A program made the position numbers and the translations under genes. From the NCBI GenBank assembly GCA_030619865.1, contig JAUXAP010000004.1, positions 1 to 56,992 on the forward strand: 56,992 bases of DNA, read 5' to 3'. Origin of the DNA: Dehalococcoidia bacterium (lineage in GTDB: Bacteria > Chloroflexota > Dehalococcoidia > Dehalococcoidales > JAUXAP01). Position 1 is the first letter of the stretch, and each line of letters starts with the position of its first letter. The notes below the pieces were generated by a model. It was not told the DNA's origin, ran no database searches, and saw only the letters and a list, made by a program, of their open reading frames with translations. Below, piece after piece: positions 1-56,992 of this stretch.

Positions 1-489
1 AGCCAAATCAGCTTCATTCAGAGGAGTGGAATCGTTACTGCCATGGTCGGTTTACTAAATGCCCCTCGCGGCACCAAGCTATACCAGCGTCTGAAAAAAG
101 AGAACCGCTTATTAAAGGGTATTTCCGGTGATAATACTGACTGTTCTATCAATTTCATTCCCAAAATGAACCATGAAACACTCATTAATGGTTATAAGCA
201 TATCGTGCAAACAATTTATGCACCCAAGCAGTATTACGAACGGGTCAAAACATTTCTAAAAGAGTATAAGCCTCAAAAAAGAAAAGGGGCACCCCGGATT
301 CAATTTTATCACATCAGGGCATTCTTTAAGTCCATGTGGGTTTTGGGAGTCAAGGAAAAGGGGAGGAGGTATTATTGGAAGCTGTTCGTTTCGACATTAC
401 TGAAATATCCTCGGTCTTTTCCCTTATCCATAAGCCTCGCCGTCTATGGACTCCATTTCCGCAAGGTTGCTGAGAAACTTGGGGGATAA
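1..489 (+). CDS. B12-binding radical SAM protein, C-terminal part with DUF4070-like region (truncated by window start)
   Basis: Frame open from base 1 (SQISFIQRSGIVTAMVGLLNAPRGTKLYQRL...); C-terminal RIQFYHIRAFFKSMW... resembles DUF4070 of B12-binding radical SAM proteins; TAA stop. Confidence 0.7.
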   Translation, partial: SQISFIQRSGIVTAMVGLLNAPRGTKLYQRLKKENRLLKGISGDNTDCSINFIPKMNHETLINGYKHIVQTIYAPKQYYERVKTFLKEYKPQKRKGAPRIQFYHIRAFFKSMWVLGVKEKGRRYYWKLFVSTLLKYPRSFPLSISLAVYGLHFRKVAEKLGG

Positions 490-553
490 ACAAAAATAAC
501 GCCAAGGATATTTAGCTACCCCAGGCGTTAGTGCTAATCAGGAGAGCAACCAG

Positions 554-1555
554 ATGAGCCCGACGCGAAGATTATTATGGGGAGTATGTGTTCTTGCTAC
601 TATCATAGCCGCTGGTGTTATTGGTTATGTGGTTATTGAGGAGTGGTCATTTGTTGACGCCCTTTACATGACCATCATAACCATAACTACTGTAGGCTAT
701 GCCGAGGTCCATCCACTTACTACTGCCGGGCAGGTCTTTAGCATCTTTTTAATTGTAGGGGGTGTCAGCGGGGCATTATATATCTTGAGCATTATTGCCG
801 TGTATATAATAGAGGGTCAGCTGCGTACTACGCTAGGGAGGCGACGAATGGAAACAAAGATAACAAAACTAAAGAACCACTTCATTCTCTGTGGTTACGG
901 CCGAGTAGGGAGAGATATAGCCCGTGTCTTTGCCGAAGAGGATGTGCCCTTTGTGGTCATTGACAAGGATGAGGAAAGTATTGCCACTGCTGAGAAGAAT
1001 GGTCACCTCTACATTCAGGCTAATGCCACCAGTGACGAGGGGTTAAAAGAGGCCGGTATTGAGCGGGCACGTGGTCTGGTAGTTGCAGTTGGTGACGATG
1101 CCGATAGCGTCTATATAACACTCTCAGCTCGCGGACTGCACCCGGATTTGTTCATTGAGGCTCGTGCCTCTGGTAGCGAAGCTGAGACTAAGCTCAAGAA
1201 AGCTGGTGCTAACCGCATTATATCTCCATATAGCCTTGGGGCTCGCCGCATGGCAGAGCTAGCTCTACGCCCAGCAGTAGTTGACTTTATTGACACTGTA
1301 ATCCGCCGTCGCGGCCGAGAGCTGCAGATGGAAAATATAACCATAAAGCACGATTCAGCCTTAGTCGGTCTAACTATAGAAGAAACTCGCCACCGCACCA
1401 AAGCTGCTATCCTGGCAATAAGTAAGAAAAGCGGCAAACTGGTGGCTAACCCACCTCAAGAAGAAACTATTGAAGGCGGAGACCGATTGATTGCCCTGGG
1501 CACTAGAAAACAACTAGTAGCACTGGAAGAAATTTGCGAGAGGTGTGTCCGATGA
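554..1555 (+). CDS. Potassium channel with TrkA-N (RCK) and TrkA-C domains
   Basis: TM helices with selectivity-filter motif TITTVGYAE, then Rossmann motif LCGYGRVGRDIA and TrkA-C-like end. Confidence 0.9.
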   Translation: MSPTRRLLWGVCVLATIIAAGVIGYVVIEEWSFVDALYMTIITITTVGYAEVHPLTTAGQVFSIFLIVGGVSGALYILSIIAVYIIEGQLRTTLGRRRMETKITKLKNHFILCGYGRVGRDIARVFAEEDVPFVVIDKDEESIATAEKNGHLYIQANATSDEGLKEAGIERARGLVVAVGDDADSVYITLSARGLHPDLFIEARASGSEAETKLKKAGANRIISPYSLGARRMAELALRPAVVDFIDTVIRRRGRELQMENITIKHDSALVGLTIEETRHRTKAAILAISKKSGKLVANPPQEETIEGGDRLIALGTRKQLVALEEICERCVR

Positions 1556-2592
1556 ATAAAACCAAGGTGGGCATCATCAATGTTACCGGTTATGCCGGTG
1601 TCGAGCTGGCCCGACTATTGCACCAGCACCCACAGGTGGAGCTTACTTCAGTTACGGGACGGAGTGCTGCCGGGCAGAAGTTAGGCAAGGTTTTCCCCCA
1701 CCTAGCTGGCATAGACCTGACTATTGAAACTGAGCTAGACGAAGTTGATTTAGTCTTTTCGGCTATGCCCCATCAGGAGAGTGCTAAAGAGGTCATAACA
1801 TTACTCGACCGCGGTATTAAGGTGGTGGATATTAGTGCTGATTTCAGGCTGAAGGATGCCACGGAATACCAGAATTGGTATAGTTTTACTCACCCTGCGC
1901 CGCAACTGCTTAAGCAAGCAGTATATGGACTAACCGAACTATATCGGTCTCAGGTTGCCTCCGCCCGATTGGTGGCTAACCCTGGTTGTTATCCCACTGG
2001 GGCTATTCTGGCTTTAGCCCCGGTAGTCAAGGAAGGCCTAATTGAACCTGACATTATTATTGATAGCAAGTCTGGTGTATCCGGAGCCGGCAGAACCCTC
2101 AGCCTGCGAACGCATTTCTCAGAAGTTAATGAAGATGTTACTGCTTACGCCTTAGACGGTCATAGGCATTTACCTGAGATTGTCCAGGAGCTAAAGCTGC
2201 TTCGCCCTGAACAGCCGCTTTCGGTAACCTTTGTTCCCCATCTGATACCGATGACCAGAGGGATATTGACTACTTGCTATGCCCCCCTAGCTTCAGGCAA
2301 AGTCGCTGCTGGCAAGAAAGCGGCAGAAGAGCTAAGGCAGCTCTACTTGGACTTCTACAAGGATGAACCCTTCGTCAAAGTGGTAGAATCCCCTCCCCAC
2401 ACCAAACACACCTGGGGAAACAACCTGTGTCTTATTCACCCTACTATTGACCCCAGAACAGGGAGGCTAATCGTCATCAGTTGCCTTGATAATCTGGTTA
2501 AGGGAGCGGCCGGGCAAGCTGTACAGAACATGAACCTTATGCTCGGCCTGCCTGAGACTACTGGGCTTGAGGCATTGGCAATTTACCCTTGA
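1552..2592 (+). CDS. argC: N-acetyl-gamma-glutamyl-phosphate reductase
   Basis: MNKTKVGIINVTGYAGVELARLL, catalytic VANPGCYPTGA, SGVSGAGR; start taken at internal ATG 1552. Confidence 0.95.
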   Translation: MNKTKVGIINVTGYAGVELARLLHQHPQVELTSVTGRSAAGQKLGKVFPHLAGIDLTIETELDEVDLVFSAMPHQESAKEVITLLDRGIKVVDISADFRLKDATEYQNWYSFTHPAPQLLKQAVYGLTELYRSQVASARLVANPGCYPTGAILALAPVVKEGLIEPDIIIDSKSGVSGAGRTLSLRTHFSEVNEDVTAYALDGHRHLPEIVQELKLLRPEQPLSVTFVPHLIPMTRGILTTCYAPLASGKVAAGKKAAEELRQLYLDFYKDEPFVKVVESPPHTKHTWGNNLCLIHPTIDPRTGRLIVISCLDNLVKGAAGQAVQNMNLMLGLPETTGLEALAIYP

Positions 2593-2603
2593 AATGAACT
2601 ACT

Positions 2604-3659
2604 TCAGGGCTTTTCTGGCTCAGCACCCTTAAGCAAAATATAATCAAACATTGTGCCCTTGGCTCCCCTGAGCTCCAGGCAGTCAACGATACCTGTATAT
2701 TTACCCCCTAATAACCCCTCACCAATGATGTATGCCCCCTCGGCAGCCTCCTTGGCTACCCTAGCCTTTCTCCCCACCTTTCGCACCTTTCCAAATTGGG
2801 AAAGCCTAGCCGTCAGGGTCTCGGCAATCTCCGGGATTCCGGAGAGCCGGCCCGAAAGCAAAATCTCTCTAGGCTTCTCCACACTAACCATCATCGCCGC
2901 TACTCCTTTGACTATGCTTTCCAAGAGCATATTCCAGGCTGCCTGATATTTATGATGCTCCTTAGCCAGCTCCTCGGGAGTTAAATCATCTTTGCCACTG
3001 GCATCCTTGGCACCACCGCTAAAGAGTACTATCCCGGGGAATTTCCCCAGGCGCACCGCTAGCTCAGAATCCATACTCCCCAGAGTGATGAAACCGGGAC
3101 CCCCTGAGGTCCCGCCTAAACCATCAACTATCTTCCCACCCTCAACACCGATTACCGCATTGAAGGCATAACCTACCTCCACCAGAATGAAAGAGGTCTC
3201 ACTATAGTCTATATCATAAAGCTCGGCCTGGTCCCTGATTGCTAAGGCGATACAACATACCTTATCAGCGGTGCCCATATCCATCTTGTTCGCTTTCCTA
3301 TAGGCAGGCACGGTTTGGAGGTGAATGACCCCGGGGGTGAAATAAACCGGGAAGCCTTCATCTTTCATCAATCTGATAACCATCCTGATGCCATCATATA
3401 ACGGAATACTCTTGTCATCAGGTACCATCAGGGTTAGTGCCCTTTCGGTCATATCTCTGATAGGGGTTACCGGTAGGCCATAACCAGAGGGGCCGACTAT
3501 CATATCCAACGGGAAGACACTTCTCACCGTATCCACCAGCACCTTGGGGTTTTGGGCAACATCAGGCACAGGCACAGAAGTATCCAGGATAATCTTTTCC
3601 CCATCCATACCAAAGAAATCGAAGCTTCCAGTCCCAGGGTCAATACCGATAACTCTCAT
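2604..3659 (-). CDS. DUF1464 family protein (predicted butyrate kinase, acetate-kinase/ASKHA fold)
   Basis: MRVIGIDPGTGSFDFFGMDGEKI phosphate-binding start, GGTSGGPGF, ILLSGRLSG; family mostly known from archaea. Confidence 0.75.
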   Translation of the reverse strand: MRVIGIDPGTGSFDFFGMDGEKIILDTSVPVPDVAQNPKVLVDTVRSVFPLDMIVGPSGYGLPVTPIRDMTERALTLMVPDDKSIPLYDGIRMVIRLMKDEGFPVYFTPGVIHLQTVPAYRKANKMDMGTADKVCCIALAIRDQAELYDIDYSETSFILVEVGYAFNAVIGVEGGKIVDGLGGTSGGPGFITLGSMDSELAVRLGKFPGIVLFSGGAKDASGKDDLTPEELAKEHHKYQAAWNMLLESIVKGVAAMMVSVEKPREILLSGRLSGIPEIAETLTARLSQFGKVRKVGRKARVAKEAAEGAYIIGEGLLGGKYTGIVDCLELRGAKGTMFDYILLKGAEPEKP

Positions 3660-4697
3660 TTAACCCTCCTCCTTGCCGACTAATTTGAAACTCAAAGGGC
3701 AAACAGGGTCAGAAGCGAACCAGTCCCCGGTAAGGACAAAGGTTCTGGAGCGGCACCCTTTACAGTCTCCTAAATACTGGCAACTCTGACAATACCCAGT
3801 TCTGGTTTTCGGGTCTTTAAGCTGGGAGAGAAAGGGTGAGGAAGACACCTCGTCCCATATTTCACCAAGAGATTTCTCATTGACATTACCTAAAACCATC
3901 GGGGCAAAGCTACAAGGTTTAACATCACCATCAGCCTCAATGAAAAGATATTCACCAAAAATGCACGCTGTAGTAGAGGGAGTTACAATCCCGGTGCTCA
4001 CCGCTGGCATCTGGGCAGGAAGACCTCTCTCCTTCACTGTAGCCCAGAAGAATGGCTCATCGAAGAAGAACTCGACTCCTGTTTTCTGCGCCCCCTCACA
4101 GACAAGCTTGATAGTTTCCCCATATTCCTCAGGAGTGAGCAGCTCCTCAGCATAATTTTGACATGGCTTGAGTCCAATGAAAGTTATCTTTCCTACTCCA
4201 ATTGAAGCAGCTAACTCGAAAATGGCTGGTATTTCAGTATAGTTCCTCTTCAAAAGGGTGAAATTTATTGCCTCCAGAAGCCCTTCTCCGACACAATTAC
4301 GCGCTGCTTGAATCACCCTCTCAAAGTTGGCACCATTCCTTATCGCCTCATAGGTTGCTGGGGTGGCACCATCAATGCTTATCATTACCCTTACCCCCAA
4401 CTGTTTAAGGGTGGTAAGTATCTGGGGACTTAGCAACATACCGTTGGTAATTAGATGAGCCTCTAACTGCTTTCGCTGCATCACCTCTAATAACTCAAAT
4501 ATATCCTCCCGAAGAAGTGGTTCTCCTCCTTCAATGATAACCCAACTAGGTTCCAGTTCAGCTATCTCGGTTATAAGTTTTTTGGCTCTCTCGGTTGAGA
4601 GTTCCCCCTCAGGAAAGCCGCGACAGTGCCGGCAGCTCAGGTTACATTTTCCTGTTACCGCCCAATCTACAAAATAGGGAAATTGACTTTTATTCAA
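3660..4697 (-). CDS. Radical SAM protein with SPASM domain
   Basis: CNLSCRHC (CxxxCxxC) and C-terminal Cys-rich SPASM (ACIFGEYLFIEADGDVKPCSF...CQSCQYLGDCKGC). Confidence 0.85.
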   Translation of the reverse strand: MNKSQFPYFVDWAVTGKCNLSCRHCRGFPEGELSTERAKKLITEIAELEPSWVIIEGGEPLLREDIFELLEVMQRKQLEAHLITNGMLLSPQILTTLKQLGVRVMISIDGATPATYEAIRNGANFERVIQAARNCVGEGLLEAINFTLLKRNYTEIPAIFELAASIGVGKITFIGLKPCQNYAEELLTPEEYGETIKLVCEGAQKTGVEFFFDEPFFWATVKERGLPAQMPAVSTGIVTPSTTACIFGEYLFIEADGDVKPCSFAPMVLGNVNEKSLGEIWDEVSSSPFLSQLKDPKTRTGYCQSCQYLGDCKGCRSRTFVLTGDWFASDPVCPLSFKLVGKEEG

Positions 4698-4798
4698 AGA
4701 ATACCCTCTTTCCTCAAAAAAGTATATCTGGTTACCAGAGGTAAAATCAAGCCAGCCTTTAGCTTAAAACTTGGTTCAGGGCCTGTTTGAGGTGTGGG

Positions 4799-5419
4799 CT
4801 AGCTGAAAAAGCGTAATATCACATCCCACCCCCAAACGGCAACCAGCAAGACTGAACCTACATAATTTAAGGTTCTGCCCAACCAGCAGGCAAGGACAAA
4901 CTTCCATAAGGGGAAGCGAAGGGCACCAGCAACCATCCCAGCTATATCAAAGAAGAACGGCACCATGGCATTAATAAAGATAGGTATAACTCCCCACCTC
5001 TTCATCCACCCCTCCATTCTTGAATATATTTTCCTGTTCTCTATAACACCACGACCACTGTAGCCCAACAGATAGCTGGTCATCTCCCCAATCCCTGCTC
5101 CTGCCCCACCAGCCAACCCCACAAAAATTGGACCAACTAACCCCGTAGCTGGATAGATAATAACACCTATAGCACAGAGTACCGGTAGAACTGTAATCGG
5201 CATAAGAATAGTAGCGTTCCCAATCATACTAAACAGAAAAGCACCCAAATAGCCGTAGTTTTTCAGCTCTTCAATCCTCGCTGGATCCCGCACAAAAAAG
5301 AAAAGACCAACACTGATAGCCACCACAAAAAGCACCGTTAGCAGGGGAGGGATGAGCTTTTTTGCCCGTTCTCTTTTACTCACCCCAACCTGTTTATTGT
5401 TGTTAATCATATTACTCAT
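4799..5419 (-). CDS. VTT/SNARE-associated (DedA-like) membrane protein
   Basis: Multiple TM segments; GAGAGIGEMTSYLLGYSGRG and PFFFDIAGMVAG motifs typical of VTT domain proteins. Confidence 0.8.
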   Translation of the reverse strand: MSNMINNNKQVGVSKRERAKKLIPPLLTVLFVVAISVGLFFFVRDPARIEELKNYGYLGAFLFSMIGNATILMPITVLPVLCAIGVIIYPATGLVGPIFVGLAGGAGAGIGEMTSYLLGYSGRGVIENRKIYSRMEGWMKRWGVIPIFINAMVPFFFDIAGMVAGALRFPLWKFVLACWLGRTLNYVGSVLLVAVWGWDVILRFFS

Positions 5420-5465
5420 TATAGCGTTGCTGGCTAACTCTGTCTCTGTTATACTTTATTCGCGT

Positions 5466-5541
5466 GCCCCCATCGTCTAGAGGCCTAGGACACCGGCCTT
5501 TCAAGCCGGCAACACCGATTCGAATTCGGTTGGGGGCACCA
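5466..5541 (+). tRNA. tRNA-Glu (anticodon TTC), CCA encoded
   Basis: Cloverleaf: acceptor GCCCCCA/TGGGGGC, anticodon stem-loop CCGGC-CTTTCAA-GCCGG, GTTCGAATT-like T arm (ATTCGAATTC), CCA at 5539-5541. Confidence 0.95.
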
Positions 5542-5556
5542 ATGATTTACTCTAAC

Positions 5557-6030
5557 TTAAAATTTGCCCTTTAGCTTCTTATACGTTTCAGCCAGGGCTT
5601 CATTAATTACCTTAGTATCAGAGAGCACCGGCATAAAATTAGTATCACCCTCCCATCGGGGCACAATGTGAGTATGAATATGCTTATCAATACCGGCTCC
5701 GGCTATTCTCCCCACATTCATTCCTATGTTAAAACCATCGGGGTTAAACACCTGCCTTAAAACCTTGACGCTTCGGCTAACTATTTCAATATGCTCGTGG
5801 AGCTCCTCATCAGTTAGCTCTTCCAGATTAGCTATGTGTCGGTAGGGGGCTATCATCAGGTGACCCGAGTTGTAGGGATAGCTATTCATAATGACGAAGT
5901 TTTTGTCTCCCCGATACAGGATATAGTTTGTAGCATCACTATTCTGCCCGGGTTTTTCACATAAAATACAGCCTTCCGGTTTCTCCATCTGGATATATTC
6001 TATACGCCATGGCGCCCAAATCTGCTTCAT
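5557..6030 (-). CDS. HIT family hydrolase (Ap4A/AMP-type)
   Basis: MKQIWAPWRIEYI, GHLMIAPYRHI, HIHTHIVPRW (HxHxH). Confidence 0.9.
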   Translation of the reverse strand: MKQIWAPWRIEYIQMEKPEGCILCEKPGQNSDATNYILYRGDKNFVIMNSYPYNSGHLMIAPYRHIANLEELTDEELHEHIEIVSRSVKVLRQVFNPDGFNIGMNVGRIAGAGIDKHIHTHIVPRWEGDTNFMPVLSDTKVINEALAETYKKLKGKF

Positions 6031-6104
6031 ATCATTCTCCTTACTGAGTAAGTTACTTATCACTATTTTAGACGGCTCCTTTCAGGAGGTCAAAGGGGGT
6101 AAAG

Positions 6105-6125
6105 CAATTTAGCTTGTTGTAAAAT
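6105..6125 (-). repeat. 21-bp dispersed element, copy A (inverted)
   Basis: Minus strand attttacaacaagctaaattg. Confidence 0.6.
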
Positions 6126-6214
6126 AGTTAACAATATGTCAATTGGTTGGTCAATAGGGAGTTGACAATAACTTGAGCAATCCGTAAAATTTACGTGACG
6201 GCTGGGAGGATAGC

Positions 6215-6451
6215 GTGAGCAGTGTGATAAAGAGAAGAAGGGACAAGCAGTTTGCCTCAACGTTGCTTGACCGTAGTCCGTCTGTGGAGAGGGTTTTTTG
6301 CAGAATGAAAAATCATAGGCGCCTCAACAATATTACTGTTAGGCGTCGTCGTAGGGTTACAGTTCATAGTCTGATTCCAGTGATTGTGACGCAGGCTATG
6401 GCCTTGGCATATCCTGATGCACCGAGAAACTGCATTCAACAAAATAGTTGA
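6215..6451 (+). pseudogene. Transposase C-terminal remnant (DDE-type)
   Basis: SPSVERVFCRMKNHRRLNNITVRRRRRVTVHSLIPVIVTQAMALA resembles the C-terminal end of DDE transposases; no upstream catalytic region. Confidence 0.6.
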
Positions 6452-6497
6452 CAAAATGACAATAATAGTATATAAGTAAAGTAACAGAATAAGAAGA

Positions 6498-6519
6498 AAA
6501 CCGCTTTCCAGAGCGGTTT
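6498..6519. terminator. Perfect 8-bp stem hairpin (AAACCGCT...AGCGGTTT)
   Basis: aaaccgct-ttccag-agcggttt between transposase remnant and panA-like gene. Confidence 0.5.
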
Positions 6520-6540
6520 CCGGTTTGCCATCTATAAGGT

Positions 6541-6576
6541 GTGTTATATTATGCGCTTACTAATAATATAGTACAC
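6541..6576. promoter_or_regulatory. Imperfect inverted repeat upstream of PanA-like gene (candidate operator/promoter)
   Basis: GTGT-TATATTAT-N10-ATAATATA-gt-ACAC; arms exact over 8 bp plus flanking GTGT/ACAC. Confidence 0.4.
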
Positions 6577-6631
6577 CCTGGGTGGCGTTTTGTCAAGTCC
6601 CCCGCCTACCCGTGGGTGGGGAGGCGTACAG

Positions 6632-7153
6632 ATGGCCGACATAGACTTTATGTTTAATCGAGCAAAAGCTATTGAGGTGATACTATATCTAGCTAGTAAG
6701 GTGTCAAATTCTGATATCTATGGTATTTGCAAATTACTCTATTTGGTAGATAAGACTAACCTTGAAAAGTACGGACGATTTATTTTTGGCGAATCATACG
6801 TTGCTATGCAGGAGGGTGCTACGCCATCAAATGCCTATGATTTATTAAAGGAGGCAAGTGAATCATCCGTAACTGGCTTAAGCGTTGATACGAATCAAGT
6901 CGTCGCCTTACGTGAGGCGAACTTAGATTATTTAAGTGAATCTGACGTAGAGTGTTTAGACCAGATTATCAGCATATATGGTAAAGCACCTAATTGGGTT
7001 AGAAGAAGAGATACCCATGATGATGCTTGGAAGAAAGCTTGGGCGAGTAGAGGAAATATGGGAAGTGTCAGAATCCCAGTTGAGAGTATCGCAAAACTTC
7101 TTTCTGACTCAGATGATATTATTAGTCACCTGTCTAACTCAGATGACGGATAG
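6632..7153 (+). CDS. Panacea/SocA-like (DUF4065) antitoxin-type protein
   Basis: FNRAKAIEVILYLASKVSNSDIYGICKLLYLVDKTNLEKYGRFIFGESYVAMQEGATPSNAYDLLK typical of DUF4065/Panacea. Confidence 0.8.
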   Translation: MADIDFMFNRAKAIEVILYLASKVSNSDIYGICKLLYLVDKTNLEKYGRFIFGESYVAMQEGATPSNAYDLLKEASESSVTGLSVDTNQVVALREANLDYLSESDVECLDQIISIYGKAPNWVRRRDTHDDAWKKAWASRGNMGSVRIPVESIAKLLSDSDDIISHLSNSDDG

Positions 7154-7158
7154 ATATC

Positions 7159-7527
7159 ATGCCGGATGTATGGCATTTTTTCCATGTCAAGAATTGTCCT
7201 CATACGAATCCCCCCAAAGATAAATTTACTGTTATTGTTTGTAAAGACTCAGAGTGCATGGGTTTCTTCGTAAATTCACATATCAATAAGTTTATCCAAA
7301 AAAGACCCAGTATGCTAGCATGTCAGGTCGCAGTAAAAGCATCAGATTATTGGTTCTTGTCCAGTGACTCATATCTAGATTGTAGCCAACTATACCCTTT
7401 TGACGATATTCTATTGGTAGATGGGCGTGGCTCCGTTACCGAACAAACAAAAGCTCAAATTAAACAAGTAGTACTTAATGCCAAGACAATTGAGAAACGC
7501 TACCAGAAGTTAATTTCTGAAGGGTAA
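7159..7527 (+). CDS. Hypothetical protein, candidate toxin partner of the PanA-like protein
   Basis: Start 5 bp after the DUF4065 ORF stop; small globular ORF (FTVIVCKDSECMGFFVNSHIN...SSDSYLDCSQLYPF). Confidence 0.6.
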   Translation: MPDVWHFFHVKNCPHTNPPKDKFTVIVCKDSECMGFFVNSHINKFIQKRPSMLACQVAVKASDYWFLSSDSYLDCSQLYPFDDILLVDGRGSVTEQTKAQIKQVVLNAKTIEKRYQKLISEG

Positions 7528-7561
7528 GCTAACTTGAGCAACTTTATTGGTTATCGGGTGC

Positions 7562-7582
7562 ATTTCGCAACAAGCTAAATTG
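7562..7582 (+). repeat. 21-bp dispersed element, copy B
   Basis: atttcgcaacaagctaaattg. Confidence 0.6.
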
Positions 7583-7673
7583 TAAAAAAACAGCTATCCT
7601 CTATAGTTACATTAGCTATGAAATTTGACCTGTTACAATTGAACAGTAGCAATGAGCAGCCTAGAGAAACAAA

Positions 7674-9515
7674 TTGACCCATCTCAATGACATACTGCAT
7701 AAGGTTACCAAGCCCGCTCGCTATACCGGTGGCGAGTGGAATAGCGTTGTCAAAGATTGGGACAAAACCCCTATCAAGATAGCCCTTGCCTACCCTGATT
7801 TATATGAAATAGGCATGTCTAACATGGCTTTGCCTATCCTCTACGACCTACTTAATAGCCAGCCGGATGTTCTGGCCGAAAGGGTCTACGCCCCGTGGGT
7901 AGATATGGAAGCAGTAACGCGCTCAGAAGGTATCCCCCTGTTTAGCCTTGAATCCAAGCACCCACTAAAGGATTTTGATATTATCGGTTTCTCCCTAGGC
8001 TATGAACTCACCTATACCAATGTATTGAATATGCTTGACCTAGCTCAAATACCAGTCCTAGCCTCAGAGAGGAATGATTCCCACCCAGTAGTAATAGCCG
8101 GCGGTAGCTGCGCACTCAACCCTGAGCCTATGGCCGACTTTATTGACTTTTTCGCAATTGGGGACGGAGAAGAAGTGCTGCTTGAGTTACTTGATAGCTT
8201 CCGAGATTGGAAAAGACAGGGCAAGGAAGCCTCCAAAAAACAACTATTGCACCAAGTGGCTACTATCCCTGGCATCTATGTACCTAGCCTATATCAAGTG
8301 GAATACCAAGCCAACGGTTTATTTAAAAGCATTGCCCCCACTGTGACTCAAGCTCAACCTAGCATTCAACGGCGACTGGTGACCAAGCTGCCTCCTCCGG
8401 TCACTAAACCAGTAGTTCCTTACATTGAGGTAATTCACGACCGTGGGGCAATAGAGATTCAGCGGGGTTGTGGCCGTGGCTGCCGTTTCTGCCAGGCAGG
8501 GACTATATATCGCCCGGTGCGCGAGCGCCCTCAGCCGGAAGTGCTTCAAGCAGTAGCAGAGCTTATTAATAACTGCGGTTACAATGAGATATCTTTAGTT
8601 TCATTAAGCACCAGTGACTACCCTGAAATTGACAAGCTGGTAGCTAGCTTATTCCACCGTTATCAAAACTATAATCTTGTCCTATCACTGCCCAGCCTCC
8701 GCATTGATAGCTCCTCAGTAAAATTGGTGGACTCTCTTCCCTCCCACAGGAAGACAGGGCTCACCTTCGCTCCGGAAGCAGGAAGCGAGAGACTACGACG
8801 AATCATAAATAAGAACACCCATGAAGATGAAATCCTAGAAACGACTGCCACCGCGTTTGATAGGGGTTGGACAAGCCTCAAGCTATATTTCATGCTCGGC
8901 TTGCCCACAGAAACCATTGACGATATAGGGGACATCGTTCAACTAGTAAACAAGATTCGCTCATTGGGCAGAAAAGCTAAAGGGCGAAGACCCCAGCTAA
9001 GAATCAGCCTATCCACCTTTGTCCCTAAACCGCATACGCCCTTTCAGTGGGTAGCCCAAGAAAGTGAACAAGGGTTAAGCTCTAAACATGAACTCCTTAA
9101 GCAGGGGTTGCGCCAAAAAGGGATAAGGCTATCCTGGCAAGACCCTAAGGTCAGCCTGCTTGAGGCAGCATTATCACGAGGAGATAGGCGGTTAGGTAAG
9201 GTTATCTATCGGGCCTGGGAGCTGGGCTGCACCTTTGATGCCTGGAATGAACACTTTAACTACGAAAACTGGTCTCGCGCTTTTGAAGAGGCCGGTCTTG
9301 AACCCGGCTTCTATGCCCAACGGGAACGCTCCCTAGACGAACTCCTCCCCTGGGCTCATATTGATGTGGGGGTAACTTCTGCTTTCCTGCAGCGAGAATA
9401 TCAGCGTGCTTTAGAGGGTAAAGAAACCCTTGACTGCCGTCATCAAGCTTGTAATGTCTGCGGACTGGAACACTGGCAACCAGATTGTCAACAAAAGCAT
9501 CGGAGACTCAGCTAA
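7674..9515 (+). CDS. TIGR03960-type B12-binding radical SAM protein
   Basis: Radical [14 protein letters not shown] motif; [30 protein letters not shown]. Confidence 0.9.
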
Positions 9516-11946
9516 AGCAGGCGATAGCCACCACCTTATCACCACTACCAAGCCTCATCAACCTCACTCCCTGAGTGCTCCTACCCTGAACGGTAATACC
9601 TTGTTTGGAGTCTTTTTCCTTCACTGGAGTACGGGTAACAATGCCATCAGCAGATATAATCATTATCTGTTGAGACTGAAAAACGACCTTAGCCCCAGTA
9701 ACCTTACCTGTTTGCTCAGTAATCTTAAAGGTTCTGATTCCACCGCCAGCCCGATGTTGCTGTGGATAGTTTTTAACTGGGGTGAGCTTACCGAAGCCAC
9801 CGCTGGTAACTATTAACAGGAAGGCATCGGGCTGAACAATATCCATACTAACCAGCCGGTCATCAGGGGCCAAGCGGATTCCCCTCACCCCACCACTGGT
9901 TCTAGAGCTAGCTCTTAACTCAGATACAGCAAACCTGATTGATTGTCCCTTTTGAGTCACTAATATGGTATCATCCTGCTTAGTAGCTAAACAGGCTGCC
10001 ACCAACTCATCCTCTGCCTCCAAATCCATAGCGATAAGTCCACTACTCCGCACTGAAGCAAATTTATCGGCAGCCGTCTTCTTTATTTCCCCTCGGCAAG
10101 TAGCCATCAATAAATAGCTCTCCGGGTGAAAATCAGTAAGGGCTACCATGGCTGTAACTGTCTCTTTCTCAGCAACCGGGAAGAGATTGACCACTGCCGT
10201 CCCTTTAGCTAACCGGGAGCTGTCAGGAGGGATTTCATAACACTTTATAGAGAAGACCCTGCCCCGATTAGTGAAGAACAGCAAGTTATCATGGGTATCA
10301 GTCACAGTAAGAAGCATCACTGCATCTTCTTCTCTGGTTGGCATACCCTTAATACCCTTGCCCCCACGATGTTGTGGCGAGTAAAGACGCGATGGCACCC
10401 TTTTGACAAACCCCCTATTACTGAGTGTCACCGCCACCCTTTGATGGGGAATAAGGTCTTCCTCACGGAATTCTGTCACTCCCTCCTCACTTATCTCGGT
10501 TCGCCGCGGGTCACTGTATTCAGACTTTAATTCATCTACGTCTTCTTTTATCAGCACAAGTATCCTCTTAGGATTAGCCAGCAGGTCTTCCAGATAAGCA
10601 ATGGTTTTTAACACCTCGGTATACTCGTCAAGTATCTTGCGCCGCTCTAGATTAGCTAGTCGGCGTAATTGCATATCAAGGATAGCCTGTGCCTGGGCCT
10701 GGGATAAACTAAATTCGGCCATAAGGCTCTGGCGAGCTACCTCAGCCGTTTTAGATTTCCGAATAGTAGCAATCACCTTATCTATATTAGTTAAAGCAAT
10801 TTTGAGCCCTTCCAGGATATGTGCTCTCTGCTTAGCCCCTTTCAGCTCAAACCGAGATCGCCGAGTGATAACCTCCCGGCGGAAATTTATATAATACTGA
10901 AGCGCCTCTTTAAGGCTAATCACTTGAGGTTGACCATCAACCAGAGCCAGCATGTTAGCGAAGAAGGCTGATTGCATTGAGGTATATTTATACAGGTTGT
11001 TGAGCACCTGCTGCGACTGAGCTTCCCGCCTCAACTCAATGACAATACGCATCCCCTGACGGTCTGACTCATCACGGAGTTCACTGATTCCCCCAATCTT
11101 CTTATCCTTGACCAGTTCAGCTATTCTCCCCACCAAAGCCGCCTTATTCACTTGATAAGGAAGCTCAGTAATCACTATTTGGCGATGTCCAGTCCCTGAG
11201 GCACTCACCAAATGAGCCTTAGCCCTTACTACTATCCTGCCATGTCCGGTAGCATAAGCATTCTTAATCCCTTCCTGCCCCAGGATGATGCCAGCAGTAG
11301 GGAAATCAGGCCCTTTAATAAACTGGGTAAGTTCATCAATCGTAGCTTCAGGGTTATCAATAAGGTAGGAGATTGCGTCACATACTTCACCTAGGTTATG
11401 CGGAGGAATATTGGTCGCCATTCCCACTGCAATTCCAGAGCTACCATTAACCAGTAAATTGGGTAACCGCGTGGGTAGAACTGAAGGCTCCTTAAGGCTA
11501 TCATCAAAGTTGGGCATAAAGTCAACGGTATTCTTATCAATGTCAACCAACATTTGTTCAGCAATGCGAGACAGGCGCGCCTCAGTGTAACGCATAGCTG
11601 CTGGAGGGTCATTATCCACACTGCCAAAATTGCCCTGCCCATCAACCAGTACATATCGCATAGAGAAATCCTGTGCCATACGCACCATCGCATCATAAAC
11701 AGAGGCATCACCATGAGGATGGTATTTACCTAACACCTCACCAACGATACGGGCACTCTTCTTATGAGAGGTGGTATGCTTAAGCCCCAGTCCATCCATA
11801 GCATAAAGAATTCGCCGGTGTACCGGCTTTAACCCATCTCGCACATCGGGTAAGGCACGAGAAACGATGACGCTCATCGCGTAGTCAAGATAAGAGCTTC
11901 TCATCTCATCTTCTATATTTACCGGTTTAACTGTGCCTGAAATCAA
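9508..11946 (-). CDS. gyrA: DNA gyrase subunit A
   Basis: [50 protein letters not shown]-type motif, C-terminal beta-pinwheel repeats; TTG start. Confidence 0.97.
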
Positions 11947-11960
11947 TTTGCATTAACCTC

Positions 11961-12782
11961 CTATTCTTCGTCATTAGTACTTTCATCATCAATGTCAGGA
12001 GACTCTTCACGAAATACCTCTGTCTCCTCTCCACCTATTATGGTATAGCCGGGCTCCTCAGGTAATGCCCCCTCATACTCCAACTCACGCCTAATTATTC
12101 TATCACCAACATAAGGTCGAAGACCCCCAAACCCCTTTAAGGGGAAGGAAAGTAGCCCTGCCTGACTCGAGTCCTGATATACCTCTCTAATAATGACAGT
12201 TATCATCTCTTCTGTTGCGCTGACGATAGCTGCGGTATACTCATTGCCCCCCTTCATTAATTTAATAAGTCGCTGCCCATGCTTGGGTTCGACCTGTCCC
12301 AAATACTCCCCGCGGCAATTCTCCACTATCAAATTAGGCCCGTCTATCTTCAAATATACCCTATCACCAGCCACCGTTTTAGCCAGTATCTCCTGGGGCG
12401 CTAGGTGATGCAGGTTAATCACCCCAGCCTTCCCCATTTCCTCAATAAAATGCTGTGGCTCGACCTTACGAGAATCACCCTCTAAACTAACCAAGGCTTC
12501 CCCTAAATGGGATAACCGATGAAGATTTTTCTTAGCAATGGCATTGTAAGGGGCAAGTTCTAAAGCTCGGCTGTAGGCTTCCCTCGCCAGAGAGTATTCC
12601 CCTAGCTCCATATAGGCTCTACCCAAACGATTATAGGCATCGACATCATTAGGGAAGCTCTCTATTAGGCTCTTATTAGCCGCCACTGCCTCCCTCCACC
12701 GACCTTGCATAGCTAAGGCTATAGCCTGTTTGCTGGACCGACGTCTTAGCCTTGCCTGCTCCTCTTCCTGATATGATATCAT
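11961..12782 (-). CDS. TPR-repeat protein
   Basis: Tandem TPR (WREAVAANKSLIESFPNDVDAYNRLGRAYMELGEYSLAREAYSRALELAPYNAIAKKNL). Confidence 0.8.
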   Translation of the reverse strand: MISYQEEEQARLRRRSSKQAIALAMQGRWREAVAANKSLIESFPNDVDAYNRLGRAYMELGEYSLAREAYSRALELAPYNAIAKKNLHRLSHLGEALVSLEGDSRKVEPQHFIEEMGKAGVINLHHLAPQEILAKTVAGDRVYLKIDGPNLIVENCRGEYLGQVEPKHGQRLIKLMKGGNEYTAAIVSATEEMITVIIREVYQDSSQAGLLSFPLKGFGGLRPYVGDRIIRRELEYEGALPEEPGYTIIGGEETEVFREESPDIDDESTNDEE

Positions 12783-14003
12783 CTACTCTCCTCTTTCCAA
12801 CTCAAAAGCCTGGTGCAAAGCACGAACTGCATCCTTAACTCTATCTCCACTAATTATACAGGTTATTCTTATCTCCGAAGTAGTAATTAACTGGATGTTT
12901 ATATCTTTTTCACTGAGCACTCTAAACATCCTGGCCGCATAGCCGGGAGTATTTTGCATCCCCGGGCCGATAAGACTAACCGTACCCAACTTAGAATCGC
13001 TGACGCACTTTTTAGCCCCCATTGACTCAGCAATAGGTCTCACCAAACGTATTGCCTTACTCAACTGACTCCTAGCCACAGTAAAGGTTAAATCAGTGAT
13101 TTTCCCAAGGCCGGCATTCTGAACAATAGTATCTACACTGATACCTGCCTTAGCCAGAGACTCAAAAATAGCGGCAGCAATGCCAGGTCGGTCAGGAACA
13201 CCAACCACGGCTATCTTTGCCACATTAAGGTCATGAGCTATACCCCTCACTTTATTTCGCACTTCCATAGATGCTCCTCCATAAATTAATGTACCCGAAC
13301 TTTGAGTGAAGCTAGAGGCTACCAAAATAGGAATATTAAATAGCTCCCCCAGCTCAACCGCCCGGGGGTGCATCACCCTAGCCCCATAGCTTGCCAGCTC
13401 CATCATCTCTTCATAGCCAATCTCTGATAGCCGTTGTGCCTCAGGAACAAGGCGCGGGTCAGCGGTATAGACACCCTCAACATCAGTGTATATCTGGCAT
13501 ATTTCCGCCCCCAAGCTAGCTGCCAGAGCTACGGCTGTAGTATCAGAACCACCCCGCCCTAAGGTGGTTATATTCATCTCCTCAGTAACCCCCTGAAAGC
13601 CAGCCACAATGACAATATTCCCCTTATCTAACTCTCTAATTATTCGCTCGGGGTCAACCTCCACAATACGAGCCTGGCTATAGACGGCATCGGTCCGTAT
13701 CCCAGCCTGGGCTCCACTAAGGCTAATCGCCTCATAACCCATAGCCTCCAGTGCCATCGTTAGCAAGGTGCTGGAAACAATCTCACCGGTGGACAAAAGA
13801 ACATCAAGCTCCCTGTTGTCAGGCTGCTTACTAACCTGGTAAGCCAGCTTGATTAGCTCATCGGTGGTATCCCCCATAGCCGAGACCACTACCACCACCT
13901 GGTCACCCTTATCCTTAGCCTGGGCTATGCGCTGAGCCACATTCTTAATCTTCTCCGCATCCGCCACCGACGAACCGCCATATTTTTGAACAATTAGCGC
14001 CAC
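12783..14003 (-). CDS. lysC: Aspartate kinase
   Basis: MALIVQKYGGSSVADAEKI, TTLGRGGSDTTAVALAA, two ACT regions. Confidence 0.96.
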   Translation of the reverse strand: MALIVQKYGGSSVADAEKIKNVAQRIAQAKDKGDQVVVVVSAMGDTTDELIKLAYQVSKQPDNRELDVLLSTGEIVSSTLLTMALEAMGYEAISLSGAQAGIRTDAVYSQARIVEVDPERIIRELDKGNIVIVAGFQGVTEEMNITTLGRGGSDTTAVALAASLGAEICQIYTDVEGVYTADPRLVPEAQRLSEIGYEEMMELASYGARVMHPRAVELGELFNIPILVASSFTQSSGTLIYGGASMEVRNKVRGIAHDLNVAKIAVVGVPDRPGIAAAIFESLAKAGISVDTIVQNAGLGKITDLTFTVARSQLSKAIRLVRPIAESMGAKKCVSDSKLGTVSLIGPGMQNTPGYAARMFRVLSEKDINIQLITTSEIRITCIISGDRVKDAVRALHQAFELERGE

Positions 14004-14009
14004 TTTTTA

Positions 14010-15200
14010 CTACATCCTTACTAGTCTACTCATAATAGTATATCCTGACTCAATAAAAAAGCCAGTATTTTTTGCCTCAGCCTCAGTGAATCTCCTCGCT
14101 CCGTTAGGGGTAAACCCCGCTCCCCACAGCATAAATGGGACGGGGTCATCAGTATGAGTCTGAATCTTGATCGGCGTTGAATGGTCGGGCATAATTAATA
14201 CCTGAAGGTCACCTGGTTGCCAACGGCGAAGCTGGTTAACGATTTCTCTATCCACTCTCTGGATAACCTCTACTTTATCATCAATTAAGCCAGCATGAGC
14301 CGCCTCATCCGTCGCTTCAACATGGATGACTACCAAATCATATTCTTTTAGTGCCACCAAGGCTCCGGCTGCCTGGGCGGTAAAATCATTGTCCATACCA
14401 TCTTTCACCCCCGGTATATCTAGCACCTCCATCTCTATAATTCGGGCCAAGCCCCGGATAATATCCACCGCCGATGTCACTGCCCCACTAAGACCATAAA
14501 TCTTTTTGAAAGCAGGTATATCAGACAACTGGCCACTGCCCCAGAAGAGCCATATCATTGTGGCTGGTATCTCACCTCGAGACCTCCGATCTACATTCAC
14601 CGGATGATTTTGGAGCACCGCTTCTGAGCGTTTCATCAGGTCTCGCAAGAGGTCGCTCCCCGGACCTTTGGGCAGAAAATCTTTTATCGATTTATTCGGG
14701 ATATCATGCGGGGGAGTACAAGTAGCCAAAAGGGTATCCTCTCGTCCTTTTATCTTGCAGATGTGCCGATAGCTGACGCCGGGGTAAAAGTGCACCGTAT
14801 CGCTACCCAGCTCCTCCTCTAGAGCAGCCACAAGCTGATGAGCCTCCTCAGTACTAATTTGACCCGAGTTAAAGCTCCACATTTTGCCGTCACGAACAGC
14901 GGTTAAATTGCAGCGGAAAACAGCGTCGCCAGCATCAATATTAATGCCCATGCCCCTGGCTTCAATAGCTGCCCGCGCTGGATAACGGACCGTTGGGTCA
15001 TAACCAAGTACTGATATACAGGCGCAGGAACTGCTAGGTTCCAACCCAGGTGGTATGGTGCGGATAAGTCCCAGAGTACTTTCCTGTGCCATAGCATCCA
15101 GATTTGGAGTTTGAGCCAGCTCCAGGCAGGTCTTGCTCCCACGCTCAGGTAGTGGCCAGCCAGAGGCACCATCAATTATCAAAACGCAATGTTTCATCAA
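14010..15200 (-). CDS. apgM: 2,3-bisphosphoglycerate-independent phosphoglycerate mutase (archaeal type)
   Basis: LIIDGASGWPLPERGSKTCLELAQTPNLDAMA, VIHVEATDEAAHAG, LIMPDHSTP. Confidence 0.92.
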   Translation of the reverse strand: MMKHCVLIIDGASGWPLPERGSKTCLELAQTPNLDAMAQESTLGLIRTIPPGLEPSSSCACISVLGYDPTVRYPARAAIEARGMGINIDAGDAVFRCNLTAVRDGKMWSFNSGQISTEEAHQLVAALEEELGSDTVHFYPGVSYRHICKIKGREDTLLATCTPPHDIPNKSIKDFLPKGPGSDLLRDLMKRSEAVLQNHPVNVDRRSRGEIPATMIWLFWGSGQLSDIPAFKKIYGLSGAVTSAVDIIRGLARIIEMEVLDIPGVKDGMDNDFTAQAAGALVALKEYDLVVIHVEATDEAAHAGLIDDKVEVIQRVDREIVNQLRRWQPGDLQVLIMPDHSTPIKIQTHTDDPVPFMLWGAGFTPNGARRFTEAEAKNTGFFIESGYTIMSRLVRM

Positions 15201-15261
15201 TTTCCACCACTAGTTTACAATAGTTGCCGAAGAGATTAAATCCACTTATAATACCAACTAT

Positions 15262-15339
<78 letters not shown>

Positions 15340-15345
15340 GTAATC

Positions 15346-16134
15346 TTATTTTTGAACCCTCTTCTTCGCCTCTTCCCAAAGAGCGTTTTGCTCATCAAAG
15401 GATAGTTCGCCAAAGTTCACCCCACGCTGGCGGCACACCTCCTCCATATAAGAGAAACGGCGGTAAAACCGCTTATTGGCCTCTCTCAGTGCTGCCTCTG
15501 AGTCAATCCCTACCCGGCGGGCAATGTTAGCCAGGGTAAAGAGCAAGTCGCCAAACTCTTGCGCTTTTCGTTCCTGACTTTCGGCTCGTTTAAGTTCACT
15601 AACCTCCTCAGCCAGCTTGTCAATAACACCGTCAATATCCTCCCAGTCAAAGCCAACCCGAGCCACCCGGCTTTGAACTCCTTGACTATAACTTAATGCC
15701 GGCAGTTGCTTGGGCACATTGTCCAGCATAGAGACATCAGCCCCCCTCTCCTTCTTCTTGAGAGCTTCCCAGTTAACCAGCACCTCCTCAGCATCCTTGA
15801 CCTTAAGTGAACCAAAGACATGGGGATGGCGTTGGATTAGCTTGGTGCTAATGTTTTTTATTACATCCCCTATCTCAAACTCGCCCGCCTCAGCCGCAAT
15901 CTGAGCATGGAGCACAATTTGCATCAGCAGGTCACCTAATTCCTCACCAAGCCTCTCTGTATCCCCCTCATCAAGAGTCTCCAGCACCTCATAGCACTCC
16001 TCCAGCAAATTATCTCGCAACGAGGCATGCGTCTGCTGCCTATCCCAAGGGCAACCATCAGGGGCTCGCAGTCTGGCAATAATATCCACCAGAGCAGCAA
16101 AGTTACTCAGGTCCTGTGATAAAGACAAAGCCAC
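15346..16134 (-). CDS. mazG: Nucleoside triphosphate pyrophosphohydrolase
   Basis: LRAPDGCPWDRQQTHASLRDNLLEECYEVLETLDEGD, EELGDLLMQIVLHAQIA. Confidence 0.95.
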   Translation of the reverse strand: MALSLSQDLSNFAALVDIIARLRAPDGCPWDRQQTHASLRDNLLEECYEVLETLDEGDTERLGEELGDLLMQIVLHAQIAAEAGEFEIGDVIKNISTKLIQRHPHVFGSLKVKDAEEVLVNWEALKKKERGADVSMLDNVPKQLPALSYSQGVQSRVARVGFDWEDIDGVIDKLAEEVSELKRAESQERKAQEFGDLLFTLANIARRVGIDSEAALREANKRFYRRFSYMEEVCRQRGVNFGELSFDEQNALWEEAKKRVQK

Positions 16135-16198
16135 CTCCTTATTACCTCAAATTATATAGGCTAGTCTGTAATTAGACAAATGAGGAAATTTCACCTTA

Positions 16199-16234
16199 GA
16201 TAGAGAGGGTAGATTTCTGATTCTACCCTCTATC
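16199..16234 (-). terminator. Hairpin downstream of SNase-like gene
   Basis: gatagagagggtag ... ctaccctctatc, near-perfect stem with 2-nt bulge; no strong T tract. Confidence 0.4.
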
Positions 16235-16267
16235 AATATCTAGCCAATCTCAGTAGCATTGAAGAAG

Positions 16268-16543
16268 TTACTGCCCATAGCCATACCGTATCATAATATC
16301 GTTAACGTTTGTGCTGTTTAGCCATACTTCTGCAAGAGTTCGCCCATATGAGTCAATAGCTACTTGTTCATAGGTGATACGCTTATTTGGAATGAGGCTT
16401 TCCAATATAGTCTTTGCTCGTTGCCCACGTGACGTGCTTATAGGTGGAGCGCTTACTCGAGTAAGGCGTATTCGGACCTCCGTGTTAGTGACAAATGTAT
16501 CACCGTCTATGACAAGAACACAGATTGCACTTTGTTTAACCAT
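16268..16543 (-). CDS. Small staphylococcal-nuclease-like (thermonuclease family) protein
   Basis: VIDGDTFVT...VRIRLTRVSAPPISTSRGQRAKTILESLI...DSYGRTLAEVWLN...NDIMIRYGYGQ. Confidence 0.7.
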   Translation of the reverse strand: MVKQSAICVLVIDGDTFVTNTEVRIRLTRVSAPPISTSRGQRAKTILESLIPNKRITYEQVAIDSYGRTLAEVWLNSTNVNDIMIRYGYGQ

Positions 16544-16616
16544 AATCCACCTCCCTTAATGCGAATTATACTATTCTAATAGGTAGTGTCAAGATATGGT
16601 TGGCAATACAATGAGC

Positions 16617-16637
16617 ATTTCGCAACAAGCTGAAATG
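16617..16637 (+). repeat. 21-bp dispersed element, copy C
   Basis: atttcgcaacaagctgaaatg. Confidence 0.6.
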
Positions 16638-16667
16638 GGGACCATCGTTAAAAAGGGAAATAGTTAG

Positions 16668-17648
16668 CTAATTTGGCAATATCGTCCCGATGAATTGCCT
16701 CTGCCCCCTTAAAAATTCAGCGGCAGACATAGCCCGTTTCCCCTCTGGTTGAACCTTCAAAACCCCTAAAATTCCATCCCCCGTACAGACGCCAAACGCA
16801 GCCCCTGAACACTCTGCGGCTGGAGCCAGAGTTACTACCTACCCTACATCGTAGGTCCTTTCCTCAGGTAAGGGCACTACCTCAATAATCTTAAGTCGCC
16901 TTCCCCTCCACTTGGTGTAACACCCTGGCCAGGGTTGGAAGGCACGCACCCGTCGCCATATCTCTACAGCCGGCAGATGCCAGTCAATCTCGCCTTCCCC
17001 CTTGGAAATCGGGCCACAATAGGTAGCCTCAGCTTCATTCTGAGGTTGGGGGGTGATCTCACCCCTTACCCAGCGAGGTAAAACTTCCAAGAGCAACTGA
17101 GCCGCTATCTGGGACAGCTTGGCGGTAAGGGCACCTGTGGTGTCCTGTGATGAAATGGGAATCTGTTCCTTGGCTAGTATAGGACCGGTATCCAAACCCT
17201 TGTCCATCAGCATAATGCTTACCCCAGTGAACTCATCGCCAGCCAGGATAGCCGCCGCCACCGGTGAGACTCCTCGAAATCTGGGTAGTAGAGAAGGGTG
17301 AATATTAATACACCCGTAACGAGGGATATCTAAAACCGACTGCGGCAAAATTTGGCCAAAGGCAGCCACTACTATAACATCAGGGTGAAAGTCAGCTAAT
17401 TGTGCCACCACCTCTGGCTTCTTAAAACTCACTGACTGCACTACTGGCAATTCCAAAGCTATTGCCGCTTTTTTCAATGGAGGAAAAACCAAGGGGCGTC
17501 CCCTGCCCGCCGGTTTATCAGGTTGAGTATAAACAGCAACCACCTCATACTGATTAAGAACGAGGCGCTCAAGAGAGGGGACAGCAAACTCAGGGGTACC
17601 CATAAAAATAACTCGCACTTTAAGCCTCCTCACACCAAATTCTAACAT
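16668..17648 (-). CDS. fmt: Methionyl-tRNA formyltransferase, interrupted by one in-frame TAG (16839-16841)
   Basis: N-terminal FMGTPEFAVPSLE, catalytic INIHPSLLPRFRG; after the TAG the same frame continues VVTLAPAAECSGAAFGVCTGDGILGVLKVQPEGKRAMSAAEFLRGQRQFIG, then TAG at 16668-16670. Likely true start is GTG at 17618. Confidence 0.9.
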
Positions 17649-17955
17649 TAAAAAGTTTTTTTTTATACTTTTTCCTTTTATATCTATGCTGAAATATCAG
17701 GGCAAAAAAAGAAGTCTAGCAGACTTTGTAAGGCAAAAGGGGGATTACAAACAGCCATCAATGGGCGCCAAAAACCTTGCCATTAAAAAAGCCCGGTAGT
17801 ATTCTAATGACATCCCTCTTGACCTCCTCCCTCCGCCTCAGTGAAGTCCGCTGGTCACCCCTGACCGCTAACTTAAAATGATATATCTATTTTACGATAT
17901 GACGCTGTAAATTTAAAAGGTTAATTTAAGTCAAACGGTAGGAGGGAGGAAATTA

Positions 17956-19317
17956 TTGGGACCTAGGTCAGCACAACAAATCTGGGAAACGGCCTTAGGT
18001 GAACTGCAAATCCAAGTCAACAAGGCAAACTACCGGACTTGGCTAAAAAAAACTGTAGGCTTGAGTTACCAAGACAATCAGTTTGTCGTAGGTGTACCCA
18101 ATACCTTCGTTGCCGAATATTTAGAGCAGAACCAGCGCTCTTTGATTGAAAAAGCACTCATCGGTCTTACTCACCAAGACATCAAAGTCCTTTTCCGCGT
18201 AGATGACAGACAGCAAAGTTCACCAAATAGTAACGGTGCTAGAGCCAGAGGTTACAAAAGGCAAGGAGACCCCTCCCAGACTCAGCAACCAAACCTCCCT
18301 TTATTTAATCCCAAGTACACCTTCGATTCCTTCATTGTTGGTAACTGCAATCGTTTAGCCCACGCTGCCGCTCTCGAGGTAGCTGAAAACCCGGGACATA
18401 GCTATAACCCACTATTTATATATGGGAAAATGGGATTAGGTAAGACACACTTGCTCCACGCTATTGGTCATGTAGCGCTGGCAAGCAATGTCCCGGTGCT
18501 CCATATTAGTGCTGAGCAGTTTACCAACGAGTTTATAACTGCTCTTAGGTACAAAAAAACAGAGGAATTCCGTAATAAATACAGAAATATTGATATGTTA
18601 CTGATTGATGACATTCAATTCATAAGTGGTAAAGGGCGGACAGGGGAAAGCTTTTTCCACACTTTCAATGAGTTACATAATGCCGACCGCCAGATTGTTA
18701 TTACCAGCGACCGTTCCCCTAAATCAATGACCCGATTAGAGGACCGCCTGCGCTCCCGCTTTGAATGGGGGTTAATTGCTGATATTCAACCGCCTGATTT
18801 TGAAACACGCCTAGCCATTTTGCAAACTAAGGCTAAACAGAATGGGATAAACATTGCCTTAGATGTCCTCGAGCTTATTGCCCACCGCATCCAGCAAAAC
18901 ATAAGGGAGCTGGAAGGTTCCCTGAACCGGGTTATTGCTTATACTAAGTTGGTTAGGGTTTCACTTACCCCTGAGTTAGCCGCTAAAGCACTTGAGGATA
19001 TAGTCAGTAAAGCTTCTAAAAGTGCTTCCCTCTCCCCCAATCTGGTGATGGAAGCCGTTGCTAACAGCTTCCAGCTATCTCTTGTAGATTTAAAAAGCCG
19101 CAAGAGAGATAAAGAAACTACCTTAGCCCGACAGGTAGCAATGTACCTTATCAGGCAGGAAACCAACTGCTCACTGGCTCAAATCGGCAAAGAGCTAGGG
19201 GACAGGGAGCCAATAACCGTTAGTCAGGCTTATAAGAAAATAGCCAGTGATATTGATTCCAACCCTGACCTAAGACACAGGCTGGCTGACATCCAACAAA
19301 AAATATATAAAAATTAA
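17956..19317 (+). CDS. dnaA: Chromosomal replication initiator protein
   Basis: NPLFIYGKMGLGKTHLLHAIGH, IDMLLIDDIQFISGKGRT, C-terminal domain IV ETTLARQVAMYLIRQ; TTG start with GGAGG. Confidence 0.97.
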   Translation: MGPRSAQQIWETALGELQIQVNKANYRTWLKKTVGLSYQDNQFVVGVPNTFVAEYLEQNQRSLIEKALIGLTHQDIKVLFRVDDRQQSSPNSNGARARGYKRQGDPSQTQQPNLPLFNPKYTFDSFIVGNCNRLAHAAALEVAENPGHSYNPLFIYGKMGLGKTHLLHAIGHVALASNVPVLHISAEQFTNEFITALRYKKTEEFRNKYRNIDMLLIDDIQFISGKGRTGESFFHTFNELHNADRQIVITSDRSPKSMTRLEDRLRSRFEWGLIADIQPPDFETRLAILQTKAKQNGINIALDVLELIAHRIQQNIRELEGSLNRVIAYTKLVRVSLTPELAAKALEDIVSKASKSASLSPNLVMEAVANSFQLSLVDLKSRKRDKETTLARQVAMYLIRQETNCSLAQIGKELGDREPITVSQAYKKIASDIDSNPDLRHRLADIQQKIYKN

Positions 19318-19563
19318 ACAGCGGGAAACTATAAATCCATATACTTCTGCCCAAGCTGTTCTCCCTACTCCCTATAAACGAATTATAAGCCACCTATACA
19401 CCGGCTAAAGTAACCTACCTTGACTGCCAGCTTGAATCTCTCTCCTCACCTTAAAATATGTCTTCACCTATTATTACTATTACTAATTTAAATAGATAGT
19501 TAGTATATGTATTAGTGTATAATAATATACACCATTAAGAGTTATAGTAAGGTTATTTAAAGG

Positions 19564-20829
19564 ATGTTTGACAGAGTAGAAATAGTGGTGAAGGCGGGTA
19601 GCGGGGGTGACGGAGTGGTAAGCTTCAGGCGAGAGAAGTTTGTTCCCTTTGGCGGTCCTGATGGTGGTGATGGTGGTGATGGTGGTCATGTTATTATTAT
19701 GGCTGATTCCACTGTTACTAGCTTACGCAAATTCAAGCCCAAAAGGGTGTATAGATCGGCTGATGGTAAGGATGGAAAGGGTAAAAGGCAGCATGGCAAG
19801 AAGGGAGAAAACTTAATATTAACAGTTCCAGTAGGTACTGTAGTCGCATATAAGACACAAATAGGGGATGATACGCTTATTTCTGATTTGGAACAGCCTG
19901 ACCAGCAAATAGTGGTAGTTAAGGGTGGTAAAGGAGGATGGGGCAATGCCCATTTTGCTTCATCTACTAATCAGGCCCCACAGATTGCTCGGAAGGGAGA
20001 GGTTGGGGAGGAGCATTCCATAATATTAGAAATGAGGCTCATTGCTGATGTCGGTATCATTGGTCATCCTAACGCTGGCAAGTCCACCTTGTTGGCGACT
20101 GCTTCAGCTGCCAAACCTAAGATAGCTGACTATCCGTTTACTACTCGCGAGCCTATTTTGGGCGTAGCTGAAGTTGACCAACGAAACTTTGTCTTAGCTG
20201 AGATCCCGGGGCTAATAAATGGTGCCCACCTTGGGCGAGGGCTAGGCCACGATTTTCTGCGCCATATTATGCGTACCAAAATACTTATTCATTTGATAGA
20301 TGGTAGTTCTGTGTCTCCGGGGGAAAATATGATGCGAGTAAATGCTGAGCTTAGCCTATTTGATTCAGCTCTGGCACAAAAGCCACAGCTTGTGGTGATA
20401 AATAAAATTGATTTGCCCCAGGTGCAGGCTCGCTTAGCTGAGATAAAGGATACCTTTGGTAGCGCTGGAACTAAAGTCTTTTTCGTTTCGGCAGCAACCG
20501 GGGAAGGTGTTTCTCAGCTTATGGCTGAAACTTTAAAGTTGTTGAACCAGGTTGCTACTAAGGTAGAAACTGGTGGGAAGATTCCCAAGAAGGTCTTTCG
20601 CCCTCAGCCCAAGGATATTGATGCTAGTGTGCATAAGGAAGGAGATATCTTTGTCGTGGTGGCATCAGAGCTGGAGCACATGATTGTCAAGACAGATATG
20701 ACCAGACCTGAGGTGCGTTGGCAGCTCAAGGAGCAACTTGCCAGACTAGGGGTTAACAAGGCTTTGGAGAAGGCCGGGGTTAAGCCAGGGGACAAAGTTC
20801 GTTGTGGGAATTTAGAATGGAAATGGTAG
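19564..20829 (+). CDS. obgE: GTPase Obg/CgtA
   Basis: Gly-rich Obg fold FVPFGGPDGGDGGDGGHVI, G1 GHPNAGKST, C-terminal OCT domain. Confidence 0.97.
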   Translation: MFDRVEIVVKAGSGGDGVVSFRREKFVPFGGPDGGDGGDGGHVIIMADSTVTSLRKFKPKRVYRSADGKDGKGKRQHGKKGENLILTVPVGTVVAYKTQIGDDTLISDLEQPDQQIVVVKGGKGGWGNAHFASSTNQAPQIARKGEVGEEHSIILEMRLIADVGIIGHPNAGKSTLLATASAAKPKIADYPFTTREPILGVAEVDQRNFVLAEIPGLINGAHLGRGLGHDFLRHIMRTKILIHLIDGSSVSPGENMMRVNAELSLFDSALAQKPQLVVINKIDLPQVQARLAEIKDTFGSAGTKVFFVSAATGEGVSQLMAETLKLLNQVATKVETGGKIPKKVFRPQPKDIDASVHKEGDIFVVVASELEHMIVKTDMTRPEVRWQLKEQLARLGVNKALEKAGVKPGDKVRCGNLEWKW

Positions 20830-20833
20830 TAAC

Positions 20834-21436
20834 ATGAATATGGGAGTACTGGGGGGGACTTTTGACCCCATCCATAATGGGCATCTTATTGTGGCTGAGG
20901 AGACAAGGACCCGGCTTAATTTGGCTGAGGTGCTGTTTGTGCCCGCTGGTCAGCCGTGGCTAAAGACGAACGTTTCTATTTTGCCTGCCGAACATCGTGT
21001 TCAAATGGTGCGCCTTGCTATTGCTGATAAACCCTACTTCAAGCTGTCTACTATAGAGATAGACCGGGCTGGTCTTTCCTATACTGTTGACACTATTGCT
21101 GAGTTGCAGGCTCAACTTGGTGCTGGGGATGAGCTTTTTTTCATTTTAGGTTGGGATAATTTAGCTGAACTCCCTCAGTGGAAGGAGCCATCCCGCCTTA
21201 TTAAAATGTGTCGTTTGTTGGTAGTCCCCAGAGTAGGCTATCCGATTCCCGACCTTAAACCTCTGGAAGCTATTATCCCCGGGTTATCTGAGCAGGTAGT
21301 TCTTCTGGATAAACCGGAAGTAGATATCAGTGCTTCCGTGATTAGGCAGCGAGCTGCCCAGGGCTTATCTATTCGCCACCTTGTCCCTAAGCCAGTAGAC
21401 GAATACATAAGACGACATAAACTGTATGTAACCTAA
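20834..21436 (+). CDS. nadD: Nicotinate-nucleotide adenylyltransferase
   Basis: MGVLGGTFDPIHNGHLIVAEE, ISASVIRQRAAQGLSIRHLVP. Confidence 0.95.
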   Translation: MNMGVLGGTFDPIHNGHLIVAEETRTRLNLAEVLFVPAGQPWLKTNVSILPAEHRVQMVRLAIADKPYFKLSTIEIDRAGLSYTVDTIAELQAQLGAGDELFFILGWDNLAELPQWKEPSRLIKMCRLLVVPRVGYPIPDLKPLEAIIPGLSEQVVLLDKPEVDISASVIRQRAAQGLSIRHLVPKPVDEYIRRHKLYVT

Positions 21437-21449
21437 TAGGAGGTGTAGC

Positions 21450-22013
21450 GTGAAAGCTATTGGTGTTGTCGGTAGTCCGCGGAAGAATGGAAATACGGAA
21501 ATTCTAACCAAACACACCCTACAGGCTATAAAAGAGGAAGGATTGGACACAGAACTAATACGGTTGGCCGGCTTGGACATCCGACCGTGCGATGCCTGTA
21601 TGGTTTGCCGAGATGAAGAGCGGTGTCCTATCGATGATGACCTGTTCCCGCTGTATATTAAGATAAAAGAGGCTGAGGCTATAATATTGGCTTCGCCAGT
21701 ATACTACGGTTCAGCAACAGCTTTACTAAAAGCGTTCATGGAAAGAACCGGCTATATAGGTCAACGTAGGAAGGTGTTTGCCGGGAAGGTGGGCGGACCC
21801 CTGGTTGTAGCCCGCCGAGCCGGGCAGAATTTTACCTTCGCCCAGATTATGTATTGGTTTCATATCCTGGGATTCTTTATGCCCAGTTCCACATACTGGA
21901 ATATTGCCTTTGGCCGTGAGAAGGGGGAGGTTAGGGAAGATGAGGAAGGGATGACCACAGCCTGGAACTTCGGCAAAAATATAGCTTTTCTGGTGAAGAA
22001 GCTAAAGGCTTAG
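21450..22013 (+). CDS. Flavodoxin/NADPH-dependent FMN reductase family protein (iron-sulfur flavoprotein-like)
   Basis: IGVVGSPRKNGNTEILT, CDACMVCRDEERCPIDDD, ASPVYYGSATALLKAFMERT. Confidence 0.85.
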   Translation: MKAIGVVGSPRKNGNTEILTKHTLQAIKEEGLDTELIRLAGLDIRPCDACMVCRDEERCPIDDDLFPLYIKIKEAEAIILASPVYYGSATALLKAFMERTGYIGQRRKVFAGKVGGPLVVARRAGQNFTFAQIMYWFHILGFFMPSSTYWNIAFGREKGEVREDEEGMTTAWNFGKNIAFLVKKLKA

Positions 22014-22032
22014 TCCTTGGAGTGGGAAAGGC

Positions 22033-22353
22033 TTAACTTTCCGGCTGTCTACCTGTGCTAAAACTCCCCATCTGATGGATATGTTCTGGCACGTATGGTA
22101 ATAGGGCTAAGTGCCGTGCTCTCTTTATGGCCACCGCTAAGGCACGCTGATGTTTAGCGCAAGTGCCGGTTCTACGTGGGGGCTCTATCTTTCCTCTATC
22201 CGATATGAAGCGACGTAGCTTCTCAGGGTCTTTATAGTCTATCGTCTTGACCTTATTAACACAGAAGGAACAAGGCCTGCGCCTGGGTATATATCTTGCC
22301 CCATTTCGCCTTCTTCTGAACTTTGATTTGCTAGGTTGTTTTTGTTTAGCCAC
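22033..22353 (-). CDS. rpsR: 30S ribosomal protein S18
   Basis: [50 protein letters not shown]. Confidence 0.95.
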
Positions 22354-22389
22354 TCGTTTTAAACTTCTACTCCTTTAATCAACTAAATT

Positions 22390-22806
22390 CTAGTTTTCCT
22401 GAAAGGGGATATCCTCTGGTTCTATTTCACCAGCCTCACCTTCCTCAGTCTTCTCCTCAGGAAGTGGGGCTGCTGCCTGCCTATCAAGAAAAGTCACCCT
22501 ATTGGCTATTATTTCGGTTCGATAATGCTTTTGCCCATCCTGACTCTCCCAGCTGCGCGTATGTAGCCTACCCTCGGTGTAGACCAGCCGACCCTTAGTC
22601 AGAAACTGGTTGCATTGTTCGGCTAGCTTTCCCCAAGCGACTACAGTAAACCACTCTGTCTCTTCTTTACGCTCACCCTCAGGAGTAGTGTACACTCGAT
22701 TAGTAGCCACGCGAAACGAAGTTACCGGATTGCCTTTTGGGGTGAAGCGCATTTCAGGTTCACTCCCAAGATTACCGATAATCATTACTTTATTTAAACT
22801 TGCCAT
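22390..22806 (-). CDS. ssb: Single-stranded DNA-binding protein
   Basis: MASLNKVMIIGNLGSEPEMRFTPKGNPVTSFRVATNR; acidic tail ending DIPF. Confidence 0.95.
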   Translation of the reverse strand: MASLNKVMIIGNLGSEPEMRFTPKGNPVTSFRVATNRVYTTPEGERKEETEWFTVVAWGKLAEQCNQFLTKGRLVYTEGRLHTRSWESQDGQKHYRTEIIANRVTFLDRQAAAPLPEEKTEEGEAGEIEPEDIPFQEN

Positions 22807-22863
22807 TTTCTTAACACTCCTTTTGCCTTCCCAAACATCTTGGGAAATAGGCATTCCTCCCGA

Positions 22864-23196
22864 TTAACTACTCAATCTTATCAACAGGTGCCGCAGAACA
22901 TCTTCAGAAATCTGCAGATTCGCTTCCAGTTCTTTGCTTAATGTAGGCTTCAATTTGAACTGAGTCAACACATAATTACCCTCCATAAAATGTTCTATTG
23001 GATAGGCAAGTCTTCTTTTACCCCGCCGTTCTGTATTGGAAAGAGTACCTCCGTTCCCCGTAATAAACTGGCTTATGTTATCTATTATACTATCAAATTT
23101 CTCTTCTACAACCTCTGGATTAATAATTAATACTAGTTCGTAGTCCCGTAACTGCTCTTCTTTTACCTTTGCTCTTGTTCTTTTCTTAGATACCAC
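22864..23196 (-). CDS. rpsF: 30S ribosomal protein S6
   Basis: RDYELVLIINPEV...RGKRRLAYPIEHFMEGNYVLTQF; adjacent to ssb/rpsR. Confidence 0.93.
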   Translation of the reverse strand: MVSKKRTRAKVKEEQLRDYELVLIINPEVVEEKFDSIIDNISQFITGNGGTLSNTERRGKRRLAYPIEHFMEGNYVLTQFKLKPTLSKELEANLQISEDVLRHLLIRLSS

Positions 23197-23347
23197 TTGT
23201 TCCTCCTAAAATTTCACACTGTATTATTTTATACTAAGGGATATGAGGAATACAAGTCCACACACACCGAATACTAACTAGCTTGACACAATATATTGCT
23301 CCTGATAGACTTTAGCTAACTAGAGGATTTAATTATTAAATCAGAAT

Positions 23348-23424
23348 GGCCCCGTGGTGTAGCGGACTAACATGCCACCCTGTCACGGTGGAGATCGGGG
23401 GTTCAAATCCCCCCGGGGTCGCCA
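23348..23424 (+). tRNA. tRNA-Asp (anticodon GTC), CCA encoded
   Basis: Acceptor GGCCCCG/CGGGGTC, anticodon stem-loop CCACC-CTGTCAC-GGTGG, GGTTCAAATCC T arm. Confidence 0.95.
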
Positions 23425-23567
23425 GATTGTGTAAACTTAGCTCTGCCAATCTTGCCTCACGTAACAGGTTTTGTTCTGGAATTAATCCCCCTCTGCTTAA
23501 CGAATGCCAAGACATAATAAACCTGTACTGTGGATTTTCGGTAAGAGGCAAAATCTATCGTAGCCTG

Positions 23568-26081
23568 CTAAAATTTCAGCTTGAAAGTTGCTATCTCAAA
23601 AGGTCTCAGTTCAATTACCTCTCCAGCTGGCTTTTCCTTCTCTTCCATAATGTTTGTGGCTAATATTTTTTTCGGTTTTTTCGAAAAGCTCAGGCTCAAC
23701 TTGGTCGGCTTGCCACACGTTTCATAGCACCTTAGTATGACACAAGTCCCATCTTCAGACTGCTTCAGACGCGAAATTATTATGTTCTCCGGAAGGCTCA
23801 AGAAGGAAGGCTTACCGGCTGATACCCTCTTCTCATGATTTTGTTCCGTAACATAGGCATGTGTCAGCGGGTTTACGAAATTTAGAGCTTCCCTCCAGAC
23901 TTTGTTGTCTACGCAGCTTCCCTCATGGGGATAGGCAGCAAAGCTAAACTCGTATTCCCTGTCCAGTTCCAGGGCATCTGGCACGGGTGTTATAGGACCC
24001 TTATCGCCGTGGGAGATAAGATTTACAGACCTTAAGAGCGTAAGGTAAATGTCCTCTCCGGTTACTTGATAGCCCGGGATTCCACGTGTGAACACCGTGA
24101 CTCTGCGGTCTTCGTTCCCATAGTCTACCCAATCCTCCATAGGGAAGTCTCTTGGCTCTCTTTTTCTTTCGATGATGCCGAAGGTTGTATTCGCAAAGCA
24201 CTTTCCCTCTGAGATGCCGGTGCCAAATTTCGCTCTAAGTCTTATATGGGGGAAGTGGCTTTTTAGCCTAACTTTAAACTCAACCCAGGGTATCCCTTCA
24301 TAGAGACGTGCTTCCTTCTCAATTGTCATCAGGTTTTGACGGCGAAGCTCTACCCCGTAGTGTTCTCTGAGCCTATAGGGCCAGTAGCAACCATAAACCT
24401 CCTCGGTGAGGAGTATCTTCTTACATACCTTGCCCTCTTCGACTCTGCAATCTGTAATCTCGAAAATAGGCTTGTGAGACGATATATCACCTTCAGCCCC
24501 AACAAGCCCGACCAGCTCTTTTGAGATATCCTTATGACTATAGACGGACCCAACCTCGTTCTCCAGTTCAAGCCTGACTTCACTTACAACTTCATTTCCT
24601 TTAGTATCGAGAATTCTGAATATTCCATTAAGTGGGTTAACCTCTAGCCTGAGGTGCGTGTTTTCGATAAAGCGTCTTCCGTGTATAGGTCTACTGGTGA
24701 AGGTTGTTGTTGATGGTGCTGGTAAAATTCGGTAAACTTTATAACCCAAGGGTGGGACCTGAGCGATAAAGCCTACTTTAGCTCTTCTAAGCCACCCATG
24801 CGTGTCGTCCCTATCCTCCTCGATAAGCTCCCATTCTGCATCCTCAATCCTAAAGCCCGTTAACCTTTCCTCCCTTGGGAAGTCGGCTTCCACTTCAACA
24901 TATCCCTTAGTCTCGAAGCTATTTGGATTGAACACGACGAAAGCCCTGTCTTCACAGTCTATTTGAGAGGCTATGTAATTCAGCGAACTTGCTAGAAGTG
25001 GAGCGAGAATGGCTTTCAAGGTTCCAAAGTCTTCTCTAACCTCCTCAAAAACTTCATCAATAGATGTGCCGGTGATGACATCGTGGAAGGCTAGGAAAAG
25101 AATCCTGTCCCAAGCCTCTTTGAGTTCCTCCCGTGGGTAGTGATTCCCAAGGAGCCAGGCAATGGTTGAAAACTTTTCCGTATTTAATATCAAGTTTTTG
25201 ACTTTGTAGTATTCCAGCTTTATCCACATCCGTGTGCTCCAGACACCATCGAACACTCTGTCCCCTTGGTACATCTCCCCCTCTTCAACCTTAAGCTTAT
25301 CAGCCTCTTTTTCTAAAGCATGGAAGAACTCCTGTGGTGAAGCCATTCTTATCTTGTAGCCGGAGCTTTTTGCATTAAGGTCATCGATTTCTTTGAGAAT
25401 CCATTCTGGAAACGGGCAACTACCAAAGCCGCAAGGCATGAGTATATTCTTCCCGGCAGCATATCCTTTCAACTCTTCTACGTTTTCGGCGAGATATTCG
25501 GCAAAGAGTCCAGCATGATAGCTCTGGTCTGAGGCGAAGTAGTGGCTCAGGATCTTTGTCCCATCCAAGCCTTTCCACCAAAACTCGCTTTTGCCAAGCT
25601 TTCTATCGTAACCTCTACCAAAGGCCAACCACTTATATCCAGTGTCCCTATAGATTTGGGGGATTTGGGCATTCAGTCCGAAGGAATCTGTTATCCACCC
25701 AACCTTAACATCCACCCCAAGCTTGTCCTTGGCATACCTTTTGCCCCTCAAAATCTCAGATATAAGAACCTCCCCGCCTGGCAAGAAGCAGTCTGCCATA
25801 AAGTACTGACCATCAATGATTTCAATTCTTCCTCTGGCTACTTCCTGCTTGACCTTTTTGAAGAGTTCAGGATCCAGACGCTCAATCTCTTCAAGCTGGT
25901 AGACATCTTCAACACCAAATCTAAACCCTGGGAAGAGGGAGCAAAGGGTTACTACCTGTCTGAAAAGCCTGAGGTTTATATAAGAGTAGTCTTTCCGGTT
26001 AAACTTCCAAACAGCGTCGTAGTGAAAGTGAGGAAAGAAGATAACCTGCTTAGCTTTTTCTCGGCTACGATTCTTATCCAT
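23568..26081 (-). CDS. Alpha-mannosidase, glycoside hydrolase family 38
   Basis: FFPHFHYDAVWKF metal motif, VGWITDSFGLNAQIPQIYRDTGYKWLAFGRG nucleophile region, AFHDVITGTSIDEVFEE. Confidence 0.85.
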   Translation of the reverse strand: MDKNRSREKAKQVIFFPHFHYDAVWKFNRKDYSYINLRLFRQVVTLCSLFPGFRFGVEDVYQLEEIERLDPELFKKVKQEVARGRIEIIDGQYFMADCFLPGGEVLISEILRGKRYAKDKLGVDVKVGWITDSFGLNAQIPQIYRDTGYKWLAFGRGYDRKLGKSEFWWKGLDGTKILSHYFASDQSYHAGLFAEYLAENVEELKGYAAGKNILMPCGFGSCPFPEWILKEIDDLNAKSSGYKIRMASPQEFFHALEKEADKLKVEEGEMYQGDRVFDGVWSTRMWIKLEYYKVKNLILNTEKFSTIAWLLGNHYPREELKEAWDRILFLAFHDVITGTSIDEVFEEVREDFGTLKAILAPLLASSLNYIASQIDCEDRAFVVFNPNSFETKGYVEVEADFPREERLTGFRIEDAEWELIEEDRDDTHGWLRRAKVGFIAQVPPLGYKVYRILPAPSTTTFTSRPIHGRRFIENTHLRLEVNPLNGIFRILDTKGNEVVSEVRLELENEVGSVYSHKDISKELVGLVGAEGDISSHKPIFEITDCRVEEGKVCKKILLTEEVYGCYWPYRLREHYGVELRRQNLMTIEKEARLYEGIPWVEFKVRLKSHFPHIRLRAKFGTGISEGKCFANTTFGIIERKREPRDFPMEDWVDYGNEDRRVTVFTRGIPGYQVTGEDIYLTLLRSVNLISHGDKGPITPVPDALELDREYEFSFAAYPHEGSCVDNKVWREALNFVNPLTHAYVTEQNHEKRVSAGKPSFLSLPENIIISRLKQSEDGTCVILRCYETCGKPTKLSLSFSKKPKKILATNIMEEKEKPAGEVIELRPFEIATFKLKF

Positions 26082-26308
26082 TTTTTACCTTGCCCTCCAA
26101 TTTATTTTGCTAAAGCCTTGCTCCTCACATACTGAGTGACCACGTTCCTAATTCTGCAGTGGAACCCTCAACTCGAGATTAACCCGGCTTGCCCGGCTTT
26201 CTTTGAGCTACTTGATTCTCACCTCAAGATGTTATTTCTAGAAGTCACAGAAGGACAAGTATCATGCGCTAAAAGGCTACATTTTTATGGGGCCGGCGGA
26301 ACATAATA

Positions 26309-27136
26309 TCAGGAGATACGGCCAAAGTGATACCCCATCCATCCAATAACCTTGATTATTACCGCTAGTAATAGAGTTTGGAGGCCAGCCACTATAGGAC
26401 GTCCAAAAGAGGGGCCGAATGCCATTTTCTTTCTAAGCAGATTCCCATAATACGATTTCTCGATAGCTCTCAGTGATGCTCCGTATCTATACTGTGTTTT
26501 CCAAAGCTTTCCCCAGTCAGGCTCTATGTCATAGATAGCATTTCGCAGACCACCTACCCTTTGTGAGACCTTGTAACTCTCATAGTAAATGGTGGCATGG
26601 TCAGGATGGATTGTGTCTGGTATTAACTCCTCAGGTATCGCAGCGAAGGCCTTTTCCAGAATCTCCCTTTTGAAGAACCTTGGTAGAAAAGGCCCTCTAG
26701 TTGGGTCAAAAGCACCGGGCTTCCCAAAGCGAGCATTAATTACCTGCTTTGAGGCACTATGTAGTTTCGGGATAAACCACTCAGTGTTGTAAGACTGTGT
26801 CTCGAAGACTACCATATCGTAGTCAGCCATCATACCTACAGCCCTTTCAATAGCCGTAGGTTCCAGGATTTGGTCGGTATCCACAAAGACTACAAATGAC
26901 CCTTTGGATTCCTTCAAACCTAGATATCTAGCAGCCAGCAGCTTTCCCTCGCATAAGATAACCCTAGCCTGATAACTGGCCGCAATATCTCTTGTGCTAT
27001 CTGTTGAGTGACTATCAATAACTAGGGTCTCAATATTTGGATAGGTCTGCTTGGCAACTCCTTCCAGGCAGGAAGGAATCATCTTCTCCGAGTTGTAACT
27101 TGGGATGGTTATTGATACCAGCGACGTATTTCCCAT
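26309..27136 (-). CDS. Glycosyltransferase family 2
   Basis: VSITIPSYNSEKMIPSCLEGVAKQTYPNIETLVIDSHSTDSTRDIA, VFVDTDQIL. Confidence 0.85.
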   Translation of the reverse strand: MGNTSLVSITIPSYNSEKMIPSCLEGVAKQTYPNIETLVIDSHSTDSTRDIAASYQARVILCEGKLLAARYLGLKESKGSFVVFVDTDQILEPTAIERAVGMMADYDMVVFETQSYNTEWFIPKLHSASKQVINARFGKPGAFDPTRGPFLPRFFKREILEKAFAAIPEELIPDTIHPDHATIYYESYKVSQRVGGLRNAIYDIEPDWGKLWKTQYRYGASLRAIEKSYYGNLLRKKMAFGPSFGRPIVAGLQTLLLAVIIKVIGWMGYHFGRIS

Positions 27137-27146
27137 TTCCCACTTC

Positions 27147-28109
27147 TCAAACTGGTTTCCCAGGCAGATTCCCAACAGCAACCCCAATAACTCTGTCAGC
27201 AGCACCATAGTATAGGGCTAGCTTGTCATCAAGGACAGCTGCCCCGCAGGAGAATACTACATTTGGCGTACCACTTAAGGGGGAGAATACTATACTTGAA
27301 GAACCGCTTGAGAGCTCATAATCTTCCACCGGCTCCAAAATAGGCTCATCACACCTCGCCTCTACAATCTCGGGATGGTCCTTATCTAGCAGGACACAGC
27401 CAAGGCGATATGTCCATGTCTCGGCTTTAACACCATGATAAAGTAGAAGCCATCCTTCTTCAAGTTCGATAGGCGGTCCTGCCACTCCCACCTTGGCGTC
27501 ATCCCAGCGAAAAGAGCGTGGTATCAGGATCTCCTTGTGGTCGTACCAGTGGATGCTATCGTAGCAGTACGAGAGCCATATGTTCTGTGCCATTGTGACC
27601 GGTCGGTGTAATAGTGCTAACTTGCCCTCAATCTTTCTCGGAAAGTAAGTAGCATTTCTGTTATGAATGCTAACCATTATCGGCAGGACAAGTCTGTGTC
27701 TGCTCCATCTCCATCTATTCTCTATGAAATCGCTTACAGAAATATGAGATTCGGCGACACGGGCCATATCTTTGTCTTTAGCTGCGTAAATCATGTATAT
27801 TCTGTCGTCAATGGCTACCAGCCGTGGGTCCTCTACCCCGCCAGCCTCAAACCATTCTTCTGGCGAGAAGACAGGATCGGTAAGACGCTCCTCTACCGCA
27901 TCTATATTTTTTAGCCTGGCATAACCCAGGCGTGCGATGCCATCCTCACCATGAGCACGATAGAGAAGATGAATCTTGCCCCCTAGTTGTATCACCCCGG
28001 GGTTGAAGACAAGTTTATTCTCCCACCACTTATCCGTAGGACCTAAAATTGGGTTCTTTTTACTCCTCGTAAGTTTTAAGTCAAGGTCCATATCTTCTCT
28101 AGGAAACAA
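27147..28109 (-). CDS. Glycoside hydrolase family 130-like (mannoside phosphorylase)
   Basis: NPGVIQLGGKIHLLYRAHGEDG...GGVEDPRLVAIDDRIYMIYAA, LLYHGVKAETWTYRLGCVLLD, LYYGAADRVIGVA. Confidence 0.85.
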   Translation of the reverse strand: MFPREDMDLDLKLTRSKKNPILGPTDKWWENKLVFNPGVIQLGGKIHLLYRAHGEDGIARLGYARLKNIDAVEERLTDPVFSPEEWFEAGGVEDPRLVAIDDRIYMIYAAKDKDMARVAESHISVSDFIENRWRWSRHRLVLPIMVSIHNRNATYFPRKIEGKLALLHRPVTMAQNIWLSYCYDSIHWYDHKEILIPRSFRWDDAKVGVAGPPIELEEGWLLLYHGVKAETWTYRLGCVLLDKDHPEIVEARCDEPILEPVEDYELSSGSSSIVFSPLSGTPNVVFSCGAAVLDDKLALYYGAADRVIGVAVGNLPGKPV

Positions 28110-28137
28110 ATTTTGCCTCGAATAAACCCGCTTGCTA

Positions 28138-28165
28138 CGGTGTGCTCATCTGAGGCAGCACACCG
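28138..28165. other. Perfect 9-bp stem hairpin in intergenic space of glycan locus
   Basis: CGGTGTGCT-N10-AGCACACCG between flippase 3' end and GH130 start. Confidence 0.5.
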
Positions 28166-28256
28166 CCAGTATATCTGATGCTGAGGGTCAAAACAAGTCA
28201 ATAACGCGATGACAGGAAGTCACTATTTTATAGGGCTATTATGTCTCTGTTTATCT

Positions 28257-29591
28257 CTATGTCGGTGGAGTTGATACTAGGTGATAGTGTCTGCGGAATA
28301 AGAACAGGGCAGCTATTACAGCTATTAGGGTCTGAGTAGCTATCCAGCCCACTCCTACACCGAGAAGCCCCATGCTGGTCATCAAAATATACCCTGACCC
28401 CAGAGCAATACAAGCAATAGAGGCTGATACGAGTATCACCCCTGTGATATTCTTCTCCACCCTCAGCACACTCAAGTAAATGTAGTTGATGCCAACAGGA
28501 ATGGTGGAGAACGCTAGGATACGAAGGAGCGTAGTCCCACTTTCAGAGTAGGAGCTTCCGAAGAGAAGCAGTAACTTATCACTCAAGGTAAATAATGCCG
28601 CAATCACTGGAACCAGAATCAGCAGACATAGCTTCACAGACTTCAGGGTATTAGACTGGAGCAGGTACTCATTGTGAGATCCCTCGGCGAAGAGAGAATA
28701 AGATACTGCCATGGGGATGGCGAACAGCATCTGAGCGATAGCCCAGGGAATGTAAAAGTAGGCATTCGTCTCGGCACCAAGGGTGTTCACCACCATCAAA
28801 GGGAAAAGCATAAGAGGGGCAAACCACAGCAGTTCGGCAATGTAGTTGCCTAGTGAGAAGTGAGTCATATCCTTGACCGCCTTTTTGCTCACTAAAGGAA
28901 TAGGGATGTATCCTTGCTGCGCTCGGGGCAAGAACCACAACAGTGCTACAGCTAACGCCACGAATATAGCCAGCCCCAATGAAATGATGACGCCGAAGGC
29001 ACTGAGGGAAGCTACGAGCGCTATTGCAGCCACTATTTTGACCATGCCAGCGGCAGCATTCTTGAAGAGAACAAACTTGGCACGGCGTCTGGCGATAAAG
29101 GCTTGGTCTATAAGCATGAAGAGGGTGTATGCTATGGTGAGGAGTACAAAGAAGACGAGGAGCCCTGGGTCGCGAATATAAAGGAGGGCGGGTGACCACA
29201 GGTTGAGGCCAGCAATGAAGACTAACGCAGCCACCAGCGACGTTAGTCCGGCGACGGTGAAGCAGGAGTTTATCAAGGTGCTGGCCCTTTCTCCAGCACT
29301 GGGGAGGAAGCGTATCAAGCCATAGCCAAACCCCAGACCTGACAGCCTTGCTAGGAGGAGCACAGCCGCAATGGTAGCGGAAGCCAGCCCAACTTGAACA
29401 GGGGTGTAAAGCCTTGCTGCCAGTGCCCAAAAAGCAAAGCCGAGGAGGGAGACAATGACAGTATCCGCCACCAGGTAGCCGGCGTTGGCATAGAGAGGTA
29501 TGCTCAGGAGACCTTTCAGCCCTTCCCTGGAGGTGATTACTCTGACAGCATTAGCCAACATGCCATTTATATTCAAGCTCGGTACCTCCAC
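28257..29591 (-). CDS. Polysaccharide flippase (Wzx/MATE-like)
   Basis: 12+ hydrophobic segments; FWALAARLYTPVQVGLASATIAAVLLLARLSGLGFGYGLIRFLP. Confidence 0.8.
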   Translation of the reverse strand: MEVPSLNINGMLANAVRVITSREGLKGLLSIPLYANAGYLVADTVIVSLLGFAFWALAARLYTPVQVGLASATIAAVLLLARLSGLGFGYGLIRFLPSAGERASTLINSCFTVAGLTSLVAALVFIAGLNLWSPALLYIRDPGLLVFFVLLTIAYTLFMLIDQAFIARRRAKFVLFKNAAAGMVKIVAAIALVASLSAFGVIISLGLAIFVALAVALLWFLPRAQQGYIPIPLVSKKAVKDMTHFSLGNYIAELLWFAPLMLFPLMVVNTLGAETNAYFYIPWAIAQMLFAIPMAVSYSLFAEGSHNEYLLQSNTLKSVKLCLLILVPVIAALFTLSDKLLLLFGSSYSESGTTLLRILAFSTIPVGINYIYLSVLRVEKNITGVILVSASIACIALGSGYILMTSMGLLGVGVGWIATQTLIAVIAALFLFRRHYHLVSTPPT

Positions 29592-29595
29592 ACGC

Positions 29596-30555
29596 TCAGA
29601 GTGTCATTTTTGACTTAGTAGCATATCTTATCCCCCAGTTCATAGCAGCCCAGACCCAGCACAGATTTCTGATGGTGAAGAGCAACGGTAGTAGCAGGAC
29701 ACAAGCATCCCTCTTACTAATGAGAAGGCTGAAAGTCTTGGGCAAGTGGACAAAAGGTAGTAGGAGAAGTAGAAGTAGTGTCCCGGGAGATGCCAGGCTG
29801 CCGAGGCAGGCAGCAAGGAGCAAGGCTATGGTGAGGGGTACCTGGAGAATCATCCCCAGGCCAGTTACCTCATCGCTAGATTTACCTAACCTTCGAGCCA
29901 GTTCCATACGATAGTAGGCATAGTTATACTGCTGCCGAAGGTAGCCCTTGAGGTCATCTCTCCAGTAGTGTCGGCATCTAACATCCTTCCTCAGTATGAG
30001 ACGATAGCCAGCAGATTTCAGCCTCCGGCTCAGGTCAACGTCATATCCTGCCTTGAGTTCCTCATTGAGGAGTCCAACTTCAAGGAGAGTCTCACGGCGG
30101 CAGGCAGTATTCGTGGTGGAGAGGTGATCAGTATCCATTGGGACCCTGTCCAATCGTGATTCCACATCATAGCCCATAAGCTTCCCTATAATGCTCCTGT
30201 TTGCCGTCACTACATACCCCCACACAGCGGCTACGGCAGGGTTGTCAAAGGAGGGGATTATTTTCTCAAGCCAATCCTTCTCCAGCACGGCATCGGCATC
30301 AAGCAGAACCATCATATCGTGTTGTGCCCTCTTTATCCCGATATTGGTTGCTCGTGCTGCTCCCCCATGGGGCACATCGATGACCTCTACTCCAGGGAAG
30401 GAGGAGGCGATCTCAGCGGTCTTATCAGTACTACCATCGTTTACTACAATGACCTCAAGGTCACCGGTCCACTTCAGGTTGGTGGCAGCTTGGAGGCACT
30501 CACGGAGGGTGTGCTCGGCATTATAGGCCGGTATTACAATGCTTACGCCATTCAC
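29596..30555 (-). CDS. Glycosyltransferase family 2 with C-terminal TM segments
   Basis: VSIVIPAYNAEHTLRECLQAATNLKWTGDLEVIVVNDGSTDKTAEIA, LLDADAVLEKDWL. Confidence 0.9.
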   Translation of the reverse strand: MNGVSIVIPAYNAEHTLRECLQAATNLKWTGDLEVIVVNDGSTDKTAEIASSFPGVEVIDVPHGGAARATNIGIKRAQHDMMVLLDADAVLEKDWLEKIIPSFDNPAVAAVWGYVVTANRSIIGKLMGYDVESRLDRVPMDTDHLSTTNTACRRETLLEVGLLNEELKAGYDVDLSRRLKSAGYRLILRKDVRCRHYWRDDLKGYLRQQYNYAYYRMELARRLGKSSDEVTGLGMILQVPLTIALLLAACLGSLASPGTLLLLLLLPFVHLPKTFSLLISKRDACVLLLPLLFTIRNLCWVWAAMNWGIRYATKSKMTL

Positions 30556-30589
30556 TAGTCAATACTGTCCTTAATGGCTAAAGAATCCC

Positions 30590-31312
30590 CTAGATAGCAA
30601 GAATCATCACCACTTGAGTATAGACTATACCCATAAAAATGATGAACAGTACCCAGGTAACGGTGTTAAACCTTAACCTCACTCTCTTTAGGATAGCGAT
30701 AGTTTTCCCCTGAAGCAGTGGCTGGGTCAGCTCCGAGAAGATGAGCAGGGCGATGAGAACAATGGTGTAGAGCAACCCCACATTGAATCCTATATTGGTG
30801 CCCATGGTGCTCTGGTAGTAGGTCATGGTGGACATGGAGCTCATCACTGAGGTGGAGAAGGAGGCAAAGCTCACAAAGCTGCTCGCCACCTGAGGAGGAA
30901 AGGGTGGTGAGGATAGAAACTTCTCATAATCCCCTTGCTCCGATTGGGTCCTGACTATGAAGCTTAGCCGCTCCCCTAGCGGAACGGGATTCTTATAGGC
31001 ATACTTGTAGGTCTTGCCAAAGCTAGGGGCTATGGTGGTAATCCCCTCCTTTAGAAGCTCTCCATTGGCATAGAACTGGTAGCTGGTGATTAGGGCATCA
31101 GAGGATTGGTTGTTCAGTTTGAAGGTGGCTATTATAGGCTCACCCTCTCTGGGTACCTGGGGGATGACCGTTATGCTCACCGGGTCTGAGGCCCCCCTCA
31201 CCGTCAGCCAAAAGCTGCCGAGGAGAAGTATCGCCAACCAGACAGTGACCACCTTAAATCTTGTGCCCCTATCCTTGTTCTGTTCTGTTTTACTGTTCAT
31301 CATTCTTGACAT
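30590..31312 (-). CDS. Hypothetical membrane protein: N-terminal TM, CARDB-like extracytoplasmic domain, two C-terminal TMs
   Basis: VSITVIPQVPREGEPIIATFKLNNQSSDALITSYQFYANGELLKEG resembles CARDB-type folds; starts directly after the exosortase-like stop (TAAATG). Confidence 0.6.
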   Translation of the reverse strand: MSRMMNSKTEQNKDRGTRFKVVTVWLAILLLGSFWLTVRGASDPVSITVIPQVPREGEPIIATFKLNNQSSDALITSYQFYANGELLKEGITTIAPSFGKTYKYAYKNPVPLGERLSFIVRTQSEQGDYEKFLSSPPFPPQVASSFVSFASFSTSVMSSMSTMTYYQSTMGTNIGFNVGLLYTIVLIALLIFSELTQPLLQGKTIAILKRVRLRFNTVTWVLFIIFMGIVYTQVVMILAI

Positions 31313-32233
31313 TTATCGATCACTAATAATTGGTAGTTTCACGGCACGCCGTAGTCGCCCAAACTGCCGAAAGTAGATGTAGGCGAAGAGGAGATACCAC
31401 AGAGGGAACAGGATGTAGATTGACCAGAAGTGTGCCGTCCACAGGGCCTGCTCACCTAGGTAGTAGCCCACCAGCATCAGTATGACCAGCCTGATGAAGC
31501 TCTGAAACCAGGTGCCTACCACCCCAAAGAGGAAGAGCCCTGTTGCTTTTTTCAGCGGCAGGGGCATATCCAGCGTCATCAGGGCAAAGATAGCTAGGAA
31601 AACCCCCATGGTTGCTGGGCCGGCACAGGCTGCGGTGATGGCTACCGATATAGGCTCTCCTGTAAAGCTTGTAAAATGAACCCATTGCCCCTGGTTCTGG
31701 AGTGAGTAGCCCAGAGTGGTCAGCAGCCCTACCACCGGGGCAATGGCAGTCAGGGAGTAGGCATGCTCGGCAAAGCGCTGAACCGCCAAGGGGAAGGAAA
31801 TGGCAAAACTATATATGGCAAGGAGGATGGAGGGTATCTTGGCCCCCCTGCCAAAGAAAACGACAAATACCCCCAGCGATGCCAGCAGAACCTGAAATAC
31901 CAGGTAGTCTCGGGAAGAAGGCATAAGCAGAGCGCCTGCCATTAATGCTAATCCTATCGGGATAAAGACGAGGCTTTGACCTTGCCTCATCTTGTCCCAA
32001 ACTTGTTTCCTTTTAAGCCAGAGGAAGACAAAGCACAGGGCTAAGACTCCCCAGGGGGCGGCGTGGTGCTGCCCTAGAACCCAGCTTGGCGATAGCATAC
32101 CTGGCAGACTTGCCCAGAACTCTCGGAAGAAGATGACGGAGAGCGTGAGAGAGAAAACTAACCACAGCAGTAACCTCACCGGCACTTCAAGGTTCAAAGG
32201 GCCAGATGCTAAAATTGTTCTTGAGCTTTTCAT
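31313..32233 (-). CDS. Exosortase/archaeosortase family protein
   Basis: Polytopic membrane protein with candidate Cys-Arg-His triad: ITAACAGPATMGVFLAIF, WFQSFIRLVILMLVGYY, LWTAHFWSIYILFPLWYLLF. Confidence 0.8.
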   Translation of the reverse strand: MKSSRTILASGPLNLEVPVRLLLWLVFSLTLSVIFFREFWASLPGMLSPSWVLGQHHAAPWGVLALCFVFLWLKRKQVWDKMRQGQSLVFIPIGLALMAGALLMPSSRDYLVFQVLLASLGVFVVFFGRGAKIPSILLAIYSFAISFPLAVQRFAEHAYSLTAIAPVVGLLTTLGYSLQNQGQWVHFTSFTGEPISVAITAACAGPATMGVFLAIFALMTLDMPLPLKKATGLFLFGVVGTWFQSFIRLVILMLVGYYLGEQALWTAHFWSIYILFPLWYLLFAYIYFRQFGRLRRAVKLPIISDR

Positions 32234-32262
32234 TATTTAATTCTGGTCTCCTTCTTTCATGC

Positions 32263-33081
32263 TTAACCTAGCAGGTAAGGCAACACTGATACCAGGATCA
32301 CATTGTTTATTCCGTGAGCCACAATAGGTGCTACCAAGCTCTTCGTCTTGTAGTACAAACCTCCCAGGATAAGCCCAGCGAGGAAGACGAAGCCAAGTTC
32401 AGGAATCGACCTCCAGGTGAGGTGCATCACTGCAAATAGGCAGGAAGCACCGAGCACTCCCCACTTCCAGCCGAAGATATTCATCATGTCACGTTGAATC
32501 AAACCCCGGAAAAGTAGCTCCTCCCCAATGCCCACGAAGCAGAGCATATAGACCATGTCCCGGAAGAGGTATTTCACCTCGAAGGCAGGGAAGGCAGGAG
32601 CGGGGCGAAGGATGAAGTATTCAATTGTCCCCAGCGGAATGCCAATTGCCAGGCCTATGAGCGAGTATCTCAGCAGCTTTTCCTTACTGAAGCCAAAAAG
32701 CTCTTTCAGGCTCAGCTTCTTCTGATAGACATGCCACAGGCACAAGCCCAGAATACAAGAGTAGACTGCTGGCAGAAGATACTGTTGGTTAATGAAGAAC
32801 CAGGGTAGGGCGGCGGTGAACAGAATATACAACGGAATAAGGGCTAACGACTCACCACATTTGGTTATCCCCTCGTCGAGGTGAAAGAGGGATAACATGA
32901 GGTATATTATGGTAGCCAGGGCAAGTGCGATAATTATGCCGTAAGCCACATTTTGGTAGGCAAAGACATATTCGCAGGCAGCAATAGCTACCACAATGCC
33001 AGCGATGAATAAGACCTGCTGTGGTCTGAGCCTTCTCCTCTCAACCCACTCTCTCTGAGCTTTTTCTGCTATCGCCTGCAT
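32263..33081 (-). CDS. CPBP family intramembrane metalloprotease
   Basis: GIGEELLFRGLIQ (EExxxR), LFAVMHLTW, HGINNVI. Confidence 0.88.
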   Translation of the reverse strand: MQAIAEKAQREWVERRRLRPQQVLFIAGIVVAIAACEYVFAYQNVAYGIIIALALATIIYLMLSLFHLDEGITKCGESLALIPLYILFTAALPWFFINQQYLLPAVYSCILGLCLWHVYQKKLSLKELFGFSKEKLLRYSLIGLAIGIPLGTIEYFILRPAPAFPAFEVKYLFRDMVYMLCFVGIGEELLFRGLIQRDMMNIFGWKWGVLGASCLFAVMHLTWRSIPELGFVFLAGLILGGLYYKTKSLVAPIVAHGINNVILVSVLPYLLG

Positions 33082-33198
33082 TGTATCTCTTTAACCTCCC
33101 CACAAGTAATTAGTGGTCATAAGCCAGAATTCAGTCTACTTTAAATAATAGGTTACCTCTTCAAAGGGAACCTCTTCACCTTGCTCATAAATCTGGCA

Positions 33199-33333
33199 TT
33201 AAATTTCTATAAAGGCCGTCCTCCTAAGCATGCTGTGCAGTATAGGTTCGCCATTTGGCAAATCTTTTGGTAAAAATTTTTTCAACTCATTAATTTGAAG
33301 TGCTTCTAGGGTTTTATTCTGCTCATCTTTCAT
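33199..33333 (-). CDS. Small ORF (44 aa) downstream of fur-type gene
   Basis: MKDEQNKTLEALQINELKKFLPKDLPNGEPILHSMLRRTAFIEI preceded by GGAGGTGA. Confidence 0.4.
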   Translation of the reverse strand: MKDEQNKTLEALQINELKKFLPKDLPNGEPILHSMLRRTAFIEI

Positions 33334-33349
33334 ACATACTCACCTCCGG

Positions 33350-33736
33350 TCACTTCTTAGCTTTCTGACACTCTCTGCATAACCCGTGAAACTCAAGTCG
33401 ATAGTATGAAATCTTAAAGCCTGTTTTCCGGGCTACACTCCCATTGAATTTCTGGCCTACTGGCTCATCAATATCAAAGACCTGGCCACATTTCTCACAC
33501 GTGAAATGGTCGTGATTATCTGTCCTAGCATCAAACCTGCTGGCAGTACCGTTAAGCTCTAGTTCTAAAATCTCCCCTCTTTCCTTTAATAGCCTAAGGT
33601 TGCGATAGACCGTTCCCAAACTGATGTTGGGTATCTCCTTCCTCACCTCGTCGTATATCCAGGTGGCTGTAGGGTGGGAAGCCGTACTTTTCAAGACCCT
33701 GAGAATAACTTCTTTCTGTTTGGTTTTCTTTAGCAT
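33350..33736 (-). CDS. Fur/PerR family transcriptional regulator
   Basis: MLKKTKQKEVILRVLKSTASHPTATWIYDEVRKEIPNISLGTVYRNLRLLKERGEI, HDHFTCEKCG, CRECQ. Confidence 0.9.
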   Translation of the reverse strand: MLKKTKQKEVILRVLKSTASHPTATWIYDEVRKEIPNISLGTVYRNLRLLKERGEILELELNGTASRFDARTDNHDHFTCEKCGQVFDIDEPVGQKFNGSVARKTGFKISYYRLEFHGLCRECQKAKK

Positions 33737-33746
33737 TTCTTCATTT

Positions 33747-33767
33747 TGAGAATAATTATCATTATCA
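33747..33767 (-). promoter_or_regulatory. Fur-box-like operator upstream of fur-type gene
   Basis: Minus strand ...TGATAATGATAATTATTCTCA...; TGATAAT-T-ATTCTCA differs by 1 nt from TGATAAT-N-ATTATCA. Confidence 0.65.
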
Positions 33768-33854
33768 GAAATATGGTAACGAAAGGTAGCCCTCTTGTCA
33801 AGGGGGCTACCGGGTACTTTGAGATAGTACTTTGGACCTATGTTATCATCAAGA

Positions 33855-34931
33855 TCAAGGGTGAAGAACGGTAACGACGGCTTCAGCAGATGCCTCGTTG
33901 CCGGCACAGTCATGGGCGGTAAGTCGGAAGATATAAGTGCGGCCGTCTTTGTCACCACCGTTGCACCACGCCTCCACCGAGACTGTTCCCGGAAGGGGAG
34001 AACCTAAATCCTGGTTAAACACCCCGTACTCGTCAATCAACACTGTGTTGATTGCGCCGTAGGGGAAGCCTGAAAGTGCGTCTTCAGCCGTACCACTGTA
34101 GTCAACAAGTACCATTTCACCCTTTTTTATTCTGTCTATCTCACTGGGGACAGCGGTCTCGGTTAAGGTAGGTGGTGTCTTGTCGATCTTAATTTTCTCA
34201 AATACTGGTGGCCCTTCATCGTTGCCAGCATTGTGCCATGACCTGGCTAGTACCAAATGATAGCCCTCGGCAGTGACGGTAAAGGGTGAGGTATAGGTAT
34301 TCCAGGTTTCGCCACTATCCAGGCTGTACTTGGTTTCGACCATGCCTGAGCCACCCTCGTTATCCGTAGCTGTTAGCGTTACCTCTACATCCGATACGTA
34401 CCAGCCATAGCCCCCCATCGTTCCGTTCGCGGATATAGTAGTGGTAGGAGCACTCTGGTCTGGCGGCTCACTGAAATTAATTGCCAGGTCGGCATTTATA
34501 ATTCCGCAGCCGAATCGGGTATCCCAGCCTGGTTCTCCCAAGTCCTCCGCCGAGTCCCTGAGCCGGTGCCGAACATCAACATTGTCGGTCAAGCCGGAGG
34601 CTATCAGCAGGGCGGCTACTCCAGCGCCGTGAGGCCCCGATGCTGAGGTACCGGTAAGGTAACCGTAGTCACCACCCATAGCCGTTGAGTAAATGTTGAC
34701 CCCGGGTGCTACCAGTTCCAGGGTGTAGCCGGTACTGGAGGAGGTATACCGAGCATTCTGTTCGTCGGTAGCCCCGACCGCGATGACCGACTCACACCGA
34801 GCTGGAGACCATACATTGTTTCCCTCACCACTGGCATCGCCTCCATTGCCGGCACCAGCCACGATGACAATACCAGCGTTGTAGGCGTTATCTAAAGCCT
34901 CTATTACCACTAGTCTTATATTATAGAGCAA
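33855..34931 (-). pseudogene. N-terminally truncated subtilase (S8) with C-terminal Ig/OmpL47-like domains
   Basis: Has oxyanion Asn (VAGAGNGG) and Ser motif (GTSASGPHGAGVAALL) but no catalytic Asp/His region; in-frame TAA just upstream at 34938-34940. Confidence 0.7.
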
Positions 34932-35175
34932 AAAATGTTAATTGTTAATACAAACCATCCTGCCCTAAGCACTAACAAGGTAACAACAGTGAAAAAAGTT
35001 CGGATTTTTGCCCTGGCTTCAACTTAATTTACTTGTTGCCTCAACAATACGAGCAAATTGGCCCAAGGCTCAGCTTGCATCTTAGACGGAGGTAAATTCT
35101 TTTATTGTTGACACCACTCGCATTTAGCTTTATTCTATCGGGAGAATAAAGTTCATAATGGGGGTAAGAAAGGTA

Positions 35176-35739
35176 ATGGAAGAAAGAATAGTTTATTTTT
35201 CAGATTCTGGCCGTGAGAACACAGAGGAGGTGCTTGGCATTGTTAAGCGTCGGGCAGAAGAGCTAAACATCAAGAGCATCCTGGTGGCTTCTACCAGTGG
35301 AGATACCGCAGTCAGGGCTATGGAAGTCCTTAAGGGAGTTAAAGTAATTGCGGTGAGCCACTCTACAGGTATGGGGGAACCCAATGTCCAGCAATTCACC
35401 GAGGAAAACAGGCAGAAATTTGAAAGCAAAGGTGGTATAGTGCTTACTACCATGCACGCCTTTGCTGGGCTGAGCAGGGCCATGCGCAACAAATTCAATA
35501 TGTATCTCTTTCCGGAAGTTGTAGCCAGTACGCTGCGTATCTTTGGGCAGGGAATGAAGGTAGCCTGTGAAATCACCCTGATGGCGGCTGATGCTGGCTT
35601 GGTACGCACCGATGAGGATGTTATTGTCATAGCCGGTAGTGGCAGGGGGGCAGATACTGCTCTGGTGCTGACACCAGTTAATTCTAATGACTTCTTCGAC
35701 CTTAAGATTAAGGAGATTCTCTGTAAACCCCACTTCTAA
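35176..35739 (+). CDS. Pyruvate kinase alpha/beta (C-terminal) domain-like protein
   Basis: IVYFSDSGRENTEEVLGIVKRRAEELNIKSILVASTSGDTAVRAMEVL...CEITLMAADAGLV. Confidence 0.7.
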   Translation: MEERIVYFSDSGRENTEEVLGIVKRRAEELNIKSILVASTSGDTAVRAMEVLKGVKVIAVSHSTGMGEPNVQQFTEENRQKFESKGGIVLTTMHAFAGLSRAMRNKFNMYLFPEVVASTLRIFGQGMKVACEITLMAADAGLVRTDEDVIVIAGSGRGADTALVLTPVNSNDFFDLKIKEILCKPHF

Positions 35740-35751
35740 AGGAGGAGAGGC

Positions 35752-36060
35752 ATGAGTGATGTCTTAGATGAAGCCTACGAGTTAGTTCAGTGCAAGGAAT
35801 GCCCGTGGTATAAAGCCTGTGTAATGCCGATGAGGTTTACTTCTGAGGATATCCGCCGGCAGCTAGAGTCCTCAGCACCAGGGGTAGATATTTCTCATCA
35901 GGCTGACCTCGGCATACAAAATCTTCTATCCAGTATGGCAACTGCCGCTCAGAACTCACTGCTAGAAGGTTGCCCTGTTTTCATTAACCGCTTGCGGGCT
36001 AATCCCAAGCTCGCCCAGCGCCTAAAGGAAATAATGCAAAACTGGGGCAAGGAAGAATAG
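35752..36060 (+). CDS. Hypothetical small Cys-containing protein
   Basis: 102 aa, CKECPWYKACVMP motif; AGGAGG-like RBS, same-strand run with neighbours. Confidence 0.65.
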   Translation: MSDVLDEAYELVQCKECPWYKACVMPMRFTSEDIRRQLESSAPGVDISHQADLGIQNLLSSMATAAQNSLLEGCPVFINRLRANPKLAQRLKEIMQNWGKEE

Positions 36061-36145
36061 ATGTACCCCCTGCTCAATTGAGCTAGGAGCGCTTGCCCAC
36101 ATCTCAAAATAACAAAGGCATTAATAAGAATTAGTGGAGCATTAA

Positions 36146-37717
36146 ATGACTGAAGACAGCCAAGCAAAGGAAAGACAGTTAGCTGAACTAAGGAAACGCC
36201 GGGAAAGAATAAAAGGGATGGGTGGAAAGGAGCGTGTGGAAATACAGAAAAAGAAAGGCAAACTAACGGCACGAGAGCGAATAGACCTCCTGTTGGATAA
36301 GGGGACATTTCGTGAGGTTGGGATGTTTGCTAAAAGTAGAGGTGCGGCTTCTTATGGAGAAGTGCTGGCCGATGCGGTAATCACTGGTTACGGGAAAATT
36401 GATGGAAGAAGAGTGTATCTCTTCTCCCAGGACTTCACCAGCATGGGTGGAACCCTATCAGAAATACATGCCAAAAAGATTTGCAATGTAATTGATAGTG
36501 CGCTAAGGGAAGGGTGCCCAATCATAGGCATAAATGATTCCGGAGGGGCAAGAATTCAGGACGGTGTGGATGCTTTAGCTGGTTACGGACAAATCTTTTT
36601 CAGAAATACACTAGCCTCGGGGGTAATTCCCCAGATATGCGCTATCATAGGACCATGCGCCGGGGGAGCAGTATACTCTCCAGCACTGATGGACTTCATA
36701 TTCATGGTTAAAGGCATAAGTTACGCCTTTATCACTGGACCTAGGGTAGTCAAAGCGGTAATGGGGGAAGAGATTAGTGAGGAAGAGCTTGGTGGGGCTA
36801 TTGTTGCCCAGAGAAAAGCAGGAGTTGTTTGCCGCTCTGAAAATAGTGAGGAGGAATGCCTGCAAAGCATAAAGGAATTATTGAGTTACTTGCCATCAAG
36901 TAATAGAGAAGGGCCAAAAAGAATTGATTGGGGAGATAATCCAGACCGTATAGAGGCGTCTTTATTTGATATTATTCCGGCCAATCCAAGCAAGCCATAT
37001 GACATGCATCAGATAATTGAGAAGATATTTGACCAGAGAAAGGGTGAGAAGAAAAATTACTTCGAGATATTCCCTATATTTGCTACTAATATAATTACCT
37101 GTTTCTCCAGGCTGAATGGGTGGTCAGTGGGTATAATAGCCAATCAACCGATGTCGAAAGCAGGATGCTTGGATATAGATGCTTGTGATAAGGCATCTAG
37201 GTTTATTAGATTTTGTGATGCCTTTAATATCCCCATTATCAATCTGGTTGATGTACCCGGATACCTGCCAGGAACAGACCAAGAGTGGGGTGGAGTAATC
37301 AGACACGGAGCAAAGATGCTTTATGCTTATTCAGAGGCAACAGTACCAAAGCTAACCCTTGCCATTAGAAAAGCGTATGGAGGCGCATATCTTGGCATGT
37401 GCAGTAAAGATTTGGGAGCTGATATTGTATTTTGCTGGCCTAGCACTGAGCTTGCGGTGATGGGGGCCGAGGGAGCAGCCCCAATAATATTCAGAAAAGA
37501 GCTGAAAAAGGCAGCGGACCCAGAGAAATTTTTACAAGAAAAGATAAAAGAATACAGGGAGGAATTTGCCAATCCATATCGAGCCGCTGAGCATCTACAT
37601 GTTGATGACGTGCTTGACCCAGCAGAAACAAGGCCGAGACTGATAGAGGCTTTAGAAATGGCAATGACTAAAGTAGGGAGAAAACCTGACAAGAAGCACG
37701 GGGTTATGCCTACATGA
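36146..37717 (+). CDS. Acyl-CoA carboxylase carboxyltransferase (propionyl/methylmalonyl-type beta) subunit
   Basis: KLTARERIDLLLDKGTFREVG, GGARIQDGVDALAGYGQIFFRN, GAKMLYAYSEATVPKLTLAIRKAYGGAYLGM. Confidence 0.93.
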   Translation: MTEDSQAKERQLAELRKRRERIKGMGGKERVEIQKKKGKLTARERIDLLLDKGTFREVGMFAKSRGAASYGEVLADAVITGYGKIDGRRVYLFSQDFTSMGGTLSEIHAKKICNVIDSALREGCPIIGINDSGGARIQDGVDALAGYGQIFFRNTLASGVIPQICAIIGPCAGGAVYSPALMDFIFMVKGISYAFITGPRVVKAVMGEEISEEELGGAIVAQRKAGVVCRSENSEEECLQSIKELLSYLPSSNREGPKRIDWGDNPDRIEASLFDIIPANPSKPYDMHQIIEKIFDQRKGEKKNYFEIFPIFATNIITCFSRLNGWSVGIIANQPMSKAGCLDIDACDKASRFIRFCDAFNIPIINLVDVPGYLPGTDQEWGGVIRHGAKMLYAYSEATVPKLTLAIRKAYGGAYLGMCSKDLGADIVFCWPSTELAVMGAEGAAPIIFRKELKKAADPEKFLQEKIKEYREEFANPYRAAEHLHVDDVLDPAETRPRLIEALEMAMTKVGRKPDKKHGVMPT

Positions 37718-37744
37718 ATTCTAGAAACAAGAAAGGGGGCCTTC

Positions 37745-38785
37745 GTGAAGATTATCGACCTGCGTAGCGATACGATAACTCTCCCCACGGAGGAGATGCG
37801 TAAGGCGATGTATGAGGCTGAGTTGGGGGATGATGTCTTTGGGGAAGACACCACGGTTAATCGGTTGGAACAAATGGCGGCTGAGAGGTTGGGGAAGGAG
37901 GCGGCACTTTTTACACCTAGCGGCACTATGAGCAACCTTGTCGCCGTCCTGACTCATACTCACCCCGGTGAGGAAATTCTGCTGGGTAGCGAGGCCCACA
38001 TTTTGTGGCATGAGGTGGGGGGTGCATCCACCTTGGGAGGGGTCGTGATGCGCACCATCCCTAACGACCAAGATGGCCGGGTGGACCCAGGTGTTATGGA
38101 GCAAACCATTCGGCCGAAACAGATGCAGTATCCTCAGACTACGCTGCTCTGCTTGGAGAACACCCATAACCGCTGTGGCGGCACTGTTCTCACCCCTGAA
38201 TACACCTCTGCTATTGCTGACCTTGCTCATCATCATGGGCTTCGGGTTCACTTGGACGGAGCCCGCATCTTCAATGCTGCCATTGCTCTTAATGTACCCG
38301 CTAGTGAACTGGCTAAGCCTGCGGACTCTGTCTGTTTTTGCCTCTCCAAGAGCCTCAGCGCTCCTGTGGGTTCTCTCCTTTGTGGGACTCAAGAGTTTAT
38401 AGGGAGAGCCCGTAAATGGCGCAAGATGTTGGGAGGAGGGATGCGCCAGGTAGGAGTCATTGCCGCCGCTGGCATCATTGCTCTCCAGGAAATGGTCAAT
38501 CGTCTGGCTGATGACCATGCTAACGCTCAGCACTTAGCGCAGGGTCTTGCCCATATCCCTGGCATCGCTATTCACCCGGAGAAGATTCAGACCGACATCG
38601 TGATGTTCGAACCTCCGACTACCATGTCTGCTCCTGAGTTTATTGAACAGATGGCTAGTAGAGGTGTCAAGTTTACCTATCCCGGCGGACGAAGAGTGCG
38701 GGCCGTCACTAATCGTATGGTTGGGACTGCGGATATAGACGAGGCTCTGAACCGCGTTGAGCTTTTTGTGAGAGAGCTGGGCTAG
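37745..38785 (+). CDS. Low-specificity L-threonine aldolase / beta-eliminating lyase family
   Basis: IDLRSDTITLPTEEMRKAMYEAELGDDVFGEDTTVNRLE, LCLENTHNRCGGTVL, LHLDGARIFNAA-type, SKSLSAPVGS. Confidence 0.93.
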   Translation: MKIIDLRSDTITLPTEEMRKAMYEAELGDDVFGEDTTVNRLEQMAAERLGKEAALFTPSGTMSNLVAVLTHTHPGEEILLGSEAHILWHEVGGASTLGGVVMRTIPNDQDGRVDPGVMEQTIRPKQMQYPQTTLLCLENTHNRCGGTVLTPEYTSAIADLAHHHGLRVHLDGARIFNAAIALNVPASELAKPADSVCFCLSKSLSAPVGSLLCGTQEFIGRARKWRKMLGGGMRQVGVIAAAGIIALQEMVNRLADDHANAQHLAQGLAHIPGIAIHPEKIQTDIVMFEPPTTMSAPEFIEQMASRGVKFTYPGGRRVRAVTNRMVGTADIDEALNRVELFVRELG

Positions 38786-38821
38786 AAAGATTTACTGAAA
38801 TCGGAAGGAGATTCATAAGGT

Positions 38822-39754
38822 ATGTTATATGGTACTGGCAAATATAGGTATGAGCTAGTTGATGGTTGGGCGAAATGTCCTGAAGGGTGGTCATTCATGG
38901 ATGTCGGTGGCTTAGCCATCGATTCGGAAGACAGAATATATGTATTAAACAGAGGTGACCATCCGGTGATGATTTTCGACCGTGAGGGCAACTTGCTGGC
39001 TTCGTGGGGGGAAGGTTACTTCAAAAGCGCTCACGGCATCTACGTTAGCCCTGATGGTTTCATCTACTGCACCGATGATGGCGACCATACAGTATCCAAA
39101 TTCACCTCTGAAGGTAAGCTATTACTAACATTGGGCACCAAAGGCAAGCCTTCAGATACTGGTTTTGAGCAAAAAGCTACTCTCCAGGAGAGCTGGGATA
39201 CGATAAAGGGTGGCCCACCATTCAACCGCCCGACTGCTGTAGCCCTGTCTGCCGCGGGTGAAATCTATGTAACCGATGGTCATGCTAACGTACGGGTACA
39301 TAAATTCACTCCTGATGGCAAGTTGCTTTTCTCATGGGGCGAGCCAGGCAATGGTCCCGGTCAGTTCAGAGTTCCCCACTTCCCCTGGGTGGACAAGCAG
39401 GAACGGGTCTGGATTGCTGACCAGGAGAACCACCGAATTCAGATTTTTAATGAGAAGGGTGAATTTCTCAACCAGTGGACTGGGTTTAAACGCCCGAACT
39501 GTATATTTATCGATGATGAGGAAGTGGTGTATATCTCTGAGCTAGGCCGGCGAGTAAGCATATTCACCATTGATGGTAAGCTGCTGGCACGCTGGGGCAG
39601 CGAAGGGGAAGATAAGGGAAAAGGGTTGTTTCTTGGTCCCCACGCCATAGTGGTAGACTCCCGTGGCGACCTCTATGTTGGCGAGATACCCATGACTATG
39701 GCTAAAGTTGACCGAGGACTCAGAGCTGTATATAAGTTTGCCAGGAAAACTTAG
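38822..39754 (+). CDS. NHL-repeat beta-propeller protein (peptidylglycine amidating lyase-like)
   Basis: Repeated DREGNLLASWGEGYF...SPDGFIYCTDDGDHTVSKFTSEGKLLLTLG... NHL blades. Confidence 0.85.
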   Translation: MLYGTGKYRYELVDGWAKCPEGWSFMDVGGLAIDSEDRIYVLNRGDHPVMIFDREGNLLASWGEGYFKSAHGIYVSPDGFIYCTDDGDHTVSKFTSEGKLLLTLGTKGKPSDTGFEQKATLQESWDTIKGGPPFNRPTAVALSAAGEIYVTDGHANVRVHKFTPDGKLLFSWGEPGNGPGQFRVPHFPWVDKQERVWIADQENHRIQIFNEKGEFLNQWTGFKRPNCIFIDDEEVVYISELGRRVSIFTIDGKLLARWGSEGEDKGKGLFLGPHAIVVDSRGDLYVGEIPMTMAKVDRGLRAVYKFARKT

Positions 39755-39785
39755 GCGTTAACTTGAATTGATAGAGTAAAAGGTA

Positions 39786-40685
39786 TCAAGCCTTCAAGAG
39801 GCCCAAATTGACTAATGTCTGTCTGATTTGGGCTCTTTGTTGCTTATTGAGCGGTAGCAGAGGCTTCCTTGCCGGTCCTGCCGGCAGACCGAGCATCTCC
39901 ATAGCCTCCTTGCAGGGTTGCACATAACCGGGGTCATAGTCGAGAAATCGGTTCAGGTTTTGCAACTTATTATGGATTGATAGGGCAGTTTTGTGGTCAC
40001 CTTTAGTAAAGGCATTGAAGAGTTCGACTATTTGCCCGGGGACGATACAGGCGGCTGTTGAAAAAATACCGGTGCTACCGGCGCATAAACTGGGGTAGAA
40101 CTGACTGTCTATGCCGGTGAGGGCGGGGAACTTATTAGTCGTTAATCTTATTACTTCCACCAGTTGGCCCAGGTCGGAATTACTCTGCTTTAGCCCGATT
40201 ATTCCATCGAGGGCAGCCAGCTTAGCGATTAAGGCAGGACTCAGGTTATTCCCTGTGTAGAACGGATTATTGTAAATAACCAGAGGGAGGTTCACATTGG
40301 CGACAACCTCCACAAAATACTCATAGAGGCTTTCCTCATTGAGTGGAAAGTAGTATGGGGGGATGAGGATAGCGGCATCTGCGCCTGCTTCCTCGGCGTC
40401 TTTGGTAAGCAGAATAGCCTCCATAGTGGAGCAGGCAGCCGTGCAGGCTATAACCGGCACCTGACCTTTGACTACCTCTACTACAATGCGTGCCACCCTT
40501 TCTCTTTCTTCTCGCAGGAGGTGAGGGAATTCCCCGTTACCGCCGGTGGTCATGATGGCATGAACCCCGTTTTCAAGCACATAGTTCGTTATCTTCCTCA
40601 GACTATCCTCAGCCAGTTGTCCGTCCTGCTTGAAAGGTGTAACAAGCGCTGGTATGACTCCCCTTAGGTCTTGTGCAGTCAGCAT
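39786..40685 (-). CDS. Dihydrodipicolinate synthase/N-acetylneuraminate lyase family aldolase
   Basis: GVIPALVTPFKQDGQLAEDSLRKI, TGGNGEFPHLLREER, LVIYNNPFYTG, IIGLKQSNSD. Confidence 0.9.
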   Translation of the reverse strand: MLTAQDLRGVIPALVTPFKQDGQLAEDSLRKITNYVLENGVHAIMTTGGNGEFPHLLREERERVARIVVEVVKGQVPVIACTAACSTMEAILLTKDAEEAGADAAILIPPYYFPLNEESLYEYFVEVVANVNLPLVIYNNPFYTGNNLSPALIAKLAALDGIIGLKQSNSDLGQLVEVIRLTTNKFPALTGIDSQFYPSLCAGSTGIFSTAACIVPGQIVELFNAFTKGDHKTALSIHNKLQNLNRFLDYDPGYVQPCKEAMEMLGLPAGPARKPLLPLNKQQRAQIRQTLVNLGLLKA

Positions 40686-40743
40686 CTTTCGCCTCCTTGA
40701 AGATTTATAAAGAATAGCAGGCTGAGAGGGTAAAAAGCCCGTA

Positions 40744-42087
40744 TCATTTTAAGGCGTATACGATAATGTCGCAAACATTAGTTCCCGTATTGCCAGTTAC
40801 TATAAGAGACCCACCAATTTTCTTTAGTAATGTGTTGCTATCGTACCTATCAAGGTATGATTCCACATCTATCCCTTTGGCTCTAGCGGCAGCTAAGGAA
40901 TTATTATCAACTATCGCCCCAGCTACATCAGGTAAGAAATCTGAACCATCGGTCCCAACACTGGCGACGATCCATTCACCTTTGTATTCTTGCATTGTTA
41001 GCATAGATACGGCGGCATACTGTTGGTTTCTGCCCCCTTTTCCTGCATTGTCTGGTAATTTCGGGGTTGTTTCTCCACCGATGAGAATTACATCATAGCC
41101 CTTATATTTAGCGTTTAATATCTCCTTTGCTCTAATTTGAGCTATAGTAGTTGTTTCACCCTTTTGCTCAGCAGTGGCTATATATGGATTAAATCCCATT
41201 TCATTTGCCCTTTTGGCCATAGCTTCTAAAGCCAGTCTGTTCTCGCCAATTATATAATTATGGCAATTATCCAGAGTTTTGGGAGTCTCTTCTACCTCAC
41301 CTCGGCAACCCTTCATCAAAAAGTCGATAACAGTCTTTGGTGCTCTCGACAATAAGTCATATCTTTCCAGTACATTATAAGCATCTGAAAAAGTTGAGGA
41401 ATCCGGGAATGTTGGTCCAGACGCAATAACATCTAAGTCATTACCAATTACGTCAGATAATATCAAGGAGACAACAGTTGCCGGTGCATAAAAACGACCT
41501 AACCCCCCTCCTTTTGTCTTAGAGAGGTGTTTTCTTACCGTATTAATTTCATGTATCTCAGCTCCACAGCCTAATAATAATTCTGTTATTGTCTGTTTAT
41601 CTTTCAAATCTACGTTATCAACCGGGCAAGGCATTAAGGCGGAACCTCCGCCTGAAATTAAACATATTACCAGATCATTCTCACCTATAGAATAACGTTC
41701 TCTGAGGGCCAGCATCTGCTTTACGCCATCAATACCTCTTTGGTCCGGCACCGGGTGACCTGCTTCTATTATTTTTATTCGGCTCGTTTTGTAATCAATG
41801 GTCTTACAATTCACAATCCCAGCTGATATGTTTTCTGGCGTTATGATGTTTTCCAGGGTTTCGGCCATAAGACCCGATGCCTTACCCCCGCCAACAACAA
41901 ATATCCTGCCTTTAGACAGGGGATAAGCATAGTCATTCATAGTTAAAATCCGGCGAGCTGAATCATAGTTAACTGCGGATTTCATAGTAGCCGGAGGGAG
42001 GACTCGAGCAATACCAACTTCAATAAGGTCCCAAACCTGCTTTCTTAATTCAGTTGTAGAAAGCTCACGCTTGTTTTTTATAATCAT
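40744..42087 (-). CDS. Glycerate 2-kinase (DUF4147/MOFRL family)
   Basis: IFVVGGGKASGLMAETLE, LVICLISGGGSALMPCP, KHLSKTKGGGLGR, GGETT, GKGGRNQQYA, GTDGSDFLPDVAGAIVD. Confidence 0.93.
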   Translation of the reverse strand: MIIKNKRELSTTELRKQVWDLIEVGIARVLPPATMKSAVNYDSARRILTMNDYAYPLSKGRIFVVGGGKASGLMAETLENIITPENISAGIVNCKTIDYKTSRIKIIEAGHPVPDQRGIDGVKQMLALRERYSIGENDLVICLISGGGSALMPCPVDNVDLKDKQTITELLLGCGAEIHEINTVRKHLSKTKGGGLGRFYAPATVVSLILSDVIGNDLDVIASGPTFPDSSTFSDAYNVLERYDLLSRAPKTVIDFLMKGCRGEVEETPKTLDNCHNYIIGENRLALEAMAKRANEMGFNPYIATAEQKGETTTIAQIRAKEILNAKYKGYDVILIGGETTPKLPDNAGKGGRNQQYAAVSMLTMQEYKGEWIVASVGTDGSDFLPDVAGAIVDNNSLAAARAKGIDVESYLDRYDSNTLLKKIGGSLIVTGNTGTNVCDIIVYALK

Positions 42088-42114
42088 AGCCTTCTTCAGC
42101 TTCTACATACCTTG

Positions 42115-42495
42115 TTACTCGTTGCTCTCCTTCTCGATGGTGATTGCTGTTCCCGAAGCTACTTGTGTAAATGTAGTTGCATCACCAATGACTTTGCCAA
42201 AGACAGTAACCGGGCTGGCTGGGCGGATCTGGTCTCCCTGACTAACCGGAGTTAGCCCAAAGAATATGCAAAAGGCATTGCCCGGCGGCCAATAGCCCAG
42301 GTCCCCGATGCTTACCACTTCTTGTCCAGCCTCCTGCTCGAGTTTGACGGGAATTGAGAAATATATTTCTTCCCCCCACCGATTAGCCTGACCTTTGATA
42401 GGCAAGGCTTCCCAGATTGCTTGAGCCGTCTTGTTATCATTTAGCTCGGCTGTTGCCTCAATTGGAGCGGCTTTTATTCGAATTTTTCTTCCCAT
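42115..42495 (-). CDS. Cyclophilin-like fold protein (DUF369/TM1367-like)
   Basis: AELNDNKTAQAIWEALPIKGQANRWGEEIYFSIPV...GDLGYWPPGNAFCIFFGLTP. Confidence 0.75.
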   Translation of the reverse strand: MGRKIRIKAAPIEATAELNDNKTAQAIWEALPIKGQANRWGEEIYFSIPVKLEQEAGQEVVSIGDLGYWPPGNAFCIFFGLTPVSQGDQIRPASPVTVFGKVIGDATTFTQVASGTAITIEKESNE

Positions 42496-42520
42496 GTTAA
42501 TCTACCTCCAAACATTATTA

Positions 42521-42546
42521 GCGAGCCTGAATATTTTCAGGCTCGC
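42521..42546. other. Perfect 11-bp stem hairpin inside catabolic operon
   Basis: GCGAGCCTGAA-TATT-TTCAGGCTCGC between the garR-like and cyclophilin-like genes. Confidence 0.7.
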
Positions 42547-42566
42547 TTGATTACAAGACAATCCGC

Positions 42567-43454
42567 CTATCCGCTGACCTTGTGGTTGGCCAGCTTTTCC
42601 AGTGCCAGCACCAAAGCTGAATGGTCTAGGTCACTGTCGCCCTGTGCTGCCACCGCATTATATAGTTCCTGCGCTGTGGCGGTATTAGGCAGGCTCAATC
42701 CCAGGATGCGCGCCCCTTCCAGGGCCAAGTTCAGGTCCTTTTGCTGATGTCGGATGCGAAAACCAGGCGCAAAGGTGCGCTTAATCATTCGTTCACCGTG
42801 CAGGTCTAGAATCCGGCTTTGGGCAAACCCACCAAGTAGTGCTTCCCTCACTTTTGCCGGGTCAGCGCCCGCTTTAGAGGCAAATAAAAGGGCTTCACTA
42901 ATCGCTTCAATGGTTAAACCAACTACAATCTGGTTGGCTACCTTACAGGTCTGGCCATCCCCGTTGCCACCGATATGGATGATGTTTTTGCCCATAATCT
43001 CAAAGTAAGGCTTGATTTGGGCAAACACTTTGGGTTTGCCACCTACCATAATGGAAAGAGCAGCCTTTTCCGCACCTACTTGGCCACCGGAAACAGGGGC
43101 ATCCAGCATTTCCACACCCATAGCATCGAGCTTTTTGGCAAACTCCTTAGTAGCGATCGGGGAGATGGAACTCATATCTACTACGATGGAACTTGACCTG
43201 ACGCCCTCAGCTACACCATCCTTGCCAAACAAGACAGCTTCCACATCGGGCGTATCTGGTACCATGATAATGATTATATCGGATTTCTGGGCTACCTCTT
43301 TGCAACTGCTACAGGCCACTGCACCCTTTGAAGCCAGTTCCTTGATCGATCCCGGGATCACGTCATAGACATGAACTGTGTGCCCAGCGGCTAGCAGATG
43401 ACCAGACATCGGCTTGCCCATTATCCCTAATCCAATAAATCCAATATTTGCCAT
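42567..43454 (-). CDS. 2-hydroxy-3-oxopropionate (tartronate semialdehyde) reductase / 3-hydroxyisobutyrate dehydrogenase family
   Basis: MANIGFIGLGIMGKPMSGHLLAAGH, DAPVSGGQVGAEKAALSIMVGG, GDGQTCKVANQIVVG. Confidence 0.9.
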   Translation of the reverse strand: MANIGFIGLGIMGKPMSGHLLAAGHTVHVYDVIPGSIKELASKGAVACSSCKEVAQKSDIIIIMVPDTPDVEAVLFGKDGVAEGVRSSSIVVDMSSISPIATKEFAKKLDAMGVEMLDAPVSGGQVGAEKAALSIMVGGKPKVFAQIKPYFEIMGKNIIHIGGNGDGQTCKVANQIVVGLTIEAISEALLFASKAGADPAKVREALLGGFAQSRILDLHGERMIKRTFAPGFRIRHQQKDLNLALEGARILGLSLPNTATAQELYNAVAAQGDSDLDHSALVLALEKLANHKVSG

Positions 43455-43468
43455 TGTTTTCCTCCTTT

Positions 43469-44251
43469 TTAAAGATAAGGTTTGACCCATCCAAGGCCAT
43501 CTTCTGTCACGCCAGCGGGATTGTACTCACACCCAATCCAACCATCATACCCTGCCTCATCAATGAAACGAAACAGGTTGGGGAAGTTAATCTCGCCAGT
43601 TCCCGGCTCGTGTCGTCCCGGATTATCGCCGAGCTGAATATGCGCGATAAGGGGAAGGTTATCTAGTATGGTTTTCGTCAGATTACCTTCCATAATCTGC
43701 ATATGATAGATGTCATATTGAAGCCGAATATTGGGGTGACCTACTTCCTTCATCAGCTGGAGTGAGTCTCGTGTATGTACCAGGTAAAATCCGGGAATAT
43801 CTTGGGAATTTAGGGGTTCGATTAGTAAGGTAATGTTTTCCTTTCCCAGGGCGGTGGCGGCAAATCGAAGGTTATCCACCAGCGTCTGGCGAACTTTTTC
43901 CGGTGGCGCCTCCTTGGGAGTTATTCCAACAAGGCAATTCAGGCGAGAGCATCGCAAAGCTTTAGCGTAATTGATAGCTAATCCCACGCCCTCTTGGAAT
44001 TCTCCCTCCCGTCCTGGCAAGCAGGCAATACCACGTTCCCCACCGGCCCAGTCACCAGCCGGCAGATTAAACAATACCTGTTCCAGACCATGCTTATCCA
44101 GCCTTTCCGCTAGCTCCGCCGCTTTCCATTCATAGGGAAGTAAGAATTCAATTCCTTTAAAACCAGCTATGGATGCCCGTTCAAAACGGTTCAGGAAATC
44201 AACCTCTTTGAATAGCATGGTTAAATTAGCGCTGAATTTGAGCATAAGCAT
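43469..44251 (-). CDS. Hydroxypyruvate isomerase-like TIM barrel
   Basis: KFSANLTMLFKEVDFLNRFERASIAGFKGIEFLLPYEW, LLIEPLNSQDIPGFYLVHT, QYDIYHMQIMEGNLT. Confidence 0.9.
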   Translation of the reverse strand: MLMLKFSANLTMLFKEVDFLNRFERASIAGFKGIEFLLPYEWKAAELAERLDKHGLEQVLFNLPAGDWAGGERGIACLPGREGEFQEGVGLAINYAKALRCSRLNCLVGITPKEAPPEKVRQTLVDNLRFAATALGKENITLLIEPLNSQDIPGFYLVHTRDSLQLMKEVGHPNIRLQYDIYHMQIMEGNLTKTILDNLPLIAHIQLGDNPGRHEPGTGEINFPNLFRFIDEAGYDGWIGCEYNPAGVTEDGLGWVKPYL

Positions 44252-44365
44252 TCCTCCTCATGTATGATTATCCAATCGCTATATACCATTATGCCAAGCT
44301 GTATATAGGCTGTCAAACAAACCTAGCGTGGTCTTCTGGAAAAGTGGTTTCTATTGCGCCTTTAT

Positions 44366-45124
44366 CTATTTCACCGCACCTCGGGCCTTAGCCAGTGCCA
44401 TCTGCGCACCCTGAACCATAAAACTTTCAGCGCTACCCACAGTATTGAAGATGAAACCTTTCTCTAATGCCCAATCGATGTTATCGAAGGTGGCAAACAT
44501 GCCCGCTGGTTTGCCGCACTGCTTGGCTGTCGCCAACACCTGGTCAAAGGCTTCCAAGTACCGTGGTTCGTTCCATTTCGGGGGCATACCAAATCCCAAG
44601 TTGCATGATAAATCTGAGGGTCCCACATAGCAGACATCTACCCCTGGCACCGAGAGTATCTCACCCAGGTTCTCTATCGCTTTTGGTGTCTCTACCTGAA
44701 CAGCAATAAGAATCTCATCATTAGCTGTTTTAAAGTAATCCGGGTCAAACTTCTGCGCCCGTCTGCCTGCAAAGCCCCTGATTCCCTCTGGCGGATATTT
44801 GCAAGCCCTCACCGCCATTTCCGCCTCCTCCTTTGAGTTGACCCAGGGAACTAGAACTCCGTAGGCGCCGATATCCAGAACGCGCTTGATAACTACGAAG
44901 TCATTCCATTGGGGCCTAACGATGGGAATACAGCTGCTCCCACCCATTGACTGCATCATTCCCTTCATGGTCTCATAGCTCAAGGTACCATGCTCGGAAT
45001 CCAGCACAAGCCAGTCAAACCCGAGCCGGGAGATTCTCTCGGTTATATCCGGGTGACCGATAGAAACAAAAGTGCCGATAACAGCCTCACCCTTCTTCAG
45101 TTTCTCTTTTAGTGGGTTCTTCAA
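44366..45124 (-). CDS. HpcH/HpaI family aldolase (2-dehydro-3-deoxyglucarate aldolase-like)
   Basis: GTFVSIGHPDITERISRLGFDWLVLDSEHG, IPIVRPQWNDFVVIKRVLDIGAYGVLVPWVNS, VCYVGPSDLS. Confidence 0.92.
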   Translation of the reverse strand: MKNPLKEKLKKGEAVIGTFVSIGHPDITERISRLGFDWLVLDSEHGTLSYETMKGMMQSMGGSSCIPIVRPQWNDFVVIKRVLDIGAYGVLVPWVNSKEEAEMAVRACKYPPEGIRGFAGRRAQKFDPDYFKTANDEILIAVQVETPKAIENLGEILSVPGVDVCYVGPSDLSCNLGFGMPPKWNEPRYLEAFDQVLATAKQCGKPAGMFATFDNIDWALEKGFIFNTVGSAESFMVQGAQMALAKARGAVK

Positions 45125-45330
45125 TGTCTGCCTCCTTTTAGCTTTACCTTTTGGATGGGTTTAAAAACCCGAAGTTCACTATATAAAGCCATTGCGTAAA
45201 TGTCAAGAAAGAGTTAAATTCAGCCGCATAATTATTGTGTAGCCCAAATATTTTGATGGCCTTAAAACTACCTATATGGGTTGAAATATGCTTTAATATA
45301 TAAAGACATTAACCTTAAAGGAGAGATGGG

Positions 45331-45987
45331 ATGGACCAAATAGAGTTAAAGGTTACTAGCCGGGAGATTCTGGGTAAGAAGGTCAGGTTTTTACGCCGCC
45401 AGGGGGTTATTCCGGTGCATCTCTATGGTCCCGGTATCGAGTCAATGGCGTTACAATGTGACACCACTGAGCTTCAGCGTGTGTTAGATGAGGCAGGAAA
45501 AACACAGCTTATCAGTCTTAAAATCGATAACGAAAAAAAACCAAGGACCGTTGTAGTTCATGAAGTTCAGATAGAGCCGCAAACAGGTGAATCACTCCAT
45601 GTAGATTTTTATCAGGTGAAAATGGCGGAGAAGGTGAAGGTAGAGATTCCTATTGTTCTGGTTGGAGAAGCGCCCGCCTTGAAGTTAAAAGAGAATATGC
45701 TGGTACAGGAGCTCAATACTCTGTCTGTTGAGTGCCTCCCCGCTAAAATTCCTCCCAGCGTAGAACTGGACCTCAATTCCCTCACCGAGTCAGAGCAGGC
45801 AGTGCGAGTGAAGGACATTGAGCTGGACAGGGAAGTTACTGTTCTTAACGACCCGGAACTAGTGATGGTGAAAGTTAGTGTACGACGTATAGAGAAGGTA
45901 GAAGAACCGGTGATAGCTGAAGAAGAAGAAGAGGTTGAAGTTCCTGAAGAAGCTCCGGTAGGTGAAGAGGAACCAAAAGAGGAATAA
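45331..45987 (+). CDS. rplY: 50S ribosomal protein L25/CTC
   Basis: LKVTSREILGKKVRFLRRQGVIPVHLYGPG; VHEVQIEPQTGESLHVDFYQV; acidic C-terminal tail. Confidence 0.93.
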   Translation: MDQIELKVTSREILGKKVRFLRRQGVIPVHLYGPGIESMALQCDTTELQRVLDEAGKTQLISLKIDNEKKPRTVVVHEVQIEPQTGESLHVDFYQVKMAEKVKVEIPIVLVGEAPALKLKENMLVQELNTLSVECLPAKIPPSVELDLNSLTESEQAVRVKDIELDREVTVLNDPELVMVKVSVRRIEKVEEPVIAEEEEEVEVPEEAPVGEEEPKEE

Positions 45988-46033
45988 TTATTTGTATGCT
46001 TGATACCTCTATGTAGTAATCGTGACGCTCAAA

Positions 46034-46621
46034 TCACTGCTCCATTGTGATCAGCACATCATCTATATGGCATGTCTCCTTACTATCTACCAGTGCTGAA
46101 CCATCAAACCTTAACCTGAAGTCAGAATTGAAGTATTGAGAATCAGTTATCTCTTCACTAAAATAGCACCACTCTTTGTCCTGGAAAGTGGGATATTCTA
46201 TCAAATCATACAAGGTATCATATGTGCTGCCATTATAGAGCTGGACAAGTATATCGCCAGTATCCAAACCATCTGGATTGAACCAGAAGGATACGGTAAT
46301 ACTAGTTGCTTCTGATGCATCTAAACTGTCAGAGGTGAGGTAACCGTTAGTGTTCTTTTTGCACTCGGCAGCGTAACTACCGCTATGAGGGTAGGCTTTC
46401 CTACCCCAGTTGGTCGTTCCATTGTCATCCCAGTTACTATCCCATGGGTCGACTTCAAAACCATCATTAAGCAAAGTCACGGTTGCGATTTCCCAGGCGG
46501 TGAAGCGGCTACCAGTCGAAGCCTCACTATCACTGAAATAACCGAAGGTGCTTTTAGTGACCATAACCAGGAGCATGGTAAAAGCTAACAGGAGAAATAA
46601 GATTTTTTTCATTTCTGGCAC
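46034..46621 (-). CDS. SipW-type signal protein with jelly-roll/lectin-like domain
   Basis: MKKILFLLLAFTMLLVMVTKSTFGYFSDSEASTGSRFTAWE (FSDxExSxGN-like), then beta-rich WGRKAYPHSGSYAAEC...ITVSFWFNPDGLDTGDILVQLY. Confidence 0.7.
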   Translation of the reverse strand: MPEMKKILFLLLAFTMLLVMVTKSTFGYFSDSEASTGSRFTAWEIATVTLLNDGFEVDPWDSNWDDNGTTNWGRKAYPHSGSYAAECKKNTNGYLTSDSLDASEATSITVSFWFNPDGLDTGDILVQLYNGSTYDTLYDLIEYPTFQDKEWCYFSEEITDSQYFNSDFRLRFDGSALVDSKETCHIDDVLITMEQ

Positions 46622-46655
46622 CTCCTTTTTATTTTAGTGATAACCTCTACTCTGC

Positions 46656-47198
46656 TTACGGATTGTTAACTGTTTGCTCGGCAATAAAGTTGAAAGTTAC
46701 ATTGGTACTTAGACCCTAGTATTCATTCCCCGTATCAGCCGGCAGGGTAATCCTGATAGCTAGATAATCTTCAGAGCCACCAGCCACAATCCTGTCCCCT
46801 GCTTGTTGCCCTTGAGCTGGGTCACCAATGTGAGCCCCGCTGAGAGAGCCATTATACAAGTCTATGCTATTTTCATAGTCGTAGAGTCGGCACTGCAACT
46901 GATTAGCCAACGTTGTTCCTGAAACCACATCAGTGGTCATGGCGTAGCGAAGTTGCAAAGTGCCATTATTGTTGATGCTTACCCTTGCCTCAACTGTTTC
47001 TCCTGGCGCTATTGAGCTCACATTAAAGGGAAGCGGCACACCACTTTCATTAGTCCAGGACAAATCTAATGTTCCAGCAGCCAGGGTATTCCCAGTTGAG
47101 GTCTCAGTATCTAGAAAGTAAGCCCAGGCGCCGATGACAGACAAGCTGACAATGAGTAAGAAAGCGATAGTCAAGCCAAGTATCTTCTTCATCAGCAC
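46656..47198 (-). CDS. TasA/camelysin-like SipW-dependent secreted protein, interrupted by one in-frame TAG (46716-46718)
   Basis: KKILGLTIAFLLIVSLSVIGAWAYFLDTETSTGNTLAAGTLDLSW; after TAG the frame continues GLSTNVTFNFIAEQTVNNP then TAA at 46656-46658. Confidence 0.75.
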
Positions 47199-47297
47199 CC
47201 TCCTTTGCTTACAGTGTTTTTCTGGTAGTAGGGGCTAAGGGTCTTATGGACTCCCTGGCCCCGTTCAGTTGGTGTTACGTATCTGGTTTAGCCTATC

Positions 47298-47918
47298 TTA
47301 GTCGGCGGCTGCTTGTTCCAGGGTAAAGGTTATGTCGAAGCTTACGCTGTCACCCTGAATATCATTCCCGGCCGTAGTTGGAATGCGCCATAAGATGATG
47401 AAGTCATCAGCAGCTGAAGCAATTATTGTCTCTACGGCATCAAAACTGTCGCTGCCGTAGTTGTCTATGGCGGCATAGTCTAAGGCAGTTGGATTATTAT
47501 AGGTAGTACCATCTGACTTAAGACCAATATCTCCGCTGCTCCAATCACCACTCTGGTCCACATCAATGTAGACCGCTATCTCAGCATTAGCTCCAAGCTC
47601 TCCACTACCACCCTCATATTCCGTGCCGCCGGCTCCAGGGGTATTGGTAATAGCTGAAAATGTGACATCCAGTTCCCCATTAAGACTGCCAGCATTAGCC
47701 AGCGTGCTGCTGCCGTTACCGCTGTCACCGGGCGCCTTGTCTGTCACTGAGAATGTGGTAACAGCTGTATTTCCCCCATCGATATTGAGGTCCAGTGTTC
47801 CGGCGGTGAGGCTGTTGTCCGTGCTTGCCTCAGTATCGCTGAAGTAAGCCCAGGTACCACCGCCCACCAATGCCATTACAAGTAATGCTGCTACTGTTAA
47901 ACCGAGTATCTTTTTCAT
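47298..47918 (-). CDS. TasA/camelysin-like SipW-dependent secreted protein
   Basis: MKKILGLTVAALLVMALVGGGTWAYFSDTEASTDNSLTAGTLDLNIDGG; C-term DSVSFDITFTLEQAAAD. Confidence 0.85.
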   Translation of the reverse strand: MKKILGLTVAALLVMALVGGGTWAYFSDTEASTDNSLTAGTLDLNIDGGNTAVTTFSVTDKAPGDSGNGSSTLANAGSLNGELDVTFSAITNTPGAGGTEYEGGSGELGANAEIAVYIDVDQSGDWSSGDIGLKSDGTTYNNPTALDYAAIDNYGSDSFDAVETIIASAADDFIILWRIPTTAGNDIQGDSVSFDITFTLEQAAAD

Positions 47919-48003
47919 TCCTTTTCCTCCTTTTTTGTGTTAGTAGTTTGCGTTTCGGGTTGTTATCTAGCCCCACCTAGCTCCTTTTCATTCTAGTGTG
48001 TCA

Positions 48004-48021
48004 AAATTAATTACTCATAAA
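48004..48021 (-). repeat. 18-bp element upstream of TasA-like gene 47298-47918, copy 1
   Basis: aaattaattactcataaa identical to 48980-48997. Confidence 0.7.
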
Positions 48022-48046
48022 AACTGTATTTAGATTCCATTAAAAA

Positions 48047-48649
48047 TCATGCTTTGCCCAGTGCTTCTTTCACTATCTCCTTAGCAAGCAAGGCAACAAG
48101 TAATGTAGCCGGAAGAATAATCGTCAAGAACCAGCCGAGTTTGGTTCGGATGAAATTTAATGCATAACCTACATAAGGAAGCTTCAGCAGGTAAATGCCT
48201 CTAACATCAGATAAGGTAACTGGCCAAGGGTCAGTCTCTTCAAGGGCCTCACCCTTGGTCACCAAGGCGCTACCATCAACTGACACTACTCTATGGGTGA
48301 CCAGCCCCTTCCCGCGCTCGTAGGTTACAATTGCCTCTGGTTTTACCTCGCCGTTAAATGGGCCGTTTATAGGGCCGGTGATTACCATGTCTCCCATATT
48401 GATGGCTGGTTTCATGCTCTCGCTCCTCACCATATATATGTTGTAAGCGGGTGAAAAATGGATAAAGGCAAAAGCGCCAATAATAATAGCGAGCACTATT
48501 GAGGCTATCCAGGTGAGAATGTTCACCCATGAATTTCCATTTGTCCTTTCGGCCACTTTTACCCTGCTTGGCCGGCTTGCTGTTAAGGAGTAGTGGCACC
48601 ATTGACAATCGGTGCCTTGAATTATTTGTTCGCAGTTAGGACACATCAT
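48047..48649 (-). CDS. Signal peptidase I (SipW/ER-type) with N-terminal zinc ribbon
   Basis: MMCPNCEQIIQGTDCQWC zinc ribbon, TM, VRSESMKPAINMGDMVI (Ser), VTHRVVSV (His), C-terminal TMs. Confidence 0.85.
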   Translation of the reverse strand: MMCPNCEQIIQGTDCQWCHYSLTASRPSRVKVAERTNGNSWVNILTWIASIVLAIIIGAFAFIHFSPAYNIYMVRSESMKPAINMGDMVITGPINGPFNGEVKPEAIVTYERGKGLVTHRVVSVDGSALVTKGEALEETDPWPVTLSDVRGIYLLKLPYVGYALNFIRTKLGWFLTIILPATLLVALLAKEIVKEALGKA

Positions 48650-48933
48650 GCTATCACCAAACCAATAAAGTTCCATATACAAGCTATTGAAACCACAACG
48701 GTAACGGTCGTGAGGATTGCTAATTTGCGGTAACGGACTAACAGGAATGTCATGAGTGCTGGAAGAGCTATCTTCCAAACGAGAGACCTCCAGAATCCCA
48801 CCTCGATAACATAAGCCATTATCGGATTAGCCTCTACTCCGCCTTTACTAAGAACGCTCCAGGTAAGTAGAATATCGGTTGCGTTAACGAGTGTGAATAC
48901 CACCGCGAGTATCAGTAGCGTTTTCCGTTTCAT
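48646..48933 (-). CDS. DUF5658-like small membrane protein
   Basis: VVFTLVNATDILLTWSVLSKGGVEANPIMAYVIEVG; overlaps signal peptidase start (ATGA). Confidence 0.7.
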   Translation of the reverse strand: MKRKTLLILAVVFTLVNATDILLTWSVLSKGGVEANPIMAYVIEVGFWRSLVWKIALPALMTFLLVRYRKLAILTTVTVVVSIACIWNFIGLVIA

Positions 48934-48979
48934 TGTCCTTAACTGCCTTTTTAATCTCTAGTTTCATCCTAGTTCGCTG

Positions 48980-48997
48980 AAATTAATTACTCATAAA
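48980..48997 (-). repeat. 18-bp element upstream of DUF5658/signal peptidase operon, copy 2
   Basis: aaattaattactcataaa identical to 48004-48021; flanks also similar (ttcat[tc]ctagt...). Confidence 0.7.
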
Positions 48998-49156
48998 GCC
49001 CGTGTTAAGGTTTTGTTAATTCTTGCTTCTACGCCCTATATACGTGTTACCCTTTTAAGTTACACTGTCATTATGCTTGTTCTACTTGCCCCAAATTGAC
49101 ACCAAATCAGGAATGCCGTTAGAATATGACTTACTATTGATTAAGGGGGCAGGGCA

Positions 49157-50419
49157 TTGTATCAAAAGGCTACCTTGGATAATGGGCTGCGTATTGTCAC
49201 CGCCAACATGCCTCATACTCGCTCGGTATCTATCTGCATCTTTATTGGGGCTGGCTCCCGCTATGAGATTGAGGCACAGGCTGGCACTTCGCATTTTATC
49301 GAGCACATGCTATTTAAGGGTACCCAAAAGCGGGCAACAGCTAGGGAAATTTCGGAAACAATAGAAGGAGTGGGTGGAATTCTTAATGGGGGAACTGATA
49401 AGGAACTGACCCTCTACTGGTGCAAGGTGGCTCAACCTCATTTCTCACTAGCTCTAGATGTGCTGGCGGACATGTTACTCCATTCTAAGTTTGACCCTCA
49501 AGATATAGACAAAGAACGGCAGATTATTATTGAAGAAATTAACATGAGCCGAGATTCCCCGTCACAACGGGTTAATATGCTTATTGATGAACTCCTATGG
49601 CCTAATCACCCGTTGGGGCGCGATGTAGCCGGCAGTAAGGAATCAGTGGCTGCCATCACCAAAAACGTAATACTTGACTATTTAGCCAGTCAATATCTAC
49701 CTGCTAACGCGGTAGTTACTGTTGCCGGTGATATCCAGCATCAAGAGGCGATAACTGCGGTTAGCCAGACCCTGGGTAGCTGGACTAATCAGCGGACTCG
49801 TTCTGGATACCTGGCTTATAAGGAACAGCCAGCTCAGCAGCTGTGTACCGAGACGAGGGATATTGAGCAAGCCCACCTGTGCCTGGCACTACCCGGCTTG
49901 CCACTTCTCCACCCCAAGCGCTTCACCATAGACCTGCTTAATGCCATCTTAGGAGCGGGTATGAGCAGTCGCTTGTTTATTGAAATTCGCGATAAGCTGG
50001 GACTTGCCTACAGCATCCATAGCTATGTCGAACACTTTCTTGACTCCGGCTCGGTTACTATCTATGCCGGCGTGGAGCCTAAGAACCTGTCAACAGCCAT
50101 CAAGGCTATCCTGGAGCAACTTTCCCGGCTTAAGGAATCAGTCCCTGAATCTGAATTATCCAAGGCAAAGGAATTATCGAAAGGGCGCTTGCTACTACGC
50201 ATGGAGGACAGCCGCAGTGTAGCTGGCTGGATGGGAGGGCAAGAGATACTCACCAATCGCGTTCTTAGTGTTGATGAAGTCATGTCTATCATTGATACCA
50301 TCACTGCTGAGGAGCTTAGCCAATTAGCCCAAGAGCTGCTGATAGGCAGCCAGCTCCGCCTAGCCGTAGTTGGTCCTGCCACTAAATATGAACATCTGGA
50401 AGAGCTTCTGAAGCTATGA
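49157..50419 (+). CDS. M16 family zinc metallopeptidase (processing-protease-like)
   Basis: HFIEHMLFKGT (HxxEH), ILGAGMSSRLFIEIRDKLGLAYSIHSY. Confidence 0.93.
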   Translation: MYQKATLDNGLRIVTANMPHTRSVSICIFIGAGSRYEIEAQAGTSHFIEHMLFKGTQKRATAREISETIEGVGGILNGGTDKELTLYWCKVAQPHFSLALDVLADMLLHSKFDPQDIDKERQIIIEEINMSRDSPSQRVNMLIDELLWPNHPLGRDVAGSKESVAAITKNVILDYLASQYLPANAVVTVAGDIQHQEAITAVSQTLGSWTNQRTRSGYLAYKEQPAQQLCTETRDIEQAHLCLALPGLPLLHPKRFTIDLLNAILGAGMSSRLFIEIRDKLGLAYSIHSYVEHFLDSGSVTIYAGVEPKNLSTAIKAILEQLSRLKESVPESELSKAKELSKGRLLLRMEDSRSVAGWMGGQEILTNRVLSVDEVMSIIDTITAEELSQLAQELLIGSQLRLAVVGPATKYEHLEELLKL

Positions 50420-50431
50420 CTTCCCAATAAA

Positions 50432-50461
50432 AATAGCCGCGATCCAAAGACCACGGCTATT
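50432..50461. terminator. Bidirectional terminator-like hairpin between convergent M16 peptidase and groL
   Basis: AATAGCCG...CGGCTATT perfect 8-bp stem, A-rich 5' flank. Confidence 0.55.
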
Positions 50462-50489
50462 CTCAATCTACTTGGGCAAACGTTGATTA

Positions 50490-52121
50490 CTACATACCCA
50501 TACCCATGCCACCACCCATTCCACCAGCCGGCATTGCTGGAGGTTGCTCCTTCTCTGGAATGTCGGTAACTAGTGACTCAGTAATCAAAACCATTGCTGC
50601 AATGCTAGCCGCATTTTCCAAGCTAGACCTTACTACCTTGGTCGGGTCAATGATACCCTTCTTTACCATATCACCAAAATCATCGGCTTCAGCATCGTAA
50701 CCGACCCCAGCCGGGCTCTTCTTAACTGCATCCATTATCACGGCGCCATCCCTGCCGGCATTGGCAGCAATCCACCGGATTGGCTCTTCCACAGCTTTCC
50801 TAACAATATCAACCCCGGTAGCTTCATCCCCAGTAACCTCCAGCTTATCCAGAACCGAAAGAGAATTGAGCAAGGCAACACCACCACCGGGTAGGATACC
50901 CTCTTCTACCGCGGCTCGGGTAGCTGATAAGGCATCTTCAACCCGGTGTTTCCTCTCCTTAAGCTCAGTCTCAGTAGCAGCACCTACCTTTATTACAGCT
51001 ACTCCGCCTACCAGCTTGGCCTGCCTCTCCTGGAGTTTCTCACGGTCAAAATCAGAGGTTGTCTCCTCCAGTTGAGCCTTAATCTGCTTTATTCTGTCCT
51101 TAATAGCCTCTTCCGAGCCTTTGCCCTCAATGATAGTTGTATTATCCTTATTAGCGGTTACCCGGCGAGCCCTACCTAGGTCTTCCACAGTAACCGAGTC
51201 CAGCTTGCGTCCTACCTCCTCCGAAATCACCTTACCGTCGGTGAGAATTGCCATGTCTTCCAGCATCTCCTTACGCCGGTCACCGAAACCAGGAGCCTTA
51301 ACCGTCAGAATATTTAACGTCCCCCGTAACTTATTGACCACGAGGGTAGCCAAGGCTTCACCATCCACATCCTCAGCCACAATAAGCAGGTTCTTTGACA
51401 CCTGCAGTATCTTCTCCAGGGCTGGTAAAAGGTCAGAAACCGCCGAGATTTTCTTATCGGTAATAAGGATGTAGGGGTCCTCTATTACCGTCTCCATCTT
51501 TTCAGCATTGGTAATGAAATAGGGGCTAATATAACCGCGGTCAAACTGCATTCCTTCCACATACTCGGTCTCATACTTTATGCCCTTGGATTCCTCAACA
51601 GTAATGACCCCATCCTTACCTACTTTCTCCATAACCTCGGCAATTAAATTACCAATATCACTGTCAACGGCTGTTATAGTCCCTACCTGAGCAATCTGCT
51701 TCCTGCCCCTTACCTTAATAGATATTCGTTTAAGCTCATCGATAATAGCCGCGGTCGCTTTCTCAATGCCCTTCTTTAGTTCCATAGGTTCGGCGCCAGC
51801 AGCCACATTCTTAAAACCGCCAGAAATAATAGCATGAGCCAGAATAGTAGAAGTAGTAGTCCCATCACCGCAAGCATCATTAGTCTTAGTGGCTGCCTCC
51901 TTAACTAACTGCACACCCATATTCTCAAAAGGGTCGGGCAGTTCAATTTCCTTGGCGATAGTAACTCCGTCATCAATTACTGTCGGTGCCCCCCATTTTT
52001 TGTCCAGTGCCACAGTGTGCCCTTTGGGCCCCAATGTTACCTTGACGGCATCAGTTAGAGCATCTATTCCTCTCTTTAAGGCGTGTCTGACTTCCTCATC
52101 AAAAATAATCTGTTTAGCCAT
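50490..52121 (-). CDS. groL: Chaperonin GroEL
   Basis: [48 protein letters not shown]-terminus. Confidence 0.98.
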
Positions 52122-52155
52122 TTTCTCCTCCTTTCATACTAACCAGACTTGTCAT

Positions 52156-52449
52156 TTATCCCTTTTTAGCCAAAATATCGCTCTCACGCAGAATCACCAA
52201 CTCCTCGTCCTCAATCTTGATCTCAGTGCCTCCATACTTAGCATAAATCACTATATCACCAACCTTAACATCCATAGCTATCCGCTTCCCATCCTCAGAT
52301 AACCTGCCCTTACCAACAGCTATCACCTTCCCCTCCTGGGGCTTTTCCTTAGCTGTATCAGGCAAAACAATCCCCCCTTTTGTCACCTCTTCCTGTTCAA
52401 TAGGTTTGACTACCAGCCGGTCGGCCAGTGGTTGAAGCTTAACCGCCAT
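52156..52449 (-). CDS. groS: Co-chaperonin GroES
   Basis: [42 protein letters not shown]. Confidence 0.98.
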
Positions 52450-52492
52450 TTCGATCCTCCTTCCTCAATTAAATTAATCACAGCCCACTTTA

Positions 52493-52519
52493 TTAGCACT
52501 CCCACCCTGAGAGTGCTAA
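52493..52519. promoter_or_regulatory. CIRCE element (HrcA operator) upstream of groS-groL
   Basis: Perfect TTAGCACTC-N9-GAGTGCTAA. Confidence 0.97.
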
Positions 52520-52751
52520 CGACTTTATAATAGCGCAAGTAGCAAAATGTCGCAACTCAATAAATAGCTACTTACAGCTAATAACAGCAGCTAAGAGGCA
52601 TTCTAGGACTAAAATAGCCTTATATTCTCTATGAAATGTGCTTTTTATTCCATGTATTGCCCTGTTGTTGCCATCATTTATTAATCTTCTCTTAATAAAC
52701 AGCTTCAAGTACGCTGTATTGAAGTAGCGTAGGGTGGTTTGCTATAATGTG

Positions 52752-53603
52752 ATGGTGATTATTGATTTTCACACCCATGTGTTTCCGCCCCAGGTAAAGA
52801 AAAACCGCAATAAGTATATTGATAGTGACCCCTGTTTTGCTATTTTGTACTCCTCTTCTGACGCCAAACTGGCCACTGCCGATGAACTCATTGCCAGTAT
52901 GGATAAGAACGGGGTTGATATCTCGGTTATTGTTAATATTGGCTGGACTACGCACGAGCTGTGTGTTGAGACTAACGACTATATTCTGGAGTCGATAGCC
53001 CGTTATCCCCGGCGCTTGATAGGCTTTTGTGCTGTTCAGCCAAACTCGTATGATGCGGCTATAGCTGAGATAGAGCGCTGTACCAAGGGAGGAGTAAGGG
53101 GGGTTGGCGAGATGAGACCAGACATACAATTATTCGACCTCAGGGATGACGAGGTGATGGAGCCTTTTATTAAAGTAATAAAGGAGCATAAACTAATTCT
53201 ACTTACTCATACCTCTGAGCCAGTAGGTCATGAATATCCGGGCAAGGGGGTGGTTACTCCCGAGATGCTCTACCCCCTTATTACCAGTTTCCCTGATTTA
53301 ATCATAGTCTGTGCCCATTGGGGTGGCGGTTTGCCATTCTATGCTTTAATGCCTGAAGTAAAACAGGCTATGGGCAATGTCTTTTTTGATACTGCAGCTT
53401 CACCCCTTTTATATAGTCCACAGGTATACGAGCAAGTCGTCCAGCTTGTTGGCGCTGACAAGATTCTTTTCGGTAGTGACTACCCTCTACTGGCACAGAG
53501 TCGGTTAATAAAAGAAATTGAGTCTCTGGATTTGCCTGAGGAAACGAAAAACTTGATTCTATCAGGTAATGCCCAGAAGCTACTGGGTATTAAGGGTAAG
53601 TAA
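52752..53603 (+). CDS. Amidohydrolase family (TIM-barrel metal-dependent hydrolase)
   Basis: IIDFHTHVFPP, CAHWGGGLPFY, ILFGSDYPLL. Confidence 0.88.
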   Translation: MVIIDFHTHVFPPQVKKNRNKYIDSDPCFAILYSSSDAKLATADELIASMDKNGVDISVIVNIGWTTHELCVETNDYILESIARYPRRLIGFCAVQPNSYDAAIAEIERCTKGGVRGVGEMRPDIQLFDLRDDEVMEPFIKVIKEHKLILLTHTSEPVGHEYPGKGVVTPEMLYPLITSFPDLIIVCAHWGGGLPFYALMPEVKQAMGNVFFDTAASPLLYSPQVYEQVVQLVGADKILFGSDYPLLAQSRLIKEIESLDLPEETKNLILSGNAQKLLGIKGK

Positions 53604-53606
53604 GGC

Positions 53607-54245
53607 TTGAGTATGGAGCAGGTTCGCTCTTTTATTGCTATTGAGCTACCTGATGGGTTAAAAGCAGGGCTTGTTCAATTGCAGAACAAGTTGAAATCGG
53701 ACAAGCAACCCCCGGTGAAGTGGGTTGACCCGTATAGTATTCACCTGACATTGAAGTTCCTGGGCAATATGCCTATAGATAGGACTGATGATATAACCAA
53801 GGCAATGACCGAGGCTGCTCAGGGAATCTCCCCTTTCTGCTTGGAGGTCCAGAGACTAGGAGTTTTCCCAAATTTGAGGCGAGTTCAGGTCGTCTGGGTG
53901 GGGATAAGCGGTGAGATGGATAAGTTAGGTAAGCTTCAGCAGCGCATAGAGTCTAATCTGGCTCCGCTGGGCTTTGCTCCTGAATCACGACCGTTTACGC
54001 CCCATTTGACCCTGGCTCGGCTTCGCGACCGGGCATCATCGGATGAGCGGCAAAGATTTGGGCAGCTCATAGCTGGTACCAAGCTCGAGGCAGTTTATAA
54101 CTTTAAAGTAGATGCTATCAGCCTGATGAAGAGCCAGCTAACCAGAGAAGGCGCTATTTATAGTCGGATTAGTTTAGTCGAACTAAACAAAAGTGGTTTA
54201 TCAATCAAAACTTTGGAGGGAAATGGTGAAAGTAGTAAAAATTAG
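53607..54245 (+). CDS. thpR: RNA 2',3'-cyclic phosphodiesterase
   Basis: RSFIAIELPDGL, SIHLTLKFLGN and FTPHLTLARLR (two HxTL motifs). Confidence 0.93.
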   Translation: MSMEQVRSFIAIELPDGLKAGLVQLQNKLKSDKQPPVKWVDPYSIHLTLKFLGNMPIDRTDDITKAMTEAAQGISPFCLEVQRLGVFPNLRRVQVVWVGISGEMDKLGKLQQRIESNLAPLGFAPESRPFTPHLTLARLRDRASSDERQRFGQLIAGTKLEAVYNFKVDAISLMKSQLTREGAIYSRISLVELNKSGLSIKTLEGNGESSKN

Positions 54246-54576
54246 TGATGTCAAAGCTGAAGAAAGTACAAGCAAAATCTTCAGGGGGGGCAAGGTTAGT
54301 ATACAACGCCTTATTGGTGAGAGTGAGGATGTGCTTCGGGTTATTGAGGTGAACTTTAGCCCCGGCGCTGCGTGTGTGTTCCATACTCACACCTTTGAGC
54401 AAGTCTTATATGTCACTGGGGGAACAGGGATAGTGGCTACAGAGAACGAGGAGATAACGGTGACACCGGGTACCATTATCTTCATTCCGGCGGGTGAGAA
54501 GCACTGGCACGGTGCCACCAAAGATGCAACATTTTCGCATATTGCGATGATGACACCGGGAGAGACCAGCTTTTGA
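54223..54576 (+). CDS. Cupin domain protein
   Basis: NFSPGAACVFHTHTFEQVLYVTGGTGIVATENEEITVTPGTIIFIPAGEKHWHGA. Confidence 0.88.
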   Translation: MVKVVKISDVKAEESTSKIFRGGKVSIQRLIGESEDVLRVIEVNFSPGAACVFHTHTFEQVLYVTGGTGIVATENEEITVTPGTIIFIPAGEKHWHGATKDATFSHIAMMTPGETSF

Positions 54577-54728
54577 ACCAGAGAGACTTGGCTTCCTGTC
54601 GAGGGATAAATTATCAGGGAAGCGCTATTCATAGTTGAATTAGCTCAGTCAAACTAAAGAAGCCCTTGCCAGCAGCCGTTGTTTGGTGTATACTGTTAAA
54701 AATTAATTTCGGTTGGGAGGTGGACCTC

Positions 54729-54950
54729 GTGGAACAATTTAGTTTTCCCAAATGTCAAAAGTGTAAGTCTGGAGACCTGGTGCCCTTGTCTGATTTTGGC
54801 AGTCAAGGGGCGCCTATTGAGTACAAAGCCTGGGTTTGCACCAATCCTGATTGCGGCTACAACCTGAAAATCAGGAATGGCGATGTCTACATTGACGAAC
54901 CCATTATGAGTGGGGCACTCCACAGCCCCCGCTCTCGCCAAAACCCCTAG
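54729..54950 (+). CDS. Hypothetical zinc-ribbon protein
   Basis: GTG start after GGGAGG; FPKCQKCKSGDL...WVCTNPDCGYNLKI (two CxxC-type pairs). Confidence 0.65.
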   Translation: MEQFSFPKCQKCKSGDLVPLSDFGSQGAPIEYKAWVCTNPDCGYNLKIRNGDVYIDEPIMSGALHSPRSRQNP

Positions 54951-54976
54951 AAGTTCATCCTGAAGGATTATAGGGG

Positions 54977-55684
54977 GTGAACGTGCTTCCTCAATTAACT
55001 AGGCTTAAGGGGATAGCGCTCAATCTTTTGTTCCCACAGTGGTGTGTAGGCTGTGGCAAGGAAGGTAATTTTATTTGCTGCTCTTGCCGACACTCCTTAC
55101 CCCGAATTATGCCCGCGCTCTGTCCCAAGTGTGGTAGGCCCCAACTCAGTGGCATACTTTGTCCTAACTGTGTTGATTGGCAGGCAGAGATAGATGGTAT
55201 TCGTTCTCCGTTTCGATTTGATGGAGTAATACACAAGGCTATATATGAGCTAAAATATAGAAATCTTAGAGCCTTAGCTGCCCCCTTGGCTGAGTTGCTA
55301 CATGAGTATCTTACTGCAAACCCTGTGCCTGGAGAAACTCTGGTGCCAGTGCCCCTGCACCAGAAACGATTGAGGGAACGTGGCTACAATCAATCCCGCC
55401 TACTGACCAAGGAGCTAGGCAAGCTCATCAACTTACCGGTAGTAGATAGCTGTCTCATCCGGCAGCGGCATGCCCCTCCCCAGGCCAGAACACCGACCGT
55501 AAAGGAGAGGCGGAGCAATGTAGCTGACGCTTTTACCTGCCGTGACCATAGGCTGCGAGATAAGCAGGTGCTGCTCATAGATGATGTTTCCACCTCGGGG
55601 GCTACCCTTGATGCCTGTGCTGCGGCACTGAAAGCCGCTGGAGCCACCTCAGTGTGGGGACTGGTTCTAGCCAGGGAGATTTGA
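54977..55684 (+). CDS. ComF family phosphoribosyltransferase-like protein
   Basis: Zn-finger CVGCGKEGNFICCSC...CPKCGRPQLSGILCPNC; PRTase motif VLLIDDVSTSGATLDAC. Confidence 0.92.
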   Translation: MNVLPQLTRLKGIALNLLFPQWCVGCGKEGNFICCSCRHSLPRIMPALCPKCGRPQLSGILCPNCVDWQAEIDGIRSPFRFDGVIHKAIYELKYRNLRALAAPLAELLHEYLTANPVPGETLVPVPLHQKRLRERGYNQSRLLTKELGKLINLPVVDSCLIRQRHAPPQARTPTVKERRSNVADAFTCRDHRLRDKQVLLIDDVSTSGATLDACAAALKAAGATSVWGLVLAREI

Positions 55685-55696
55685 AGGAGTGAAGCG

Positions 55697-56242
55697 ATGG
55701 AGCTGCAGATAACTGGTAAGAATGTAAAATTAGTGCCAACAGCACGCCGCTACATTGAGCGTAAGCTGGGTAAGCTGAGTCGTCATCTACCTAACATTAG
55801 GGAGTCTAAAGTAGAGGTTGCCGAAGAAAAAACAAAGTCTCCCGAGCAGCGCTTTGTGATACAGGTAACGATAGACAGTAATGGCACACTACTCCGTGGT
55901 GAGGAGAGAGGAGAAAACTTGTTCGTCGCTATTGATAAGGTAGTGGCGGTTATGGATGGGCAAATTGAACGCTATAAAGGGAAGCTCTATGATAAGGGCA
56001 GAGGCAGCTCATTTGCCCGAAGTGAATTCAACCCGGAAGTAGAGGCAGCAGAACCTGAGAAAAAGGTTACTAGGATTAAGCGGTTTGCAGTTAAACCGAT
56101 GTCTGTGGATGAAGCTATAAGCCAGATGGAGCTTTTGGGTCATGATTTCTTCTTATTCTTTAATGCCGATACCGAGGGGCTTAACCTGTTATATCGGCGC
56201 AAGGATGGTAATTACGGTCTGATTGAGCCTGAGCTGGGGTGA
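55697..56242 (+). CDS. hpf: Ribosome hibernation-promoting factor (long form)
   Basis: LQITGKNVKLVPTARRYIERKLGKLSRHLPNI; C-terminal MSVDEAISQMELLGHDFFLFFNADTEGLNLLYRRKDGNYGLIEPE. Confidence 0.93.
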   Translation: MELQITGKNVKLVPTARRYIERKLGKLSRHLPNIRESKVEVAEEKTKSPEQRFVIQVTIDSNGTLLRGEERGENLFVAIDKVVAVMDGQIERYKGKLYDKGRGSSFARSEFNPEVEAAEPEKKVTRIKRFAVKPMSVDEAISQMELLGHDFFLFFNADTEGLNLLYRRKDGNYGLIEPELG

Positions 56243-56765
56243 TGCCTTGAAAGACGAAGAGCTAAAATATGTTACTTTCAATACCGATATGGGTTGGCTG
56301 GGAATGTTGGCTTCAGCCAAGGGACTAGCGGGCACCACCTTACCCCAGCGTTCTGCTCAAGAGGCGCGCCAGCGATTGGGCGATAGTGTAAACCATGCTA
56401 CCTGGTCTCCTTCCTTGTTTGAGGACTTAGTGGGGCGATTCAAAGCTTACTTTAGTGGTCAAAAAGTGGACTTTCCTGATGAGCTTGACCTTTCCCGGGG
56501 TACTGCTTTCCAGCGTAAGGTGTGGGAAACAGCAAGGCTCATCCCTTACGGTGAGACCAGAAGTTACGGCTGGGTGGCTGAACGAGCAGGAAGACCAAGA
56601 GCAGCGCGAGCGGTGGGACAAGCCATGGGGAGAAACCCGCTGGCAATTATCGTGCCCTGTCACCGGGTTGTAGCCAGTGGTGGTAAACTGGGCGGCTTTG
56701 GTGGAGGACTGGAGATGAAGAGGCGTCTCCTTCGGCTGGAGGGCTCAGTTAACATTAGGTTATGA
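56223..56765 (+). CDS. Methylated-DNA--[protein]-cysteine S-methyltransferase
   Basis: AFQRKVWETARLIPYGETRSYGWVAERAGRPRAARAVGQAMGRNPLAIIVPCHRVV (PCHR active site). Confidence 0.95.
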   Translation: MSLSWGDALKDEELKYVTFNTDMGWLGMLASAKGLAGTTLPQRSAQEARQRLGDSVNHATWSPSLFEDLVGRFKAYFSGQKVDFPDELDLSRGTAFQRKVWETARLIPYGETRSYGWVAERAGRPRAARAVGQAMGRNPLAIIVPCHRVVASGGKLGGFGGGLEMKRRLLRLEGSVNIRL

Positions 56766-56814
56766 GAAGGTTAGCCTGAGCCGGTGTTTATCAGTTAGGA
56801 TGCAGGGTAGAAGA

Positions 56815-56992
56815 TTATCTGACTCTGGGAAACAATACGTCTTGGTTATCCACGCTTTTTATTTTGAAGTTTAAGAAATCCAGTTGGTATTTCTCAATTA
56901 GTCCTTCGTCAGCAAAGCTAAAGTATCTGTTGCCACCTATTATGATATGGTCTAACACCTTAATCTGAATAATCTCCCCGACAAAGACTAGG
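56815..56992 (-). CDS. RadC-like JAB domain protein, C-terminal part (truncated by window end)
   Basis: Reverse-strand frame LVFVGEIIQIKVLDHIIIGGNRYFSFADEGLIEKYQLDF..., typical RadC end; TAA stop at 56815. Confidence 0.75.
   Translation of the reverse strand, partial: LVFVGEIIQIKVLDHIIIGGNRYFSFADEGLIEKYQLDFLNFKIKSVDNQDVLFPRVR

What the first reader, a model, noticed from the sequence alone, without database searches (positions are those of the whole stretch)
46656..47198. Second in-frame TAG: TasA-like protein loses its last beta-strand unless the TAG is read
Seen directly: ...TLPADTGNEY-TAG(46716-46718)-GLSTNVTFNFIAEQTVNNP-TAA. The continuation has the alternating hydrophobic pattern expected of the terminal strand, matching the paralog at 47298-47918 (...GNDIQGDSVSFDITFTLEQAAAD). 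Aligned to the paralog (GNDIQGDS vs GNEY*GLS), the TAG falls on the Gln position, one transition from CAG. With fmt this makes two independent genes with the same type of interruption, both compatible with TAG in place of Gln.
Basis: partly seen in the sequence, partly recalled or inferred. Interest (0 to 1): 0.75.

Follow-up and report, generated by a model that had tools for sequence, protein, structure and literature searches.

The report
One-base nonsense change, not code recoding
A gene for a secreted biofilm-filament-type protein in an uncultured Dehalococcoidales bacterium carries a stop codon where nearly all its relatives have glutamine, but the genome otherwise uses that stop codon normally, so this is an ordinary one-letter mutation or assembly error rather than a changed genetic code.

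Summary
On the minus strand, TAG at 46716-46718 interrupts a SipW-dependent TasA/CalY-like gene, and 19 in-frame codons follow before TAA. The tail is genuine protein sequence. Relatives align straight through it (52% and 46% identity over the full length). Of 37 homologues with a residue at that column, 34 have Gln, 2 Met and 1 Arg. In the read-through model the tail forms the last beta-strand (residues 162-173).

Reading TAG as Gln is not supported. RF1 and RF2 are intact. TAG ends 115 of 385 conserved genes (30%), and no back-up stops follow those TAGs. No CTA-anticodon tRNA or PylS was found in the roughly 58% of the genome assembled. A whole-assembly survey found only four clean internal stops: this one, fmt (TAG, a variable column), mutL (TAG at an invariant Glu) and a response regulator (TAA, Asp/Glu column). 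That is a random nonsense pattern, not a Gln pattern. TAG is expected to make up about 43% of random nonsense changes, and 3 of 4 is unremarkable (P = 0.22).

Most likely it is a recent CAG-to-TAG point change, either real or a consensus error. Reads would decide. Low interest.

The parts
46659..47192 (-). TasA/CalY-like SipW-dependent secreted protein gene, read-through frame of 178 aa (ATG start; TAG at codon 159; TAA follows at 46656-46658)
   Evidence: Pfam PF12389 59.6 bits against cut-off 22.5; TIGR04088 signal-peptide domain 19.3 bits against cut-off 19; homologues aligned over the full length
46716..46718 (-). in-frame TAG at the family's Gln column
   Evidence: column Gln in 34 of 37 homologues
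46659..46715 (-). 19-codon tail GLSTNVTFNFIAEQTVNNP; holds the predicted last beta-strand
   Evidence: Coding-like hexamers; aligned with G119 and G129 tails; AlphaFold2 strand 162-173
47298..47918 (-). intact TasA/CalY-like paralogue with ...GNDIQGDSVSFDITFTLEQ...
46034..46621 (-). third small secreted protein in the cluster, with a related N-terminus (YFSDSEAST) and a lectin-like remainder
   Evidence: weak Laminin_G/MAM similarity below cut-off; related by N-terminal motif only
48047..48778 (-). archaeal/SipW-type signal peptidase I, cluster partner
   Evidence: TIGR02228 65.2 bits against cut-off 51.85
16839..16841 (-). in-frame TAG in fmt (methionyl-tRNA formyltransferase), C-terminal domain
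   Evidence: column variable among relatives

Best explanation
A single-base CAG-to-TAG change in one genome record that uses the standard bacterial code. At the ribosome the codon acts as an ordinary UAG stop, read by RF1. If the base is real, the product is a 158-residue precursor lacking its last beta-strand, which probably folds or assembles poorly. An intact paralogue and a SipW-type peptidase sit beside it. Shown: the stop, the intact tail, the family Gln, and normal use of TAG. Inferred: that the change is recent, because nothing else in the gene is damaged, and that the truncated protein is impaired. Not separable with these data: a real nonsense mutation in the sampled strain (about 0.45) or a consensus or minor-strain base in a draft metagenome bin (about 0.48).
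For: TAG is at a Gln column in 34 of 37 homologues, one transition from CAG. No stop was listed in this family elsewhere in the order. TAG terminates 115 of 385 conserved genes, and the spacing to the next in-frame stop is the same after TAG as after TAA or TGA. RF1 with GGQ and RF2 are intact. No CTA-anticodon tRNA in 28 tRNAs found; no PylS. Only four clean internal stops in about 508 kb of aligned sequence: 3 TAG and 1 TAA, at Q, variable, E and D/E columns, where random nonsense predicts about 43% TAG (P = 0.22). No RNA structure beyond chance after the stop.
Against: Three of four internal stops are TAG, and two lie 30 kb apart on one contig. The genome is only 58% complete, so a suppressor tRNA could be in the missing part. 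All four genes are otherwise undamaged, including fmt and mutL, whose loss should be costly; read-through could explain that, though so could sequence error.
Confidence: 0.93

Rival explanations
1. UAG is partly suppressed: a suppressor tRNA in the missing part of the genome inserts an amino acid, so full-length protein is made alongside the truncated form.
For: Assembly is 58% complete, so a tRNA may be missed; three in-frame TAGs lie in otherwise intact genes.
Against: TAG ends 30% of conserved genes, with no excess of tandem back-up stops. The TAG columns call for different residues (Q, variable, invariant E). E to Q at the MutL ATPase glutamate should inactivate it (established knowledge of GHKL ATPases). 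No CTA tRNA in 28 tRNAs found.
Confidence: 0.03
2. TAG is reassigned to Gln throughout this lineage (like genetic code 15 of some phages).
For: Two of three in-frame TAGs align with Gln in the nearest full relative, G119.
Against: RF1 present; TAG is a common terminator; two genuine Gln-column TAGs against 1826 CAG codons at Gln-aligned positions; mutL TAG is at Glu. All bacterial reassignments listed as known in PMC8629427 involve UGA.
Confidence: 0.003
3. Programmed, signal-driven read-through of this particular TAG makes two protein forms.
For: The tail is intact and coding-like.
Against: No structure beyond chance after the stop (z = 0.25); no relative listed has a stop in this gene, so no conserved recoding site exists.
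Confidence: 0.01
4. The stop is adaptive: the truncated protein, lacking its last strand, works as a donor-strand acceptor or nucleator in a TasA-type filament.
For: TasA fibres assemble by donor-strand exchange and rearrange at both termini (PMC9674648); nearest fold is the TasA fibre 8aur.
Against: The donor strand in TasA is N-terminal. No homologue with an alignable tail ends here. The intact tail implies the stop is recent.
Confidence: 0.02
5. Mutator lineage: a mutL nonsense came first, mismatch repair was lost, and the C-to-T stops in fmt and the TasA-like gene followed. This is a specific form of the real-mutation branch of the best explanation, so its probability lies inside that one.
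For: mutL has a single TAG at its catalytic glutamate and is otherwise intact; both C22 stops fit C-to-T transitions.
Against: The mutL and regulator stops look like G-to-T changes. The overall rate is not clearly above the control genome (4 against 1, P = 0.18). Consensus error explains the same data.
Confidence: 0.1

Closest known systems
Sporadic nonsense mutation or draft-assembly stop in a metagenome bin
   Same: Single one-step stop in an otherwise intact gene, unique to one genome; stops fall at assorted residues and stop types
   Different: Nothing found that differs; raw reads could not be examined
Genetic code 15 (TAG = Gln) in crAss-like phages (PMC9523058)
   Same: TAG at Gln in two genes when compared with the nearest full relative
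   Different: TAG remains a common terminator, RF1 is present, one TAG is at Glu, and the contig is chromosomal (dnaA, gyrA and groEL-like genes)
SipW-dependent TasA/CalY biofilm filament proteins
   Same: PF12389 and SipW-type signal region, adjacent SipW-type peptidase, TasA-like predicted fold
   Different: Far below the TasA equivalog cut-off (30.9 against 450 bits); shorter; filament formation untested

Membership tests
TAG-to-Gln reassigned genetic code | TAG absent or rare as a terminator | tested here: not met
   115 of 385 conserved genes end in TAG; G119 is similar, 150 of 448
TAG-to-Gln reassigned genetic code | RF1 lost or altered | tested here: not met
   356-aa RF1 with GGQ on C16, separate RF2 on C13
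TAG-to-Gln reassigned genetic code | tRNA with CUA anticodon | tested here: inconclusive
   None among 28 tRNAs, but the genome is 58% complete
TAG-to-Gln reassigned genetic code | In-frame TAG at Gln columns across many genes | tested here: not met
   Three genuine in-frame TAGs in the aligned genes: one at a nearly invariant Gln, one at a variable column, one at an invariant Glu
Pyrrolysine (UAG) decoding | PylS present | tested here: inconclusive
   No PylS match, but the genome is incomplete
SipW-dependent TasA/CalY-like proteins | PF12389 match and SipW-type signal domain | tested here: met
   PF12389 59.6 bits against 22.5; TIGR04088 19.3 against 19
SipW-dependent TasA/CalY-like proteins | Cognate archaeal/SipW-type signal peptidase nearby | tested here: met
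   48047-48778, TIGR02228 65.2 against 51.85; below the Bacillus SipW equivalog cut-off
TasA proper (biofilm matrix protein) | NCBIfam equivalog score | tested here: not met
   NF046066 30.9 against 450 bits
TasA-type donor-strand filaments | TasA-like jelly-roll fold | tested here: inconclusive
   Best PDB fold match 8aur TasA fibre, E 1.1e-5, TM 0.43, then 7ueg archaeal bundling pilus; model pLDDT 73
TasA-type donor-strand filaments | Polymerises by donor-strand exchange | not testable with these tools
   Needs biochemistry

The most novel reading that the evidence does not exclude
An amber-suppressing tRNA in the unassembled part of the genome makes UAG dual-purpose (stop and sense) in this Dehalococcoidales lineage, so fmt, mutL and the TasA-like protein are all made full length.
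Probability: 0.03. Interest if true: 0.7.

Novelty: already known. Interest (0 to 1): 0.12.

Why it matters
It settles a tempting recoding claim. In-frame TAGs at Gln positions in two genes look like a new code, but terminator usage, RF1 and the non-Gln stops point to chance nonsense changes. The case shows which checks (RF1, tRNAs, terminator tally, genome-wide stop survey, order-wide comparison) separate recoding from noise in draft bins. If the stops are real, a mutL nonsense would mark a natural mutator, which reads could test.

Tried and rejected
TAG = Gln reassignment was rejected on terminator usage, RF1 and the mutL Glu. Pyrrolysine: no PylS. Programmed read-through: no downstream structure. 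Chance tail: rejected by homology and hexamers. A natural C-terminus at this position: rejected, no homologue with an alignable tail ends there. A first tblastn survey without removal of shadow frames gave thousands of false stops and was replaced. The hexamer survey for other read-through genes returned almost only neighbouring genes in the same frame, with no TAG excess (20 of 65). The first genome-contig scan with the single protein found nothing. A first pattern scan for homologues failed and was corrected. phmmer against PDB found nothing.

Full report
What is there. The window is a chromosomal contig (C22, 56,992 bases) of an 823 kb draft genome in 27 contigs, 58% complete. The nearest full-length relative of the gene (G119) matches, by place and length, GenBank CP070645.1, a Dehalococcoidales metagenome bin. 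On the minus strand, 47192-46656 encodes a small secreted protein with one internal TAG at 46718-46716, followed by GLSTNVTFNFIAEQTVNNP and TAA. It lies between an intact paralogue (47298-47918) and a third small secreted protein (46034-46621), next to an archaeal/SipW-type signal peptidase (48047-48778). The protein matches PF12389 (59.6 bits, cut-off 22.5) and the SipW-dependent signal domain TIGR04088. Its predicted fold is closest to the Bacillus subtilis TasA fibre and an archaeal bundling pilus.

Is the tail real? Yes. Searching 156 genomes of the order, the protein aligns straight through the stop with G119 (52%), G129 (46%) and G066 (37%), none of which has a stop. In an alignment of 40 sequences, 37 homologues have a residue at the TAG column, and 34 of them have Gln, 2 Met and 1 Arg, from Chloroflexota to archaea. 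The tail has coding-like hexamers and forms strand 162-173 in the AlphaFold2 model (mean pLDDT 73).

Is TAG read as an amino acid here? The evidence says no. RF1 and RF2 are both intact. Among 385 conserved genes the terminal stops are TAA 174, TAG 115 and TGA 96. The next in-frame stop is no closer after TAG than after the other stops (within 10 codons 46%, against 49% and 50%), so there is no sign of selection against leaky TAG. No tRNA with a CTA anticodon was found among 28, and no PylS. These two absences are weaker evidence because the assembly is incomplete. The RNA after the stop folds no better than shuffled sequence (z = 0.25).

How many such stops are there? All G119 reading frames of at least 80 codons were compared with the whole assembly and shadow frames were removed. 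I judged 4 of the 35 candidates to be clean stops inside otherwise intact genes. Most of the others lie upstream of start codons or in wrong-frame alignments; a pair of TAAs near the end of contig C6 is unclear. The four are this gene (TAG, Gln), fmt (TAG at 16839-16841), mutL (TAG at C19:50393-50395, in PASVVK-stop-LVENSLDAG) and a response regulator (TAA at C9:9740-9742, Asp/Glu column). In fmt the column is variable: Q12, R7, E4, T3, H, L, G, F in 30 relatives. In mutL it is the invariant catalytic glutamate of GHKL ATPases (for the sequences; the role is from established knowledge). A Gln code would not serve mutL, and TAA is not TAG. Random one-step nonsense in this genome is expected to be TAG about 43% of the time; seeing 3 or more of 4 has P = 0.22. 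Among the matches listed in the order-wide searches, only this genome has a stop inside fmt's C-terminal domain, mutL or this gene. The complete relative G119 has one comparable nonsense stop, apart from TGA codons at likely selenocysteine sites. Four against one, given aligned length, is not a significant excess (P = 0.18).

Interpretation. The simplest account is a single CAG-to-TAG change. Whether the base is real cannot be settled without reads. Four nonsense changes would correspond to about 2 substitutions per 10,000 bases if all were errors, a rate I consider possible for a low-coverage bin (own knowledge). That the affected genes include fmt and mutL, with no other damage, fits errors, minor-strain bases or very recent mutations. 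If it is real, the TasA-like product loses its last strand. In TasA itself the fibre forms by exchange of an N-terminal donor strand, and both termini rearrange (PMC9674648), so a missing C-terminal strand should disturb folding or assembly, but an intact paralogue is present. A mutator lineage starting from the mutL stop is possible but unproven.

Known context. A large screen noted that, in bacteria, known reassignments all involve UGA, and attributed some apparent stop reassignments in its yeast set to in-frame stops in pseudogenes arising by single-base changes from particular codons (PMC8629427). This finding fits that ordinary class. The remaining novel reading, a suppressor tRNA in the missing part of the genome, is unlikely but testable.

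Noticed in passing
G000 C19:50393-50395 (minus strand; locus L077): mutL is intact except for one TAG at the invariant ATPase glutamate (PASVVK*LVENSLDAG); if real, the strain could be a mutator.
   Followed up: partly
G000 C9:9740-9742 (minus strand; locus L013): An OmpR/PhoB-type response regulator has a TAA in its DNA-binding domain at an Asp/Glu column and is otherwise intact.
   Followed up: partly
G119 (CP070645.1) about 283664 and 285053, locus L101: In-frame TGA where this genome has Cys in hydrogenase-related proteins (DGVLVCG*HPGECHY; RICGV*PGAHH): probable selenocysteine in the relative, Cys here.
   Followed up: no
window 46034-46621, minus strand: Third cluster protein joins a SipW-type N-terminus to a lectin-like remainder; a similar gene sits next to the homologue in L027 (2122-3006).
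   Followed up: no
G000 C6:7355-7361 (minus strand; locus L010): Two TAAs in an alanyl-tRNA-synthetase-like C-terminal alignment near a contig end; possibly a misassembly or local frame change.
   Followed up: no
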